Shown in pieces: positions 1 to 64,000 of a stretch of DNA of 64,000 nucleotides. The notes beneath the pieces are model-generated. The model worked only from the letters and a program-made list of their open reading frames with translations. It searched no databases and had not been told where the DNA came from. Position numbers and translations under genes: made by a program. The DNA is from Pseudomonadota bacterium (GTDB lineage Bacteria > Pseudomonadota > Gammaproteobacteria > Steroidobacterales > Steroidobacteraceae), in assembly GCA_026398735.1 (NCBI GenBank), contig JAPLSH010000004.1, positions 186,001 to 250,000 on the forward strand, read 5' to 3'. Numbering within the stretch: position 1 is the stretch's first letter; each line of letters opens with the position of its first letter.

Positions 1-126
1 TGTGCCGAGGCAGGCGGATTGTCTGTTGCTTATTGCGCCAAGCCTGCCGTTCGTGCGCAGGCGATGGTATCCATCAACAGCGCTGGACTTGAGCAGCTCT
101 TGGAACTGTTCGTCACTCGTATTTAG
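1..126 (+). CDS. serB: Phosphoserine phosphatase SerB, C-terminal fragment
   Basis: Frame 1 is open from the first base to a TAG at 124-126 and encodes 41 residues. The segment SVAYCAKPAVRAQA followed by an amphipathic GLEQLLELF tail resembles the end of SerB, the HAD-family enzyme that makes serine from phosphoserine, where AYHAKPxVRAQA is typical. The catalytic DxD motif lies outside the window. SerB usually has His in AYHAKP and here it is Cys. A weak hairpin (GGCAAA/TTTGCC, about 128-149) follows the stop. The family call is reasonable, but only the tail is visible. Confidence 0.72.
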   Translation, partial: CAEAGGLSVAYCAKPAVRAQAMVSINSAGLEQLLELFVTRI

Positions 127-184
127 CGGCAAATGCAGCCGTTTTGCCCGCAGCTATCGATGCCCCAGTGATTTAGCGTGATTC

Positions 185-228
185 GTGAGATACGCCTTGG
201 TTGACATTTGTATCTCACGGGATACACT
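185..228 (+). promoter_or_regulatory. Operator/promoter region of the first toxin-antitoxin pair
   Basis: A perfect 9-bp inverted repeat, GTGAGATAC (185-193) and GTATCTCAC (210-218), has 16 bp between its arms. The right arm also forms a smaller dyad, GTATC (210-214) with GATAC (221-225). A promoter-like TTGACA (201-206), 16 bp, TACACT (223-228) is interleaved with the repeats. Toxin-antitoxin operons are commonly repressed by the antitoxin binding such repeats. If this promoter is used, transcription would start near 235, just past the best toxin start, so the promoter reading and the start codon are in tension. Confidence 0.55.
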
Positions 229-533
229 TGTTTTCACTCGTTGAAGTTACAGCCCAATATTTGGCATGGCTTGAGGGTTTGCAGGATCCAACAGTCCGTG
301 CCCGAGTTCGCGTCAGAGTGGACAGGATGGTGTACGGCAATCCTGGGCATCACCGGGTGCTGGCCGGCGGCCTAGTAGAGTTGAAGTTTGATTTCGGTGC
401 CGGCTACCGCGTTTATTTCAAGGTGCTGAGCCCGAACAGACTTGTGGTTTTGATGGGTGGTGACAAGAAGTCCCAACGAGATGACATTCTCAAGGCCAGA
501 TTGCTGGCCTCTTCATTGGAAGCCCCGCCATGA
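228..533 (+). CDS. RelE/ParE-superfamily addiction module toxin
   Basis: A small basic protein of about 101 residues. It has the pattern of the addiction-module killer family (COG3657-like, RelE/ParE/HigB fold): an AWLEGLQD helix, VDRMVYGNPG, ELKFDFGAGYRVYF, and a VVLMGGDKKSQRDDI tail. Members are usually ribosome-dependent mRNA interferases that halt translation when the antitoxin is lost. The frame is open from a TTG at 201, but homologous proteins start about where TTG 228 falls, so 228 is chosen; neither start has a strong Shine-Dalgarno. The stop overlaps the antitoxin start by 4 bp (ATGA). Toxin-first order is typical of HigBA-like loci. Confidence 0.82.
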   Translation: MFSLVEVTAQYLAWLEGLQDPTVRARVRVRVDRMVYGNPGHHRVLAGGLVELKFDFGAGYRVYFKVLSPNRLVVLMGGDKKSQRDDILKARLLASSLEAPP

Positions 534-844
534 GCAAAGCAATACGTAAATGCAATTCGGTCAAAACCGTCAAATATGATGTGGCGTTGCAGCTCAACTC
601 ACCAATTGAAAGAGCTGCTTACCTCAAGGCATGGCTGGACGAAGCGCCCGAGGATGCGTCTGGGTTTCTTCGCGCACTAGGCGATGTGGCACGAGCTCAT
701 GGCATGGCGCGGGTTGCCCGTGATACTGGATTGGGCAGGGAAAGCTTGTACAAGTCTCTGTGTGTCACCGGCAATCCAAGTTTCGCTACTGTCTTGAAAA
801 TCGCCAAGGCGCTTGGAGTTAAGTTGCATGCTGAATTGGCGTGA
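530..844 (+). CDS. Addiction module antidote protein (HTH antitoxin)
   Basis: 104 residues. The C-terminal half is a Cro/cI-like helix-turn-helix: VARAHGMARVARDTGLGRESLYKS is the DNA-binding part and NPSFATVLKIAKALGVKL the following helices. This matches the COG3636-type antidote that pairs with COG3657 toxins. The N-terminal half (SPIERAAYLKAWLDEAPED) is the usual linker and helix thought to contact the toxin. The start ATG at 530 overlaps the toxin stop. The protein should neutralise the toxin and repress the operon through the inverted repeats at 185-225. Confidence 0.85.
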   Translation: MSKAIRKCNSVKTVKYDVALQLNSPIERAAYLKAWLDEAPEDASGFLRALGDVARAHGMARVARDTGLGRESLYKSLCVTGNPSFATVLKIAKALGVKLHAELA

Positions 845-896
845 CGGCGCCTCACCCCCAGCAGCGCACCTACTGACAGTGCGCGCGAAGGCTGCA

Positions 897-1124
897 TCAG
901 CTCTTCTTGTACGTGATCTTCTGCGTGCCGCCTGCGCAGCTGCCGATCACTTTGGCATCGCCGACGGCATCATTGGCGAGTGCCTCCAGCGTATAGCCTT
1001 TGACGCCTTTGGCATCGAGCTTGGCGGCGATTTCAGCTTTGAGTTCTTCGCAGGGTTTGCCCGCCGCAAAGGCCTGGGGCGCAACCAGCAGCGATAGGGC
1101 AGCAAGGGCGATGACTTTGGACAT
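897..1124 (-). CDS. DUF1161 small periplasmic protein
   Basis: 75 residues. An N-terminal signal peptide (SKVIALAALSLLVAPQAFAA) precedes a mature domain with KPCEELKAEIAAKLDAKGV and DAKVIGSCAGGTQKITYKK. This is the two-cysteine pattern of DUF1161, a short exported family of unknown role in Pseudomonas and relatives. The two cysteines probably form a disulfide. An upstream in-frame ATG exists at 1136, but a GGAGGT Shine-Dalgarno at 1129-1134 (complement) sits 4 bases before ATG 1124, so 1124 is the start. The gene is monocistronic and divergent from the next one. Confidence 0.85.
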   Translation of the reverse strand: MSKVIALAALSLLVAPQAFAAGKPCEELKAEIAAKLDAKGVKGYTLEALANDAVGDAKVIGSCAGGTQKITYKKS

Positions 1125-1196
1125 GGCGACCTCCACTGGGGTTAACGGACGTATTCAGTGTACGCTCGATACAGGCAACTCATGCGCGGAGGGTGC

Positions 1197-1964
1197 ATGG
1201 CAACGCTTCGTCGATGGCACAAGAGCGCACTGGCTTTGCTACTGGCAACTGCTGCGGGCACAGCTTGGGTAGCCGTTGCGGCTGCGCCCTCGGCCACAGC
1301 CGACGCGCGGGCAGAGTTCCACTTCGCGCGACTCATTTATACGGACTTGCCCAACTACGGTCGCTTTCGCGGCGGTTGGTGGCGCCAGGACTGGCCAGAA
1401 GCCGAGATCCATTTCAGTGAAAATCTTCGTCGGCTAACCCGTATCAATACCGGTGAGCCGGTCGCAGTGCGGCTGACCGACGATGCCGTGTTTGATGTGC
1501 CGTTTTTGTACGCGACTCAAGTCGGCTACTGGGACCTCAGCGACGTCGAAATCGCACGGTTGCGCGAATATCTGCTGCGCGGCGGCTTGCTGATGGGTGA
1601 CGACTTTTGGGGCGAGAACGAGCGGGCCGTGCTGGAGGCCACGATGGCACAGGTGTTCCCCGACAGGGCCATGGTCGACATACCAGCCAACGATCCTATT
1701 TTGCATGTGGTGTTCAGCGTCAACGAGTTCACGCAGGTGCCTGGCCTGCGGCATGTAGGTCGCCGTGGTGTTGCGCAAGGCTTACCGGCACCGCGCTGGC
1801 GCGGCATCTATGACGACAACGGCCGTTTGATGGTAGCGATGAGCTACAACCAGGATGTGGGTGACAGTTGGGAAGAAGCCGACAACCCCTACTATCCCGA
1901 ACCGATGACTGCACTGGGCTATCGCTTGGGTATTAACTACATCACTTATTCGATGACCCATTAA
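1197..1964 (+). CDS. DUF4159 domain-containing exported protein
   Basis: 255 residues. A signal peptide or signal anchor (KSALALLLATAAGTAWVAVAA) is followed by FHFARLIYTDLPNYG, GGWWRQDWPEAEIHF, an aromatic-rich VPFLYATQVGYWDLS, then LREYLLRGGLLMGDDFWG and the C-terminal MTALGYRLGINYITYSMTH. This pattern identifies DUF4159, a Rossmann-like flavodoxin/GATase-type fold of unknown function often found near MoxR/DUF58 gene sets. No such partners are here. GGAGGG at 1188-1193 supports ATG 1197 over upstream in-frame ATGs. One base separates its stop from the next gene. Confidence 0.82.
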   Translation: MATLRRWHKSALALLLATAAGTAWVAVAAAPSATADARAEFHFARLIYTDLPNYGRFRGGWWRQDWPEAEIHFSENLRRLTRINTGEPVAVRLTDDAVFDVPFLYATQVGYWDLSDVEIARLREYLLRGGLLMGDDFWGENERAVLEATMAQVFPDRAMVDIPANDPILHVVFSVNEFTQVPGLRHVGRRGVAQGLPAPRWRGIYDDNGRLMVAMSYNQDVGDSWEEADNPYYPEPMTALGYRLGINYITYSMTH

Positions 1965-1965
1965 A

Positions 1966-2244
1966 ATGATTCGCTCCAGCCATATAGTTCTTGGTGTGCT
2001 GCTGGCGTTGCCAGGCTGTGCGGCAGAGATAGGCAGTCCCGTAACACCACCGCGGGTTGGTATTCCCAACCCAGCCTCAGTCAACTGCATCAAACAAGGC
2101 GGCCGCCTGGAGCTGCGCTCAAGCGCCAATGGTGGCTCCTATGGTGTGTGTCTGTTCAGCGGTGGACGCGAGTGCGAGGAATGGGCGCTGTTTCGCGGCG
2201 AGTGTCCGGTCGGCGGCCTGCCCATCACGCGCAAGGTGAAATAG
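1966..2244 (+). CDS. DUF333 lipoprotein
   Basis: 92 residues. The N terminus ends in an LPGC lipobox (Cys about residue 18), so the protein is probably lipid-anchored. The rest is one DUF333 unit: NPASVNCIKQGGRLELR, GSYGVCLFSGGRECEEWALFRGECP. DUF333 proteins (E. coli YoaF-like, sometimes labelled putative hemolysin) are small lipoproteins of unknown function. Start at 1966, one base after the DUF4159 stop; coupled translation is likely. The MBL-fold gene starts 2 bp downstream. Confidence 0.85.
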   Translation: MIRSSHIVLGVLLALPGCAAEIGSPVTPPRVGIPNPASVNCIKQGGRLELRSSANGGSYGVCLFSGGRECEEWALFRGECPVGGLPITRKVK

Positions 2245-2246
2245 AA

Positions 2247-3152
2247 ATGCGCAACATTCTCGGCAAGCTCGCAGTACAAACAGTGCGTGAGGGCGATGGG
2301 CAGATGCCGATGCAGTTCGCGCTGTGCGGAGGCGTGCAGGCACAGGATCTGGCCGAGCTCAAACAGTGGTATTGGAGCGAGGAGCTGACCGACGATCCGG
2401 CCACAGCCGTATTTCGCATCGAGGTGCGCAGCTTTGTGCTGCAGGTCGATGGCCTCAACGTGCTGGTGGACAGCTGCTGTGGCAATGGCAAAACCCGCAG
2501 CGTGCCTTGGGCCCACCAGCTGCAAACCGACTGGCTGCAGGCATTGGGTCGTACCGGACTGTCACCGGCAGATATCCATCTGGTGCTGTGCACCCATCTG
2601 CATGCCGATCATGTGGGCTGGAACACGCAGCTGCGCGATGGTCGCTGGGTACCCACCTTCCCCAATGCGCGCTATGTCTTCAGCCGCAAGGACCACGAGT
2701 TTTTCAGCACGCAGACCCACGAGGCCCACAACCGTGAGGCCTATATCGATTCGGTATTGCCGGTTATCGAAAGTGGGCAGGCCGACATCGTGGAAAGCGA
2801 TCACTGCGTACATCGTGAGATCGAAGACGGCATTTGGCTTCAGGACGCAGCAGGTCATTCGCCCGGCTGTGTGGTGGTCAATGCAAAGCGCGGCGGGGCA
2901 CAGGCCATGTTCATGGGCGACGTACTGCACCACCCGATGCAGGTAGTCCGCCCGGATCTGCCGTTTTTTGCCGACGAAGTGCCAGCCGAAGCCTGTGCAA
3001 CACGCCAGCGTTTGCTGGCAGAGGCCGCAGATAAGGGCGCAGTGATGTTCCCGGCACACTTCCCCGACGCACCGGGCGGGCGAGTGCTGCGCGCAGGGCG
3101 CGGCTTCGCCTATGACTTCCTGCAGCCGGGGCGCGGCCGCGGTACTACTTAA
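2247..3152 (+). CDS. MBL-fold metallo-hydrolase
   Basis: 301 residues with the full metallo-beta-lactamase metal-site set: CTHLHADHVGW (HxHxDH), AAGHSPGC (third His), MGDVLHHP (bridging Asp) and FPAHFPD (last His). The layout resembles N-acyl-homoserine-lactonase or other broad-specificity hydrolases of the superfamily. The substrate cannot be read from sequence. No signal peptide is seen, so it is cytoplasmic. The frame extends upstream to 2148 inside the DUF333 gene, but ATG 2247 follows AAGGTG and lines up with the family start. The 3' end overlaps the convergent gene by 8 bp. Confidence 0.86.
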   Translation: MRNILGKLAVQTVREGDGQMPMQFALCGGVQAQDLAELKQWYWSEELTDDPATAVFRIEVRSFVLQVDGLNVLVDSCCGNGKTRSVPWAHQLQTDWLQALGRTGLSPADIHLVLCTHLHADHVGWNTQLRDGRWVPTFPNARYVFSRKDHEFFSTQTHEAHNREAYIDSVLPVIESGQADIVESDHCVHREIEDGIWLQDAAGHSPGCVVVNAKRGGAQAMFMGDVLHHPMQVVRPDLPFFADEVPAEACATRQRLLAEAADKGAVMFPAHFPDAPGGRVLRAGRGFAYDFLQPGRGRGTT

Positions 3153-3759
3153 GGTTGATGATCCAGCGGAAGGTCGAATCCACACCCGGCGGCAGGTGCT
3201 TACGAGCCGTCCAGGTCTTCTGGATGCACTCGGTTACGCTGCCTTCGGGCAAAAACAAGGAGCGCGCTTCAGTGCCATCGGCGCGCACCACCACAAAAAA
3301 CACCAAGGGCACTTTGCTGTCTTTGGCTGCCGGCGGCACACACTTTTGCAGCGCGCCACTCTTGGCAAAGGCGTCGACTATCGAGCGATGCGTGGTCTTG
3401 CCAAGGTCGGTGGCCACGCTCTTGAGCGCATCGGCGTCCAGCTTGGCCACGTACGCCGAGTCGGCCAATTCATAAAACCGCTGGCTGCCGTCGGTCTGCC
3501 ACTCAAAGCGATACAGGGGTCGCTCCGCGCTGGGCTGCTCGCCCTCGCGAGCCGGGCGCAACACCACACTGCCCGGCGCTGCGGTATCAAACAACACTGT
3601 CTTGCCCGGATCGACCCCAGCGGCCACGTCGATTTTGGCGTTGGCCGGCAACGGTGGCGGCCTACCTGCAAAGCTGAAGTTGAGTGTGCCAGCAGCGTCG
3701 GCACACAGCGGCGACAGGCTGGCAATCAAGGTCAGGCAAACACGGGCGACTTGGCGCAT
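3145..3759 (-). CDS. Exported protein of unknown function
   Basis: 204 residues with a clear signal peptide (RQVARVCLTLIASLSPLCADAA). I do not recognise a named domain. The mature part has a proline-rich start (FAGRPPPLPANAKIDV), a Cys in LQKCVPP and another in VTECIQKTW, and a C-terminal RWIINL strand, suggesting a beta-rich periplasmic protein with one disulfide. A TonB C-terminal-like reading (VPLVFFVVVRADG, TECIQKTW) is possible but weak. It runs towards the MBL gene and overlaps its stop. YkgJ lies 30 bp upstream on the same strand, so the two may be co-transcribed. Confidence 0.6.
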   Translation of the reverse strand: MRQVARVCLTLIASLSPLCADAAGTLNFSFAGRPPPLPANAKIDVAAGVDPGKTVLFDTAAPGSVVLRPAREGEQPSAERPLYRFEWQTDGSQRFYELADSAYVAKLDADALKSVATDLGKTTHRSIVDAFAKSGALQKCVPPAAKDSKVPLVFFVVVRADGTEARSLFLPEGSVTECIQKTWTARKHLPPGVDSTFRWIINLK

Positions 3760-3789
3760 GACAGGCTCCCGAACAAACCAAGGGGCAGA

Positions 3790-4416
3790 TTAAGTGTCTG
3801 CACCTTGGTCGAACTGGCGAGCGGCTGCCGCGACGTCTGTCGCAAGTTGCGCATCGGTTGCGGGCGCGTCCGCGTCAGGCAGGAACAGCGGCCAGCACTT
3901 GAGCGCCAGCACTGCCACGCCCGTGGGTGCACGTGGCCACTGCGGCGCAACGGGTGTACCTGCCACGCGGGTAATAAAGGCTGCCGCTGCCTGCACCGCG
4001 GCATGGGCCTGTTGCGCCGCCTCGTCGGCATAGTCAAAGCGCCAAGCTTGCACCCGCTGGGTAATGACCTGCCGCTGCGAGCCACCCGGCAGCAAACCCC
4101 CTGCAGCAAACACCCGGCAGTCGTAATCACGGCAAGTCTGGGGACGCTGGGCGTACACGCTGCAGTTGCCGTCGCGCAGCATGGGGCAGGTGCCGTCGTC
4201 GCGGGCTGTCATGTACTGCAGCCCGTTAGCCTGGGCCAAAAATTGCGGGGATACCCGCTGGGCGACCACTGCGTCACCCGTACGCAACACGATCGGATAG
4301 CCCGACACGCAGCAGCCCCGGCAGTCACCGCAGGGCACATCGGTACCACCCTGCCCGCGCAACGCCGCCTGCATCTGCGTCAGCCACTGGCCGAACTCGC
4401 CTGCAGCGACGCTCAC
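3790..4416 (-). CDS. YkgJ family cysteine cluster protein
   Basis: 208 residues. The cysteine signature CGDCRGCC (about residues 29-36), then CPMLRDGNCSVYAQRPQTCRDYDCR, is that of the YkgJ/UPF0153 family, which binds zinc or an iron-sulfur cluster. The function is unknown, and some members resemble flagellin N-methylase FliB. The C-terminal Ala-rich helices (AAVQAAAAF, TDVAAAARQFD) are specific to this subgroup. It has no signal peptide. It lies upstream of the exported unknown on the minus strand. Confidence 0.83.
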   Translation of the reverse strand: MSVAAGEFGQWLTQMQAALRGQGGTDVPCGDCRGCCVSGYPIVLRTGDAVVAQRVSPQFLAQANGLQYMTARDDGTCPMLRDGNCSVYAQRPQTCRDYDCRVFAAGGLLPGGSQRQVITQRVQAWRFDYADEAAQQAHAAVQAAAAFITRVAGTPVAPQWPRAPTGVAVLALKCWPLFLPDADAPATDAQLATDVAAAARQFDQGADT

Positions 4417-4595
4417 CGGACTACCCGCAGGTCCGGTGACAAGACAAACAAGGTGGTTATCAGCAGCGACAGCATGGGTAAGCCGGGGCGGTAGGGGTTA
4501 AGAAGGCTGGCCCCTGAGGGTTATGGAGGATTATTCTCCAGCTAGGCCCCTCGCGATATGGGGCATGCCTGTCACAGGCGGTTACCGGGGGATTC

Positions 4596-5966
4596 ATGGT
4601 GCGTTCAACACTCTCTGCCATCGTGCTGGCCGCGACTGCGGCCCTATGCACCGTGGCAGGTCCGGTTAACGCCCAACAGGTGGCCACTATCGGCTTCAAG
4701 AGCGTGGGTCGGGCCTGGCCGCTGGCCGCCGACTTGCGTCAATACGAGATCACGGGCGCCACAATCGTTGGCGCACGCAACACGCCGGGGACCTTTGTCG
4801 GGCTGGCTCGCGATGGCGCACCGCCGCCGGGCATCACGCCCCTGCCGATCGACCTGTTCACCTCCAAAGACTTTTACAAAGACAAGGCGCTGTGGACGGA
4901 CAAGCGCTACTTCCGCTGCAACAGCCCGGTCGCCATCGAAGAGCTGTGGGGCGCCGGCGGCCGCAGGCTGATTACCGATGCCGGTGCATCCAGCGCGCCC
5001 TGGGGTGATTGCAACCGCGATTACCCGCGTGAGGCCATCGTCAGCCCCTATCCGTTTAAAACTGCGCAAGCCCATTACGAGGCCTTGCTGGCAGAGACCA
5101 AAAAGCGTGGCGGCCCGACCAAACACACCTATGCCACCGTGCCCGGTGAATGGACCGGCCGCTACATGCATCCGGGGCGCACGCCGGGCAATGCTTACTG
5201 GTATCGCATGCGTCACAACCAGACGCCCACCATCCTGTCGCTGCTCACACCCGAGTATCAGCAGCGCATGGTGCAGCAGTCCTACCATGAGGGCACCACA
5301 GATCGGGCGCAGTGGCCCTCGCAGTACTGCCTGCCCGAAGGCTTCATGCGCCGTTGGCACGAGTTCGCCACCTGGGAGTGGCACGTCATGGTCACGCCAT
5401 CGATGGTGCAGATCCTCACCGGCGTGGCGCGCAACTTCATCACCAGCGTGCATATCGATCGCCAGTTCCGCATGGATGGCGCCGTGCCGCGATTGGGTGC
5501 TGACGTGCCGCGCTGGTATGGCGAGACCATCGGCTTCTGGGACAAGGACACACTCATCACCTGGACCTCCAACATTCAGGGCTGGGTGGTGCATGGCGCG
5601 TTTGAATATTCGAATAAGATGCAGACCCTAGAGATCTACACCGCCAACCGCGACGCCAAGGGCAAGTTTCTGGGCCTGAATCACGAAGCGATCTTTTATG
5701 ATCCTGAGTCGCTGGTGCAGCCTGTGCGTATCATCCGCAATCACATCAAGACCAGCGACTATGACCAAGGCGACCCCTACGTCTTCATCGACTGCGTACA
5801 GACTATCTTTCCAGTCAACGGCAAGGCCACGCCGGTGACGCCGGGCACACTCATAGAAATGCGAGTACCCGACATTTACGGTCGCCCCTGGGCTCAGACC
5901 TGGGAGCAGTATTTTGAGCAGGGCATGGAACGTCCGTCCAACGAAGACATCTTCAGCATCAAGTAG
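4596..5966 (+). CDS. Large exported protein of unknown function, first gene of the DUF6152/DUF6644 operon
   Basis: 456 residues. A signal peptide ends near AGPVNAQ (residue 27). No catalytic motif is recognisable. The mature protein is rich in Trp, Tyr and His, with blocks such as [40 protein letters not shown] and [10 protein letters not shown], and four mature cysteines (about 108, 139, 245, 400). Proteins with the [14 protein letters not shown] block occur with DUF6152 genes in steroid- and aromatic-degrading Proteobacteria, from memory and unchecked. GGGGGA at 4587-4592 precedes the ATG. The gene is 8 bp upstream of the DUF6152 gene and surely co-transcribed. It could be an extracytoplasmic oxidoreductase or binding protein. 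Confidence 0.7.
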
Positions 5967-5974
5967 GCAAACAC

Positions 5975-6466
5975 ATGAACACCACTTCACGCTTTCGTCG
6001 CATCTCCGTTGCAGCGCTGCTCATCGGCGCAGCAGCTGCCATGCCCGCACTGGCACACCATTCCTTTGCCATCTTCAACATGGAACAGACCCGTGTCTTT
6101 ACCGGCGTAGTCACGCGTATCAACCCCGATGCCAATCACCTGCAGATCTTCTTTGCACCCATGAATGAGGACCGCAAGGGCGTGATGCGCAGCGAAGATG
6201 GCAAGCCAGTGGTTTGGGCCGTCGAAATGGCTGGCTCTGCACAAGCCGCCACTCAGGGCGTTTCTGTCAGCAGCCTGCCGCCCGGCACCTATATCAGCGT
6301 TGCGCTGCATCCGCTGCGCACTGGTGAAGCTGCCGGCAGCCGCGCCGAAACCGGCGCCATCTTCCGCTGCCCCGACAAGAAGGCCCCGGCGGCAGGCAAG
6401 CATTGCGACAGCGTTGAAGGCCGTCTGGCCTTTGGCGAGGGCGCACTGGCACAGCCTAAGAACTGA
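5975..6466 (+). CDS. DUF6152 family periplasmic protein
   Basis: 163 residues. The signal peptide is RISVAALLIGAAAAMPALA, with predicted cleavage just before HHSFAIFNMEQ. The HHSF start and the TRVFTGVVTRINPDANHLQIFF strand pattern are hallmarks of DUF6152, a small beta-barrel family. If cleavage occurs after ALA, the mature protein begins His-His, a possible metal-binding N terminus. Two cysteines sit near the C terminus (FRCPDKK, KHCDS). It is the second gene of the operon and the next gene follows by 6 bp. The function is unknown. Confidence 0.82.
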   Translation: MNTTSRFRRISVAALLIGAAAAMPALAHHSFAIFNMEQTRVFTGVVTRINPDANHLQIFFAPMNEDRKGVMRSEDGKPVVWAVEMAGSAQAATQGVSVSSLPPGTYISVALHPLRTGEAAGSRAETGAIFRCPDKKAPAAGKHCDSVEGRLAFGEGALAQPKN

Positions 6467-6472
6467 TCACCC

Positions 6473-6958
6473 GTGGAGCAGTTCGCGCAGTGGCTGCAGG
6501 CCACGCAGCTGAGCGTCGCGATCCAGTCCACCACCTGGCTGATCCCGCTACTGCAATCGATCCACATCGTCATGATCGGTGTGGTGTTCGTGGCAGTGCT
6601 GCTGCTGGTGCTGCGCGTGCTGGGCGTGGCCCGCACTGATGAGCCCCCCTCTGTTGTGTGGGCTCACTTTGCACCGTGGATCAAGCGTGGCGTAACGGTA
6701 CTGGCACTGACAGGCTTAGTGCTCATCATCAGCGAGCCGGTGCGTGAGTTCACCGCCCTGAGCTTCTGGCTCAAGATGCTGCTGCTGGCGCTGGGCATCG
6801 CCTCCATTGCGGCGCTGGGTAGCGCGTTACGGCGCGACGGTGCAGCAAGCCGCCCTCTGGCAGTGTTCACCCTACTGCTGTGGTTGGCAGTCATCTTCCT
6901 TGGCCGCGCCATCGCCTACGACGTCGAAGTCTGGGGCGCACTCTCCTTCAAGGCCTGA
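6473..6958 (+). CDS. Integral membrane protein, DUF6644-like (first copy)
   Basis: 161 residues with about four hydrophobic segments: 21-45 (LIPLLQSIHIVMIGVVFVAV), 73-90, 98-116 and 128-146. It starts with GTG at 6473, 6 bp after the DUF6152 stop. The SIHIVMIGVVFVAVLLLVLRVLG segment corresponds to the TM1 His motif (HVIAAATVFGTVLVVDLRLLG) in the neighbour at 6981, so the two are probably divergent paralogues. Conserved His and Arg in membrane helices suggest haem or ion handling, but this is inference. Confidence 0.7.
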   Translation: MEQFAQWLQATQLSVAIQSTTWLIPLLQSIHIVMIGVVFVAVLLLVLRVLGVARTDEPPSVVWAHFAPWIKRGVTVLALTGLVLIISEPVREFTALSFWLKMLLLALGIASIAALGSALRRDGAASRPLAVFTLLLWLAVIFLGRAIAYDVEVWGALSFKA

Positions 6959-6980
6959 CCAGGCAGCACACGGAACCGAC

Positions 6981-7523
6981 ATGGATCTGCACGATATCGC
7001 CCTGGCCGTGGGCAACTCTGGACTCGGCGAATGGATGCGCACCAACGTGCGGGCCATGCCCATCGTCGAGGCACTGCATGTGATAGCCGCAGCCACGGTG
7101 TTTGGCACCGTGCTGGTGGTGGATCTGCGCTTGCTGGGTCTGCCCGACCTCAAGCGCGCAGTAACGCGCATCAGCGGCGAAATGCTGCACTTCACGTGGG
7201 CGGCTTTTGGTCTGGCCGTCATCACCGGCGTGATGATGTTTGCCGCCAATGCCAACACCTACTATGGCAACACCGAATTTCGCATCAAGCTGCTGGCGCT
7301 GGCTGCAGCCGGCGTGAATATGGCCCTCTTCCATTTCGGCGCATTTCGCAGCGTTGCGCAGTGGGACAGCAATCAGGTCTCGCCGCGTGCTGCGAAGGTG
7401 GCTGCTGCACTGTCGATCCTGCTGTGGGTGGGCGTTATTTTTGTGGCCCGCTGGATCGGCTTCACCAAGGGCTATGACTTTTCAGTGCCCGATAACATCG
7501 ATCTGGATCTGACTATCCCCTAG
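6981..7523 (+). CDS. Integral membrane protein, DUF6644 family (second copy)
   Basis: 180 residues. The family pattern is clear: EALHVIAAATVFGTVLVVDLRLLGL in TM1, a second helix around HFTWAAFGLAVITGVMMFA, then YGNTEFRIKLLALAAAGVNMALFHF and a last helix SILLWVGVIFVARWIGF. DUF6644 proteins are four-helix membrane proteins of unknown role. The frame extends upstream, but ATG 6981 fits the family start. Conserved His residues lie in the helices (LHVIAA, LHFTW, LFHFGAF). It is the last gene of the four-gene operon and ends 10 bp from convergent mscS. Confidence 0.8.
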   Translation: MDLHDIALAVGNSGLGEWMRTNVRAMPIVEALHVIAAATVFGTVLVVDLRLLGLPDLKRAVTRISGEMLHFTWAAFGLAVITGVMMFAANANTYYGNTEFRIKLLALAAAGVNMALFHFGAFRSVAQWDSNQVSPRAAKVAAALSILLWVGVIFVARWIGFTKGYDFSVPDNIDLDLTIP

Positions 7524-7533
7524 CGCAGCACGC

Positions 7534-8592
7534 TCAAAGGTTGCGTTGCGTCGGATAGGCGAAGTGGATGCCAGCCGTGGCAAATGCCGCAACGATGGCG
7601 TGATTGATCAAATCCTGCGCACGCGCCACATCGCCCGCATCGTTGTTGGTGACGTAATACGTCAACTCGAACTCCAGCGCATAAGGCCCCAGCAGCTGCA
7701 GCGGACAGGCGACAAACCGGGCAGCCGGCACTGCTACGACCGACTGCTCTACCAGCACCGGCACCTGCGTGACCAAGCCCAACGGCGTGTCATAGGCCAC
7801 GCGTAAGCGACACTGCACGCGACGCTCGGGGCTGCGGCCTAGATTGCGCAGTCGACTCTTGAGCATGTCGGCATTGGTAATGATGACCTGCTCACCAGTC
7901 ACCGCACGTAAGCGCGTGCTCTTGATACCGATGTGTTCGACTACGCCCTCGTAGTCATCCAACTTCACCAGATCGCCCACCACAAAGGGCCGGTCGAGTG
8001 CGATGGACAAGGATGCAAGCACATCGCCCAGCACGGTCTGCACGGCCAAGGCGATGGCGATACCGCCGACACCCAAGCCAGCGACCAGCGCCGTGACATT
8101 GACGCCAAGGTTCTCGAGCGCCAGCAGCGTGACGATGACCCACGCCAGAATGCGGCCACCGAACAGCAGCAGTTCAACCGACGCGCCAGACAACGGCTCG
8201 GCGCCGCGCTGCAATCGCACCTGCTGACGGCGCTGCAATGCAAAGCGCAGCGCCAGTGTTGCCCAGAGCCCGAACTGCCACCACACCCCAAACACTATGA
8301 TCACATCAAAAGCGTGGTCTGCACTGGCTGGCAGCCGCAGGGCCTTTTCGGCCAGATACAGCCCAACTACCAACCGCACCACTGGGCTGGTAGCGCGCAA
8401 TAAATCGAGGATCAAATCGCGAACAGGCGCACCGACCTGTGCTTCGTACTTTCGGCGGCGGTAGCCAATGACGGCTTTGCGCAACACCGGCAGCAGCACA
8501 AAAGGCACCAGGAACGCCAACGCCGCCAACCCCCACTCCAGCAGGCTGTTGTGCAAGAAGCGGTGGTTAAGCAGGTCCTGAAGTGTGGTCAT
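7534..8592 (-). CDS. Mechanosensitive ion channel family protein (MscS type)
   Basis: 352 residues. There are N-terminal transmembrane segments (about 18-40, 64-86, 92-117, 150-180). The pore helix and beta domain follow, with GVNVTALVAGLGVGGIAIALAVQ and VLGDVLASLSIALDRPFVVGDLVKLDDYEGVVEHIGIKSTRLR, the signature of MscS. The channel opens under membrane tension to release solutes during osmotic downshock. Its start lies 6 bp after the ntrC stop on the same strand, so it is probably read from the ntrBC transcript, an unusual partner for nitrogen genes. Confidence 0.9.
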   Translation of the reverse strand: MTTLQDLLNHRFLHNSLLEWGLAALAFLVPFVLLPVLRKAVIGYRRRKYEAQVGAPVRDLILDLLRATSPVVRLVVGLYLAEKALRLPASADHAFDVIIVFGVWWQFGLWATLALRFALQRRQQVRLQRGAEPLSGASVELLLFGGRILAWVIVTLLALENLGVNVTALVAGLGVGGIAIALAVQTVLGDVLASLSIALDRPFVVGDLVKLDDYEGVVEHIGIKSTRLRAVTGEQVIITNADMLKSRLRNLGRSPERRVQCRLRVAYDTPLGLVTQVPVLVEQSVVAVPAARFVACPLQLLGPYALEFELTYYVTNNDAGDVARAQDLINHAIVAAFATAGIHFAYPTQRNL

Positions 8593-8598
8593 GGCTCG

Positions 8599-10005
8599 CT
8601 AGTCGGGTATGTCGTCCATGCCAAGCTCTTTGAGCTTGCGCGTGAGGGTGTTGCGCCCCCACCCAAGCAGCTTGGACGCAGCCTGCTTGTGGCCCTGAGT
8701 ATGCTTGAGTGCAACCAGAATGAGCGAGCGCTCAAAGGCGGGCAGTGCATCTTCTAGCAACGGTGTGCTGCCCTGAGCTGCACGTTCGGCCCATTGCGTC
8801 AGCGCTTCGGTCCAGTCACCGCCAACCGGCGTGGTGGTTGTGGCGTTGGTGGTATCGCCCGGCAGATCTTCAACGTGCACTTCGTTGCCCGGCGCCAGCA
8901 CCGTCAAGCGACGGCACAAGTTAACCAGTTCACGCACGTTGCCGGGCCAGTTATAGCTCTGCAGCAAATCATTGGCGGCAGGCGTCAGGGTCTTGGCCTC
9001 TACGCCTAGTTCGCGCGCGGCCAACTGCAAATAGTGGGTGAGCAGCGAGGGGATGTCTTCGCGACGGGCGCGCAGCGGCGGCAACTCGATGCGAATGACA
9101 TTGAGGCGATGAAACAGATCTTCGCGGAACAACCCGCGCTCGACGCGCTGTTCCAAGTTCTGGTGAGTGGCAGCGATGACGCGCACGTCAACACGTATCG
9201 GGGTCTGGCCACCGACACGATAGAACTCGCCTTCAGCCAGCACGCGCAGCAAACGCGTTTGCAGCGAGGTCGTCATATCGCCGATTTCGTCGAGGAACAG
9301 CGTGCCACCATCGGCTTGTTCGAAGCGACCGCGTCGCATGCTGTCGGCACCGGTAAAGGAGCCGCGCTCGTGGCCGAACAATTCTGATTCGAGTAGCTCT
9401 GCCGGAATCGCCGAGGTGTTGAGGGCAATGAATGCCTTGCCGGCGCGCGGACTGTGCTCGTGTAGTGCACGCGCGGCTAGCTCTTTACCCGTACCGGATT
9501 CGCCCGTCACCAGCACGTTCACACTCGAACGCGATAAGCGGCCAATGGCGCGAAACACTTGCTGCATGGCCGGAGCTTGGCCAAGCAACTCGGGAATGCT
9601 CGGGTTGCTGCTGGCTGCAATAGTGCTGCGCACGGCGGCTTGCGCAGCACGGCGCACCAGATCCACCGCCTGGTCAATGTCGAACGGTTTGGCCAGATAT
9701 TCAAACGCGCCGCTTTCATAGGCGGACACAGCACTGCCCAAGTCTGAATGCGCAGTCATCACGATGACCGGCAGATCAGGGTGGGACTCCTGCACTCGCT
9801 TGAGCAGCTCCAGGCCGGACTGGCCTGACATGCGCACATCGGTGACCAGCACATCCGGCACATCGTTACGCAGTGCGGCCAGCGCCTGCTCCGCAGACTC
9901 GAAGGCGCGCGGCGCCATGCTGGCATTGCGCAACGCGCGCTCAAGCACCCAGCGGATGGACGCATCATCGTCTACCAGCCAGACGCGCAGGGGCGCTGTG
10001 TTCAT
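8599..10005 (-). CDS. ntrC: Nitrogen regulation response regulator NtrC
   Basis: 468 residues in three domains: receiver (1-120, phospho-acceptor Asp56 in LVTDVRMS, VDDD acidic pocket at 11-14, Lys in LAKPFD), AAA+ sigma-54 activator (GESGTGKE Walker A, GSFTGAD in the sigma-54 contact loop, GGTLFLDEIGDM Walker B) and a C-terminal Fis-type helix-turn-helix (HKQAASKLLGWGRNTLTRKLKEL). It activates sigma-54 promoters under nitrogen limitation. The contact loop reads GSFTGA rather than GAFTGA, a tolerated variant. The start overlaps the ntrB stop by 4 bp. Likely targets include glnA nearby, whose upstream region carries NtrC-like dyads. Confidence 0.95.
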   Translation of the reverse strand: MNTAPLRVWLVDDDASIRWVLERALRNASMAPRAFESAEQALAALRNDVPDVLVTDVRMSGQSGLELLKRVQESHPDLPVIVMTAHSDLGSAVSAYESGAFEYLAKPFDIDQAVDLVRRAAQAAVRSTIAASSNPSIPELLGQAPAMQQVFRAIGRLSRSSVNVLVTGESGTGKELAARALHEHSPRAGKAFIALNTSAIPAELLESELFGHERGSFTGADSMRRGRFEQADGGTLFLDEIGDMTTSLQTRLLRVLAEGEFYRVGGQTPIRVDVRVIAATHQNLEQRVERGLFREDLFHRLNVIRIELPPLRARREDIPSLLTHYLQLAARELGVEAKTLTPAANDLLQSYNWPGNVRELVNLCRRLTVLAPGNEVHVEDLPGDTTNATTTTPVGGDWTEALTQWAERAAQGSTPLLEDALPAFERSLILVALKHTQGHKQAASKLLGWGRNTLTRKLKELGMDDIPD

Positions 10006-11102
10006 TCGACCACCTCTAACGGAAGCAACAAAGTGAAGACCGTGCGACCCGGTTCGCTATCGAACTCGATGATGCCGCCATGCCGGGAGATTAGATCTTG
10101 GGCCACTGCAAGCCCGAGCCCTGTGCCGGTACTGCGACCGGTCACCAGCGGATAGAACAACGTCTTAGACAGTTCCGGCGGTACACCCTTGCCGGAGTCT
10201 TCAATCTGCACCGCAGCCACTAACCGATGGCGCACCGGACCGATGCTGACGTTGGTTTGCACGCGCGTGCGCATAATGATGCGACCCGTGCCATCGAGCG
10301 CCTGCAAGGCATTGCGCCCCACGTTGAGCAGCGCTTGCACTACCTGGTTGCGATCAAACATGCCATCAGGAAGGCTAGGGTCGTAGTCACGGTCAATGCG
10401 CACTTGTTGCGGTGCTTCGGCACGCAGCAAGCGCACCACGTGTTCACAGATCTCGTGAATGTTGGCCGGTGCCTTCTGCGGCGGACGACTGGGGTTAGTC
10501 ATCGAGTCGACCAATGCAGTCAACCGGTCGGCCTCACCGATGATCACCGAGGTGTATTCATGCAGCGCCGGATCATGCAGTTCGCGCTCGAGCAGTTGCG
10601 CTGCACCTCGCAACCCGCCCAACGGGTTTTTGATCTCGTGCGCCAGCTGGCGAACCATCAGGCGGCTGCCATCAATACCGGAGAGGATATCGTTCTCGCG
10701 GCTAAGGCGGCGGCGCGAGCGCGCGTCTGTGAGTTCCAGCAACAGATGAGTGCCAGTGAGCTGGCCCTCTAGGGGCGTGATGATGATGTCGACAAACTGC
10801 TGTTCGCGAGGCAGCGGCGCACCCAACGGCTGCAACACAATCTCGTGCTGTGCACAGGGTTCGAGCCGGTCCATAGCGCGGCGCAGCATGCCGGCGAGCT
10901 TGTCTGAGTCGTGAAAGATGGAAGCAAAAGGTCTGCCGCGCGCCGTCTTGACGCTGATGCGCATCAAGTCCTGTGCGCTGACATTGGCGTAAACCAAGCA
11001 CAGCTGCGCATCGAGAGTAACGATGCCTGTCGACAGCCCATCGAGCAGATCCGCAGGCTCATAGCTGGAGAGCAGCTGATAGCTGTCGGCCTCATCTGAC
11101 AT
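10002..11102 (-). CDS. ntrB: Nitrogen regulation sensor kinase NtrB
   Basis: 366 residues. An N-terminal PAS domain (about 18-125, DGLSTGIVTLDAQLCLVYAN) is followed by the HisKA dimerisation domain with His155 in RQLAHEIKNPLGGLRGAAQLL. The HATPase domain has the N box (QALLNVGRNALQAL), G1 (IEDSGKGVP) and G2 (GRSTGTGLGLAVAQDLISRHGG). There are no transmembrane segments, as expected for this cytoplasmic kinase, which PII protein controls and which phosphorylates NtrC. Its stop overlaps ntrC and it lies 42 bp downstream of the DUF4124 gene. Confidence 0.95.
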   Translation of the reverse strand: MSDEADSYQLLSSYEPADLLDGLSTGIVTLDAQLCLVYANVSAQDLMRISVKTARGRPFASIFHDSDKLAGMLRRAMDRLEPCAQHEIVLQPLGAPLPREQQFVDIIITPLEGQLTGTHLLLELTDARSRRRLSRENDILSGIDGSRLMVRQLAHEIKNPLGGLRGAAQLLERELHDPALHEYTSVIIGEADRLTALVDSMTNPSRPPQKAPANIHEICEHVVRLLRAEAPQQVRIDRDYDPSLPDGMFDRNQVVQALLNVGRNALQALDGTGRIIMRTRVQTNVSIGPVRHRLVAAVQIEDSGKGVPPELSKTLFYPLVTGRSTGTGLGLAVAQDLISRHGGIIEFDSEPGRTVFTLLLPLEVVE

Positions 11103-11144
11103 GGGTGTACTCCTGCCGGCGCATGAAGCGCGGCAGGCGGCAAG

Positions 11145-11690
11145 TCAGGGCTTGCGACCGGGCCGCATGACTGACGGTTGGCGCACGTGAAAGATGCTGC
11201 TCTTTGATGCACACATCGCCTGCCCTTGAGCAGAGGTGATGCGTATCGCAATGGAGTGAGTGCCGCGCTCGGGTTGCTGCAACACATGCGTAAGCGAGCC
11301 GGGATTCCAGTCCGCCACCGGCGCACCGTCTAGCGTCACGGCAACGCGATCGCCTGGGCGCAACGCGGGCAGCGCTTGAACGGTAAGTTGCACGAACTCC
11401 GGCGCATCGAACGCGGTGTCGTTGGCCGGTTCGATCACATCGCAACTGGAGTAGGTTGAGGCAGGCTTGGGCTTGGCCGGATCGGCACGCGGCGAAGTTG
11501 CTTGAGTTGGCACAGCCGTGGAACCTGACTTGGCGGGTGTCATGGGCTGCAGTTGGACGCGCGTAGCGCCCGGAACCTGCTTGTCGGAGAAATGCACGAC
11601 GCCGTCCTGATCGACCCAACGCCACACCTCGGTGGCGGCGGCGAGTGAACTCGCACCCAGCAACAGCAGGGCGAATCTCAGGTTGTACAT
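11145..11690 (-). CDS. DUF4124 domain-containing exported protein
   Basis: 181 residues. A signal peptide (YNLRFALLLLGASSLAAA) is followed by the DUF4124 hallmark TEVWRWVDQDGVVHFSDKQVPGA (about residues 20-42). A low-complexity linker and a C-terminal beta domain follow (FVQLTVQALPALRPGDRVAVTLDGAPV, ERGTHSIAIRITSAQG). The last part resembles a cell-surface Ig-like fold. The frame is open further upstream from a TTG at 11711, but ATG 11690 gives the signal peptide. DUF4124 genes commonly sit between glnA and ntrB in gammaproteobacteria. The function is unknown. Confidence 0.86.
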   Translation of the reverse strand: MYNLRFALLLLGASSLAAATEVWRWVDQDGVVHFSDKQVPGATRVQLQPMTPAKSGSTAVPTQATSPRADPAKPKPASTYSSCDVIEPANDTAFDAPEFVQLTVQALPALRPGDRVAVTLDGAPVADWNPGSLTHVLQQPERGTHSIAIRITSAQGQAMCASKSSIFHVRQPSVMRPGRKP

Positions 11691-11735
11691 AGCGGGTGAG
11701 CATATCTCCAAACCGGGTGAGCCATCACCGGAAAG

Positions 11736-11764
11736 CAGGTGGCGGGTGAAGTTCCCGCCACCTG
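11736..11764. terminator. Hairpin after glnA
   Basis: A perfect 11-bp stem, CAGGTGGCGGG (11736-11746) and CCCGCCACCTG (11754-11764), with a 7-base loop. On the minus strand, glnA's direction, it lies 25 bp past the stop and is followed by a short CTTTCC. On the plus strand it is followed by TTTT. It is likely to terminate or attenuate most glnA transcripts before the DUF4124-ntrBC genes. Confidence 0.7.
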
Positions 11765-11789
11765 TTTTGGCCTTGCGGCCGGAACAGCC

Positions 11790-13205
11790 TTACAGGCTGT
11801 AGTACATGTCGAACTCGACCGGATGCGTGGTCATGCGGAAGCGCGTGACCTCGTCCATCTTCAGCTTGATGTAGGCGTCGATGACGTCATCAGTGAAGAC
11901 ACCGCCGGCCTTGAGGAAGCCGCGGTCCTTGTCGAGATGCTCGAGCGCCATGTCGAGCGAGTGGCACACTTCAGGAATGTGCGCAGCCTCTTCCGGCTCC
12001 AGATCGTACAGATCCTTGTCCGCGGCTTCGCCCGGATGGATCTTGTTCTGAATGCCGTCCAAGCCGGCCATCATCATTGCAGAGAAGGCCAGATACGGAT
12101 TCGCGAGCGAATCCGGGAAGCGCACTTCGATGCGGCGCCCCTTGGGGTTTGCGACCCAGGGAATACGGATCGAGGCAGAGCGATTGCGGGCCGAGTAAGC
12201 CAGCATGACAGGCGCTTCGAAGCCCGGCACCAAACGCTTGTAGCTGTTGGTACCCGGATTGGTGAAGGCGTTGATGGCCTTGGCGTGCTTGATGATGCCG
12301 CCGATGTAGTACAGCGCGGTGTCCGACAGACCGCCGTACTTGTCACCTGCGAACAGCGCAACGCCGTCCTTCTGCAACGACTGGTGCACGTGCATGCCAG
12401 AACCGTTGTCGCCAACGATGGGCTTGGGCATGAAGGTGGCGGTCTTGCCGTAGCGCGCGGCCACGTTCTGGATCGCGTACTTGAGCATCAGTACTTCGTC
12501 AGCCTTGCGCACCAACGTGCCGGCGCCAACGCCGATCTCACACTGGCCGCCCGTGGCGACTTCATGGTGGTGCACTTCGACGGTCATGCCCATCTCTTCG
12601 AGGGCATTGCACATCTCGGCGCGGATCTCGTGCAGCGTGTCGACCGGCGGCACGGGGAAGTAGCCACCCTTCACGCCAGGACGATGGCCCAAGTTGGGCT
12701 GATCGCCGTAGTTGCGGTTGCTATTCCAGGCGCCAGCATAGCTGTCGACCTCATACGAGCAGCCGTTCATGCCGTTCTGCCACTTCACGTCGTCGAACAC
12801 GAAGAACTCGTTTTCGGGACCGAAGGTGGCGCGATCTGCAATGCCGGTGGACTTGAGGTAAGCCTCCGCGCGGCGTGCGAGCGAGCGCGGATCGCGCTCA
12901 TAGCCCTGCATGGTGGCCGGCTCAATGATGTCGCAGCGCAGGTTGAGCGTTGCTTCGTCGAAGAACGGATCCATCACAGCCGACGATGCGTCGGGCAACA
13001 GGATCATGTCGGACTCGTTGATGCCCTTCCAGCCAGCGATCGACGAGCCGTCGAACATCTTGCCTTCAGTGAACAACTCTTCCTTGGCGGTATGCGAGGG
13101 CACCGTGACGTGCTGTTCCTTGCCGCGCGTGTCGCAGAAGCGGAAGTCGATCCATTTGACCTCCTTCTCCTTGATCAATTTCAGAACGTCTGCCGGTGTC
13201 GTCAT
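11790..13205 (-). CDS. glnA: Glutamine synthetase, type I
   Basis: 471 residues, the usual GSI-beta length. It makes glutamine from glutamate, ammonium and ATP. Signatures include [17 protein letters not shown] near the N terminus, [10 protein letters not shown] (metal site), [11 protein letters not shown] (ATP region), NRSASIRIP and the adenylylation loop [10 protein letters not shown] with Tyr400, equivalent to E. coli Tyr397. The loop implies control by GlnE adenylylation. The frame is open to 13286, but GGAGGAG directly before ATG 13205 sets the start. Transcription is probably from the sigma-54 promoter at 13256-13271. Confidence 0.97.
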
Positions 13206-13255
13206 AGCTCCTCCGATAAATAATTGGATCGACTTCTGCGGGCCCCCATGCAACT

Positions 13256-13271
13256 TGCAGGGTTCATGCCA
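13256..13271 (-). promoter_or_regulatory. Sigma-54 promoter of glnA (-24/-12)
   Basis: Read on the minus strand the site is TGGCATGAACCCTGCA. The invariant GG (-24) and GC (-12) are separated by exactly 10 bp, and the TGGCAY-N5-NTGCA pattern is kept. Transcription would start near 13246, giving a leader of about 40 bases before ATG 13205. Two NtrC-like dyads lie upstream at the distance expected for an enhancer. Confidence 0.85.
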
Positions 13272-13330
13272 CCCGACGCACCGCACTGAGGCGATCTATC
13301 AAGGGTTGCGAGCTCGCAGTGCAGACATTA

Positions 13331-13347
13331 TGCACTCACTCAGTGCG
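13331..13347. promoter_or_regulatory. NtrC-like enhancer site, promoter-proximal
   Basis: The 17-mer TGCACTCACTCAGTGCG is a dyad (TGCACT-N5-AGTGCG) close to the NtrC consensus TGCACY-N5-RGTGCA. Its centre lies about 93 bp upstream of the inferred glnA start, similar to E. coli glnAp2. Confidence 0.65.
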
Positions 13348-13360
13348 TGTCGTGGTGCGC

Positions 13361-13377
13361 CGCACCATCACAGTGCA
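13361..13377. promoter_or_regulatory. NtrC-like enhancer site, promoter-distal
   Basis: On the minus strand the site reads TGCACTGTGATGGTGCG, with TGCACT and GGTGCG half-sites 5 bp apart, again near the NtrC consensus. It is centred about 123 bp upstream of the glnA start and 30 bp (about three helical turns) from the proximal site. It also lies just upstream of the -10 element of divergent glyQ. Confidence 0.7.
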
Positions 13378-13402
13378 TGGCCCGGTGGACGGCGTGAATC
13401 GC

Positions 13403-13408
13403 TATACT
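13403..13408 (+). promoter_or_regulatory. Putative -10 element of glyQS
   Basis: TATACT, five of six matches to the sigma-70 -10 box, lies 35 bp before the glyQ ATG. The position expected for -35 (about 13380-13385, GCCCGG) is poor, so the promoter is weak or activator-assisted. Confidence 0.4.
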
Positions 13409-13443
13409 GCGGAGCTGATTCACAGCCCCCGGAACCGGTGTCC

Positions 13444-14375
<932 letters not shown>

Positions 14376-14379
<4 letters not shown>

Positions 14380-16511
14380 ATGCAGACTTTCTGGTTGAGC
14401 TACGTACCGAAGAGTTGCCGCCCAAGGCACTGCCCACCCTAGAGGCGGCATTTCGAGACGCGCTGCTGCAGCGTATCGATGCGGCTGGGCTGGCGCGCGG
14501 CGCCGTGCAATCGTTTGCCACACCGCGACGGCTGGCCGTGCGGGTGCAAGCATTGGCCACACAAGCAGCCGACCAAACCGTACAGCGCCGTGGCCCACCG
14601 GTCAGCGCAGCCTTTGATGCCAGCGGCGCGCCCACGCGTGCAGCGCAAGCCTTTGCCACCAGCTGCAACACCCCGCTGGATCAGCTGGGTCGCGAACAAG
14701 ATGCCAAGGGCAACCACTACCTAAGCTACACCGGCATCAAAGCCGGTGCGGCGGCAGCCGAGCTGTTGCCGGGCTTTGTCAGCGAGTCTCTCGATGCGCT
14801 GCCCATCCCACGCCGTATGCGCTGGGGTGATGGCGATGCACAGTTCGTACGACCCGTGCATGGCCTGATTCTGCTGCACGGCACGCAGGTGCTTGCCGCG
14901 CAGATGCTGGGCGTCAGCGCAGCTCGGCACACACTGGGCCATCGCTTCATGAGCCAAGGTCTGCTGCAGATCGATGCGCCAGCCGACTATGAGCGCGTGC
15001 TTGAACACGACGGCAAAGTGGTCGCCGGTTTTGTCGAACGTCGCCAGCGCATCCATGAGGGTGTCAAAGCACTGGCCACACAGCTGGGTGGTCAAGCGCT
15101 GGTGTCCGAGGCACTGCTGGATGAAGTGACTGCACTGGTCGAGTGGCCCGTACCGGTGGCCGGTCAATACGAGACGCGCTTTTTGCAGCTGCCGCGCGAA
15201 GTGCTGATCAGCACGCTGCAAGAGCACCAGCGCTACTTCCCGGTTGAAGATGCGCACGGTGCATTGCTGCCGTGGTTCATCACCGTCAGCAATATCGACA
15301 GCACGCAACCCGAGGCCGTGCGCGCTGGCAACGAGCGCGTGGTGCGGCCGCGGCTTGCCGATGCAGCGTTCTTTTATGAGCAGGATCGCAAGGCACCCTT
15401 GCACTCTCGTGCCGTGGCACTGGACGCAGTCACCTTTCAGGAACAGCTGGGTTCGATCGGTGATAAGACGCGACGCGTCAGCACGTTGGCCGCTCACATC
15501 GCCACGCGTATCGAGGGCGATACGGCCTTGGCGCAGCGCGCTGCCGCACTGTGCAAGTGCGACTTGGTGACCAGCATGGTGGGCGAGTTCCCCGAGCTGC
15601 AGGGCATCATGGGTCGCTATTACGCCGTGGCCGATGGTGAGCACAGCGAGGTCGCACAGGCGATTGCCGAGCACTATCTGCCGCGTGGCGCAGGCGATAG
15701 CCTGCCAGCCACACGCACTGGACTTGCGCTGTCTATTGCCGACAAGCTCGACACATTGACCGGCATCTTTGCCATCGGCCAAAAGCCCTCTGGCACCAAA
15801 GACCCCTTTGCACTGCGCCGTGCTGCTATCGGTATTGGCCGCATGATCTATGAGCAGCGGTTGCAGCTGGACCTGATCGACCTGATCGATGCTGCGCTGC
15901 ATGCGCACACGGTGTTTGATGCACCGCTGGCAGCAGGGGCCAAGCCGCGACTCACACGCGATGTGGTGGCTGCGCAGGTGTACGACTACATGATGGAACG
16001 CCAGCGCAACGCCTGGCTCGAGCCACCCGATGACGGCCCGCCCATTCCAGGCATTTCGCCCGAAGCCTGCGATGCAGTGCTGGCCACCCGGCCGCGCTCG
16101 CCGCTGGACTTTGATGCGCGGTTGCGCGCGGTGCTGGGCTTTCTGGCATTACCCGAGGCCGCCAGCCTTACCGCTGCCAACAAGCGCATCGCCAATCTAC
16201 TTAAAAAGTCAGCCGGCGATGAAGCCGGTGCCACGCTCATTGATGAAGCGCGGCTGCAGGACGGCGCCGAGCGCGCGCTGTATCAGGCGGTGATTGCCGC
16301 CGAGCACAGCGTGCCGGGCAAAGTCGCCGTGGGCGATTACGCTACAGCGCTGGGACTGCTGGCGCACACGCGTCCGGCAGTCGATGCGTTCTTTGATGGC
16401 GTGATGGTGATGGACCCGGACTTGGCGCTGCGTGCCAACCGGCTGGCACTGCTCACGCGGCTGCGCGCCTTGTTTGTGGGCATTGCCGATCTGTCGCGAC
16501 TACCGGGGTAG
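14376..16511 (+). CDS. glyS: Glycyl-tRNA synthetase beta subunit
   Basis: 711 residues, slightly longer than the usual 690 or so. Family landmarks include [17 protein letters not shown] at the N terminus, the HD-like core ([74 protein letters not shown]) and a C-terminal DALR-type anticodon domain ending [23 protein letters not shown]. It recognises tRNA-Gly and works only with GlyQ. Translation is coupled to glyQ. Confidence 0.96.
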
Positions 16512-16556
16512 ACGGTAATAGTTTTAACACCTTCATTTTCGAGACGGGGGACTGAC

Positions 16557-18155
16557 ATGAGCAAGAACGAAGAGCAGACAGGCTTGGATCGTCGCGGCTT
16601 CATCGGCAGCGCACTGACCGCCGCAGCGGGTCTTACCGCCGGTGCTGTGGCGGCTACGCCAGCCGCAGCGCAAGTACCAGGACCCATGGCCAGCGACATG
16701 CTCGACCGCTATGTGCCCACCCCCAAAGAAGGCCGCAAGCCGCAGTTGTTTCGCGCCGAGCTGACCATTCGCGACTGCGAAGTAGAGGGCAAGATCCCCT
16801 CAGACCTGCGGGGTGCGTTTTATCGCGTGGGCCCCGACGCGCAGTATCCGCTGGCACCGGGCAACATCCCCTTTGATGGCGAAGGCCATGTCAGCCAGTT
16901 CGCCTTCAACAACGGCCGCGTCGATTTTCAAAGCCGCTTCGTGCACAACGAGCGCTATGTCGAACAGGACAAGGCCGGTCGCATCCTGTTCCCGATGTAC
17001 CGCAACCCTTATGTGAATGACCCGCTGGTCAAGGGCAAGAGCCGCGGCACGCACAACACCCACATCATCAACCACAACGGCATGTTGCTGGCCCTCAAAG
17101 AGGACAGCCCGCCTGCCGCGCTCGATCTGCACACGCTGGAGATTATCGATCCGGTCTACCGCTTCGGCGGTCAGCTGCAGAGCGAAACCTTTACTGCTCA
17201 CCCGAAGATCGACAGCCGCACCGGCAACATGATCGCGTTCGGTTACGAGGCCAAGGGCCATGGCACCGATGATGTGAACGTGTTCGAGTACACGCCGCAA
17301 GGCCGCAAGGTGTGGGATGCCTGGGTCAAAGTGCCCTATGTGGGCATGCTGCACGACTTCGCAGTGACCGAGCACTTCATCGTGCTGTATGTCATTCCGC
17401 TGGCCATCGACCACGAGCAGATGAAGCGCGGTGGCATCCATTGGTCTTGGTACAACGGCCAGCCGACCTATTTCGGCTTCTTCCGTCGTGGTGGCGATGG
17501 CAAAGACGTGCAGTGGATCAAGGGACCCGAGCGCAGCGCCACACACATGATGGGCTGCTGGGACGATGGCAAGCACATCTATGTGGATGTGGAGATGTCG
17601 GCCTACAACCCCTTCCCCTTCATGCCGATGCGCGATGGTTCACGTTGGGATCCGGTCAAGGGCGCCAGCCGCATGACGCGACTGTCGGTCGATCTGTCCA
17701 AAAAGACCCCGAAGGACTACAGCATCGAGGTGCTGTACCAGAATCTGATCGGCGCACTGCCGCGTCAGGACGATCGCTACAACACAGAGCCGTATCGCTA
17801 TGGCTTCTTGCCCTGCCCGGATCCGGACCCGAAGGATCCGGCCAAGCGACCGTCATCCTGCTATGCACGCATGGACCTGGCCACACGCAAGTTCCAGATC
17901 TATCGCGGCGAAGAAGACGTCACGCTGGCCGAGGCGTGCTTTGCACCGCGCAGCAAAGATGCACCCGAGGGCAGCGGTTATCTGATGGGTGTGGCCAGCC
18001 ATAGCAAGGAAAACGGCCGCTGCGATCTGGTGATCCTGGATGCAGAGCATGTGGATCAGGGTCCGGTCGCCATCGTGCGCCTGCCCACCAAGATCGTGGG
18101 CCAGATCCACGGCTGGTGGGTCCCGGAATGGCAGATGCCGCCAAAGAAAGCCTGA
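16557..18155 (+). CDS. Carotenoid oxygenase family protein with Tat signal
   Basis: 532 residues. A twin-arginine signal (LDRRGFIG, then an Ala-rich core ending PAAAQ near residue 39) indicates folded export. The mature part is a seven-bladed carotenoid cleavage oxygenase. The four His ligands for the iron are visible at about 215 (TAHPKID), 266 (LHDFAVTE), 330 (THMMG) and 518 (QIHGWW), and IPFDGEGHVSQF is also typical. Family members split double bonds of carotenoids or of phenolic stilbenes (lignostilbene dioxygenase). The substrate is unknown. Neighbouring transporter and acetoacetate-CoA ligase genes suggest catabolism. Export is unusual, as most characterised members are cytosolic. Confidence 0.88.
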   Translation: MSKNEEQTGLDRRGFIGSALTAAAGLTAGAVAATPAAAQVPGPMASDMLDRYVPTPKEGRKPQLFRAELTIRDCEVEGKIPSDLRGAFYRVGPDAQYPLAPGNIPFDGEGHVSQFAFNNGRVDFQSRFVHNERYVEQDKAGRILFPMYRNPYVNDPLVKGKSRGTHNTHIINHNGMLLALKEDSPPAALDLHTLEIIDPVYRFGGQLQSETFTAHPKIDSRTGNMIAFGYEAKGHGTDDVNVFEYTPQGRKVWDAWVKVPYVGMLHDFAVTEHFIVLYVIPLAIDHEQMKRGGIHWSWYNGQPTYFGFFRRGGDGKDVQWIKGPERSATHMMGCWDDGKHIYVDVEMSAYNPFPFMPMRDGSRWDPVKGASRMTRLSVDLSKKTPKDYSIEVLYQNLIGALPRQDDRYNTEPYRYGFLPCPDPDPKDPAKRPSSCYARMDLATRKFQIYRGEEDVTLAEACFAPRSKDAPEGSGYLMGVASHSKENGRCDLVILDAEHVDQGPVAIVRLPTKIVGQIHGWWVPEWQMPPKKA

Positions 18156-18170
18156 CGGCTTGAGGAGTGG

Positions 18171-18193
18171 GGGCGAGCTAGTGCAGCTCGCCC
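18171..18193. terminator. Convergent hairpin between the carotenoid oxygenase and MFS genes
   Basis: A perfect 9-bp stem, GGGCGAGCT (18171-18179) and AGCTCGCCC (18185-18193), with a 5-base loop. It sits between convergent genes and overlaps the last codons of the MFS gene. No T-tract follows on either strand, so termination would be weak or Rho-assisted. Confidence 0.5.
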
Positions 18194-19530
18194 TCGCCGC
18201 CGCGCACGTCCACCTTGCGCAGCATCAACACCACTGTGGCCAGCAGTGCGATGCCCAGCGGCAACAGCGGCACATAAAACATCTGCTGCACCGGCACACC
18301 CAAGCCCAAGACATAGCCGCCCACTAAGGGACCCGCTATAGAGCCTATACGGCCAAAGCCCAGCGCAGCGCCAACACCGGTAGTGCGGCAATTGGACGGA
18401 TAGATAAGACCGGCCGACGCGTTAAGCGCGCCTTGGCAGCCAATCACACCAAAGCCCGAACCGCACACCGCCAAGGTCAGCAGCCAAGTGTTGGAGAAGC
18501 CTTGCGTGGCGATGGTCAGCAACGACGCCATGCCCACGCCCAGCAACACCATGATCCAGCGAATACCTATCCGACCCAACATGATCGCGGTGGCTATTGC
18601 CGCGATGGCACCGGCCCAGTGGAAGAAGCTGTTGGTAAGGGAGAACTGCGTGGGCGACAAGTTGCCCAGCTTGAGCACCGTGCTGATCCAGCTGTTCAAA
18701 AAATGCATGGACAGCAGCACACCGGCGAACATGATCCACAACAAGACCGTGGTCACACGCAAGTTGGGACCAAAGAGCTCACCAAAGCCGCCCTTGCCTT
18801 GGGCTTGGTTGCCACGCAACGCGAACTGCGTGTTGTCATCGATGTGCACCGACGGATCCATCGCCTTGATGCGCCGCGCGATCTGCTCGCGATCACGACC
18901 GCGATTGGTAAGGAACAACAAGGATTCCGGCAGCATGACCGCCAACACCAAGGCAATAACAGCGGGCACTACGGCACCCACCACAAAAACCGATTGCCAC
19001 CCATAGGCCGGCACCAGTTTGGCGGCCACCACGCCCGGCAGACCGCTGCCCAGAGAGATGCCCAAAATAACCAAGCTGGTAAACATGGGGCGGCGGGCGC
19101 GCGGCGTCATTTCCGGCGTCAGGGCTATGACATTGGGCAACACGCCACCCAGACCCACGCCGGTGATGAAACGCATGACAGACAGGCCAGTAACGCTGGT
19201 AGTTTGCAGCGCCAGCAGCGTTGCAACGCTGTACAGCAACGTGCCGATGACAATGAGCTTCTTGCGGCCGATGCGATCGCCAAAGCCGCCCAGAAAGATG
19301 GCGCCGATCATCATGCCGAACAAATTGGCCGACTGAACCGGACCGACTAGCTCTTTGGGGGTGACACCCCAAGCATCAGCCAGCCACGGCGCAACAACGC
19401 CGACAATCTGCATGTCGAAGCCGTCGCACACCAGCGCCAGCATCAACAAAAAGATCAACACATAGCTACGCAGCCCCAGTGCCTGTTGATCGATGATGTC
19501 GTCGACCAACACTTTGTCCGTCGTTGCCAT
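18178..19530 (-). CDS. MFS transporter, aromatic acid:H+ symporter (AAHS) type
   Basis: 450 residues with about 12 transmembrane helices. DGFDMQIVGVVAPWLADAWG in TM1, with the acidic DGFD pair, and GDRIGRKKLIVIGTLLYS in the loop 2-3 motif are typical of AAHS permeases such as PcaK and BenK. MRFITGVGLGGVLPNVIALTPEMTP is the TM4 motif. It should import aromatic acids or related anions with protons. It starts 26 bp after the acetoacetate-CoA ligase stop, so the two form an operon. Confidence 0.86.
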   Translation of the reverse strand: MATTDKVLVDDIIDQQALGLRSYVLIFLLMLALVCDGFDMQIVGVVAPWLADAWGVTPKELVGPVQSANLFGMMIGAIFLGGFGDRIGRKKLIVIGTLLYSVATLLALQTTSVTGLSVMRFITGVGLGGVLPNVIALTPEMTPRARRPMFTSLVILGISLGSGLPGVVAAKLVPAYGWQSVFVVGAVVPAVIALVLAVMLPESLLFLTNRGRDREQIARRIKAMDPSVHIDDNTQFALRGNQAQGKGGFGELFGPNLRVTTVLLWIMFAGVLLSMHFLNSWISTVLKLGNLSPTQFSLTNSFFHWAGAIAAIATAIMLGRIGIRWIMVLLGVGMASLLTIATQGFSNTWLLTLAVCGSGFGVIGCQGALNASAGLIYPSNCRTTGVGAALGFGRIGSIAGPLVGGYVLGLGVPVQQMFYVPLLPLGIALLATVVLMLRKVDVRGGEGELH

Positions 19531-19556
19531 GTCCTGCCCCTTTTACTGGGTGGTTC

Positions 19557-21548
19557 TTACATTTTGTAATCGGTTTGCGTGCGCTGATACTCGATGAACC
19601 AGTCCAGTGCCGCAGCATTGGCCATCGCATCGCGATTGGCAGCCTTGGCTGCCGGCACACCCTGCAAGATACGCCTTACCGGCACTTCCATACGCTTGCC
19701 GCTGATGGTGTAGGGAACCAGCGGCACCTGGTAAATTTTGTCCGGCACATGTCGCGGCGTGTATTCACTGCGCAGCTTGTCGTTGATGGCGCGCGTCAGC
19801 GCTTCGTCCAGCACCACGCCGTCGGCGAGTTTTACAAACATGGGCATGAAGAACTTGCCGCCGGGCAGGTCTAGATTAACTACTACACCATCCTCGACGC
19901 CGGGCACCAGCACGATGGTGCGGTAGATTTCTGACGTACCGATGCGAATGCCAAAGCGATTAAGCGTGGCATCGCTGCGACCCAGCACAAAGCAGCCGCC
20001 GCGCGCATTGATGCGATAAAAATCGCCCTGGCGCCATTGGCCCGGGAAATCACTGAAATAGGTTTCTGTGTAGCGCACGTCGCCGGCATCGTTGAAGAAG
20101 CCGATGGGCATGGAGGGCATGGGTTGAGTGACGACCATCTCGCCCACTTCATCGACCACATAGTCGCCATTCTCACCGATGACATGCACAGCCACGCCCA
20201 GGCAGCGCGCCTGGATCTCGCCGGCATACTGCGGCAGCGTGACCACACCGGCCACGAAGCCAGAGCAAATATCCGTGCCGCCGCAACCCGGAGAAATCCA
20301 TGCATCTTGTTTCACATTGTTGTGAAACCAGGCTTGGCACTCCGGTGTAACGGGCGACCCGGCCAGCGTGACCGACTCCAGACTCGATAGATCAAACTTG
20401 TTTTTAGGAACGATGCCGTTCTTTTCAAGGATGGCTTGATAGGTGGGACTTGCGCCAAACAGATTGGCCTTGGAGTCCTGCACCATCTTCCACAGCAAAT
20501 CGCCATCGGGCCAAGCCGGATTGCCGTCGAACAATACCGGCGTGACGTTGGACAGCAACGAGCTGACCAGGAAGTTCCACATCATCCAACCAGTGGTGGT
20601 GAAGAAGAAGATGCGCTGGCCAGCGTGCATGTCGAAGTTGAACGCCACATGCTTGAGCTGTTCGATGAGTATGCCGCCATGACTGTGCATGATCGGCTTG
20701 GGCAAACCTGTAGTACCCGATGAGAACAAAATCCACAGCGGGTGCATGAACGGGACTTCTTCATAGTGGAAGTCGGCGCGTGACACCGGCGCATGGTCGA
20801 GCAACTCGTTCCAGAATATCGTGCCGGGCGTGAGGCGACGCGGTGCAGCCGGGTCAAGATAGGGCAATTGGATAACGTGCTTAACCGTCGTCAAACGCGC
20901 TAGGATTTTTTCGACTTCACCACGACGGTCAAACGGCTTGCCGCCGTATTGATAGCCATCGACATGCAGAAAGACCACCGGCTCAAGCTGAGCAAAGCGA
21001 TCCAACACGCCGGGTGTGCCAAAGTCGGGCCCGCACGATGACCAGATGGCGCCGATACTGGTGGTGGCCAGCATGGCAATAAGTGCCTCGGGCACATTGA
21101 CGATATAGGCACAGACGCGATCACCACGCTGCACGCCTAGCTTGCGCAATTGGGTGGCGACGATGCGCACCTTACCGGCAAGCTCTTCCCAACTGATGGC
21201 CTGCAAACCCTGGCGCTCGTTGAGATGCAGAACGGCCGTGGCATCGGGGCGTTCGTGGCGCAGCATGTGGCGCGCGTAGTTGAGCGTAGCGCCCGGAAAC
21301 CACTCGGCACCGGGCATCGTGCGCTTGCCCAGCACGGCGGTAGCCGGCGTGCTGGCTTCGATGCCAAAAAAGTCCCAGCAGGACTGCCAGAAGGCATCCA
21401 GATCAGTGGTGGACCAGCGCCACAGTGCCTCGTAGTCTGCGAACTCCAGACCACGCTCGGTTTTTAACCAGCGCAGGTACTGCGTCATGCGCGCACGCTC
21501 GATACGCTCGGGCGTCGGTGCCCAGAGCTGCTCTCCAACTTGAACCAT
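19557..21548 (-). CDS. Acetoacetate-CoA ligase
   Basis: 663 residues, the full length of acetoacetyl-CoA synthetase in the ANL superfamily. It activates acetoacetate with ATP and CoA in the cytoplasm. Motifs include FPGATLNYARHML, the AMP-binding loop LFSSGTTGLPKPIMHSHGG, TTTGWMMWNFLVSSL, SPGCGGTDICSGF, and the C-terminal RSDATLNRFGIRIGTSEIYR with the catalytic lysine near YTISGKRMEVPVRRILQG. The open frame reaches 21584, but GGGGAG five bases before ATG 21548 fixes the start. It is first in an operon with the AAHS transporter. It could act on a different short keto or hydroxy acid. Confidence 0.93.
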   Translation of the reverse strand: MVQVGEQLWAPTPERIERARMTQYLRWLKTERGLEFADYEALWRWSTTDLDAFWQSCWDFFGIEASTPATAVLGKRTMPGAEWFPGATLNYARHMLRHERPDATAVLHLNERQGLQAISWEELAGKVRIVATQLRKLGVQRGDRVCAYIVNVPEALIAMLATTSIGAIWSSCGPDFGTPGVLDRFAQLEPVVFLHVDGYQYGGKPFDRRGEVEKILARLTTVKHVIQLPYLDPAAPRRLTPGTIFWNELLDHAPVSRADFHYEEVPFMHPLWILFSSGTTGLPKPIMHSHGGILIEQLKHVAFNFDMHAGQRIFFFTTTGWMMWNFLVSSLLSNVTPVLFDGNPAWPDGDLLWKMVQDSKANLFGASPTYQAILEKNGIVPKNKFDLSSLESVTLAGSPVTPECQAWFHNNVKQDAWISPGCGGTDICSGFVAGVVTLPQYAGEIQARCLGVAVHVIGENGDYVVDEVGEMVVTQPMPSMPIGFFNDAGDVRYTETYFSDFPGQWRQGDFYRINARGGCFVLGRSDATLNRFGIRIGTSEIYRTIVLVPGVEDGVVVNLDLPGGKFFMPMFVKLADGVVLDEALTRAINDKLRSEYTPRHVPDKIYQVPLVPYTISGKRMEVPVRRILQGVPAAKAANRDAMANAAALDWFIEYQRTQTDYKM

Positions 21549-21620
21549 CTTCGCTCCCCGGTTTTCGGCGGAGTATTGAATCACGAAACCGGCTCTGCAG
21601 GCCCCTTAGCGCTGCCGCGA

Positions 21621-21648
21621 TTGACAGCGGCCAAGCGGCTCGGACAAT
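21621..21648 (+). promoter_or_regulatory. Promoter of the alpha/beta hydrolase gene, possibly leaderless
   Basis: TTGACA (21621-21626), a 16-bp spacer and GACAAT (21643-21648). The start point expected 6-8 bases after the -10 falls at about 21655, which is the ATG itself, so the mRNA may have no leader. No Shine-Dalgarno is seen before the ATG, in agreement. Confidence 0.5.
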
Positions 21649-21654
21649 CACCAC

Positions 21655-22380
21655 ATGAATAAGCAAACGCTAATCCTCGTGCCAGGGTTGCTGTGCGATG
21701 GGGCCGTGTGGGAAGCACAAATCGCCGCGTTGGCGGATAAGTGGGACCTGCAGGTCCCCAACCACGGCACGGCAGACACCTTGGGCGCGATGGCCGAGGC
21801 CATTCTGGCGTCAGCACCACCACGCTTTGCGCTGGCCGGCCACTCGATGGGCGGCCGTGTCGCATTGGAAGTCTGGGCACGGGCACCACAGCGCGTCACC
21901 CGGCTGGCCCTGCTCGACACTGGCTATGAAGGGCTGGCTGGCGGCGAAGCCGGCGAACGCGAACGCGCCGGACGCCTGCGTCTGCTGGAGGTGGCGCAGC
22001 GCGAGGGCATGCGGCCGATGGCCCTCGCTTGGGCCCGCGGCATGGTGCATCCGGACCGGCTGGCCGATGCCGCATTGATGGAATCGATTCACGCCATGCT
22101 CGAGCGCTCTAATCCGCTGGTGTTTGCAGCGCAGATCAACGCGCTGCTTAACCGCCCGGACCGCACTGCCCTGCTGCCCACCATCAACGTACCGACGCTG
22201 GTGCTATGCGGGCGGGAAGACAGCTGGAGTACTTTAGAGCGCCATCAGGCCATGGCTGCGCAGATTGCAGGCAGTGTGTTGGTGGACGTGCCCGACTGCG
22301 GCCATATGTGCACCATGGAACAGCCCGAGGCGCTGTCGCAGGCCTTGCGCGCCTGGCTCGACGATCTTGCGCAGCGTTAG
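21655..22380 (+). CDS. Alpha/beta hydrolase
   Basis: 241 residues. The alpha/beta hydrolase set is present: LVPGLLCDGAVW (oxyanion loop), the nucleophile elbow AGHSMGGRVA with Ser64, an acid in CGREDSWS and the His in CGHMCTMEQPEAL. The general pattern (HSMGG, PTLVLCGxED, VPxCGHM) resembles esterases and BioH-like proteins. The substrate is unknown. It is divergent from the acetoacetate-CoA ligase operon, and its stop overlaps the convergent gene by 4 bp. Confidence 0.86.
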   Translation: MNKQTLILVPGLLCDGAVWEAQIAALADKWDLQVPNHGTADTLGAMAEAILASAPPRFALAGHSMGGRVALEVWARAPQRVTRLALLDTGYEGLAGGEAGERERAGRLRLLEVAQREGMRPMALAWARGMVHPDRLADAALMESIHAMLERSNPLVFAAQINALLNRPDRTALLPTINVPTLVLCGREDSWSTLERHQAMAAQIAGSVLVDVPDCGHMCTMEQPEALSQALRAWLDDLAQR

Positions 22381-22754
22381 CGGTTGCGCGTACCGGTAAA
22401 GGCAGCCTCGCCCAGCCGACCCATATGCACGGTGCCGGCCACCGTATCGCCGGTCAGCGTGCCGCGATATTCGATCGTCAACGAGGCATCTGCCGTACTG
22501 ACCTGGGTGCTGAGCACAAAGCTGTTGCCAGTGAGTGTGCCGGTGACCGGGCCTTCGCCGCGCTGGGCTTTATAGGTGCCGGTGACGCTATCACCCTGCT
22601 GCATCAACACCATGCCCGGGGTGCGTGTGCCCTGCGGCACTACGATTTTGAGGGTCCAACTGCCAGCCAGCGTGGCCGGTTCGGCCGCAGGCAGCGCCGC
22701 ACTACCCAGCAACAGAGAGAAGGAGAAAGCCAGGCAGGCAAGCCGTCGGGTCAT
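22377..22754 (-). CDS. Small exported beta-rich protein of unknown function
   Basis: 125 residues with a signal peptide (ACLAFSFSLLLGSAALPAA). The mature part (LAGSWTLKIVVPQG, SVTGTYKAQRGEGPVTGTLTGNSFVL, LTIEYRGTLTGDTVAGTVHMG, EAAFTGTR) is a repeated T-G-T strand pattern like a small barrel of the type seen in secreted proteins that accompany hydrolases. No named family is claimed. It converges on the alpha/beta hydrolase gene, and both stops share 4 bp. Confidence 0.7.
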   Translation of the reverse strand: MTRRLACLAFSFSLLLGSAALPAAEPATLAGSWTLKIVVPQGTRTPGMVLMQQGDSVTGTYKAQRGEGPVTGTLTGNSFVLSTQVSTADASLTIEYRGTLTGDTVAGTVHMGRLGEAAFTGTRNR

Positions 22755-22828
22755 GGTAGGGGCTCCGATTGATCGGCAGAGTAAACCTCAATAGCGCCAC
22801 AACGTACACAGGCAGCTAGAATCAACCC

Positions 22829-23533
22829 ATGCAATGGCTCCGCTCTCTGCTGTTCACCAGCTGCTTTCTGCTGTTCACCGTGCTGTATGCGGTGTTCTTT
22901 ATTGTCGCCAGCTTGGTGCTGCCTTGGCACCTGCGCTTTGCGCTGGCACGCGTCTGGGGTCATGCGCTGTTATGGCAGCTGCGCGTGATCTGCGGGCTGG
23001 GTTATCGCATCGAAGGCCAAGAGAACCTCCCGTCCACACCGCATGTGGTGCTGATGAAACATTCATCAGCTTGGGAAACCTTTGCCCAAGCGGTCATAGC
23101 GCCGCCGCAAGTGTGGGTGTTCAAGCGCGAGCTGATGTGGATCCCCTTCATCGGCTGGGGCTTGAGAATGCTGCGGGGTATTGCCATCAACCGCGGGGCA
23201 GGCGGCGTGGCCGTGCGTCAGCTCGTAGACCAAGGCAAGCGACACCTGGCTCAAGGCCGCTGGGTGGTTATTTTTCCGGAAGGCACGCGTATGCCGGCAG
23301 GGCAAACGCGTCGCTATGGCGTGGGTGGTGCGGCGCTGGCCGTGGAGGCCGGCGTGGACATCGTGCCCATCGCGCACAACTCTGGGTATTTTTGGGGCCG
23401 GCGCGGTCTGCTCAAAAAGCCTGGCACCATCCGCGTGGTGATCGGCAAGCCTATTGCCACCGCGGGCCGTGACCTGCGTGACATCAATGCCGAGGTGCAG
23501 GCTTTCATCGAGGCCCATTCCGGCCTCGAGTAA
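22829..23533 (+). CDS. plsC: 1-acyl-sn-glycerol-3-phosphate acyltransferase
   Basis: 234 residues. An N-terminal membrane segment (about 8-32) is followed by the acyltransferase blocks: MKHSSAWETF (His78 with Glu83, HX4E instead of HX4D), IPFIGWGLRMLRGIAINRG, the phosphate-binding FPEGTRMPAGQ and a VPIAHNSGYFW block. It adds the second acyl chain to lysophosphatidate in phospholipid synthesis. The HX4E form with KHxSxWETF is a recognised subgroup in Proteobacteria. It could instead be an acyltransferase for another lysophospholipid. Confidence 0.88.
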   Translation: MQWLRSLLFTSCFLLFTVLYAVFFIVASLVLPWHLRFALARVWGHALLWQLRVICGLGYRIEGQENLPSTPHVVLMKHSSAWETFAQAVIAPPQVWVFKRELMWIPFIGWGLRMLRGIAINRGAGGVAVRQLVDQGKRHLAQGRWVVIFPEGTRMPAGQTRRYGVGGAALAVEAGVDIVPIAHNSGYFWGRRGLLKKPGTIRVVIGKPIATAGRDLRDINAEVQAFIEAHSGLE

Positions 23534-23539
23534 GTTCGC

Positions 23540-24268
23540 TTATTTGAGCTCGTAGACCACGTTGACGGTAGTGAGCGTATCGGTCTTGTTGAACGCCGCG
23601 GGTGGCGAGGTGTTGTGTCGCACCTGAAAGGCCACTGCCAGCGCCAGTTTGCTGGTCATCTTCACTTCCACTGCCACTTCGTTCTGCAGGAACGTGTTGT
23701 CTTGGGCGTATTCGACGGTGGCCTTATCAAGCAGCGAGGTGCTGCTGTTGAAGGCATGGCGGTAATCGATGCTGGCAATGCCCGCGATAGATGACTCCGT
23801 CATCTTGGGATTGCGGGTCTGGGCGCTCTTATAACCGGTACCGAGCTGGGCCGAGAGCTGGTTAACGTCGGTGCGGAAGAACAAATGACCCAGACCAGCG
23901 CTGAGCGTGGACTGGTGGTCATAACCACTGAAACGATCGTTCTCGTAGCGCAGGCCGCCGAACACGAAGTCGTCTGTATCCAGCGCGTAGTTGCTCTGTT
24001 CCTGCGCTTCCCAACGCTGCGCAGTGGTGTCGTCCGCATCGCTGGAATACACCGCTGCAAAGTTGAACTTGTGGGTCCAGGGACCGGCAATGTTGGTGGC
24101 CGCTAGTTTGAGGCTGCCGCTTTTGGCGGTGGAGTTGCCACTGGATACCACCACGCCGAGCTGACCTTTGCCGGTCCACTGGGCAGCGGCAGGCGTCACG
24201 GGCATCATCGACATCACAATGACGGCAAACAACGCAACCAGCCCACGATGGGCAAGACGATCAGACAT
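23540..24268 (-). CDS. DUF481 outer membrane protein (YdiY-like)
   Basis: 242 residues. A signal peptide (LVALFAVIVMSMMPVTPAAAQ) leads to QWTGKGQLGVVVSSGNSTAKS, the start of DUF481, then a run of alternating strands (KFNFAAVYSSD, NYALDTDDFVFGGLRYENDRF, LSAGLGHLFF, LSAQLGTGYKS) ending in YELK. The domain is a beta-barrel in the outer membrane, described in E. coli as salt-induced YdiY. The open frame reaches 24349, but ATG 24268 gives the correct signal peptide and has a GGGAGC upstream. It follows the peptidase gene by 31 bp on the same strand. Confidence 0.86.
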   Translation of the reverse strand: MSDRLAHRGLVALFAVIVMSMMPVTPAAAQWTGKGQLGVVVSSGNSTAKSGSLKLAATNIAGPWTHKFNFAAVYSSDADDTTAQRWEAQEQSNYALDTDDFVFGGLRYENDRFSGYDHQSTLSAGLGHLFFRTDVNQLSAQLGTGYKSAQTRNPKMTESSIAGIASIDYRHAFNSSTSLLDKATVEYAQDNTFLQNEVAVEVKMTSKLALAVAFQVRHNTSPPAAFNKTDTLTTVNVVYELK

Positions 24269-24299
24269 GTTAGAGCTCCCCGAGTAGAGGAAATTGGTG

Positions 24300-25355
24300 T
24301 CAGGGCTGCGCGAGCGACGCAGCCGGGCGATCTGCATGCGAGGCGCCACGCGCCAGCAGCTGCTTGGCGGTGCCCCAGCGATTGGGGGAGTGCAGCAGCA
24401 CTACCCATACCTTGTGCGCACCGTGCTCAGCCAGTGCGATGAGGCACTTGCCGGCCTTGTTGGTAAAGCCGGTCTTAAGGCCCACCGTTTCGGGTTGGGT
24501 GCCCAACATGGCGTTGGTGTTACGGAAGCTGATGCGCCGATTGGTATTGAGCGTGCGAAATTGGGCTTGCTTGGCATTGGCGCGCCAGCTTATCTCTGAC
24601 TGATGGTCCGCCACGCGCGCCAAGGTCAGCAGATCCCTCGCCGTGCTCAGGTGCCCGTCGGCATCCAAGCCGCAGGGATTGCGAAAGCTTGATGAGGCCA
24701 TGCCGATGGCTTGGGCCTTCTGGTTCATGAGCTTCACGAAGCCTTCTTCGCTGCCGCCCACGTGCTCAGCCATCGCCATGCAGGCATCGTTGCCGGAGCG
24801 CACGATCATGGCAGTAAGCAAATCACCGGCACGCACGCTGTCGCCCTTGCGTAAACCAATGCGAGAACCTTCCATACCGGCAGCGCGGGGGCTGACCAGC
24901 ACAGCGGCATCAGGCTGCCAATTGTGATCAAGGATGACCAAGGCACTGAGCACCTTAGTGAGTGAGGCCGGCGGCCGCGGCGTGTCCACTTTGCGACCGT
25001 AGATAATCTGGTCATCAACTGCCACGGCATAGGCCGCCGCAGCTTTGGGGTAAGGATCGCTATGGTCTGCGGCGCTATCGGTATCTACTGACTCGGCGGC
25101 AGCCAGAGCTGCGGCTTTGGTGGCGCGCTTGGACTTGGCTTTGGCTGTGCTCTTGGCAGCTGCTTTGGCCTTGGCCTTGGCATTAGCGTTAGCCTTGGCC
25201 TTATCAGCGGCTTTAGCCTTTGCTTTGACCTTGGCTTTGTCCTTATCAACCGCTTGTTTGGTGGTGGTCTGCTGCTGCTTTACCTCGGCAGCGCTGACCG
25301 GATAAACCGTACCAGCAAACAACACCAGGGCGCTGAACAGTAGAAATGATCGCAT
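24300..25355 (-). CDS. D-alanyl-D-alanine endopeptidase/carboxypeptidase (S11, PBP7-like) with Lys/Ala-rich linker
   Basis: 351 residues. Signal peptide 1-22. The peptidase S11 catalytic triads are SLTK (131-134), SGN (187-189) and KTG (294-296), typical of low-molecular-weight penicillin-binding proteins that trim peptidoglycan peptides in the periplasm. Length and the lack of a C-terminal anchor point to the PBP7/PbpG type rather than DacA. The oddity is residues about 36-84, almost purely Lys and Ala (KAKVKAKAKAADKAKANANA), like histone H1 tails, giving a strongly positive arm between signal peptide and enzyme. It may bind anionic cell-wall polymers. Confidence 0.9.
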   Translation of the reverse strand: MRSFLLFSALVLFAGTVYPVSAAEVKQQQTTTKQAVDKDKAKVKAKAKAADKAKANANAKAKAKAAAKSTAKAKSKRATKAAALAAAESVDTDSAADHSDPYPKAAAAYAVAVDDQIIYGRKVDTPRPPASLTKVLSALVILDHNWQPDAAVLVSPRAAGMEGSRIGLRKGDSVRAGDLLTAMIVRSGNDACMAMAEHVGGSEEGFVKLMNQKAQAIGMASSSFRNPCGLDADGHLSTARDLLTLARVADHQSEISWRANAKQAQFRTLNTNRRISFRNTNAMLGTQPETVGLKTGFTNKAGKCLIALAEHGAHKVWVVLLHSPNRWGTAKQLLARGASHADRPAASLAQP

Positions 25356-25441
25356 TCAGGCCGCACTCCAAGAGGTCAGTGCGCTGATGGTACAGCGCGA
25401 ACAGCGTTCATGCGAGCCTGTGGCATGACCTGTGCATCGCA

Positions 25442-26467
25442 TCACTGTGTGCATCGGGCTCGCTCGCTGATCGCCGGATGGCTGGCAAAGTAGTTGTACT
25501 TGCTGTCTGACTGACTGCCGTGGGAAGCAGCAAGGCGGCACATCAGATCATCAAAGCGACGCTGTGCGATGCCCTGCTGCTGCATCCAGGCACGTGAATA
25601 AGTATCAGCCTCGCGTTCCATGTCGCGTGAATAGCCGGCCTGCAACAAGGCCGGTGCTACACCGGTGAGCGTCGATAGCGAGGTGACATCGCCAAACACG
25701 GCCATAGCCATAGCCGACACACCCAGGCCTTGAAGCAACTGACGCAGGCCATGTCTGCGCCGCACGTGGCCCACCTCGTGCGCCAACACCGTCATGAGCT
25801 CTTCATCATGCTGGGCCAGCGCGACCAGTTGGTCGGTCATGACTACGGTGCCACCGGGCAAAGCAAACGCGTTGGCGCCCACAATGGGGGCATCGCGCAG
25901 CTCGAATTGCCAGTTTCCGGCACCGCGCTGATTGCGGATCACCTCATCAAACCGCTGCTGTAGCTGATACTGACGTTCGGCACTGAGGGTGCTGGGCTTG
26001 AGCAGCCGGCCGTCGAGTATTTCGAGCACGCCCTTGCCCAGATGCGCATCGGCAGAGACCGGCAACACCTGTGCCACTCGCTGCGACAGCCATGGAATTC
26101 CAAAGGTAAAAAACAGCACCGCGACAAGCACCACCGAGAGCAAGGAGGACAGCGCAACTTTCCATTGGCGCTCGAACCACTGCACCAGGCCCGGGTGTTG
26201 GGCATGCTGGATCTGCAGCGCATCGATGCCGTCGTTGTCCAAGGTCTCAAAGTGCCCGCCACCGGAAAAGTCGATGCGACGGGGAATGTGCGCGATGCGC
26301 GCCGACACTTTGACCGATGCCATGTCGATGCAGCGTTGCTGATCGTCCATTTGCAGATCGCAACGACCATTTGCGCAGGCTACCAGGCGCGCAGCTACAC
26401 CCCGCGCGCTGCGGCCATCAAAATAAGTGCCGTCGATAACCCGCGCGTCAGATGCCAAAATCGACAT
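25442..26467 (-). CDS. M48 family metallopeptidase, membrane-bound
   Basis: 341 residues. The N-terminal part (1-100) is cytoplasmic-like and Cys-containing (VACANGRCDLQMDDQQRC). One transmembrane segment spans about 104-125. The zinc peptidase domain has HEVGH at about 230-234 and the third ligand region SRDMEREADTYSRAWM. The layout resembles HtpX/Oma1/YcaL-type proteases, which remove damaged membrane proteins. The open frame extends to 26554, but ATG 26467 gives a sensible N terminus; it overlaps the DUF898 gene by 20 bp and no strong Shine-Dalgarno is seen. Confidence 0.83.
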   Translation of the reverse strand: MSILASDARVIDGTYFDGRSARGVAARLVACANGRCDLQMDDQQRCIDMASVKVSARIAHIPRRIDFSGGGHFETLDNDGIDALQIQHAQHPGLVQWFERQWKVALSSLLSVVLVAVLFFTFGIPWLSQRVAQVLPVSADAHLGKGVLEILDGRLLKPSTLSAERQYQLQQRFDEVIRNQRGAGNWQFELRDAPIVGANAFALPGGTVVMTDQLVALAQHDEELMTVLAHEVGHVRRRHGLRQLLQGLGVSAMAMAVFGDVTSLSTLTGVAPALLQAGYSRDMEREADTYSRAWMQQQGIAQRRFDDLMCRLAASHGSQSDSKYNYFASHPAISERARCTQ

Positions 26468-27521
26468 CGAAGAAGTCGCTGATCTCGTCCCCCAGTGCCT
26501 TGCTGTCATCGGCAGTGGCTGATGCCGTGAAGTCGCCCAGATCACCGGTGGCAATCACGTGCAGGTGCGCCAGCTGATAACGGATCAGCCGCACCTTGGC
26601 CCAAGGCGAATACAGACCCAGCGTGATGACGATGAGCAAAGCGTTGGTGAGCAGCAGTGCTGCCAGGCCTGGGCCACTGAGCGTCGACTCGATTCGATGC
26701 GGGCCGATGGTGAGATTGCCGAAGGCCAGATTGAGCTGCCCAGCCTGATAGATGCCAGCCACCAACAGACCGGCGACAAAAAACACCGCGGCGAGAGTCC
26801 CAGATACGGGTGCTGAACCCATGGCACCCGATCCAGTGGTGGCGACCAAAGCGCCGCAGACCACTGCTGCCAGTATCAGTACGCCCAGTGCCTTCAAGAT
26901 GAACCAGCCGTAGAAAGCATAAAACTGCTTGATGGCCACATCGTAGCCGGCGCGCTGCGAGCCATAAGCACTGTTGCCCAGCAGATAGGTCAAGCGGCGC
27001 TGCAAGAAAACCGGAAACAGGATGCCCGCGGTAAAGGTTGCTGCCAGCCACCACAGGATGTAGGCCTTGAAGGCACCTTTGTAGTCGCCGTGAAAGCCAA
27101 AGCGCAGACCACGCCAGGACGTCATGCGCAGGTGAAAGCGCCGCGAGCGCAGGATCACCCACGGCAGGCCCACCAACAGCAGCGGAACCACGATCAGGTT
27201 GAGCAGCGGGTTGATCTGGCCAGCGAGCAAAAACAGCGCATAGCCACCGACCGTGATAAGCCGGCCGATGAGGATGGCCACCGGCTCAGCGTGATAGTCG
27301 AAGGCATGACCCTCTAGCGAGGTGCTGCCATGAAAGTAGCGCAGGCGGCGCACCTTGGCCCAAGCCGAATAAATACCGACCGTGACGATGGTCAGCAGCA
27401 GATTGACGATCCAGATACGAAAGTATTCGCTGCCGCTGCCGCGAAACTCAAAAGGTAGGGCACGCGGTGCTGTCACCGGAGCAGGGGCGTCAAAGACGCT
27501 GTCGGTGTTGTCGATGCTCAC
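26448..27521 (-). CDS. DUF898 (YjgN-like) inner membrane protein
   Basis: 357 residues. Repeated units give the YjgN/DUF898 pattern: FEFRGSGSEYFRIWIVNLLLTIVTVGIYSAWAKVRRLRYFHGST near the N terminus and LLTNALLIVITLGLYSPWAKVRLIRYQLAHL near the C terminus, with about six transmembrane helices between. The function is unknown. DUF898 genes are often paired with a downstream M48 peptidase, as here, where the two genes overlap. The start overlaps the glutathione peroxidase stop by 4 bp. Confidence 0.87.
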   Translation of the reverse strand: MSIDNTDSVFDAPAPVTAPRALPFEFRGSGSEYFRIWIVNLLLTIVTVGIYSAWAKVRRLRYFHGSTSLEGHAFDYHAEPVAILIGRLITVGGYALFLLAGQINPLLNLIVVPLLLVGLPWVILRSRRFHLRMTSWRGLRFGFHGDYKGAFKAYILWWLAATFTAGILFPVFLQRRLTYLLGNSAYGSQRAGYDVAIKQFYAFYGWFILKALGVLILAAVVCGALVATTGSGAMGSAPVSGTLAAVFFVAGLLVAGIYQAGQLNLAFGNLTIGPHRIESTLSGPGLAALLLTNALLIVITLGLYSPWAKVRLIRYQLAHLHVIATGDLGDFTASATADDSKALGDEISDFFDVDFGI

Positions 27522-27994
27522 AGCAGTGCGGCGACGGCAGCGTCAATGTCGGTAGGTTTGTCGGTGGGCGCAAAGCGCTGCACCACAGCACCGTTGCGGT
27601 CGATCAGGAACTTGGTGAAGTTCCACTTGATGCCGGTGGTGCCGAGCAAACCCGGCTTGGCCTGCTTGAGCTGCTCCCACAGCGGATGCGCGTTGCTACC
27701 GTTCACCTCGACCTTGGCGAACAGCGGAAAAGTGACATCGTAGGTCAGGCTGCAGAACTGCGCGATCTGCGCCTCATCCCCTGGCTCCTGCGAACCAAAC
27801 TGATTGCAGGGAAAGCCCAGCACTGCAAAGCCGCGGTCTTGATACTTTTTATAGAGCGCCTCTAGGCCGGTGTATTGCGGCGTGAAGCCGCAGCGGCTGG
27901 CCACGTTTACCACCAGCAGCACCTTGCCTTGCCACTGGCTGAAGGGATGCTCGACACCTTGGATGTCGCGTACGGTCGTGGCGTAGATACCCAT
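27518..27994 (-). CDS. Glutathione peroxidase (BtuE-like)
   Basis: 158 residues, the standard small bacterial form. The active-site block VNVASRCGFTPQYTGLEALY carries the peroxidatic Cys (about 35). FPCNQFGSQEPG holds the Gln and resolving Cys region, and IKWNFTKFLIDRNG the catalytic Trp-Asn. It reduces hydroperoxides in the cytoplasm. It uses Cys, not selenocysteine. An upstream in-frame start at 28054 would add 20 unrelated residues, so ATG 27994 is chosen. It lies 56 bp after the M50 protease gene and overlaps DUF898. Confidence 0.93.
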   Translation of the reverse strand: MGIYATTVRDIQGVEHPFSQWQGKVLLVVNVASRCGFTPQYTGLEALYKKYQDRGFAVLGFPCNQFGSQEPGDEAQIAQFCSLTYDVTFPLFAKVEVNGSNAHPLWEQLKQAKPGLLGTTGIKWNFTKFLIDRNGAVVQRFAPTDKPTDIDAAVAALL

Positions 27995-28050
27995 GGCGTG
28001 GCCTTCAGCAGTTGTTATGCCTTGAGCATGGACCACAGCTTGCCGGCTTG

Positions 28051-28767
28051 TCACCCGAAACGCGTGCGCGGTAACTCAGCGTGTAAATCGTGGCACATCA
28101 TTGCCAGGAAGATCAGCAGCGCGCCATATAGCAAACCGTAATGCCAACGCACTTGAGTGGCCACGGTGTAGTAGTCGGGATTGTGGGCCGGCGCCTGACC
28201 CCGCCAAGCGGCCATCATCTGCGGGAAGGCCAGCATGGCGATGAGCAGAAACAGTGGATTCCAGCTCTGGATGAACAGCGCGACGATCACCGGCACGCCC
28301 AGCAACCACAGCTTGGGTGAAATGGCTGCACTGACGCGGCCACCATCAAACGGCAGCACCGGCACCAGATTGACGAGATTCAAAAAGAAACCGGCATAAG
28401 CCAGTGCCAGCAGCAAACTGCTATCGAACTGGCGCGCCAAAAAATAGCAGGCCAGTGCTCCCACGGAACCCACCAGCGGGCCGGCAATGCCCACATAGGC
28501 TTCGGTACGCGCATCCATGGGTTGTTGCTTGAGTTGTATCCAGGCACCGACAAACGGAATGAACGTGGGTAGGCCCACCTTCAGACCACTGCGGCGCGCT
28601 GCCACGTAATGCCCCAACTCGTGCACCAGCAGCAGCAGCACAAAGCCCAGCGCATAAGCCCAGCCAAACACGAACGAGTACACGATGACCGACAGCGCCA
28701 TCGTGCCTACCGTGATGAACAACTTGCTGAACTTGAGGCCGGCCAGCAGCCACATGAACCACTTCAT
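28051..28767 (-). CDS. Site-2 protease family protein (M50)
   Basis: 238 residues with about six transmembrane helices. The intramembrane zinc motif is LVHELGHYVAARR (His49, Glu50, His53). The second site is VNLVPVLPFDGGRVSAA, giving the aspartate ligand. IPFVGAWIQLKQQPMDARTEAYVGIAGPLVGS is the family's conserved loop and helix 4 segment. It should cut substrates within the membrane. It resembles the group without PDZ domains found near housekeeping genes. The start overlaps the DUF2167 stop by 4 bp. Confidence 0.88.
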   Translation of the reverse strand: MKWFMWLLAGLKFSKLFITVGTMALSVIVYSFVFGWAYALGFVLLLLVHELGHYVAARRSGLKVGLPTFIPFVGAWIQLKQQPMDARTEAYVGIAGPLVGSVGALACYFLARQFDSSLLLALAYAGFFLNLVNLVPVLPFDGGRVSAAISPKLWLLGVPVIVALFIQSWNPLFLLIAMLAFPQMMAAWRGQAPAHNPDYYTVATQVRWHYGLLYGALLIFLAMMCHDLHAELPRTRFG

Positions 28768-29708
28768 GCTGCAGCTCCCGGATCAGAAGGCGGTTGGGGT
28801 GGAGTGGACTTACCGCGCAGGCGTTGCCACAGGCCACCACCCAACACCATGGCACCAGCGAAAAACAGCTTGGCGAACTTGGCGACAAAGGCTAGTGCCA
28901 CGGCCAGCAGGCCAAGCTTTTTAGCCGCAACGCCGGCCACTAGCGCCGCCAGACCATACGCGGCGATCTTGTCGGTGCTGGCATTGAAATCACCATAAGC
29001 CTTGCCGTCATTGAACCGCACTGCTGCCAACAGGCGCTGCGCATGACGTTGGTCCTGCAGGATGTCGCGTTGGCTGGTGATCAAGTTGAGTTCGATATAA
29101 CCCTCGCGGCCCAACACATAGGTGTTGTAGTTGACCGAGGGATCGGTATCAGCAACATCTTTGTTGCGAGCCTCGGCAGACCACACCAGTCGATGATGCC
29201 CAGCGTCATAGGCGGGAGATTCGAGCCAGCGTGTCACCTCAATGGCAGGTAAGCCGATCTTGCGACGCTGCTCGTTGCCGGCTTCAGTGCCGTCTTTGAG
29301 TGATTGCAGCAAGGCCTTGGCATCCCACTCGCGGGCCTCGTCGTCCTTGATGTAGCCGGCAGCGTCAAAGTCGAGGCTGACAAACCAGTCGCCCTGATCC
29401 AACGGAAAGATAAGCCCCAGCAATCTGTCGTCGGTGGGATTGCCCAGGGCGGCCATCAAAGCCGCCGAGGGCTTGGAGGGCACGTACCCATAGCCTTCGG
29501 GCAGGGCCAAGGTTGCCTGCTCGGCCAGTGCAATGGTGGTAGGGCCTCGTTGCATCGCCTCGCCGGCAGCCTTCCAGGCCCGCTGCGCGGCCTCGCCCGG
29601 AGCAGCAGGCGGCGCATCTGCCGCCAGCGAAAATGCTGCGAACAGGACGGCTATTGCGGCGAAAATCGCCGATCCTCGCGCCTTGTGCTTGGCGGCGGAG
29701 GCCGGCAA
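28764..29708 (-). CDS. DUF2167 membrane-anchored protein
   Basis: About 314 residues from TTG 29708, just after the gyrB stop, or 331 from ATG 29759 inside gyrB. A hydrophobic segment follows RGSAIFAAIAVLFAAFSLA (signal peptide). The DUF2167 domain has ALPEGYGYVPSKPSAALM, LGLIFPLDQGDWFVSLDFDAAGYIKDDEA and GREGYIELNLITSQRDI. Two C-terminal transmembrane segments surround AAYGLAALVAGVAAKK and LFFAGAMVLGGGLW, then a Pro-rich tail. The function is unknown. It leads a five-gene overlapping run with M50, glutathione peroxidase, DUF898 and M48 genes. Confidence 0.82.
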   Translation of the reverse strand: MPASAAKHKARGSAIFAAIAVLFAAFSLAADAPPAAPGEAAQRAWKAAGEAMQRGPTTIALAEQATLALPEGYGYVPSKPSAALMAALGNPTDDRLLGLIFPLDQGDWFVSLDFDAAGYIKDDEAREWDAKALLQSLKDGTEAGNEQRRKIGLPAIEVTRWLESPAYDAGHHRLVWSAEARNKDVADTDPSVNYNTYVLGREGYIELNLITSQRDILQDQRHAQRLLAAVRFNDGKAYGDFNASTDKIAAYGLAALVAGVAAKKLGLLAVALAFVAKFAKLFFAGAMVLGGGLWQRLRGKSTPPQPPSDPGAAA

Positions 29709-29709
29709 G

Positions 29710-32187
<2,478 letters not shown>

Positions 32188-32189
32188 TC

Positions 32190-32195
32190 ATTATA
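32190..32195 (-). promoter_or_regulatory. -10 box upstream of gyrB
   Basis: On the minus strand TATAAT is a perfect -10 element, with a second TATAGT overlapping it. Transcription would start near 32183, about 20 bases before the gyrB ATG. No convincing -35 is seen. Confidence 0.5.
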
Positions 32196-32232
32196 CTATA
32201 GACCCTGAACAGCGCACCTCTTACTGACACGA

Positions 32233-32248
32233 TGTTTCACGTGGAACA
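32233..32248. other. parS-like centromere site 1
   Basis: The 16-mer TGTTTCACGTGGAACA has the invariant CACGTG core and GTT...AAC arms of ParB (Spo0J) binding sites. The known pseudomonad form is TGTTCCACGTGGAACA and this differs by one base. It is intergenic, between recF and gyrB, about 2.4 kb from the proposed oriC. Confidence 0.82.
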
Positions 32249-32266
32249 GCACAGGAAGCGTTGTGG

Positions 32267-33319
32267 CTAGAGCTCGGTCACCACCCCTGCATTGACCCGA
32301 TAGACCCGTTCCGGCTCGCCAAACACCGCCAGACCGGGTGCCAGCGACGTAATTACCAACTGGCAATCCAGTTCCCGCACCAAGCCAACCAAACCAGCAA
32401 GGCGGGTCTCGTCCAGTTCAGCGGCCGGATCATCGAGCAACAAAGTCGGTACTTTGCCCCCCTCCATCCGCAAGCGCGCGAGCAAGGCAAGGACGAGGGC
32501 AGCAGACACCAGCTTCTGCTGACCACGGGACAACACCTCCCGAGCGGCAACACCGTTGACCCGCAAAGGCACGTCGGCGCGATGCGGCCCGTTGAGGGTA
32601 GTGCCTCGCTCCAAGTCGCGGCTGCGGTTTTCGTCCAGAGACTGAGCCAAGGTTTTGTCCTGAGACCAGCCGCGGTTGTAGCCTAGCTGTACCTCCAAGC
32701 CCGTCAGTCGCAGCACGGTCTCAGACCAGAACGGCCGCAACGAGTCCAACCAACTGCTGCGGTAGCTGTCGATGCATTGGCCGTGCTCAATCAACTCCTG
32801 TTCCCAGGGCGCCGGGCTCTGACCCAGTTTGAGGGCGGCATTGCGTTGACGCAGTGCCCGACTAAAGCGCAGCCAGTGCGGCAGGAACTGAGGTTCCACG
32901 TGGAACACTCCCCAGTCCAGCCAGCGGCGACGCTCAGCAGGGCCTTCTTCGACCAATCGGTGGATATCCGGGTCGATGACTTCGACGAACAAGGCTGCGG
33001 GCAATTCGGCGAGCGACTCGGCATCGCGGCCATCGATACGCGCCTGATACTGCCCCTCCCGCCGGTATTCAAAACCAATGCGGTGGGTCGGATCGACGGT
33101 TTCGCCATAGATCCGCAGATAGTCGGTATCCCGACTGATCAGCCGCTCTGTGAGGCGATTGCGGAAAGATCGACCGCGCCCCAACAGGAACAGGGATTCG
33201 AGTAACGAGGTTTTACCTGACCCGTTGGCGCCCTGAATCAACGTAAGGCGGGGCGCCAGGGTCAGCTCGGCGCTGCGCAGACAGCGCAGCTGTTCGATAC
33301 GCAGCGTCCCGAGTCCCAT
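32267..33319 (-). CDS. recF: DNA replication and repair protein RecF
   Basis: 350 residues. SMC/ABC-like ATPase: Walker A IQGANGSGKTSLLESL near residue 32, LSRGQQKLVSAALVLALLARL is the ABC signature, and LLLDDPAAELDETRL is Walker B. The N terminus LGTLRIEQLRCLRSAELTL is typical. RecF loads RecA at gaps. It lies 33 bp after dnaN and 103 bp before gyrB. The coding sequence contains the second parS-like palindrome. Confidence 0.96.
   Translation of the reverse strand: MGLGTLRIEQLRCLRSAELTLAPRLTLIQGANGSGKTSLLESLFLLGRGRSFRNRLTERLISRDTDYLRIYGETVDPTHRIGFEYRREGQYQARIDGRDAESLAELPAALFVEVIDPDIHRLVEEGPAERRRWLDWGVFHVEPQFLPHWLRFSRALRQRNAALKLGQSPAPWEQELIEHGQCIDSYRSSWLDSLRPFWSETVLRLTGLEVQLGYNRGWSQDKTLAQSLDENRSRDLERGTTLNGPHRADVPLRVNGVAAREVLSRGQQKLVSAALVLALLARLRMEGGKVPTLLLDDPAAELDETRLAGLVGLVRELDCQLVITSLAPGLAVFGEPERVYRVNAGVVTEL
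32892..32907. other. parS-like centromere site 2, inside recF
   Basis: GGTTCCACGTGGAACA contains the perfect 14-bp palindrome GTTCCACGTGGAAC (32893-32906), the pseudomonad parS core. It falls within recF, about 1.8 kb from oriC and 659 bp from site 1. parAB genes are not in this window. Confidence 0.82.
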
Positions 33320-33352
33320 GAGCTGAGCCCGAGGCCGCCAGCCAAGGCGCCT

Positions 33353-34459
33353 TTACAGGCGCATCGGCATGACTACGTAGCGCACATCGCCCAAACCAGG
33401 GGAGCGAATAAGGCAGCTGCTGTTGGAGTCGGTCAGACCGATTTCGACGTTCTCGCCATCGATCGCTGCAATCGCCTCGACCAGATAGGTGACGTTGAAG
33501 CCGATTTCGACCTCATCACCCTGGTAGCTGACTTCGACCGAATCCTCGGCCTCTTCCTGCTCGGGATTGTGGGCCTGAACAGCCAGCACACCGGCGCTGA
33601 GGCTGAGGCGGACACCACGGTATTTTTCGTTGGACAGGATGGCCGTTCGGCTCAAAGCCTGGCGCAGCATGTTGCGATCTGCGGTGACAATGCGCGTGGG
33701 ATTGGCAGGGATCACGCGGCTATATTCTGGGAATTTGCCGTCAATAAGCTTGGATGTGAAGCGAACTTCGCCGATCGTGGCACGAATGTGATTTGTACCG
33801 ATGCTCAGGCTGACATCGCCCTCTTCGCCCAGCAGCCGCTGCAGCTCCAGGATGCCCTTGCGCGGCACAATGACCTGCTTGGCCACCCGCACGGCCTCAC
33901 CCAGCGTGGTTTCTGCAATTGCCAGACGATGGCCGTCAGTCGCGACAGCTCGCAGCGTTTTGTCAGCAGATTCGAGCAAAGTGCCGTTGAGGTAATAGCG
34001 CACATCCTGCTGCGCCATCGAGAAATGGGTTTTCTCGATGAGTCGCCGCAATTCACCCTGCGCCACGACCACAGCCTGTTCAGCGCTGACTTCGTCGACC
34101 TGCGGGAAATCACCGGCCGGCAGAGTGGACAGCACAAAGCGGCTGCGCCCGGCGCTGACCTTGAGCTTGTCGCCGTCCAAGGTCAGGGTGATTTGGGTGC
34201 GATCGGGCAGGGCGCGAATGATTTCCAGCAATTTGCGACCGGGAACGGTGATTTCCCCTGCCTGTGAGACAGCCGCTTCACCCGCAGCCACCAGTTCGAC
34301 CTCCAGGTCGGTACCGGTCAATGTCAACCGGCCCGGCTCGCCTACTTGAGCGGTGATGAGCACATTGGCCAAAACCGGCATGGTCTGCTTGCGCTCGACG
34401 ACACCGATCACGCCCTGCAAGGGCTGGAGGATCTGTTCACGGCTGGCGGTGAGTTTCAT
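33353..34459 (-). CDS. dnaN: DNA polymerase III beta sliding clamp
   Basis: 368 residues, standard length, three topologically similar clamp domains. Recognisable segments: QILQPLQGVIGVVERKQTMPVLANVLI at the start, RRLIEKTHFSMAQQDVRYYLNGTLLE in the middle, LRQALSRTAILSNEKYRGVRLS, and the C-terminal LIRSPGLGDVRYVVMPMRL. It encircles DNA and tethers the polymerase. It follows the oriC candidate region downstream of dnaA, on the same strand. Confidence 0.97.
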   Translation of the reverse strand: MKLTASREQILQPLQGVIGVVERKQTMPVLANVLITAQVGEPGRLTLTGTDLEVELVAAGEAAVSQAGEITVPGRKLLEIIRALPDRTQITLTLDGDKLKVSAGRSRFVLSTLPAGDFPQVDEVSAEQAVVVAQGELRRLIEKTHFSMAQQDVRYYLNGTLLESADKTLRAVATDGHRLAIAETTLGEAVRVAKQVIVPRKGILELQRLLGEEGDVSLSIGTNHIRATIGEVRFTSKLIDGKFPEYSRVIPANPTRIVTADRNMLRQALSRTAILSNEKYRGVRLSLSAGVLAVQAHNPEQEEAEDSVEVSYQGDEVEIGFNVTYLVEAIAAIDGENVEIGLTDSNSSCLIRSPGLGDVRYVVMPMRL

Positions 34460-34488
34460 GCGGGGGGCGTGCCTTCTGTATTCCGAGA

Positions 34489-34520
34489 AGTCTTATTTAA
34501 GACTGTTATGACTGTTATTG
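34489..34520. repeat. AT-rich palindrome and tandem 9-mers, possible DNA unwinding element
   Basis: AGTCTTA, two Ts, then TAAGACT forms a perfect palindrome (34489-34504). It overlaps two tandem copies of GACTGTTAT (34501-34509 and 34510-34518). AT content is clearly above the surroundings, suiting a duplex unwinding element. It may also house the dnaN promoter. Confidence 0.6.
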
Positions 34521-34652
34521 GGCCTGTGGGCAACGAGGATAAACCAGAACACGCTGTCGATTCATGCCCTTGCGTCCGGTTGTCCTGTGCGCCTTTGGCT
34601 GGACGAGTTGTCTTCAAACTGTGTGTGGGTTGTGGATAGTTTCATCCCCTGC

Positions 34653-34709
34653 TTTTGCACCGCACCGTCCACAGACTTATGCACCGCTTGATGCACAGCC
34701 TTATGCACA
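34653..34709 (+). repeat. Five DnaA-box-like 9-mers at 12-bp spacing
   Basis: 9-mers begin at 34653 (TTTTGCACC), 34665 (CCGTCCACA), 34677 (TTATGCACC), 34689 (TGATGCACA) and 34701 (TTATGCACA), each exactly 12 bp apart. The last is a perfect TTATNCACA box, the third has one mismatch, and the others are weaker. All point the same way. The 12-bp unit looks like NNTTATGCACAG. Confidence 0.8.
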
Positions 34710-34732
34710 GGCGCGAGGCCTTTAAACAGGGC

Positions 34733-36085
34733 TTAACCGGTCAATGTACGCAGCAAATTCAGGTAGTCCTCACGCATGCGTTGATCGGTATCACGCAGGT
34801 CGCGGATGCGTTTGCAGGCATGCATAACCGTGGTGTGATCACGTCCACCAAACGCATCACCGATCTCCGGCAGGCTGTGTTGGGTCAATTCTTTGGCCAA
34901 TGCCATGGCCACTTGCCGTGGTCTTGCAATGGACCGATTGCGTCGCTGCGACAACAACTCTGCAACGCGAACCTTGAAGTAATCGGCGACGGTCTTCTGA
35001 ATATTCTCGAGCGTCACCAAGCGAGCCTGCAAAGTAAGCAGGTCTTTGAGTGCCGCCTTGGCAAAGTCCAAGGTGATGGGCTCACCGGTGAACTGCGCAT
35101 TGGCAAGCACGCGTCGCAACGCGCCTTCGAGTTCACGTACGTTGGAGCGGATGCGTTGCGCAATGAAGAACGCGACTTCATCGGGCAATGTGACCCCTAC
35201 TCCCTGTGCCTTGCTTATCAAAATGGCAACGCAGGTTTCCAGTTCGGGCGGCTCAATGCCTACCGTCAAACCCCATCCGAAGCGGGATTTTAAGCGTTCT
35301 TCGAGGCCTTCCACTTCTTTGGGAAAGCGATCACAGGTCAGGATGATTTGTGCCTGACCTTCAAACAACGCGTTGAAGGTATGAAAAAACTCTTCTTGCG
35401 AGCGGTCTTTGCCGGCAAAGAATTGAATGTCATCGATAAGCAATGCCGACAGTGAACGGTACGAGTTTTTGAACTCGTTCATCTGGTTGTGCTGCAGTGC
35501 CTTAACCATGTCACCGACAAAGCGCTCGGAGTGCACATAGGCCACACGCGCTTGCGGATCACGTTGACGAATGACGTGCCCGATGGCTTGCATCAAATGT
35601 GTCTTGCCCAAACCCACGCCGCCATAGATGAACAGCGGGTTATAGGCGGTGCCTGGATGCTCGGCGACCTGTATGGCCGCAGCTTTGGCAAAGTGATTGC
35701 TCTTGCCTTCAACAAAGGTGTCGAAGGTGCACATCGGGTTGAGCTTGATGCCGGCGACTACCGGATCGTTGCGCTTGGAGGTGAGGCCCACTGTGGCCGG
35801 CGCGCTGATCGGCGGCGGTGCCGCGGCGGCACGCGAGCCCATCTCCAAACTAAAAGGCACCCGCTGACCGGCTTCGGCAGTCAAAAGGTCGGCAATACGG
35901 TTGCCCAGTTCCTTACGGATCCAATCCACTGCAAAACGATTGGGCGCCAACAGCACCAATTCATCGCCAGCAACCTTGGCCTGTAAGGGCCGAACCCACG
36001 TATTGAACTGCTGCTCGGCCATCTCGTGCTCGAGCGTGGCAACCACGCGAGACCAGAGCGACAGGAGTAGTTCCGAGGTCGGCAT
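34733..36085 (-). CDS. dnaA: Chromosomal replication initiator DnaA
   Basis: 450 residues, four domains. Domain I starts [31 protein letters not shown]. Domain II is short (about 85-110). Domain III is AAA+ with [19 protein letters not shown] and [26 protein letters not shown]. Domain IV is the DNA-binding part ending [20 protein letters not shown], the DnaA signature that reads TTATNCACA. It unwinds oriC. Its stop lies 23 bp from the last DnaA box of the array. Confidence 0.98.
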
Positions 36086-36173
36086 GGCGATGAGGGCTTT
36101 TGGATGGGGAAAAGGATCGGGAGTCTATACCCGCGGGCTGGAGTTGCCATAGATTTGCCACATCCGATGTGGC

Positions 36174-36202
36174 TTGACAGCAGAGCCTGCTCTACGTAAC
36201 CT
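36174..36202 (+). promoter_or_regulatory. rpmH-rnpA promoter
   Basis: TTGACA (36174-36179, perfect -35), a 17-bp spacer and TAACCT (36197-36202). It gives a leader of about 35 bases before the rpmH ATG and is divergent from dnaA. Confidence 0.6.
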
Positions 36203-36243
36203 TCCGGCCCCGCTCAAGACCCGCGCGACTCAGGCCTGCCTAC

Positions 36244-36378
36244 ATGAAACGCACTTACCAGCCCAGCAAGATCAAGCGCGTCCGTACGCATGGCTTTCGC
36301 GCCCGTATGGCCACCCCGGACGGCCGCAAGGTCCTGTCCCGCCGTCGCGCCAAGGGCCGCAAGCGCCTGATCCCCTAA
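36244..36378 (+). CDS. rpmH: 50S ribosomal protein L34
   Basis: 44 residues. The Lys/Arg-rich sequence starts [22 protein letters not shown] and contains [19 protein letters not shown], matching L34 throughout. It is a small protein of the large ribosomal subunit. It is the first gene of the classic rpmH-rnpA-yidD-yidC run, with rnpA starting 24 bp later. Confidence 0.97.
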
Positions 36379-36402
36379 GGGCCCGCCGAGCGCCTGGCGC
36401 TC

Positions 36403-36786
36403 ATGACGGCCTCCAGCGGCACCGCGCGCGGGTTCCCCCGCCCGGTCCGGCTGCTTTCCGGCAAAGACTTCGATCGCGTCTACACGCTGCGAAAGCGCGT
36501 GTCCGACAGCTATTTCTCGGTCAATTATGCCCCTGCCACCGGCGGCGCTGCTCGTTTGGGCCTGTCGGTGGGCGCCAAAATGGCCGGCAACTCAGTGTCC
36601 CGCAACCGGGTCAAGCGCACCATCCGCGAGTCGTTCCGCCAACACCGCGCCACCCTACCCCCCCTGGATTTGGTTGTGGGCGCGCGCGCGCTGGTCCGTA
36701 CCGCGCATAATGCGCGTCTGCGCGAGAGCCTCGCCGAACTCTGGACCCGGATAGCCAAGCAATGCGCCGTATCGCCCGCGGAATGA
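36403..36786 (+). CDS. rnpA: Ribonuclease P protein component
   Basis: 127 residues, basic. The RNP signature is present: FPRPVRLLSGKDFDRVYTLRKRVSD, RLGLSVGAKMAGNSVSRNRVKRTIRESFR (the conserved RNRxKR box) and LDLVVGARAL. It binds RNase P RNA to process tRNA 5' ends. The 3' end overlaps yidD by 25 bp, a frequent arrangement. Confidence 0.96.
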   Translation: MTASSGTARGFPRPVRLLSGKDFDRVYTLRKRVSDSYFSVNYAPATGGAARLGLSVGAKMAGNSVSRNRVKRTIRESFRQHRATLPPLDLVVGARALVRTAHNARLRESLAELWTRIAKQCAVSPAE

Positions 36787-36995
36787 TCCGCCTCTACCAG
36801 GTGCTAATCAGCCCGCACCTGGGGGCGCGTTGCCGTTTCCATCCCAGCTGTTCGCAGTACGCCTATGAGGCCTATGGCCAACATGGCAGCTTGCGCGGCA
36901 CCTATCTGACTGTGCATCGGCTCTGCCGCTGCCATCCTTTCAATGCCGGGGGCCATGACCCCGTGCCCAACGCGGATACCCACTCATGTCGATGA
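36762..36995 (+). CDS. yidD: Membrane protein insertion efficiency factor YidD
   Basis: 77 residues. IRLYQVLISPHLGARCRFHPSCSQYAYEAYGQHG and RLCRCHPFNAGGHDPVP contain the three conserved cysteine-flanked blocks of YidD, a membrane-associated helper of YidC. ATG 36762 fits the family N terminus; a second ATG at 36783 overlaps the rnpA stop. The coding end overlaps yidC by 10 bp. Confidence 0.94.
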   Translation: MRRIARGMIRLYQVLISPHLGARCRFHPSCSQYAYEAYGQHGSLRGTYLTVHRLCRCHPFNAGGHDPVPNADTHSCR

Positions 36996-38665
36996 CCAAC
37001 TTGCGGCCGTTCCTGTGGGCTGCCCTCGCCCTGATCCTGTTCGTCAACTACGAGACTTGGCAGCGCGACTACCCGCCGCCTGCCCCACCCACTGCTGCAG
37101 CCAAGGCAGCGTTGGGTGATCTGGATGCCGCAGTGCCGGGCACAACGCCTGCTGCTGCCCCTGCCGCAGCGCCCTCACCTGCTGCTGCACCGGCCGTTGC
37201 GGTCGACGCTCCCGAAGCTGCCGCAGCACCTCAGGCCACCACGGTCAGCGTGCGCACCGATGTCTATGAGCTGCACATTGGCTTGCGCGGCGGTGAGCTG
37301 ACCACTGCCGACATCCTGCAGTATCCCAAAGTGAAGAATGAGCCCGGCGTGCCGGTGCGACTGTTGCGCCGTGACGGCGCCGAAAGTCTGTATGTGCTGC
37401 AAAGTGGCTTACAGGCCGGTTCCGCTTCCGGCGGTGCCACGCCCACTCACCAGGTGCAGTACAAGAGCGCCTTCGAAAGCTTCCGCTTGCTCGATGGCAT
37501 CGATGTGCTGCGTGTACCGCTGACCTGGACGTCCGACGATGGCGTGACAGTCACCAAAACCTTTGTGCTCAATCGCGGTTCGTATCGCATCGACGTCGAA
37601 TACAGCGTGCAAAACGGCAGCGCCGCGCCCTGGTCGGCCGCCTCGTACGCGCAAATTCTTCACGACATGCCGCCAGTCGGACAATCGTACTTCAACGTTG
37701 AAAGTTATTCGTTTACGGGGCCGGCCATCTGGGATGGCAACAAGTACCGCAAGCTCAAGATAGACAATGTTGACGATGCGAAGCTCTCGCAGGATGTGAC
37801 CAACGGATGGTTGGCCGCGCTGCAACATCACTTTGTTGCCGCGTATGTACCAGTAGCCAATGTGCCGTATCACTACAGCATGCAGGTGCGTGGCCAGCAG
37901 TACTTATCGCGTGCTGTAGGCCCAGTGCAGGTGGTGGCACCGGGTGCCACGGCCACTTTTAAAGAGACGATGTTTGTCGGGCCCAAGATGCAAAAGCAGC
38001 TCAACCCCATCCACCCTGAGCTCAATCGAGTGGCTGACTATGGCTTGCTGACAATTCTGGCCCGGCCGTTGTTCTCGCTGTTGCAGTTTATTCACGGCTT
38101 GTTTGGCAACTGGGGCTGGACCATCGTGTTCACCACGCTGATCCTAAAGCTGCTGTTTTATCCGCTTGCCGAAATCAGTGGCAAGTCGATGGCCAAGATG
38201 CGCACGCTGGGCCCGCGTATCAAGAATCTGCAAGACACCTTTAAGGATGACAAGCAGAAGCTCAGCCAGGCGATGATGGAGCTGTATAAGCGCGAGAAGA
38301 TCAACCCGGCTGCCGGCTGCTTGCCGATGCTCATCCAGATGCCGGTGTTCTTCGCGTTTTATTGGGTGCTGCTGGAAAGCGTCGAGATGCGCCAAGCGCC
38401 GTTCATGTTCTGGATCTACGATATCTCATCGCGTGATCCGCTGTTCATCCTGCCGTTGCTCAATGCTGCGGCGATGTTCTTCCAGATCCGTCTGCAGCCC
38501 AAGCCTGCCGATGAGTTGCAGGCTAAGTTGTTCATGATCATGCCGCTGGTGATGTCGGTGACCTTTGCCTTCTTCCCAGCAGGCCTGGTGCTGTACTGGC
38601 TCAGCAACACGCTGCTGACCATCGCGCAGCAGTGGAACATCAACCGGCGCATCGGCGCGAACTGA
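36986..38665 (+). CDS. yidC: Membrane protein insertase YidC
   Basis: 559 residues. An N-terminal transmembrane anchor (LRPFLWAALALILFVNYETW) is followed by an Ala/Pro-rich periplasmic linker. The large periplasmic P1 domain is beta-rich (VSVRTDVYELHIGLRGGELT, VTKTFVLNRGSYRIDVEYSV). The conserved C-terminal insertase core has FGNWGWTIVFTTLILKLLFYPL, KLSQAMMELYKREKINPAAGCLPMLIQMPVFFAFYWVL and LPLVMSVTFAFFPAGLVLYWLSNTLLTI. It inserts and folds inner-membrane proteins with and without SecYEG. The usual neighbour mnmE is displaced by the iorAB genes. Confidence 0.98.
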   Translation: MSMTNLRPFLWAALALILFVNYETWQRDYPPPAPPTAAAKAALGDLDAAVPGTTPAAAPAAAPSPAAAPAVAVDAPEAAAAPQATTVSVRTDVYELHIGLRGGELTTADILQYPKVKNEPGVPVRLLRRDGAESLYVLQSGLQAGSASGGATPTHQVQYKSAFESFRLLDGIDVLRVPLTWTSDDGVTVTKTFVLNRGSYRIDVEYSVQNGSAAPWSAASYAQILHDMPPVGQSYFNVESYSFTGPAIWDGNKYRKLKIDNVDDAKLSQDVTNGWLAALQHHFVAAYVPVANVPYHYSMQVRGQQYLSRAVGPVQVVAPGATATFKETMFVGPKMQKQLNPIHPELNRVADYGLLTILARPLFSLLQFIHGLFGNWGWTIVFTTLILKLLFYPLAEISGKSMAKMRTLGPRIKNLQDTFKDDKQKLSQAMMELYKREKINPAAGCLPMLIQMPVFFAFYWVLLESVEMRQAPFMFWIYDISSRDPLFILPLLNAAAMFFQIRLQPKPADELQAKLFMIMPLVMSVTFAFFPAGLVLYWLSNTLLTIAQQWNINRRIGAN

Positions 38666-38675
38666 CACCGCGGCC

Positions 38676-39188
38676 ATGGCCACGCTCAAGGTCAACGGCC
38701 GCTCGCACACTGTCACGGCAGCGGCCGACGAACCGCTGCTGTACGTGCTGGGCAATGATCTGGAGTTGGCTGGGCCGCGCTTTGGTTGTGGTCTTGCGCA
38801 GTGCGGTAGTTGCTCGGTGCTGGTTGATGGCACCGAGATGCGCAGCTGCGTGACTACGCTGGGCCAAGTGGGCGCGCGCGAAGTCACTACGCTCGAAGGT
38901 TTGCCGCGCTGGTACGCGTTGCGGCATGGCAAACCAGTGGGTGAGGGCGCCGCAGTGCCGCTGCACCCGGTGCAACAGGCATTAATAGATGTGGCCGCAC
39001 CACAGTGCGGTTATTGCATGAACGGCATGGCTATCAAAGCTGCCGAGCTGCTCTCGCACAACCTCCATCCCACCGAAGCGCAGGTACGCACTGCGCTCAA
39101 CGGGCATCTGTGTCGCTGCGGTACGTATCCGCGCATTATCGATGCAGTGCTGCAAGCCGCCGCAGTCATGCGCAAGGCCAAAGCGTGA
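38676..39188 (+). CDS. iorA: (2Fe-2S) small subunit of a molybdenum hydroxylase (IorA type)
   Basis: 170 residues. Two [2Fe-2S] sites are clear: plant-type ferredoxin CGLAQCGSCSVLVDG with a fourth Cys in RSCVT, then the helical domain with PQCGYCMNGM and LNGHLCRCGTYPRI. This is the small electron-transfer subunit of xanthine dehydrogenase-family enzymes of the isoquinoline 1-oxidoreductase (IorAB) type, which lack an FAD subunit. It starts 11 bp after yidC. Substrate unknown: it could be an aldehyde or N-heterocycle. Confidence 0.9.
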   Translation: MATLKVNGRSHTVTAAADEPLLYVLGNDLELAGPRFGCGLAQCGSCSVLVDGTEMRSCVTTLGQVGAREVTTLEGLPRWYALRHGKPVGEGAAVPLHPVQQALIDVAAPQCGYCMNGMAIKAAELLSHNLHPTEAQVRTALNGHLCRCGTYPRIIDAVLQAAAVMRKAKA

Positions 39189-41392
39189 GTATCACGCGAC
39201 GCCAGCTGTTGCAGGGCAGTGGTGCGCTGGTGGTGTTGCTGCCGACGTGGACTGGCGTGCTGGCCCAGACACCGCCGCCGGCTGTGCCTGGCACCGTGGA
39301 CCTGAAACAGGTGGACAGCTGGCTGAGCATTCATGCCGACAACACCGCCACGCTGCGCATGGGCTTTGCGGAGTTGGGGCAGGGCGCCACTACAGCATTG
39401 TTGATGGTGGCTGCTGAGGAGCTGGACCTGGGCATGGACCAGATCCGCGCAGCACCACTGGATACGGCGCATTCACCGCCGCAAGGCGGCACTTATTCCA
39501 GCGCCTCCGTGCAACGGGGTCGTCCGCAAGTGGCCGCCGCTGCGGCCGAAGCACGCGCGGCATTGCTGGCGATGGCTGCGCAGCGACTGGGCGTGCCTAC
39601 CGCACAGCTGCAAGTTGTCGGCGGTGTGGTGCAAGTCGTCGATGCACCGCAGCGCACGGTCACCTACGGCCAGTTGATCGGTGATCAACAGTTCAAGCTT
39701 GTGGTCAGTGGCACTGCACCGCTCAAACCACGCGAGCAGTACCGACTGCTGGGCACGGCCGTGCCGCGTCCAGATTTGACCGACCGGGTTACCGGCGCCA
39801 AGCGCTTCATCCAACAGACGCGCTTGCCCGGCATGGTGCATGGACGTGTGGTGCGACCAGCAGGGCAGGCGGCCTATGGTGCTGGTGCCGTAGTGCAGAA
39901 CATCGACGAGTACACGATTGCCGGCATCGGCGATGCGCGGGTGCTGCGACGCGGCAACTTTGTGGCGGTAGTAGCCACGCGTGAGTGGGATGCCATCAAG
40001 GCCGCGCGCGCACTGCGCGTGAGCTGGGCACCGGCGGCAGGGTTGCCCGACACCGATGCGCTACATGCGGCGATGCGCCGCGATATCACAACAGACAACA
40101 CGCAACTGAACCAAGGCGATGTCGATGCCGCGTTTGCTGCAGCGCCTGCGCGTCAGACCGTGCGCTTTGCAGCAGATGGCCCTTATCAGGCGCATGCGCC
40201 GTTTGCGCCCAACTGTGCGCTGGCTGATGTGCGCGCCGACAGCGCGCTCGTTATTTGCGCCTCGCAGGACATTCAAAACGCACGCCGCAGCATTGCACCG
40301 TTGATTGCTCTTAAGCCCGAACAGATTCGAGTGCAGTTTGCCGAAGGCGCCGGCACCTATGGCCACAGCGGCTATGACGATGTGGCGCAGGCCGCTGCAG
40401 TGCTGTCGCAGATGGTTGGCCAGCCGGTGCGCGTGCAGTTCTCGCGTGCCGATGAACAAGGCTGGGACACTTATGGTCCGCCGCATATGGGCGAAGTGCG
40501 CTTGTGTGCCGATGCACTGGGCGTGATCACCGGCTATCAATATGATGGCTGGCAGCACAACTGGAGTTTGGTCGACACCACCACGCAGCAGCTGGGTGTG
40601 GCGCCTGCCACCGAGTGGCCGGTCTCACCGGTTGAAGGTGTGAATCCGTTGGTCTGCGGCGGGCAATATGCGATCGCGCATCGCAAGCTGGTCAATCACC
40701 GGCTCAATGGCCTGCAGTATTTCAAAGCCGGTTGGCTGCGTTCACCGCTCGATCTGTCGTTTGCGTTTGTGTCCGAGCAGGCTGTCGATCAACTGGCCGC
40801 GCAGTTAGGGCTGGACCCTGTAGCACTGCGGCAGCGCAACATCACCGATGCGCGTTGGCGCGGTGTGCTGGATGCCGCAACGCAGGCGGCCAAGTGGCAA
40901 CCGCGTACTAAGGCCGTGGCAGCTAAGGGTGTGTGGCGCAGCGGTCGTGGTGTGGGTTTAGGCACGCACCTGATCTCGTATGGCGCGGCGGTGGCCGACA
41001 TCGACGTCAACATCAAAACCGGTCAAGTGCGCATTCGCCATTTGTACGGCGCTATCGATGCCGGTGCAGTGGTCAACCCCGGCATCGTCGAAGCGCAGAT
41101 CACCGGCCAGTTGGTGCAGACCGCCAGCCGCATGCTGCTCGAAGAGGTGCCCATCGAACAGGGTCGCTCTGCGGCGCGCGACTGGGTCAGCTACCCCATA
41201 TTGCGTATGCAGGACTGCCCGGCAATTACGCCGGTAGTGGTGCAGCGCATGGACCAGCGCTCCACCGGTGCTGGTGAAGAGACCATGGCCGCTGCTGCAG
41301 CTGCCATTGCCAATGCATTTTTTGATGCCACGGGCCGCCGCATGACGCGCTATCCGCTGACGCCCGCCCGTGTGCTCGCCGCGCTCGCTTGA
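39185..41392 (+). CDS. iorB: Molybdopterin-binding large subunit, IorB type, with Tat-like signal
   Basis: 735 residues from GTG 39185, which overlaps the small-subunit stop (GTGA); the frame is also open upstream. A twin-arginine signal ([21 protein letters not shown], then TGVLAQ) suggests export with the cofactor inserted. The xanthine dehydrogenase-type molybdenum domain follows: [73 protein letters not shown], and the catalytic-glutamate region [21 protein letters not shown] near the C terminus. It hydroxylates aldehydes or N-heterocycles and passes electrons to IorA. Confidence 0.88.
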
Positions 41393-41412
41393 GCGCTTCA
41401 TTGCAGGATTCC

Positions 41413-42798
41413 ATGAACAAGACTGTTGAGCGTGATACCCCGCCCGTGGGCAGGGACACCATTGTTGCAGCGGCCACGGCTGCAGGCCGCGGTGGCGTAG
41501 GTGTGGTGCGGGTGTCGGGTGCGTTGGTTCCGCAGATTGCGCGGGCGTTGCTAGGCAAAGTGCCTGTGGCGCGTCGTGCGCTGTTGGCGCAGTTTGTCGA
41601 TGCGCAGGGCGAGGCTATCGACATGGGGTTGGCGTTGTACTTTCCCGCGCCTGCGTCGTTTACCGGTGAGCACGTGCTGGAGCTGCAAGGCCACGGCGGT
41701 GCGGTGGTGCTAGAGGCTCTGGTGGAACGCGCGCTACAACTGGGTGCGCGTCGCGCGCTGCCCGGTGAGTTCAGTCAGCGTGCCTACCTTAACGACAAGC
41801 TGGATCTGGCCCAGGCCGAAGCGGTGGCAGATTTAATCGATGCCGGTTCGCGTGCCGCGGCGCGGGCAGCCATGCGATCGTTGCAAGGTGAGTTCTCGCG
41901 CCAAGTGAACTCGCTGCTCGATGCACTGGTGGCGCTGCGCATGTACATCGAAGCGGCCATCGACTTCCCGGAAGAAGAGATCGACTTTCTGTCGTCGCAG
42001 GAAGTGCGCGAACGGCTTGATGACGTGCGCAATCGCATGACAGCAGCGCAGCGCGACGCAGGGCAGGGCGTGTTGCTGCAGCAAGGTTTGCATGTGGTGA
42101 TTGCCGGCCGGCCCAACGCGGGCAAGAGCAGTTTGCTTAATCGGCTGGCCGGCCAAGACGTGGCCATTGTTACGCCCATCGCCGGTACCACGCGTGATCT
42201 GCTGCGCGAACGCATCGACATCGACGGCCTGCCGTTGCATGTGGTCGACACTGCGGGCCTGCGCGCCACCACTGATGACGCTATCGAAGAAGAAGGCATG
42301 CGTCGTGCACGCGCCGAGTTGCAGCGCGCCGATCGCGTGTTGTTTGTGATCGATGCCGCAACCGACCCCAGTGCGAAGGCCTACACCGAAGAGCGTGACA
42401 GTCTGCCTGCAGGTGTACCGGTGACACTGGTGTTTAATAAATGCGATGTGGCAAAGCCCGCTGCAGCGCGTGGCCGCAAAGCTGCCGCACCCGAGCGCGT
42501 GTTGGTATCTGCGGCCACCGGTGAGGGCTTTGATGCACTGCGCGAACATCTTAAGAGCGCGATGGGCTTTGCGGGCGAGGGCGGCAGTACGGTGAGCGCG
42601 CGCGCGCGGCATGTGCAGGCACTGACAGAAGCTGCCGCTGCCTTCGAGCGTGCCGAAGCGCTGTTGCAACGCAAGCAAGGCGAGCTGGTGGCCGAAGAGC
42701 TGCGTCAGGCGCAGCAATCACTGGCCCAGATCACCGGGGAGTTCAGCAGCGATGATCTGCTGGGCAAGATCTTCGGGAGCTTCTGCATAGGCAAGTAA
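41413..42798 (+). CDS. mnmE: tRNA uridine-5-carboxymethylaminomethyl(34) synthesis GTPase MnmE
   Basis: 461 residues. N-terminal folate-binding domain ([63 protein letters not shown]). Central G domain: [41 protein letters not shown] terminus ends FCIGK, the conserved functional motif. With MnmG it modifies the wobble uridine of several tRNAs. An upstream TTG at 41389 would overlap the iorB stop; ATG 41413 with AGGA before it fits the family start. Confidence 0.97.
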
Positions 42799-42870
42799 GG
42801 CTTATCCCTAACGCGCCTCGTCGCTCAATAAGTAATACTCGCCGCGTCCCTTAGATTTCCTCTATCGATG

Positions 42871-42939
42871 CGATCCAGAAAACCGTCTGGATCGACCGCC
42901 GCACGGGTGCAGTGCGCTGGCCTAGGTCTATGCCAGCGC
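42871..42939. other. Two hairpins between mnmE and vapC
   Basis: The first is a 9-bp stem, CGATCCAGA and TCTGGATCG (42871-42894), with a 6-base loop. The second is an 8-bp stem, GCGCTGGC and GCCAGCGC (42914-42939), with a 10-base loop. They lie in a 183-bp gap between convergent genes and may stop transcription from both sides. Neither has a clear T-tract. Confidence 0.45.
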
Positions 42940-42981
42940 CGATGTGCAGACGGCCGGGGCAGTGATGTCCTGGTTGGCCTG

Positions 42982-43389
42982 TCAGGTGAGCAGCTCAACG
43001 GGCAGCGTGAGTTGCAGCTTGGCCGCACGCTTGGCGAGCTTTGCATCGAACGTCACAAATGCAGCGGCGCGATTGCTGCAAGCCACGTGCAGCGCATCGG
43101 CAAAGTCGATACCAGCCATCAGCGAATTGGCGGCACTGAGCACGGCATCGCGATTTTCCAGGGTGATGTGTTCGATGGATGCCAAGCCGCGGATCACGCG
43201 TGCGATCTCTTTGGGTGGCAGCTCATAAAAGCCGCGCAGTACCCATTCCAACTCCAGCAACACCGTCAGCGGTACATAGCCTCGCTCAGACAGCGCCTCA
43301 ATGGCACGTGGACGCTGCCTTGCAGACTGGGCATCGTCCGGATCATCGACAAAAAAACGCACCAAGACGTTGGTGTCCAGCGCCTTCAT
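42982..43389 (-). CDS. vapC: PIN-domain toxin, VapC family
   Basis: 135 residues. PIN-domain acidic residues are all present: Asp5 in KALDTNVLVRFF, Glu46 in LLELEWVLRG, Asp95/Asp98 in GIDFADALHVACS and Asp115 in FVTFDAKLA. VapC toxins cut RNA, often initiator tRNA or rRNA loops. The gene looks intact, yet the expected upstream antitoxin is only a 48-codon startless remnant whose stop overlaps this ATG by 4 bp. The toxin may be silenced, chromosomally tolerated, or partnered elsewhere. Confidence 0.86.
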   Translation of the reverse strand: MKALDTNVLVRFFVDDPDDAQSARQRPRAIEALSERGYVPLTVLLELEWVLRGFYELPPKEIARVIRGLASIEHITLENRDAVLSAANSLMAGIDFADALHVACSNRAAAFVTFDAKLAKRAAKLQLTLPVELLT

Positions 43390-43532
43390 GGCTGGCGCAC
43401 TTTGGCTCGCGACAGCAATGACGCCGCATCGAAACTGCCAAGATCTCTGGGCGCTCCCCGTGAGGGCAGCTTGATCAAACCCGCCAGACCCCTACGCCAA
43501 TCCGCTGCGATATACCGAAAAAACCACCCGCT
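43386..43532 (-). pseudogene. Remnant of a VapB-type antitoxin
   Basis: In the frame whose TGA overlaps the vapC start (ATGA), 48 codons are open back to a TAG at 43533-43535. The peptide ends LPSRGAPRDLGSFDAASLLSRAKVRQP, similar to antitoxin C-terminal toxin-binding tails. There is no ATG and the only TTG leaves 30 residues. The start of recC lies 40 bp beyond the upstream stop, so the DNA-binding N terminus has been lost, possibly through a rearrangement that brought recC close. Confidence 0.6.
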
Positions 43533-43572
43533 CTATCACGGGCTGAGCCACCCCACCGGTATGCTCTGACCC

Positions 43573-46500
43573 ATGTCTGAGACCGCCCCCAACACCGGCC
43601 AACCCGGCTTTATTGTCGTCCACGGCAATCGGCTGGAAGACCTGCGGGCGCTGGCGGTTGGCTACATCAAGAGTCAGCCGCTGCCGCCGTTGGCGCCCGA
43701 GGTTCTGCTGATGCAGAGCAACGGCATGCAGAACTGGCTGGAGCAGGGCTTGGCCGACGACCGAGACGGCCTGGGCATCTGTATGGGTGCCACCTTTCAG
43801 TTGCCCGGCGCGTTCATGTGGAAGGCCTACCGCGCGGTACTGGGCGATCACGCCGTACCTCAGGACCTGCCTTTCGATAAGGCGGCGTTGCAATGGCGTG
43901 TGCTGCGCCTGTTGCCTGGGCTGCTTAGCCAGCCGGTGTTCAAGCCGCTGCACACCTATCTGCAGGGCGATGACCAAGGCCGTCGCGCCTATCAGCTGGC
44001 CGTGCAACTGGCCGACGTACTCGATGCCTATCAACAGTACCGCGGTGACTGGCTGGCCGACTGGACTCACGGTGGCAGCGAGGGTGCGGCCTCCGCGCCG
44101 TGGCAGCCGGTGCTGTGGCGCGCCTTGCAAGACGATGTCACGCAGACCGGTACGGCTTTATCGCGCTCGCAGGTGCATGCGCGGTTCATCAAAGCCATGC
44201 AGGCACGGGCGCCCAACGACCCGCGCCCGCCGCAGCTGCCCGAACGCATCGTGGTGTTTGGTGTCTCGTCATTGCCTATGCAATCGGTGCAAGCGCTAGC
44301 CGAGTTGGGCCGGTGCTGTCAGGTATTGATGTTCGTGCTCAACCCTTGTCAGCACTACTGGGGTCACATCATTGCCGAGCGCGCGCTGCTCAAGCAGCTG
44401 CCGCAGTATCGGCAGCGCCACCGCGCCGGCACGCCGGTCGAACACCTGTCTAACGATCTGACGGCCTTGCACGGCGAGACTCACGACTTGCTGGCCACGT
44501 GGGGCCGTCAAGGCCGCGATTACCTGCATCTGCTGGATGAGTTCGATGACACCTCGCAACGTGGTGTCGCGATGGCGCGCACCGAGGCCTTTGTTTCGCC
44601 GTGGCCCGACAACAAAGCTCCGACACGCTTGCAGCGCATCCAACATGCGCTGTTTGATTTGCAACCGCCGCCCGCAGCGCCCGAGACCGTACCGGAGGAC
44701 GACAGTCTGCGCTTAGTCAGCTGCCACACTGCGCTGCGAGAAGTCGAGGTCCTGCACGATCAGCTGTTGGCATGGCTTGATGCCGATGCCAGCCTGCAAC
44801 CGCAGGACATCATGGTGATGGTGCCCGACATGGAGTCCTTCGCTGCGGTGATCCATGCAGCGTTCGGCAGGCACCGCGAATCCATCCGCCACATTCCTTA
44901 TTCGGTAGCCGATGCCTCGCCGCGGCGATTGCCCGTGCTGCAGGCCGTGGAACAACTGCTGCATCTGCCCGAGTCGCGACTCACGCTCAGTGATTGGCTG
45001 GGGCTGTTCGAAGTAGCCGCTGTACGCGCTCGCTTCAAGCTCACCGAAGCCGACGTCGCTCTGCTGCGTTCCGCACTCGAGGCGGCAGTGGTGCGTTGGG
45101 GCCGTGATGCACAGCAACGTAGCACCCAGCTGGGACTGCCCGCAGACATTGCTGATTTGCAGCAGAACACCTGGGACTGGGGCCTGTGCCGTTTGCTGTT
45201 GGCTTATGCCAGCGATGCGGATGACCCTTGGCACGATGTGTTGCCCGCCGGCGCCTTGTCGGGCCTTGAAGCCCAGCGCTTGGGTGCGTTGGCGCAGTGG
45301 CTCGATGCGATCGACATTTGGCGTGTTGCCCTTGTCGGTCCGCATACACCCGAGCAGTGGTCGCCGCTGCTGATGGACTTGCTTGCCGCGTTTTTTATAG
45401 CCGAAGACGAAGCCGACAAACGTCTGCTGGGTCGCCTCGAAGATGCGCTGTCTACTTGGGTGGAACAGTGCGCTCAGGCTGGATTTACCGAACCCTTGAG
45501 TCTGACCGTCGTGCGTGAGCATCTGCTGGCACAGGTTGAAGACAGTGCGCGACAAGCGCGCTTCTTTGGCGGTGGCGTGCAGTTCGGTACGTTGATGCCG
45601 ATGCGGTCTATCCCGTTTCGGGTCGTGTGTGTGCTGGGTATGAACGATGCCGACTATCCGCGTCGGGCCAGCATGCGCGACTTTGATTTGATGGGCAGCA
45701 GCTTCCGGCCGGGCGATCGATCCCGTCGGGAAGATGATCGCTATTTGTTTTTGGAAGCGCTGCTGAGCGCCCGCGATAAGTTTTATCTGAGCTGGCAGGG
45801 CAATCGCGTCACCGATAACGTGGCCATGCCGCCGTCGGTGGTGGTGTCGCAGCTGCTCGAAGACATCGCGTTGCGCATGGCGCCGAAGATAACGGCGCAG
45901 CCTCAGCCCTTGCAGCCGTTTTCAAGGGCTTATTTCACCGAGCCTGCTGTGGATCAGCCGCGCTACGTGACCTATGACAGTGAATGGGAGCAACAGCAGC
46001 AGCAAGCAGCGCTCACCTCGCAGGCTATCGCGGCACAGCCCCCGCCAGTCATGCCACCTGCAGCAGCCCTAACGGTGGATGCGCTGCGCAGGCTGCTACG
46101 CGCGCCGGTCGAGGTGTATTGGCGCGACCGTCTGAATGTGCAACTGGACGAGCCCGCGCAGGCCTTGGATGAAGACGAGCCCTTCGCGCTGGATGGTCTC
46201 GATAGCTTTAAGCTGCGTAACAGTCTAGTCGAAGCATTGATGCAAGACGCCGATGCCGATGTCATTCGGACTGAGCGGCTGAGGGGTCTGTTGCCGTTGG
46301 CTGTACAGGGCGATCAGCTGTCGGCGCAACTGCAGAGCGAAGCACAGATTCTGCTCAATCACGTTGACGAGCTGCGCAGTCGCTACACCAAAGTGTTAGA
46401 GCCATTGGCATGCAGCATTACCGTGGCCGGCGAGATGCTGCAGTTCACGATCGATGGCTTGCGAGCTGACCAGCAGGGCAACCGTCTGCGCCTGTGGGTG

Positions 46501-46998
46501 CGCCCCACCGCTCTGTGCCGCGGTAAAGAGAAACACATCAAGCTCGACGCCTTGCCCACTTACTGGTTTGACCATGTGTTGGCCTGCGCAGCCGGCGAGC
46601 CAGCGCGCACGGTGGTTGTGGGCCTGGACCGGTTGATCGATTGGTCTGCTCTAGCACAAGCCGACGCATTGGCCTTGCTTCATCAGTGGCATCAGCGCTG
46701 GCTGGAGGCTTGGCAAAGGCCGGCGCCTGCTGCGCGCAAGAGCGCCTGTGCGTGGCTGCAGGCAGCGCGCAAGGTAGGTAAAGACGAAAACGCCGACGCT
46801 GGTGACGCCGATGCTGGTGACGAGGCTGCCGCCAAACAGTGGGACGGCGACCACTATGTGACCAGCGAATACAGCACCTCGGCGTACTTGCAGCTGTCGT
46901 TCAATGCCTACGATGATGTAGAGGAGCAGCTGCCACTGTGGGCCGATGCACTGTATGGCGCGTTGCAACAGGCCTGCAGCCTCGAGGCTGCGTCATGA
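43573..46998 (+). CDS. recC: Exodeoxyribonuclease V subunit RecC (gamma)
   Basis: 1141 residues, near the size of E. coli RecC. PLAPEVLLMQSNGMQNWLEQGLADDRDGLGICMGATFQLPGAFMWKAYRAVLG near the N terminus is typical of the inactivated helicase folds that bind Chi. HLLDEFDDTS, IMVMVPDMESFAAVIHAAFG, VRFRVVCVLGMNDADYPR and FQLSF-like C-terminal motifs fit RecC. With RecB and RecD it processes double-strand breaks. It is the first of a recC-recB-recD operon with 4-bp overlaps. Confidence 0.95.
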   Translation: MSETAPNTGQPGFIVVHGNRLEDLRALAVGYIKSQPLPPLAPEVLLMQSNGMQNWLEQGLADDRDGLGICMGATFQLPGAFMWKAYRAVLGDHAVPQDLPFDKAALQWRVLRLLPGLLSQPVFKPLHTYLQGDDQGRRAYQLAVQLADVLDAYQQYRGDWLADWTHGGSEGAASAPWQPVLWRALQDDVTQTGTALSRSQVHARFIKAMQARAPNDPRPPQLPERIVVFGVSSLPMQSVQALAELGRCCQVLMFVLNPCQHYWGHIIAERALLKQLPQYRQRHRAGTPVEHLSNDLTALHGETHDLLATWGRQGRDYLHLLDEFDDTSQRGVAMARTEAFVSPWPDNKAPTRLQRIQHALFDLQPPPAAPETVPEDDSLRLVSCHTALREVEVLHDQLLAWLDADASLQPQDIMVMVPDMESFAAVIHAAFGRHRESIRHIPYSVADASPRRLPVLQAVEQLLHLPESRLTLSDWLGLFEVAAVRARFKLTEADVALLRSALEAAVVRWGRDAQQRSTQLGLPADIADLQQNTWDWGLCRLLLAYASDADDPWHDVLPAGALSGLEAQRLGALAQWLDAIDIWRVALVGPHTPEQWSPLLMDLLAAFFIAEDEADKRLLGRLEDALSTWVEQCAQAGFTEPLSLTVVREHLLAQVEDSARQARFFGGGVQFGTLMPMRSIPFRVVCVLGMNDADYPRRASMRDFDLMGSSFRPGDRSRREDDRYLFLEALLSARDKFYLSWQGNRVTDNVAMPPSVVVSQLLEDIALRMAPKITAQPQPLQPFSRAYFTEPAVDQPRYVTYDSEWEQQQQQAALTSQAIAAQPPPVMPPAAALTVDALRRLLRAPVEVYWRDRLNVQLDEPAQALDEDEPFALDGLDSFKLRNSLVEALMQDADADVIRTERLRGLLPLAVQGDQLSAQLQSEAQILLNHVDELRSRYTKVLEPLACSITVAGEMLQFTIDGLRADQQGNRLRLWVRPTALCRGKEKHIKLDALPTYWFDHVLACAAGEPARTVVVGLDRLIDWSALAQADALALLHQWHQRWLEAWQRPAPAARKSACAWLQAARKVGKDENADAGDADAGDEAAAKQWDGDHYVTSEYSTSAYLQLSFNAYDDVEEQLPLWADALYGALQQACSLEAAS

Positions 46999-49900
46999 TC
47001 ATCGAGCCCACCATGCTGGACGCGCTGACCTTCAAGCCGCACGGTGTGCAGATCATCGAGGCCAGTGCCGGCACTGGTAAAACCTGGACTCTTGCGGCGC
47101 TGTATGTCCGTCTGGTGCTGGGCGATGACCGCGCCCCACTCGAGCCACGTCAAATATTGGTGATGACCTTTACCGACGCAGCGATGGAAGAACTGCGCGA
47201 ACGTATCCGTGAGCGCTTGGCGCTGGCGGCGCGCGTGTTCCATGGAGATCCGTCAGCGCTCGAAAAGGCCGATGCGTTCCTGCTGGAGCTACGCGACAGT
47301 CGCGGTGCCAACTTGCTCGCCGATGCCATGCGACTGGACAGTGCAGCTCGATCGATGGACGAGGCCGCCATCTTCACCATTCACGGCTGGAGCCATCGCA
47401 TGCTGCGCGAGCATGCATTTGAAAGCGCTAGCCTGTTTGAGCAACGCAAAATAGATGATCCGCAGGCTTTGCAGTTGCAGGTGCTGCATGACTACTGGCG
47501 ATTGCACATTTATACCCTTAGTGCTGCCCAGTCGCTGGCGCTGCCAGACTTTGCCATGTCGCCTGCGGACCTGCTGCGCAAGCTCAGAAAACGCATCGCC
47601 CAGCGCTCGCACCAATCACTCATTGCAGAAGCACCACCCTTAGACACTTTTGCGCAGACCTTTGATGCCCGGTCGCAATGGTGCGCACAAGTGCAAGCGT
47701 TGGAAGAGCGTGCCAGACAGTTATGGCGTGAGCATCGAGTGGACCTTGAGGTGCAATTGGCTGCGGCTTATGAAGGTCACCTCAAAAAGCCATCCTTTGG
47801 CAGCCCTAATCATGCAGCTCACATGCAGGCCATGCGTTTGTGGGCCGAAGGGGGCGCGGCCAGCGATCGGTGGCCTGCCAAGTTCACACTACAAAACCTG
47901 ACTCAACAAACGAAACAAAAATGCACCACGCCCGTCGATCACTTCGGCGTGTACCAGGCAATACAAAACTTGGAGGTGGTCAGGGCACAGGCCCCTGCTG
48001 CGTGGGATTTGGTCTACGACCATGCCACTAACTGGATCTGCGCCGAAGTCACCCGTCGCAAATTGCAGCGTGGCGAGTTCGACTTTCATGACCTGCTGCA
48101 GCGTCTGCACTACGCCTTAAATCTGCCTGACAGTGGGCTGCCCGCGGTAATCCGCGCCCAGTACCCAGTGGCCTTGGTCGATGAGTTTCAGGACACCGAT
48201 GCGCTGCAATATGGCGCGCTCCATCAGATTTATCTGGCCGACCGCGACTGGCGTGAGAGCGACGATAGCGCACTGGTGATGATCGGTGACCCCAAGCAGG
48301 CCATCTATCGTTTCCGTGGCGCGGACTTGGGTATCTATGTGAAGGCGCGCGCCGCCGCAAACCAGATCCACACACTCAGCGGCAACTTCCGTTCATCAAA
48401 GCCCCTGGTCGACGCGGTCAATCACATCTTCCTGAACGCGGAGAAACCGTTCGGCGATATCACCTACCAACCCGTCATGGCTAAAAGAGCCGACAGCGTG
48501 GTGTCGGTGCTGCGCCCTGACGGCTCGCAGTGGCCTGCGCTGACAGTTTGGACACCCCAGGACATCAACTTAACCAAGAAATCCGCGCTCGAAGACGAAT
48601 TTTCGCAGGGCATGGCCACGCAGATTGTGGCGCTGTTGCACGAAGGCCAAGTGAAGCCGGAACAGATCGCAGTGCTGGTGCGCACGGGCAAGGAAGCCCG
48701 TCTCATCCGCAAAGCGCTGCAAGAGCGCGACGTGGCTACTGTGTATCTGTCAGAGCGCGACAGCGTGTATCAAAGCTCACAGGCTTTGCAGCTGTGGTAT
48801 GTGCTGGCCGCTGTGCTGCGACCGCGCTCGTTGCGTGCGCTGCGTGCCGCGGTGGCCACCCGTCTGTACGGTCTTACTGACGTTGAACGTGAACAGTTGC
48901 TGCTGGATGACGTGAACCTGGAAGGTCTGGTCGAAGACTTTCTGGCATGGCAGGACGTATGGCGCACGCAGGGCGTTCTGGCCATGGTGCACAAGCTGCT
49001 GCATCAGCGTGGTGTAGCTGCGGCCTTGTTAGCACGGCTGCAGGGCGGTGAACGCGAACTGACCAACGTGTTGCATCTGGCCGCCCTGCTGCAGGAAGCC
49101 TCTGCGAGTCTGCAAGGTGAAACTGCGCTGCTGCGATTCTTAGGGGAACAGATCGGCGCTGACGACAGCCTTGACAGTAGCGCAGCGCAGTTGCGCTTGG
49201 AAACCGATGCCGCGCTGGTCAAGGTAATCACGCTGCACAAGTCTAAGGGCCTGCAATACCCGGTGGTGTTTCTTCCGTTCTCCTACACGTCTGCGACTTC
49301 GAAGGCAGATCCCGGCGAAGACAAAGATGATCCACACGTTAAAAAGCGACTCGAAGAAGAGCAGGCCGAATCGGTGCGCTTGATGTATGTCGCGCTTACC
49401 CGCGCCGAACGGGCGCTGTTTATGTCCGCGGCCACGCCAGGGTATATGCCAGAGAAGACCTCGCTCTTCAAACTGCTCAATCGCAAGACTAAGACCGACC
49501 TTATCGAGAAGCTGGAAGCGTGGGGTGCTTGCAGCGACATCTGCATTGAAACATTGCCGACCCAGAACCTGCAGCGTTGGCGTGGCAACAGCACGGCAGC
49601 TGTACCGCGAACCATCGAAACATTGCTGCGCCGCCATCGCAGCACGTGGCGCAGCACCAGCTTCTCGTCGATGACTCGTGATCTGCACGCGATCACCGCT
49701 CTGCCTAAAACCTCGCAGGACGAGCTGCGCGAAGATCGCCAAACTGATGCCGCGGGCGAACCGGCTACTTCACGCTTGAACACCAGTTGGTCTGGACTCA
49801 AGGGCGGCGAGCGTCTGGGCACTGCGATGCACGACCTGCTTGAGTGTCAGTTGCAGGAGGGCTGGCCCGTCGCTGCCGATTGTGCCTCGCCCGCTTGGCT

Positions 49901-50510
49901 CAAGTTGCTGCGCAAGCATGTGCGCAACCTCACTGGAGAGAAGATCACCGCCGAGCAGCTGACACAGTGGGTGCATGCCTGCACCCATGCAGTGCTGCCA
50001 CTGGCCGGTAGCAGTCTGCAACTGCGCACCTTGGCCGCGCAGCAGGCTGTGGCAGAAATGCCCTTCGTGCTGACCTTGCGTGGCACCGCGACCCGTCATG
50101 TCGATGCTTTGCTGAACACTTATGTACAGCCCGGTCAGCCGCGCATACCACTCTCACCGGATTTTCTGCAGGGTCAGTTGGTGGGTTCACTGGACGTGGT
50201 CATCGAGCATGAGGGCCGCTGGTATGTCATGGACTACAAGACCAACCAGATGGATGCTGATACGTACCAAGCGATGACCGACAAGATTCTGGAAAAGCGC
50301 TATGACCTGCAGTACAGCTTGTATCTGCTGGCGCTGCATCGTCTGCTCAAGTTGCGACTGCCAGACTATAACTACGACCAGCACATCGGTGGTGCGCTGT
50401 ACTTCTTTCTGCGTTTGGTGGATCAACCTGGCGCCGGGCTCTATCACGACAGGCCGCCGCGCCAGTTCATCGAAGAGTTGGATGCCTATTTCTCGGCTGG
50501 TGCTGCATGA
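46995..50510 (+). CDS. recB: Exodeoxyribonuclease V subunit RecB (beta)
   Basis: 1171 residues. UvrD-like helicase and nuclease: IEASAGTGKTWTLAALYVRLVL is Walker A, FDFHDLLQRLHYAL and LVDEFQDTDALQ form motif II, VMIGDPKQAIYRFRGAD motif III, KVITLHKSKGLQYPVVFLPF motif V and LMYVALTRAERALFM motif VI. The C-terminal nuclease has VVIEHEGRWYVMDYKTNQM (DYKTN, metal-binding). It is the 3'-5' motor and the single nuclease of RecBCD. It overlaps recC and recD by 4 bp each (ATGA). The coding length is normal, with no truncation. Confidence 0.96.
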   Translation: MIIEPTMLDALTFKPHGVQIIEASAGTGKTWTLAALYVRLVLGDDRAPLEPRQILVMTFTDAAMEELRERIRERLALAARVFHGDPSALEKADAFLLELRDSRGANLLADAMRLDSAARSMDEAAIFTIHGWSHRMLREHAFESASLFEQRKIDDPQALQLQVLHDYWRLHIYTLSAAQSLALPDFAMSPADLLRKLRKRIAQRSHQSLIAEAPPLDTFAQTFDARSQWCAQVQALEERARQLWREHRVDLEVQLAAAYEGHLKKPSFGSPNHAAHMQAMRLWAEGGAASDRWPAKFTLQNLTQQTKQKCTTPVDHFGVYQAIQNLEVVRAQAPAAWDLVYDHATNWICAEVTRRKLQRGEFDFHDLLQRLHYALNLPDSGLPAVIRAQYPVALVDEFQDTDALQYGALHQIYLADRDWRESDDSALVMIGDPKQAIYRFRGADLGIYVKARAAANQIHTLSGNFRSSKPLVDAVNHIFLNAEKPFGDITYQPVMAKRADSVVSVLRPDGSQWPALTVWTPQDINLTKKSALEDEFSQGMATQIVALLHEGQVKPEQIAVLVRTGKEARLIRKALQERDVATVYLSERDSVYQSSQALQLWYVLAAVLRPRSLRALRAAVATRLYGLTDVEREQLLLDDVNLEGLVEDFLAWQDVWRTQGVLAMVHKLLHQRGVAAALLARLQGGERELTNVLHLAALLQEASASLQGETALLRFLGEQIGADDSLDSSAAQLRLETDAALVKVITLHKSKGLQYPVVFLPFSYTSATSKADPGEDKDDPHVKKRLEEEQAESVRLMYVALTRAERALFMSAATPGYMPEKTSLFKLLNRKTKTDLIEKLEAWGACSDICIETLPTQNLQRWRGNSTAAVPRTIETLLRRHRSTWRSTSFSSMTRDLHAITALPKTSQDELREDRQTDAAGEPATSRLNTSWSGLKGGERLGTAMHDLLECQLQEGWPVAADCASPAWLKLLRKHVRNLTGEKITAEQLTQWVHACTHAVLPLAGSSLQLRTLAAQQAVAEMPFVLTLRGTATRHVDALLNTYVQPGQPRIPLSPDFLQGQLVGSLDVVIEHEGRWYVMDYKTNQMDADTYQAMTDKILEKRYDLQYSLYLLALHRLLKLRLPDYNYDQHIGGALYFFLRLVDQPGAGLYHDRPPRQFIEELDAYFSAGAA

Positions 50511-52252
50511 CCGCGTTGTGGCAAGACGGTGGCGCGGCGCCGCTAACTGCTCTGGACCGTGCTTTTGTCGCCTTTCTGCTGTCTACGCAGCCGTCCGATG
50601 ACATGCGCCATGCGTGGCTGGCGGCACTGGCCAGCCATCAATATGGCCGCGGTCATGCGTGTCTGGATCTGCAGGCCTTGCAGCACAGCGCGGCAGACAC
50701 TCTGGGTTGGACCACCGAAGCCCTGCAGGCTGTACCGGCAGACTTGGCGGACGCTGCTGTCACGTTACCTTGGGTGCAACAACCTAACAGCCCGTTGGTG
50801 CTGATTGCGCAGCGGCTGTACTTGCGCCGGCCCTACAGCGCAGAACAAACCATTTTGCAGTCACTGCAGATGCGCGACGCACAAACAGTGAGCCTGCCTC
50901 CGCAGCTACCGGACCTGCTGGATGCGCTGTTCCCGGAGGCTGTGCACAACCGCAACAGCGATCTGCAACGTCGCGCCTGCGAAGTGGCAGCGCAGGGATC
51001 CTTTACGCTGATTACCGGCGGCCCAGGCACCGGCAAAACCACTACGGTGACGCGATTACTGGCCCTGCTGATGCGCGTCGCGCAAGACCAGGGCGCTGCT
51101 TTGCCACGCATTAAGCTGGCTGCGCCCACCGGCAAAGCCGCCAGTCGGCTGACGCAGTCTATCGGGCGCAGTGTCCAGAACCTTCCGGCTGGATTTGCCT
51201 TCGACGTGTCGACCCTTCAGGCCGCAACGTTGCACAGTCTGTTGGGTGTGCGTGGCAATGCTTGGGGTAGGGGCGTGCAGCGCCTGGAAGCCGATATTGT
51301 CATCGTTGATGAAGCCTCGATGGTCGATCTGGACATGATGGCGCGGCTGTTTACGGCGGTGCCACCCGGTACACGCCTGATACTGCTCGGCGACAAGGAC
51401 CAGTTGGCCTCCGTAGAAGCCGGCGCCGTGTTGGCGCAGTTGTGCCAACGCACGGCGCTCGCGTCACGCATCGTCACACTGACCCATAGTCATCGTTTCA
51501 GTGCAGATAGCGGCATCGGTCAATGGGCGGACTTGGTCAATGCCGGCGATAGCGCCGCAGTGCTGCAGCTGCGACAACAACTACCTGTGTGGGGTCAACA
51601 GTCCTCTGCACCCGTACAACATCTAAAAGTAAATCGCAGCACCGACGTGGCGTTTATAGACTGCGTGACGCAAGGCTGGGCGTCCTGGCTTGCCGGTTTA
51701 CAACCGGTGGCACAGCAGCAGGACTGCAGCGACGCCCAGGCGCAGCAGTTACTGGATGAGCTGGCAGCCTTCCAGGTGTTGTGCGCACTGCGCAGTGGCC
51801 CTTGGGGTGTCGAAGCGCTCAATACCCAGTTGCAACGTGCATTGGGCTTTGGCTCGGCGACCTGGTTCAGCGGCCGCCCGGTCATGGTCACCCGCAACGA
51901 CTATGCCCTTAAGCTTATGAATGGCGATGTGGGTTTGTGCCTGTGGCACAGGGGCCTCTTGCGCGTTGCGTTTCGCGATAGTGAGGGAGGGTTGCGGTGG
52001 ATTGCACCGGCGCGTCTGGAGGCCGTCGATAGCGTGTTTGCCATGACCGTGCACAAGTCGCAGGGCTCGGAGTTCGGACGCGTGCTGCTGGTGCTGCCGG
52101 ATTTGTCTTCACCCGTTCTCACTCGTGAACTACTGTATACGGGCATAACGCGTGCGCGAGAGGGCATGGTGCTGCTGGCCCCGCACGCGGGCGTGTTGGC
52201 TGATGCCGTCGCCCGTCGAGTGCAGCGCGCCGGCGGACTGGTTTACGGCTGA
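50507..52252 (+). CDS. recD: Exodeoxyribonuclease V subunit RecD (alpha)
   Basis: 581 residues. Superfamily 1B helicase with 5'-3' polarity. LITGGPGTGKTTTVTRLLALLMR is Walker A, KLAAPTGKAASRLTQSI motif Ia, IVIVDEASMVDLDMMARL motif II, ILLGDKDQLASVEAGAVL motif III and VFAMTVHKSQGSEFGRVLLVLP motif V. RecD gives the complex its fast motor and enables nuclease activity. It ends the recCBD operon. The DUF502 gene starts 15 bp later. Confidence 0.96.
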   Translation: MTALWQDGGAAPLTALDRAFVAFLLSTQPSDDMRHAWLAALASHQYGRGHACLDLQALQHSAADTLGWTTEALQAVPADLADAAVTLPWVQQPNSPLVLIAQRLYLRRPYSAEQTILQSLQMRDAQTVSLPPQLPDLLDALFPEAVHNRNSDLQRRACEVAAQGSFTLITGGPGTGKTTTVTRLLALLMRVAQDQGAALPRIKLAAPTGKAASRLTQSIGRSVQNLPAGFAFDVSTLQAATLHSLLGVRGNAWGRGVQRLEADIVIVDEASMVDLDMMARLFTAVPPGTRLILLGDKDQLASVEAGAVLAQLCQRTALASRIVTLTHSHRFSADSGIGQWADLVNAGDSAAVLQLRQQLPVWGQQSSAPVQHLKVNRSTDVAFIDCVTQGWASWLAGLQPVAQQQDCSDAQAQQLLDELAAFQVLCALRSGPWGVEALNTQLQRALGFGSATWFSGRPVMVTRNDYALKLMNGDVGLCLWHRGLLRVAFRDSEGGLRWIAPARLEAVDSVFAMTVHKSQGSEFGRVLLVLPDLSSPVLTRELLYTGITRAREGMVLLAPHAGVLADAVARRVQRAGGLVYG

Positions 52253-52267
52253 ACCTCGGGATAACTC

Positions 52268-52846
52268 ATGCTCAAGTATCTGGGTCGTATCTTGCTCAAG
52301 GGGCTGGTCACCATCCTGCCTATTGGATTGACGCTCTATCTCATCTACTGGCTGGGCGTCACTCTCGAGTCGGTACTGAGCGGCCCGTTGCACTGGGTCA
52401 TAGACGATCGTCACTACTTGCCGGGTATGGGTCTGGTCGCAGGACTGGCCGTGCTGTTTGTCATGGGCATGCTGGTCAATGCCTATCTGGTGCGCCGGGT
52501 GCTGCGCCATGGCGAACAACTGGTGCTCAAGGTGCCGTTGGTTCGCACGCTCTACAGTGCGTTTCGTGACCTCGCAAAACTGGTCAACACCGATCGCAAA
52601 AGCGACATGCAAAGCGTGGTGGTGGTGCGTTGCGGCGATTTACGCCTGCTGGGCTTCGTCACGCAGGAAGTGGCAGAGTTGCCCGGCATTGACGCCGGGC
52701 AAGCTCTGGTAGCGGTGTATCTGCCAATGAGCTATCAGATCGGTGGCTATACGGTGTATGTACCGCGTGACCACCTTGAGCCTACAACGCTGACGGTCGA
52801 GACGGCGATGCGCATCGTCCTAACCGGCGGGTTGCAAAACAACTGA
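52268..52846 (+). CDS. DUF502 membrane protein
   Basis: 192 residues. LGRILLKGLVTILPIGLTLYLIYWLGVTLE is the first transmembrane segment, and LVAGLAVLFVMGMLVNAYLVRRVLRHGEQLVLKVPLVRTLYSAFRDLAKLVNTD is a second segment plus the DUF502 core. The cytoplasmic region then continues with VVVRCGDLRLLGFVTQEVAELPG and VAVYLPMSYQIGGYTVYVPRDHL. The function of this widespread family is unknown. It lies 15 bp after recD and may be co-transcribed. The C-terminal HLEPTTLTVETAMRIVLTGGL is typical of the family. Confidence 0.9.
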   Translation: MLKYLGRILLKGLVTILPIGLTLYLIYWLGVTLESVLSGPLHWVIDDRHYLPGMGLVAGLAVLFVMGMLVNAYLVRRVLRHGEQLVLKVPLVRTLYSAFRDLAKLVNTDRKSDMQSVVVVRCGDLRLLGFVTQEVAELPGIDAGQALVAVYLPMSYQIGGYTVYVPRDHLEPTTLTVETAMRIVLTGGLQNN

Positions 52847-52873
52847 GTGCAAACCCGCACTCGTACCAAGCAC

Positions 52874-54409
52874 TCACTCCTTACATTGATAATTGGCCGC
52901 GTCGTCGCTGTTGCCCGTTCCGGTGAACTGCGCATGAGTAGGCCAAGCGCACAGTGGGCGGCTGCGACCTGGGAAGGCTGCGCCGGTGACCGTGACTTGC
53001 TGGGGCGCTTTGCCTGCTTCAACCCAATCGACTAAGGCTGTAAGCAGGTCGAAGTTGTCCAGCGCCGCATCACCACCGCGGCAGTGACCCATACCAGGAA
53101 CCAGGAACATGCGGCTCCACTGCGACACAGGCTGCTGCGGATTGTCGCGCGACAGCCGCTCGTAATAGCGCACGGTATCGTTAGCCGAGAACCAGGGATC
53201 GCTTACGCCGTGGTACAGAATCAGCTTGCTGCCATGCGACACGAAGCTACCCAAGTTAGTCCATTCGTTAGCATCGCCGAGCATGTGGATGCCGTCATGG
53301 GCAACATAGGCTTCGGTATCGACGTCCATCGTTGTGCCGGTAGGCGAAGGCCCGACGGGGCTCATGCCGCCATTGAGCAAGCCCGGAATGCCGGCCCCGC
53401 TGGCAGCGATGCCGGTATCCCAAGGAAAGCCCGGATAAACCTGCAAGCCGCGTGAGTTGACCGGACCGGCAAAGGCCTTTTGTAGCGCAGCAACTTGAAC
53501 GTTGCTGAGGCAGCTGTCGTCCTTGTTTGCTTTGCAGGCCAATGCTGCAGGATCGAAGCGGCAGCCGCGCGTATTGAACACCATGCCATCGCGCACGCCA
53601 TCGAGCCCATCGCAGGCTTTGAGCAGTCCATCGACCACCAGCTTGCGGTCTGATGCCGACAGCGCCTGCGCCGTCAGTGATTTGCCTGCTGCGTCTTTGG
53701 GTGCGGCACTGTTGAGTGCTGTGGTGACCCAACGCGTAGCCAGATTGGAGTAGTTGGTACGCATCGCAGGTGCGCCGGCAATGATGCCGTCGAACTCCAA
53801 GGGTTGACGCTGCGCCTGTAACAGCGCCTCGCGTCCGCCTGTTGAACAGCCGACGAAGTAAGTATGCGCAATCGCTCTTTTGTAATGGCTGGCGATCAAC
53901 TGCCGCGCCACCGTGTTGACCTTGCCGATGGCTTGATACAAGAAGTTGAGCGCCGCCTGCTGGTCATCAAAGAAGCTGCTGTCAAAGCCCGCGCCGCGAT
54001 GCCCGGAGTCGGTGCTGGCCACCGCAAAGCCACGCGCCAGCGCCGATCGATTACCCGCTGCACCCGCACCCAAGGGTGGATTGACGCTGCCGTTGAGACC
54101 GCCACCCCCTTGAAACAGCATTCTGCCGTTCCATTGGTCGGGAAGCGCCACCGCAAAGCCGATGGCATAGGGCTTGTTGTCGCGCCCCGTATGCGGCTCG
54201 AGCGTGCCTTCTACCTTGCAATAGGCCGGTGTGGTGGCCGTGGCGGTCTGGCGCTCGGCCTTTTGGATCTCGATGCTGCTGCCTGGAATGCGAAAGCCGG
54301 CCAGCGCTGCGCACTGGGAAGCCAGAGTGTCTTCGGGTGCGGCAGCAAAGGCGTTGCCGCCTGCCAGTAACAAGACAAGACAAAAATAGCGACGGACAGC
54401 GGTGGTCAT
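52874..54409 (-). CDS. Tannase/feruloyl esterase family alpha/beta hydrolase
   Basis: 511 residues. Signal peptide 1-23. The family's CS-D-HC catalytic set is clear: Cys188-Ser189 in [14 protein letters not shown], Asp404 in [10 protein letters not shown], and His442-Cys443 in [12 protein letters not shown]. The two cysteines next to Ser and His are expected to form the disulfide that joins the triad. Other Cys-rich loops ([24 protein letters not shown]) are typical of the group. It would cleave phenolic ester bonds such as feruloyl or galloyl esters outside the cytoplasm. The frame runs further upstream to 54874 with no coding character, so ATG 54409 is chosen. It is divergent from gloA. Confidence 0.9.
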
Positions 54410-54472
54410 GTGGGCAATCCCCCTTTGCGGCTTTATGCTGGGCGGCACAACCATACTCTTGAAGGCCTGCCC

Positions 54473-54862
54473 ATGAACATCCTCCACACCATGATCCGCG
54501 TCGGCGACCTGCAACGCTCGGTCGACTTCTACACCAAGGTGCTGGGCTTGAACCTGCTGCGCCAAGTGGATATGCCCGAGCAGCGCTACACGCTCGCGTT
54601 TGTGGGCTTTGGCGCCGGCAATGCCGATGGCGGCGCCGAAATCGAACTGACCTATAACTATGGCGTGACCAGCTATGAGCAGGGGACGGCTTTTGGGCAC
54701 CTGGCGTTGGCCACACCCGATGTCGCTGCGACTTGCGCTGCCATTCGTGCCGCCGGCGGCAACGTGATTCGCGATGCCGGTCCGGTCAAGGGCGGCACCA
54801 CTGTCATTGCCTTCGTGCAGGATCCGGACGGCTACAAGATTGAGTTGATTCAACGCGGCTGA
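54473..54862 (+). CDS. gloA: Lactoylglutathione lyase (glyoxalase I)
   Basis: 129 residues. [33 protein letters not shown] is the first beta-alpha-beta unit, and [35 protein letters not shown] and [17 protein letters not shown] form the second. Metal ligands are His5, Glu57 (EIELTYNYG), His75 and Glu123 by family position. It detoxifies methylglyoxal with glutathione, and glutathione peroxidase is also encoded in this window. The start at ATG 54473 matches the E. coli length. It is divergent from the tannase gene. Confidence 0.93.
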
Positions 54863-54923
54863 CGAATCCGCCATAACTGCGTTAAGAGGCTAACAACAGT
54901 CAGATACAGCTTGAGCAGCTCCC

Positions 54924-54943
54924 GGCATGCTGCAAAGCATGCC
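54924..54943. other. Perfect hairpin upstream of higB
   Basis: GGCATGCT (54924-54931), four bases, AGCATGCC (54936-54943): an 8-bp perfect stem. It sits between the gloA stop and the HigBA promoter with no T-tract. It may end the gloA message or serve as an extra protein-binding dyad. Confidence 0.45.
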
Positions 54944-54945
54944 CA

Positions 54946-54975
54946 TTGTAAAACTGTATCGCGTCACGATACATT
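54946..54975 (+). promoter_or_regulatory. HigBA promoter with overlapping operator
   Basis: TTGTAA (54946-54951), an 18-bp spacer and TACATT (54970-54975) form a likely promoter. Within it lies a 7-bp inverted repeat, TGTATCG (54955-54961) and CGATACA (54967-54973), with 5 bp between. HigA-type antitoxins repress their operons from such dyads, and the site covers spacer and -10. GTG 54983 is only 8 bp past the -10. Confidence 0.7.
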
Positions 54976-54982
54976 ACCCACA

Positions 54983-55264
54983 GTGATCAAGTCCTTCCGA
55001 CATCGGGGGCTTGAGCGGTTTTTCGAGATCGGAACGCGAGCCGGGATCAACCCCGATCACGCGCCCAGACTCAGACATCAACTGGCCATGCTCGACGTTG
55101 CCAAGGCACCTGCTGACGTCAATTTACCTGGTTGGCGATTGCACAAGTTATCTGGTGCCTTGCAAGAACACTGGTCTTTGCGCGTCAGCGGCAATTGGCG
55201 GCTCATTTTCTGTTTCGAGGATGAAGATGTGACTGGCGTCGATTATCTGGACTACCACGCATGA
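54983..55264 (+). CDS. higB: HigB-like toxin (RelE/ParE superfamily)
   Basis: 93 residues from GTG 54983. IKSFRHRGLERFFEIGTRAGIN starts the protein, and INPDHAPRLRHQLAMLDVAKAPADVNLPGWRLHKLSG and VSGNWRLIFCFEDEDVTGVDYLDYH follow, the standard HigB host-inhibition pattern. It is a ribosome-dependent mRNA interferase. The frame runs further upstream from 54911, but GTG 54983 fits the family. It overlaps higA by 4 bp (ATGA). Transcripts from the adjacent promoter would have a very short leader. Confidence 0.9.
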   Translation: MIKSFRHRGLERFFEIGTRAGINPDHAPRLRHQLAMLDVAKAPADVNLPGWRLHKLSGALQEHWSLRVSGNWRLIFCFEDEDVTGVDYLDYHA

Positions 55265-55557
55265 CTCTGCATAACCCGCCGCATCCAGGCCAGATCTTGC
55301 GCGATGGCGTACTGTCTGAAGATAGATTAAGCGTTGCGCAATTTGCCCGCTGCCTCGGCGTGTCTCGAGTTTCCTTATCGCGCATGTTGCATGGTCATTC
55401 CGCAGTTAGTGCTTCTATGGCTTTGCGTCTGGCCGCTGCCTTGGGCGGTTCCGCGGAGGTTTGGCTGGAACTGCAGTCCCGGCATGACCTGTGGCAAGCG
55501 CGCCGTAAGCTCCGATCTGTTGTCGCGAAGATCAAGCCCATCCAATCTGCAGACTGA
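55261..55557 (+). CDS. higA: HigA-family antitoxin
   Basis: 98 residues. NPPHPGQILRDGVLSEDRLSVAQFARCLGVSRVSLSRMLHGHSAVSASMALRLAAALGGSAEVWLELQ is the classic HigA/VapI form, with a helix-turn-helix (SVAQFARCLGVSRVSLSRML) and the HPGxIL start. It binds HigB and represses the operon through the dyad at 54955-54973. The C-terminal tail SRHDLWQARRKLRSVVAKIKP is typical. Confidence 0.93.
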   Translation: MTLHNPPHPGQILRDGVLSEDRLSVAQFARCLGVSRVSLSRMLHGHSAVSASMALRLAAALGGSAEVWLELQSRHDLWQARRKLRSVVAKIKPIQSAD

Positions 55558-55597
55558 ATTTCTACCTAACCTTTATCAATTGAAGCGGAGCAGCTCA

Positions 55598-56767
55598 ATG
55601 TCTTCCATCACCGGCAGCGTGTTTCGCCGCGTGCTCTTCTGGGCACATCTTTCAACTGGTGTGGCAGCCGGGCTACTCATCCTGTTGATGTCCGCTACCG
55701 GTGTGCTGCTGGCCTACGAAAAGCAGTTGGTCGCTGCAGCCGAGCAGGGCAATCGCGTGGCAGTGCCTGCCGATGCCCCCATGCTCACGGCTGCAGCGTT
55801 GGCCGATAAAGCACTGGCTGCCGCACCCGATGCCCAGCGTTTGGCGCTGGTGTTCAACCTCGACCCTGCCATGCCGGTCACCGTGACGCGTGGTCGCGAT
55901 GCACCGCTGCTGCTGCATCCGTGGACTGGCGAGCTGTTGCCTGATGCCGCTGAAGGCACGCGCCACTTCCTGCATGAAGTAGAAGACCTGCATCGATGGA
56001 TGGCCGGTGATGCGCGCAGTACGCGTGCATCGCTGATGCATCTGGCCAATCTGTTGTTTGTGTTCATCGTGCTCAGCGGGCTGTATTTGTGGTTGCCGGC
56101 CGTGTGGCGCTGGCGCGCTATCAAGCCGCGTGTAGTACCGGTGGTGCGCTATGTAAATGGCAAAGCGCGCGACTATGCCTGGCACCAGTCTTTTGGCATC
56201 TGGATGCTGGTACCGCTGGCCGTGATGGCCGGCACAGGCGTGGTGATGTCTTATGGCTGGGCGAATCAGCTGCTATTTGCTGCCTATGGTGAGCAGGTTC
56301 CGCAGCGCGGTGGTGGCGGTGGCGGCGGCCCCGGTGGTGGTGGCGCACAGTCTACGGCGCAAGCAGAAGAACCCGGTGCACGCGCGACACTGGATCAGAT
56401 GCTCACCACTGCGCGTGTGCAATTGCCCGATTGGCAACGCATCACGCTACCTGTAAAACCCGCTGCCGACGCCGTGGACATTGTCGCTGAAGTGCCGGGC
56501 GAGGGCGTGCGTCTGCCGCGTCGCACGGTCACTGTGTCCGCAGCCGATGCCTCAGTCATCAAGGTGTCGCCGCCGCCAGCTGAAACGGCCGATAAACAAA
56601 CTGCCGGACAACGTGCGCGAACCTGGGTGCGCTTTGCACATACCGGCGAGTATTACGGTGTGATCGGCCAGACCGTGGCGGCACTGGCGTCATTGCTGGC
56701 CTGTGTGTTGGTGTACACCGGCTTGGCTCTGGCCTGGCGTCGCCTGATACGTCCGCGGCTGGCCTAG
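55598..56767 (+). CDS. PepSY-associated transmembrane protein
   Basis: 389 residues with four transmembrane helices (about 9-34, 158-180, 209-230, 355-378). The N-terminal FWAHLSTGVAAGLLILLMSATGVLLAYEKQL, EVEDLHRWMAGDARSTRASLMHLANLLFVFIVLSGLYLWLP and WHQSFGIWMLVPLAVMAGTGVVMSYGWANQL match the PepSY_TM (PiuB-like) family, often tied to iron uptake or ferric reduction. Between helices 3 and 4 is a Gly-rich insert (RGGGGGGGPGGGGA). A TonB receptor gene lies 5 kb away. The open frame extends upstream into higA; ATG 55598 with GCGGAG fits the start. Confidence 0.85.
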   Translation: MSSITGSVFRRVLFWAHLSTGVAAGLLILLMSATGVLLAYEKQLVAAAEQGNRVAVPADAPMLTAAALADKALAAAPDAQRLALVFNLDPAMPVTVTRGRDAPLLLHPWTGELLPDAAEGTRHFLHEVEDLHRWMAGDARSTRASLMHLANLLFVFIVLSGLYLWLPAVWRWRAIKPRVVPVVRYVNGKARDYAWHQSFGIWMLVPLAVMAGTGVVMSYGWANQLLFAAYGEQVPQRGGGGGGGPGGGGAQSTAQAEEPGARATLDQMLTTARVQLPDWQRITLPVKPAADAVDIVAEVPGEGVRLPRRTVTVSAADASVIKVSPPPAETADKQTAGQRARTWVRFAHTGEYYGVIGQTVAALASLLACVLVYTGLALAWRRLIRPRLA

Positions 56768-57042
56768 TAGACCCACCACAGGCCAACAAGCGCGCTGCAG
56801 TTAAGCAGTGCGCAACCGGCAAGCAGCACGCCAAAAGGCTGCTTGCGGGTTTTGTGGCGCAAGCTTTGCGCCATCCATAACGCCGCAGGCCATCCGCCTG
56901 CTAATGCAAGCCATAGCAATTGCCGTTCGGAAACACGCTGCAGTCGTAAGCGTGCGGCACATTTATCGCGCCACCAGAGCCACGCTGTGAGCACATTGAT
57001 CAGTAGCAGACTGATCGATAGCAGCGTACTTAGCGTCGGCAT
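56764..57042 (-). CDS. DUF1294 membrane protein
   Basis: 92 residues. LLLINVLTAWLWWRDKCAARLRLQRVSERQLLWLALAGGWPAALWMAQSLRHKTRKQPFG is the DUF1294 pattern, a short two- to three-helix inner membrane family with a conserved KTxKxxF near the middle. Function unknown. ATG 57042, with 57045 an alternative, overlaps the upstream OmpA-like gene stop; its own stop overlaps the convergent PepSY gene by 4 bp. It is the last gene of a four-gene minus-strand operon. Confidence 0.84.
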   Translation of the reverse strand: MPTLSTLLSISLLLINVLTAWLWWRDKCAARLRLQRVSERQLLWLALAGGWPAALWMAQSLRHKTRKQPFGVLLAGCALLNCSALVGLWWVY

Positions 57043-57833
57043 CAAGGTTTTATGGTGATGTCTACCCGGCGTTGCGCTGAGTCATCGCTGCCATTGGGTG
57101 CGGGTGCAGCATCAATCCAGCGCACCGTGTAACGCGGCCCGATAAGGCCTGCGCCTTGCAGAAGCTCTGCCACTTGCTGCGCGCGCTGCTGGGCCAGCTT
57201 AGGAGACTCATTGAGGATAGTGCCATCCGACAACAAGGCTGCACCTCGATGACCTTCTATGTTGATGCTCGTTGCTTTGATGGCCAGCGCGTAATCGAGC
57301 ACGGGCTGCAGTAAGGCGGGATGTTTGAAGCCCACCCGGCCCTCAAAGTCATAACCGATGCTGAAGTGCTTCTCGACGCGCTGCGGCGCAACCTCCGCTT
57401 GCTGTACATCCAAGGTATTGAAAGCTAAGCGGCCTTTGCTTGGACCCGGCGGTCGCGGCGGCTCAAAGGTAAGGTTGTATTGCGCCTCGGCCGGCAGCAA
57501 TTGATTGCAATTGGCATCCAGTGCCGGCAACACCGACAGCCGCACCGGCTCCAGTACGATGCCACCGCAGATACGAGGCTTGTCTGTGCGACGACCTTCG
57601 ACCAACACTTTATGGCCGAGCATGGGCGGATTGACCGGTGCACTGACATCGGTCTGCAGCGTTAAGAAATACAGTTCGCCCTCATATTCGGCCAACCAAC
57701 ACGGTACTGACGCCGTATCGCGCACAATGGGGCAGGCCACGAAGTTGCGCTGAACGCTATCAGGCATAGCAGCCACTGCGCCCCCGCTAACGCAGGCCAA
57801 CGACAGCGTGATACTGCGCTGCAGCGACATCAC
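57042..57833 (-). CDS. OmpA-like C-terminal domain protein, exported
   Basis: 263 residues. Signal peptide MSLQRSITLSLACVSGGAVAA. The N-terminal half contains Cys residues (ACPIVRDTASVPCW, RICGGIVLEP, DANCNQLLP). The C-terminal half resembles an OmpA-type peptidoglycan-binding fold: SIGYDFEGRVGFKHPALLQPVLDYALAIKATSINIEGHRG, SPKLAQQRAQQVAELLQGAGL and SAQRRVDITIKP. Some conserved OmpA residues are unclear. It may anchor to peptidoglycan and hold the neighbouring cytochrome or exporter near the cell wall. The start overlaps the cytochrome stop by 4 bp. Confidence 0.7.
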   Translation of the reverse strand: MMSLQRSITLSLACVSGGAVAAMPDSVQRNFVACPIVRDTASVPCWLAEYEGELYFLTLQTDVSAPVNPPMLGHKVLVEGRRTDKPRICGGIVLEPVRLSVLPALDANCNQLLPAEAQYNLTFEPPRPPGPSKGRLAFNTLDVQQAEVAPQRVEKHFSIGYDFEGRVGFKHPALLQPVLDYALAIKATSINIEGHRGAALLSDGTILNESPKLAQQRAQQVAELLQGAGLIGPRYTVRWIDAAPAPNGSDDSAQRRVDITIKP

Positions 57834-59485
57834 AGCGCACCCAGAAAGTTGGCCAAGTCCTGTTTCTCCTGCTCGCTGTAGCCGATGTTGTAGCGGCGGT
57901 CATAAAAGTCGACGACATCGCGCAGTGAATGCGCCGAGCCATTGGAGAAATAGGGCGCACGGGCAGACAGGCCCCGCAGCTGCTGCATCACGATAGTACC
58001 GATGTCATTACACCGCCCTGAAATGAGCGCGCGACCTGGATCTTGTGTGTAGATGACGCGACCCAGAAACGGATGCGGCGCAATGTCGTTGCGGCAGGTG
58101 AGTTTGAACAAAGGCAGTTCGGGCTTTTGCGTGGTCCAAGGATTAAGTGGTGCCTCACGGGCCCAAGGCAGATTGGTGCTGCCAATGTCCATCCAGCCGT
58201 TGGCCGTATCCATGCCGGTCATGTGCATGCCATGGCAGGTGGCGCAGGTACGTTTGGTGGGATTACCCAGTCCCACTGAGTTGAGGTGCATCGAATCACG
58301 TATCCAAAACGTGCGGAACATGAACACGTCATGGCCGCGCGCAATGGATTCGCGCCCTGCGTTGCGCGCATCTTGTGCAGCACTGGCGCCACGCGGCAGC
58401 GTCGTCCACTTGCCTTCCATAGGGAATACCCAGCGACTGGTGTTGTTGCCCAGCACGCCGGCTTCGCCCTTGAGCAACGCTCGGGGCCCGAATGCCGTGG
58501 GCCCGTTTGCCTCGATAAGGCTGCCCGCATGCCTATCGATTTGCTGCGCCACATACACCTGACCTTCAAAGGCGACGATGGCATCGAGCTGCGCTTTGGA
58601 TAGCGGTGCAATGCGCTGCAGGTGAGTGGCTGCAGCATCTGCAGCCTGCGCACGCAGCGAGGGGGGCCGCGCATCCGCCATCAGATTCATGCTGGTGGGC
58701 TTGCCTGTCTGCGGATCGCGGGCGGTCGGTAAGCCGTTCTTGCCGATGAACGACGACACGCCAAAGTTCTGGTGCGTGGGGTATTTAAGGTTGGCTGCAG
58801 GACGCGGACGTCGATACACCGACACCATCGGTTGCGCCGAGTGCAGGCCATATTGGGCGTGCAGATTGCACCCGGTGGGATCACGCACCACCTCAATGCC
58901 GAACTCCGGCTCAATCGCTTTACCGGCGGCATCGCGCGGTGGCCAAGGCAAGAACACGCGAAATAGCCCCCGGTCGAGCAGTAATGAATGCGACGCAGGA
59001 TCCTGTTGCGGCAAGTGCGGGCAATTGGCCCCGTCGACTGCCGCAAAAATAGGATCCTGGCCCTGTGTGACTTGCCACTGCCGGCGGATACTGTCGAGCG
59101 ACAAACTCATGGCATCTTGCGGTTGGTGACAGCTGACACAGGCCCGACCATTGGTGCCCAGTGGCGCAAAAAACGGATGACCCGTTGCAGTGACTGCACC
59201 GGCGGCATTGAGCACACCGAGCTGACCTTGGTTGTTGTCGTAACTGCCATCAGCAGCCAAGCCCCCGGTTTCACCCGGGTTGATCCAGCGCAGTGTGAAT
59301 TTGGGCGCAGGATAGAGCGCATGCGGTGGCGCCAAGACATCGTCCTCAGCGGCCACCACCTGTACAGCTACGGCGCACAGCAGCACCCAGACCCATGTGA
59401 TTAACAGTTTTATGATGATGTCCGCCTCTGCGATGCCATGGCACTGCCGAACGAGGCGGCCATTACGCAGACAATGGCCAGCCAT
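57830..59485 (-). CDS. Di-heme c-type cytochrome
   Basis: 551 residues from ATG 59485. Two haem-binding motifs are visible, CVSCH (116-120) and CATCH (414-418). A hydrophobic segment (about 24-45) is a signal peptide or anchor. The arrangement resembles cytochrome c peroxidase-type di-haem proteins with a long spacer. The C-terminal LRGLSARAPYFSNGSAHSLRDVVDFYDRRY is typical of this group (APYFHNG...LxxVVxFY). The start is uncertain: ATG 59485 overlaps the EamA gene by 76 bp and no ATG lies downstream before the signal peptide. Function and electron partner are unknown. Confidence 0.78.
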   Translation of the reverse strand: MAGHCLRNGRLVRQCHGIAEADIIIKLLITWVWVLLCAVAVQVVAAEDDVLAPPHALYPAPKFTLRWINPGETGGLAADGSYDNNQGQLGVLNAAGAVTATGHPFFAPLGTNGRACVSCHQPQDAMSLSLDSIRRQWQVTQGQDPIFAAVDGANCPHLPQQDPASHSLLLDRGLFRVFLPWPPRDAAGKAIEPEFGIEVVRDPTGCNLHAQYGLHSAQPMVSVYRRPRPAANLKYPTHQNFGVSSFIGKNGLPTARDPQTGKPTSMNLMADARPPSLRAQAADAAATHLQRIAPLSKAQLDAIVAFEGQVYVAQQIDRHAGSLIEANGPTAFGPRALLKGEAGVLGNNTSRWVFPMEGKWTTLPRGASAAQDARNAGRESIARGHDVFMFRTFWIRDSMHLNSVGLGNPTKRTCATCHGMHMTGMDTANGWMDIGSTNLPWAREAPLNPWTTQKPELPLFKLTCRNDIAPHPFLGRVIYTQDPGRALISGRCNDIGTIVMQQLRGLSARAPYFSNGSAHSLRDVVDFYDRRYNIGYSEQEKQDLANFLGAL

Positions 59486-60264
59486 TGCAATGACGTCAAT
59501 TGCTCATGCAGTACTACTGCGCCCATCAGCGCGGCAAGGGCCGGCTCGACGCTCATGAACAGGCTGAACACTTGATTGGGCATGCGTGTGAGCGCGTACA
59601 TCTCCAGCGTATAAGGCAGCGCACTGGACAACACCGCCACGGCCAGAGCGATGGGCAGTAAAGCTGGGTTGAACAGCATCGTGCTATCTACCAGCACCAC
59701 ACTGGGCGTCACTGCTGCGGCGCCCAAAATCATACCCAACGCGACGGTACGGCCGCCGTGACTGCTGCCTGTGCGTGATCCGAACAGAATGTATAGCGCC
59801 CAACCGGCACCGGCGAGCAGTGCAAAGCCGACACCTATCAGATCGAGGGTCGGTGCACTGGAGCGCCAGGGTAGTAGCAACAGCAAGCCGGCGACGGCCA
59901 ATGCCACCCAAAGCCAGTCCAGCCGCCGATGCGAGGTGGCGATCGCCACGCCCAGCGGCCCGAGAAACTCGATGGCCACCACAATGCCCATGGGCAGCCG
60001 CTGTAGGGCCAGGTAGTAGGACAGGTTCATCAACCCCATGGCCACGCCATAGCCCACCAGTACAGGCCAGCGTCCGCGCAACGAGGTGCCCCGCCAGGGC
60101 CGGTAGATCAGCGCTAATAACACTGCCGCCATCCACAGCCGCAGCAACGTCGCGGCCACCGGCCCAAGCTCCGGAAACAGGCCCTTGGCTAAAGCCGCTC
60201 CGTATTGGATCGACACCATAGCGGCCAGAATTGACAGGATGGGGAGGACCAGGGGGGAGTACAT
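59410..60264 (-). CDS. EamA family transporter (RhtA-like)
   Basis: 284 residues with about 10 transmembrane helices in two EamA halves. SIQYGAALAKGLFPELGPVAATLLRLWMAAVLL, YYLALQRLPMGIVVAIEFLGPLGVAIATS and YTLEMYALTRMPNQVFSLFMSVEPALAALMGAVVLHEQLT match the RhtA/YdcZ-type threonine/homoserine exporter group. It should efflux small metabolites. It is the first gene of the minus-strand operon and overlaps the cytochrome gene. It is divergent from the AI-2E permease gene. Confidence 0.87.
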   Translation of the reverse strand: MYSPLVLPILSILAAMVSIQYGAALAKGLFPELGPVAATLLRLWMAAVLLALIYRPWRGTSLRGRWPVLVGYGVAMGLMNLSYYLALQRLPMGIVVAIEFLGPLGVAIATSHRRLDWLWVALAVAGLLLLLPWRSSAPTLDLIGVGFALLAGAGWALYILFGSRTGSSHGGRTVALGMILGAAAVTPSVVLVDSTMLFNPALLPIALAVAVLSSALPYTLEMYALTRMPNQVFSLFMSVEPALAALMGAVVLHEQLTSLQWLAIVCVMAASFGSAMASQRRTSS

Positions 60265-60300
60265 CGTGTGCGCTGAGTGCTGCGGCGAATTTGGGCAGGG

Positions 60301-60315
60301 CGGGTATCATGCCCG
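60301..60315. promoter_or_regulatory. Imperfect 15-bp palindrome at the AI-2E gene start
   Basis: CGGGTATCATGCCCG differs from a perfect palindrome by one mismatched pair and ends one base before ATG 60317. It lies in the divergent EamA/AI-2E region and could be an operator or hide the ribosome-binding site. Confidence 0.3.
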
Positions 60316-60316
60316 T

Positions 60317-61324
60317 ATGAATACGACTACACGATCGGAAGTAGCCTCCTGGGTACTGGCCGCTGCTGCGCTACTGGGTCTAATGCAGGTCAAACTGCTG
60401 GCGGCCCTGATCGGCGGCTTGGTGGCGCACGAGTTGTTGCACAGCGTGTCGCCGGCCATACGTATCAGCGGTGCATCGCTGCGCACGCGCAAATTCATCA
60501 TGCTGCTGCTGATTCTGGTGGTGCTGTCGCTGCTGGGTACGGTGGTCGGTGTACTGGTGACAACCTTGGGTGCACGCGGTCCTGAGAGCCTGGCCGAGTT
60601 GCTGCAGCGGATGGCAGACCTGATCGAGGGCGCGCGCCCTAGTTTGCCTGCGTGGGTACAGGCCTATATTCCAGCGTCAGCCAGTGAACTGCAGTCCACT
60701 GCCTCGGGGTGGTTGCGTACGCATGCTGGCGAACTGCGCGCTATGGGCCAGAACTTTGGCCGCGGGCTTGCACATCTGTTGTTGGGCATCATCATCGGTG
60801 CGTTGATAGCGTTCGCGCATACCGAAGAAACCCCCGGTCGACCGCCGCTGGCCGCAGCATTGTGCGAGCGCGCGGAGTTGCTGGGTCGTTCGTTCCGTCG
60901 CTTGGTGTTTGCGCAGGTGCGTATCTCGGCGCTCAACACGCTGCTCACTGGTGTGTTCCTGGCAGTGGTATTGCCGCTGCTGGGTGTGCACTTGCCGCTG
61001 GTCAAGACCATGATCGCGGTGACCTTCGTAGCAGGTCTGATGCCGCTGGTTGGCAATCTCATCTCCAACACCGTCATCGTGGTGGTGTCGCTGGGTCACT
61101 CGTTAGGTGCAGCGGCTGGGTCACTGATGTTTTTAATCACCATCCACAAGCTCGAATATCTGATCAATGCGCAGATCATCGGCACACAGATGCGCGCCCG
61201 CGCCTGGGAGCTGCTGATAGCGATGCTGGTGATGGAATCGTTGTTCGGCCTGCCTGGACTGGTGGCCGCGCCGATTTTTTACGGCTACTTAAAAGACGAA
61301 CTGGCGACCAAACGCTTGGTCTGA
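60317..61324 (+). CDS. AI-2E family transporter
   Basis: 335 residues with about eight transmembrane helices. The AI-2E permease (TqsA/PerM, UPF0118) pattern includes PLVKTMIAVTFVAGLMPLVGNLISNTVIVVVSLGHSL and a late KLEYLINAQIIGTQMRARAWELLIAMLVMESLFGLPGLVAAPIFYGYLKDEL. Members export varied solutes and only a few move AI-2. The frame opens upstream at 60185, but ATG 60317 fits the family. It ends before a strong hairpin shared with the TonB receptor gene. Confidence 0.86.
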   Translation: MNTTTRSEVASWVLAAAALLGLMQVKLLAALIGGLVAHELLHSVSPAIRISGASLRTRKFIMLLLILVVLSLLGTVVGVLVTTLGARGPESLAELLQRMADLIEGARPSLPAWVQAYIPASASELQSTASGWLRTHAGELRAMGQNFGRGLAHLLLGIIIGALIAFAHTEETPGRPPLAAALCERAELLGRSFRRLVFAQVRISALNTLLTGVFLAVVLPLLGVHLPLVKTMIAVTFVAGLMPLVGNLISNTVIVVVSLGHSLGAAAGSLMFLITIHKLEYLINAQIIGTQMRARAWELLIAMLVMESLFGLPGLVAAPIFYGYLKDELATKRLV

Positions 61325-61337
61325 TCGCCAGTGCGTG

Positions 61338-61360
61338 GGCGGGCCGTTAAGCGGCCCGCC
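61338..61360. terminator. Hairpin between the AI-2E and TonB receptor genes
   Basis: GGCGGGCCG (61338-61346), five bases, CGGCCCGCC (61352-61360): a perfect, GC-rich 9-bp stem. It is convergent for both genes and 14 bp past the AI-2E stop. It lacks a T-tract, so it may stall rather than terminate on its own. Confidence 0.55.
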
Positions 61361-61367
61361 AGCAAGA

Positions 61368-63863
61368 TCAGAAGACCTTGCGGATCGTGGCACCCCAAGT
61401 GCGCGGCATGCTCGGATAGCCCGAGAAGCTGCCAGCTTGGGCAGGCGGCGGGAACGCACTGATCAGGTAGCTGTCGTTGTTGAGGTTGCGGGCAAAGACC
61501 ATGAAGTCCCAACCGCCACGTGAAACACCGGCACTGGCGTTGAGCGTCTTGACCTCGCGCGACGCAATGCCAGCAGTGATGTTCTCGACCACCTGCACGT
61601 TGCTCTCGTAGTGGTAGTCACCACGTACAAAAGCGTCGTAGCTGCCGAACTCCCAACGATATGCACCGCCGATTGAAGCCGTGGTGGCCGCAATGCCCGC
61701 CGGCTTAGTGCCGGTCAGATCCACAGTGCCGGTGGGACCCTGGGCATTGGGGAAGCTGTCGTAGTTAGGATCGAGGAACGTGGTGGCGACGTTGAACTCC
61801 CAGTTCTTGGTGGGAGCGAACATCCACTCAACTTCTGCACCCTTGGTGGTTTGTTTGCCTGCATTTTGCAAGCTGAAACCAGTGCCGGTGAAGATGTTGG
61901 ACTGGAAGCCCTTGATCTCTTGGTTGAACACCGCAATGTTGAGCGCGCTGTGCGTCCAGCGGCCCTTGAAGCCCACCTCCATGACCGTTGACTCTTCCGG
62001 GTTGGCAAAGCGCGAGCCATAGCGACCGTAGTAAGGGTTGGCATAGCCGCCCAGCGGTGAGCGATCACCGGTTGCCGGTGCCAGCGGCTTGCTGTCACGC
62101 GACAAGTTCCACGAGCTGGCCTTAAAGCCGGTCGACACGCCGCCGTACACCTTGATGTTGTCGCTGAAGTCATAGGCCAAACGCACGGTGTAGGTGGCCT
62201 TGCCGTCGTTGGTCTCGCCGCCGGTGTAAGGCACCACAGGTGTGAGGAACTGCAGTTCGTACAGCGCCAGTGCGCTGTTGCAGGCCGCGCCTGTGGCAGC
62301 CGTGCAGCCGGTCACACTCAGCTTGTCGGCCATGGCTGCTTGTGCCGGATAGGCCGCAAAGTTGGCAGGCGTGGCAGCCTTGCCGCCGGTGAGTGCGCCA
62401 AAGGCCTGAGCAAAGCCGATCTGCACCAGGTTCAGCTGTGCAAACGCATCGCTGTTGGTCTGCGCCAGATCCACGACCTTCTTGCTGTTGGTGTAGGCGA
62501 TGCCGGTGGTCAGCGTCATCTTGTCAGCCAACTTCCAATCCAACTGGCCGAACAGTGTGTAGGCCTTGTTGTCTTGGTTGGTGTTGACCGTGCCGCCGCT
62601 ACCAGCCTTGAAGAAGGTGCCGGTGGGCAGGCCGGTGGCAGCCTCGAGACCCGGCAGCGTGGAGGGGCTGCCGCCTTTGGCAACGATCAACGTGCTGGCA
62701 TAGGCACGCGCGGAGGTGCCCCAGCCCAGCGTGTTGTCGTAAGCGACCGACTCGTTGAAGTAGTAGGCACCGGCCACGCCGCTGACCTTGCCACCATTGT
62801 CGAAGCTGGCGCGCAGCTCTTGCGTGAAGGTGCGGATCTGCTGATCGTTGATGTTGGTCGGCAGCAGGTCGGTACTGGTGAAGTCTGAGTCGTAGTTGAA
62901 GGTGGCTGACTGGCCGCGCAGTGCAGTGATTGAACTGACCGTGAGCGCGCCTGACTTCCAGTCCAGGTGCAGCGAGGCACCGCGGTTTTTGACGTCATTG
63001 ACCGGGTCGGAGTTGAAGTAGCCCTTACGGTCGGCATAGCCACCCGCATAGATCTTGCCACCGAGTGCAGCGATGACCCCACCGGTGGGGCCGTTGACCA
63101 GATTCGACACGCCGCAGCATGTTTCATCGATCGACGAGTAATCGACGATCAAGCGCGCGGTGAGGCTGTCGGAGACATTGGCCAGCAATTGGCCGCGCAG
63201 GTCATAGCGGTTGCGATCATTGATCGCATTGCCAGTGGCCAGGTTCTCGAAGTAACCGTTGCGCTTGTTGTAGTTGCCCGAGAGGCTGAAGGCGACCTTC
63301 TCGTTCAGCGGCGCAGTGACATAGCCGCGATACACCTGCGAGTTGTAGTTGCCGAAGCTGGCTTCCAACGAACCGCCTGGTGTGAACGAGGGCTTGCGCG
63401 TCACGATGCTGACCACACCGGCCGAGGCGTTCTGACCGAACAGTGTGCTCTGCGGACCGCGCAGCACTTCGATGCGCTCAACATCAACCAGATCGCCGAT
63501 CTGCGAGGCAGAGCGTGAGCGATAGACGCCGTCGACGAATACGCCCACCGAGGACTCGATGCCCGGATTGTTGGCGCCGTTGCCGAAGCCACGGATGATG
63601 AAGTTGGTTTGTGTGGAAGTTTGCAGCTGCGATACACGCAGCGAGGGCACCACAGACTGCAGGTCGAGCACGTCGCGGATGGCGGTTTGCCGAATGGTCT
63701 GCGCTGAGGTGACCGTGACGGCGACCGGCACATCCTGCAGCGTCTGCTCGCGCTTGGTGGCTGTGACGACGATTTCTTCGAGGCCGTCTGAGCTGGCGGC
63801 ACTGGCTGCTGCCGATGCAAGAATGCTGGCGACGGCAAAAGCAACGATAGATGTCTTGTTCAT
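61368..63863 (-). CDS. TonB-dependent receptor
   Basis: 831 residues. Signal peptide (SIVAFAVASILASAAASAA) leads to the TonB box EEIVVTATKR and the plug domain (VPVAVTVTSAQTIRQTAIRDVLDLQSVVPSLRV, NFIIRGFGNGANNPGIESSVGVFVDGVYRSRSAS, VERIEVLRGPQSTLFGQNASAGVVSIVTRKP). A 22-strand barrel follows and ends with Phe (TIRKVF). It imports a large substrate through the outer membrane with TonB energy. The substrate is unknown. This type (plug ending RGPQSTLFGxNASAG) is common in catabolic Sphingomonas- and Steroidobacter-like bacteria and need not carry iron. Confidence 0.95.
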   Translation of the reverse strand: MNKTSIVAFAVASILASAAASAASSDGLEEIVVTATKREQTLQDVPVAVTVTSAQTIRQTAIRDVLDLQSVVPSLRVSQLQTSTQTNFIIRGFGNGANNPGIESSVGVFVDGVYRSRSASQIGDLVDVERIEVLRGPQSTLFGQNASAGVVSIVTRKPSFTPGGSLEASFGNYNSQVYRGYVTAPLNEKVAFSLSGNYNKRNGYFENLATGNAINDRNRYDLRGQLLANVSDSLTARLIVDYSSIDETCCGVSNLVNGPTGGVIAALGGKIYAGGYADRKGYFNSDPVNDVKNRGASLHLDWKSGALTVSSITALRGQSATFNYDSDFTSTDLLPTNINDQQIRTFTQELRASFDNGGKVSGVAGAYYFNESVAYDNTLGWGTSARAYASTLIVAKGGSPSTLPGLEAATGLPTGTFFKAGSGGTVNTNQDNKAYTLFGQLDWKLADKMTLTTGIAYTNSKKVVDLAQTNSDAFAQLNLVQIGFAQAFGALTGGKAATPANFAAYPAQAAMADKLSVTGCTAATGAACNSALALYELQFLTPVVPYTGGETNDGKATYTVRLAYDFSDNIKVYGGVSTGFKASSWNLSRDSKPLAPATGDRSPLGGYANPYYGRYGSRFANPEESTVMEVGFKGRWTHSALNIAVFNQEIKGFQSNIFTGTGFSLQNAGKQTTKGAEVEWMFAPTKNWEFNVATTFLDPNYDSFPNAQGPTGTVDLTGTKPAGIAATTASIGGAYRWEFGSYDAFVRGDYHYESNVQVVENITAGIASREVKTLNASAGVSRGGWDFMVFARNLNNDSYLISAFPPPAQAGSFSGYPSMPRTWGATIRKVF

Positions 63864-63942
63864 TGAACCCCCTAAGTTTGACGCACAGTCTATTACCGGC
63901 AGCCGGCCAGTGCTAGGTTCGCCGCTGGCAGGAGGCCTAATG

Positions 63943-64000
63943 ATGCAATCGAGCCGTTTAAAAGGGTGGCGTCTGGCGCGCCGTGCTGCGGTGGCCGCTG
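63943..64000 (+). CDS. Start of a further gene, truncated by the window end
   Basis: GGAGG (63931-63935) precedes ATGATG at 63940-63945; the second ATG has better spacing (7 bp). The first codons read MQSSRLKGWRLARRAAVAA, a signal-peptide-like start with basic residues and an Ala-rich core. It is divergent from the TonB receptor. The product cannot be named. Confidence 0.5.
   Translation, partial: MQSSRLKGWRLARRAAVAA

Follow-up and report, generated by a model that had tools for sequence, protein, structure and literature searches.

Cu(II)-binding domains with an N-terminal histidine, such as DUF1775 and CopC, work beside a CopD membrane domain, according to the available text of three papers (PMC8424229, PMC12362106, PMC13344008). 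The CopC-CopD and YcnI-YcnJ pairs, as in ycnKJI of B. subtilis, are presented in the available text of the latter two as copper import systems (PMC12362106, PMC13344008), and His295 of YcnJ is given in that of the last as a histidine of a CopD-group protein (PMC13344008).

The locus described here lies in a window of 64,000 nucleotides, by which we mean the whole stretch of DNA that was analysed, from a bacterium of the Steroidobacteraceae. It resembles these systems in that one of its products, DUF6152, has histidine at the predicted mature N-terminus, and in that this protein goes together, as a separate chain or within one polypeptide, with a CopD-group membrane protein that has an important conserved histidine. 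There are also several differences. CopC and DUF1775 have a cupredoxin-like fold, whereas an OB fold is predicted for DUF6152; DUF6644, the membrane protein, has four helices, alone or as a diverged pair, unlike the longer full-length CopD; there is a third partner, which we call G1; and the DUF6152-G1 combination is strongly expanded in some genomes. Histidine-brace proteins (LPMO, the CuB site of PmoB, CopC, and PCuAC of PmoF) likewise combine an N-terminal histidine with a further conserved histidine, but DUF6152 differs from them in its predicted fold and in having histidines at positions 1 and 2 of a putative metal site.

A recurring gene set in two forms

The sequence-only reading had described an operon of four plus-strand genes 6-22 bp apart, and the ORF calls agree on strand and spacing, with gaps of 8, 6 and 22 bp (Table 1). 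The mechanical ORF list starts gene 4 at an upstream TTG (6807-7523). No sigma-70-type promoter was found at the locus (shuffled sequences give a mean of 1.1), and the two terminator-like sites there match the shuffled level (mean 2.1).

Table 1. Genes and conserved histidines of the locus, in window coordinates
Feature	Position	Strand	Remarks
Gene 1 (G1)	4596..5966	+	456-aa ORF, predicted exported
Gene 2 (DUF6152)	5975..6466	+	163-aa ORF, predicted exported; Pfam PF19649
His-His-Ser, predicted mature N-terminus of DUF6152, after ...MPALA	6056..6064	+	conserved HH
Third conserved His of DUF6152 (mature residue 28)	6137..6139	+	invariant column of alignment A1, 51 sequences
Gene 3 (first DUF6644 copy)	6473..6958	+	161 aa, GTG start
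Gene 3 conserved TM1 His (His31)	6563..6565	+	DUF6644 alignment
Gene 4 (second DUF6644 copy)	6981..7523	+	180 aa from ATG
Gene 4 conserved TM1 His (His33)	7077..7079	+	DUF6644 alignment

Fusions, co-occurrence and recurring gene order strongly support the view, also put forward in the sequence-only reading, that the four genes represent one system; the locus is a single instance of a system that recurs and is apparently undescribed, and the literature that we searched names neither DUF6152 nor DUF6644. The gene-order search across genomes, which that reading had proposed, recovered the order G1-DUF6152-DUF6644-DUF6644 in six genomes (G001, G002, where gene 1 is cut by the contig end, G005, G006, G008 and G012) and at locus L055. 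The loci L054, L056, L060, L062 and L069 were left out of the analysis because each duplicates a genome already represented. Diverged copies elsewhere hold the same gene set in other arrangements. In two species a single ORF, 593 aa long at L155 and 570 aa long at L153, joins DUF6152, a G1-like part and DUF6644 in one chain, each time followed by a second DUF6644. A congener has DUF6152 and G1 fused and the two DUF6644 genes separate; DUF6152-G1 fusions are found also at L046 and L074, L236:11203-12231 is another example, and in genome G041 they make up 32 of the 43 DUF6152 ORFs that were examined. Of 397 genomes sampled from the phylum, 31 contain DUF6644, and every one of these also has DUF6152; both families are found in the same 22 of 60 genomes that comprise the source genome and 59 relatives.

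Genes found apart had been named in the sequence-only reading as evidence against a single unit, and some were indeed found: neither partner lies within 3 kb of 14 of the 46 DUF6644 pairs, and partial loci hold only G1 and DUF6152, or only DUF6152 and DUF6644. The system is therefore modular, and a strict four-gene operon is rejected, though the fusions and the complete co-occurrence uphold the association itself. Two forms can be told apart, a compact one, in which DUF6152 is followed by one DUF6644 and G1 is absent, and a G1 form, usually with two DUF6644; G1 is missing from 20 of the 21 clusters with a single DUF6644.

Folds, conserved residues and relatives of the components

The family assignments made for genes 2-4 from the sequence alone hold, each passing the Pfam gathering cut-off of 27 bits: gene 2 matches DUF6152 at E 1.8e-13 (50.8 bits), and genes 3 and 4 match DUF6644 (PF20349) at E 1.8e-6 (28.6 bits) and E 6e-14 (52.9 bits). 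Genes 1 and 2 have a single N-terminal hydrophobic segment apiece, in line with the export predicted earlier for both products.

The AlphaFold2 model of gene 2 (pLDDT 94) suggests an OB fold: the best of the PDB matches listed are OB-fold proteins (PriB, Z 8.1, rmsd 2.6 A over 82 residues), and CopC is absent from that list. Comparison of the DUF6152 profile with PDB sequences gave nothing significant (best E 0.6). His-His stands at the predicted mature start, the cleavage site being deduced from sequence, in all 91 distinct members, where it is preceded by Ala (87), Val (2) or Ser (2), and in 43 of 43 ORFs examined in G041. A third histidine is found within the matching 18-residue stretch, again in 91 of 91, in the context 'NPH' in many members and 'ANH' in gene 2. 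These counts rest on a profile of alignment A1; the first, iterated profile had come to include G1 as well, owing to naturally fused proteins. Judged from sequence, the N-terminal pair and the third histidine have the pattern of N-terminal-His copper sites. Residues 1-10 form the block of the model with lowest pLDDT (77) and, by our own reading of it, would lie at the opposite end of strand 1 from His28.

The two DUF6644 proteins have four hydrophobic peaks each, as expected of the four-helix membrane proteins proposed earlier, with a histidine at the start of the first peak; this TM1 histidine is invariant in the 110 of 110 sequences that have a residue in the column. The proposal that they are divergent paralogues with a membrane histidine is likewise well founded: they share 20% identity, and in the tree gene 3 falls into the clade of most first copies and gene 4 into that of most second copies, which points to an old duplication.

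By profile comparison, DUF6644 is related to CopD, HemJ and similar membrane families, which we take to make up a CopD/HemJ-like superfamily and clan. The DUF6644 profile is matched by 107 of the 111 members; 37 also match DUF2214, nine SirB, 12 CopD (at E 0.1 or better, best 8.9e-9) and six UPF0093/HemJ (best 6.7e-5), with one or two members for each of the other families listed. Gene 4 misses the CopD (PF05425) cut-off (E 0.53, 11.1 bits against 32.1), CopD is absent from the Pfam results for gene 3, and UPF0093 gives no match to either at E 1. Since one DUF6644 place elsewhere (G008:C226:8289-8567) passes the CopD cut-off with 33.8 bits, the border between these two families is blurred; a DUF6644 in G003 reaches 22.9 bits against UPF0093, below its cut-off of 34.2. 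In hhalign DUF6644 is nearer HemJ (probability 77, with the TM1 His and TM3 Lys aligned) than CopD (10.7), the latter value being on par with that of HemJ against CopD (11.1) and the DoxX control giving 0.2. HemJ and CopD match each other, so homology alone chooses neither haem nor copper. Unlike HemJ, DUF6644 is linked to exported partners, and it belongs to another Pfam family; eight of nine genomes of the genus have their own separate HemJ. The DUF6644 profile finds nothing in PDB at E 10.

G1 has a predicted signal peptide (about residues 1-26) and no match in Pfam or NCBIfam at E 1, nothing significant among PDB sequences (best profile E 0.047) and nothing below E 0.001 in Foldseek (best 0.076), so the idea of a known enzyme was dropped. 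The plasmids searched gave no matches. Its C-terminal part (mature 155-361) is predicted to fold as a beta barrel, for which the top structural neighbours among the matches listed are fatty-acid-binding-protein-like barrels (Z 8.0-8.7); it differs from them in being exported, in its 150 extra N-terminal residues and in the lack of a significant PDB sequence match. Conserved residues include Cys245, Cys400 and Glu346, and few polar residues are near-invariant beyond two Cys, one Glu and one Asp.

Copper, oxidation or haem

We lean, with a little less than even confidence, toward a periplasm-facing, metal-dependent module with CopC-CopD-like logic; the metal suggested by sequence is most likely copper. 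The sequence-only reading had proposed a membrane module for redox or transport, and the sequence evidence, while it speaks for a metal, does not choose between these two roles. Removal of the signal peptide would expose the His-His of DUF6152, which would bind metal, perhaps together with the third conserved histidine. The two DUF6644 proteins would form an inner-membrane heterodimer related to CopD and HemJ, with the conserved His, Lys and Arg probably at the periplasmic face, and would exchange metal with DUF6152, as is thought to happen between CopD and CopC, along a route whose direction and substrate we infer rather than observe. G1, part of the same polypeptide in some genomes, would be the periplasmic partner of DUF6152, and its putative ligand-binding barrel would set specificity.

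Several observations weigh against a copper module: the DUF6644 pairs without partners, the closer kinship of DUF6644 with HemJ, the apparent placement of His28 across strand 1 from the N-terminal histidines, the expansion of DUF6152, and the gene surroundings. Copper-handling families are absent from the 25 commonest of 127 families among 110 neighbours, and from the 25 commonest of 79 families among 57 neighbours of the compact form. There are 22 DUF6152 copies in the source genome; DUF6152 and DUF6644 number 47 and 1 in the 1.6-Mb genome G041, and at least 68 and 3 in G055. In these two genomes the expansion, which in G041 lies in catabolic surroundings, is more what one would expect of a family of enzymes or ligand-binding proteins than of a simple importer, and members of the module are possibly copper enzymes with substrate barrels.

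One may go further and suppose that DUF6152-G1 proteins act in the periplasm as copper-dependent oxidases or oxygenases, with a putative N-terminal-His active site and a substrate barrel, that each expanded copy acts on a different compound, and that electrons or metal reach them from the DUF6644 pair. We consider this rather unlikely, though the fusions and copy numbers in G041, the scarcity of DUF6644 there and in G055, and the predicted G1 barrel argue for it, as do the genes found in the surroundings (TonB receptors, sulfatases, arylsulfotransferases, amidohydrolases, tannase, and PQQ and sorbosone dehydrogenases). The paucity of near-invariant polar residues in G1 and the compact form without it argue the other way. 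So does the ratio of 36 DUF6152 to 18 DUF6644 in G025, on account of which the notion that DUF6644 is always few was withdrawn; with the 9 and 6 copies in G029, it means that the asymmetry is not general. Neighbours also differ little from genes farther off in the same loci, and the enrichment is suggestive only: when 110 of 135 directly adjacent genes were compared with 110 of the 235 that lie at least four places off, TonB plug domains numbered 8 and 4, and TetR (5), sorbosone dehydrogenase (4) and cbb3-type cytochrome c (4) were seen in the adjacent set and not among the families listed for the distant one. We know of no catalytic activity of DUF6152-G1. The full picture is unlikely: that DUF6152-G1 proteins make up a large family, so far undescribed, of copper oxygenases or oxidases in the periplasm, with a His-His copper site on an OB head joined to a substrate barrel, that in some bacteria tens of copies attack many compounds, and that a DUF6644 heterodimer supplies electrons or copper.

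HemJ, a protoporphyrinogen oxidase, is a haem-b protein that binds its haem via the TM1 histidine, and CcmE offers a comparison for an OB-fold haem carrier. By the same token the system might handle haem or another tetrapyrrole, with putative haem b on the TM1 histidine of DUF6644, DUF6152 as the carrier, and G1 as a lipocalin-like binder of haem or porphyrin. The closeness of HemJ to DUF6644, with His and Lys aligned, and the predicted OB fold and barrel core are consistent with such a role, which we nevertheless regard as quite improbable, given that haem-transport and cytochrome-maturation families are not among the 25 listed in either neighbour set and that a free N-terminal histidine is, in the available text of PMC8424229, typical of Cu(II) sites. 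That the four genes adjoin merely by coincidence in a single lineage, each with a role of its own, is scarcely credible: solo G1 paralogues elsewhere in the source genome and the unpartnered DUF6644 pairs would suit it, but it is rejected because of the three-domain fusions and the co-occurrence in 31 of 31 genomes, and the diverged copies in other arrangements also contradict it.

Implications for unassigned protein families

Three families without assigned function, two of them known by DUF numbers and one unnamed in Pfam and NCBIfam, are thus parts of one system, which about one in thirteen of the genomes sampled from the phylum carry, some of them in strongly expanded form. The His-His at the processed N-terminus leads to a specific prediction: the free N-terminus of an OB-fold protein should bind metal. 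If the prediction is true, DUF6152 would join CopC, DUF1775 and LPMOs as one more type of copper protein with N-terminal His, having a membrane partner of its own, and dozens of hypothetical proteins would become interpretable in the genomes with the expansion.

The four-gene set, its relatives and its two forms

The genes of the set are separated by gaps of 8, 6 and 22 bp, and all genes flanking it are on the minus strand. By hydrophobicity, the products of genes 1 and 2 begin with a signal-peptide-like segment, and four hydrophobic peaks are seen in each product of genes 3 and 4. Judged by sequence, the upstream flank probably encodes an exported and a CxxC-rich protein, and the downstream flank MscS-like, NtrC-like and NtrB-like proteins; these suggest no link to the set. 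Two small overlapping genes at 201-844 of the window resemble, by sequence, a RelE/HigB-type toxin and an HTH antitoxin.

Genes of the set in the window
Gene	Positions	Strand	Family
gene 1 (G1)	4596-5966	+	without Pfam or NCBIfam family
gene 2	5975-6466	+	DUF6152
gene 3	6473-6958	+	DUF6644
gene 4	6981-7523	+	DUF6644

The order G1-DUF6152-DUF6644-DUF6644 recurs in genomes G001, G002, G005, G006, G008 and G012 and at locus L055; at L057 the contig end falls within or after the second DUF6644 gene, and at L041, L052, L058, L063, L068, L070 and L073 G1-DUF6152 stands without an adjoining DUF6644 gene. Records matching the locus are metagenome bins, filed mostly under Gammaproteobacteria or Proteobacteria and one under Steroidobacteraceae. 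A close relative of the window locus, L068 (CAMDML010000024.1), lies in a bin labelled Klebsiella pneumoniae; the label is probably wrong, relatives being otherwise in uncultured gammaproteobacterial bins.

Of 60 genomes (the source genome and 59 relatives), the 22 that hold DUF6152 are also the 22 that hold DUF6644, and G1 is matched in 16 (five times in the source genome, window copy included). In a phylum sample of 397 genomes, source included, DUF6152 occurs in 45 and DUF6644 in 31, and when the lists were matched by eye all 31 also held DUF6152; Fisher p for co-occurrence, uncorrected for kinship, is 1e-35 for the 397 genomes and 7e-17 for the 60.

The fetched loci hold 68 DUF6644 clusters, for which partners were counted within 3 kb. 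Single-copy DUF6644 has DUF6152 in range and lacks G1 in 20 of 21 clusters, the exception (L097) sitting at the edge of its stretch. The 46 pairs divide into 25 with both DUF6152 and G1, four with DUF6152 only, three with G1 only, and 14 with neither (L075, L077, L080, L083, L086, L089, L095, L098, L099, L104, L106, L109, L111, L112); the few genes scanned around these 14 include no common neighbour. The one four-copy cluster, two tandem pairs at L093, likewise has neither partner in range. With that cluster omitted, G1 is near 28 of 46 pairs and one of the 21 singles (Fisher p 1e-5), a count biased by eight pairs from loci picked for holding G1 (L038-L057); by our own tally of the cluster rows without them, it is at 20 of 38 pairs (p 1.7e-4). 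The compact form, in which a DUF6152 gene immediately precedes a co-oriented DUF6644 gene (gap -4 to 116), was found at 15 loci from seven bacterial families, the genomes covered being 20 of the 30 other DUF6644 genomes of the phylum sample; the remaining five of the 20 hold pairs. The 25 families listed for its 57 scanned neighbours show no common theme.

The exported proteins DUF6152 and G1

All 91 distinct DUF6152 members examined have His-His at the predicted mature start, right after the predicted signal peptide, preceded by Ala in 87, Val in 2 and Ser in 2, and followed by Ser in 64, Gly in 24 and Ala in 3; in all 91 the matching 18-residue stretch also contains a third His. In genome G041 the same holds for His-His in 43 of 43 DUF6152 proteins, one of which is also counted in the 91. 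The search profile starts at His-His and may slightly favour such members, although its 51 sequences were gathered with a profile that had the window protein as its seed; its alignment has four invariant columns (H1, H2, G17, H28). For comparison, the same loci encode 688 signal-peptide-like proteins, DUF6152 included; directly after an AxA-like motif, 24 of them have His and 13 His-His. The AlphaFold2 model of mature DUF6152 (pLDDT 94.0, pTM 0.88; residues 1-10 at 77) resembles OB-fold proteins, with a best Foldseek E of 5.3e-3 and, in VIA-align, PriB as best match (4apv, Z 8.1, rmsd 2.6, 82 aligned).

In G1 (72 members aligned) C245 is invariant and C400 nearly so, as are G188, G309, W315, L320, E346, D369 and P370. 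Foldseek gave no match below E 0.001 for the AlphaFold2 model of G1 (pLDDT 93.5, pTM 0.92). The 50 VIA-align rows cover mature residues about 155-361 at Z 8.0-8.7 (best 5h9a, rmsd 2.6, 118 aligned) and comprise fatty-acid- or retinol-binding proteins, including myelin P2, UnaG, and, twice, NanoLuc-type luciferase, a similar barrel; Z near 8 is weak alone, and the barrel reading leans on the uniformity of the list. Pfam finds CarboxypepD_reg in five of the 72 and DUF6152 in two. The G1-like L084:5535-6563, on our own reading of the sequence, seems to have an N-terminal carboxypeptidase-regulatory-like domain.

The DUF6644 membrane proteins

The TM1 His is present in all 110 DUF6644 proteins with a residue in that column, the last of the 111 being a cut gene call. 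TM2 Gly and TM3 Lys are found in all 111, TM4 Trp and TM4 Arg in 108 each, and an Arg after TM1 in 103, in agreement with a separate 90-sequence alignment. Pfam matches among the 111 are DUF6644 (107), DUF2214 (37), CopD (12), SirB (9) and UPF0093 (HemJ, 6), with one or two each for the remaining families among the 25 of 36 listed; presumably these five named families share one Pfam clan. By hhalign, DUF6644 matches HemJ with probability 77 (E 2e-5) and CopD with 10.7 (E 0.003), against 11.1 for HemJ vs CopD and 0.2 for the DoxX control. The DUF6644 place G008:C226:8289-8567 also scores above the CopD gathering threshold (33.8 bits) and may link the two families. L235:5367-6314 is a DUF6644 protein with an additional hydrophobic, His-containing N-terminal domain (HIHILLNHFP) without Pfam match, which may serve as a further redox or metal domain.

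The DUF6644 tree has one clade (97/92) with 31 of the 42 first copies, one (92/86) with 31 of the 42 second copies and one (98/93) with 21 of the 23 'singles'; the two outlying 'singles', L057 and L086, are pairs in the cluster survey. Copy order is swapped in some lineages, and six first and eight second copies fall into two groups next to the singles. These clades indicate that the two copies stem mostly from an old duplication and were inherited together, and this joint inheritance suggests that they work as a heterodimer.

Fusions, copy number and a possible role in copper handling

In G442 a single 593-aa ORF joins DUF6152, a G1-like part and DUF6644, followed by a second DUF6644 gene (165 aa); G409 has a 570-aa triple fusion and a second DUF6644 of 175 aa. 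In their congener G322 only DUF6152 and G1 are fused (382 aa), and both DUF6644 are genes of their own. Pfam, which has no G1 model, reports DUF6152 in both triple fusions and DUF6644 weakly (0.0016) in one and not in the other; the latter scores 117 bits with a DUF6644 profile that was built on other loci. Since DUF6644 comes after exported domains in the triple fusions, its N-terminus should face the periplasm; given four helices, this would place the conserved His (TM1 start), Lys (TM3 start) and Arg (TM4 end) on the periplasmic side of the membrane. Further DUF6152-G1 fusions are L046:1828-2874, L074:5854-6978 and 32 of the 43 DUF6152 ORFs in fetched loci of G041 (1.6 Mb, 47 DUF6152).

The source genome has 22 DUF6152 and seven DUF6644 genes; the ratio is 47:1 in G041, at least 68:3 in G055, 36:18 in G025, 9:6 in G029 and 10:6 in G009, so that a very large surplus of DUF6152 is a feature of only some of them. 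A G1-like gene adjoins or is near DUF6152 in seven of eight further DUF6152 loci sampled from the source genome, L228 having three alternating pairs, and TonB-dependent receptors adjoin at L228, L229 and L231. A neighbour scan of 110 of 135 directly adjacent genes vs 110 of 235 at least four places off gave TonB plug 8 vs 4 and PQQ propeller 4 vs 2; TetR (5), sorbosone dehydrogenase (4) and cbb3-type cytochrome c (4) were adjacent, none of the three being among the distant families listed. The 99 other genes of the fetched G041 stretches (L233-L255) include four sulfatases, three TonB receptors and two arylsulfotransferases; amidohydrolases and a TRAP transporter are present too.

The literature searched, most subscription-journal papers and preprints being outside its coverage, contained no mention of DUF6152, DUF6644, PF19649 or PF20349, and no paper combining 'histidine brace', 'OB-fold' and 'copper'. 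According to three papers (PMC8424229, PMC12362106, PMC13344008), DUF1775 and CopC use an N-terminal His to bind Cu(II), which moves between the two in vitro; under copper starvation YcnJ requires both CopC-domain His24 and CopD-domain His295. YcnI/YcnJ and CopC/CopD resemble our set in that an exported protein with His at its predicted mature N-terminus adjoins or is fused to a CopD-group membrane protein. Because of this match, we favour the DUF6152/DUF6644 set as a putative copper module. To judge by the copy numbers in G041 and G055, DUF6152-G1 would have a role wider than feeding an importer, which makes an enzyme family the main rival reading.
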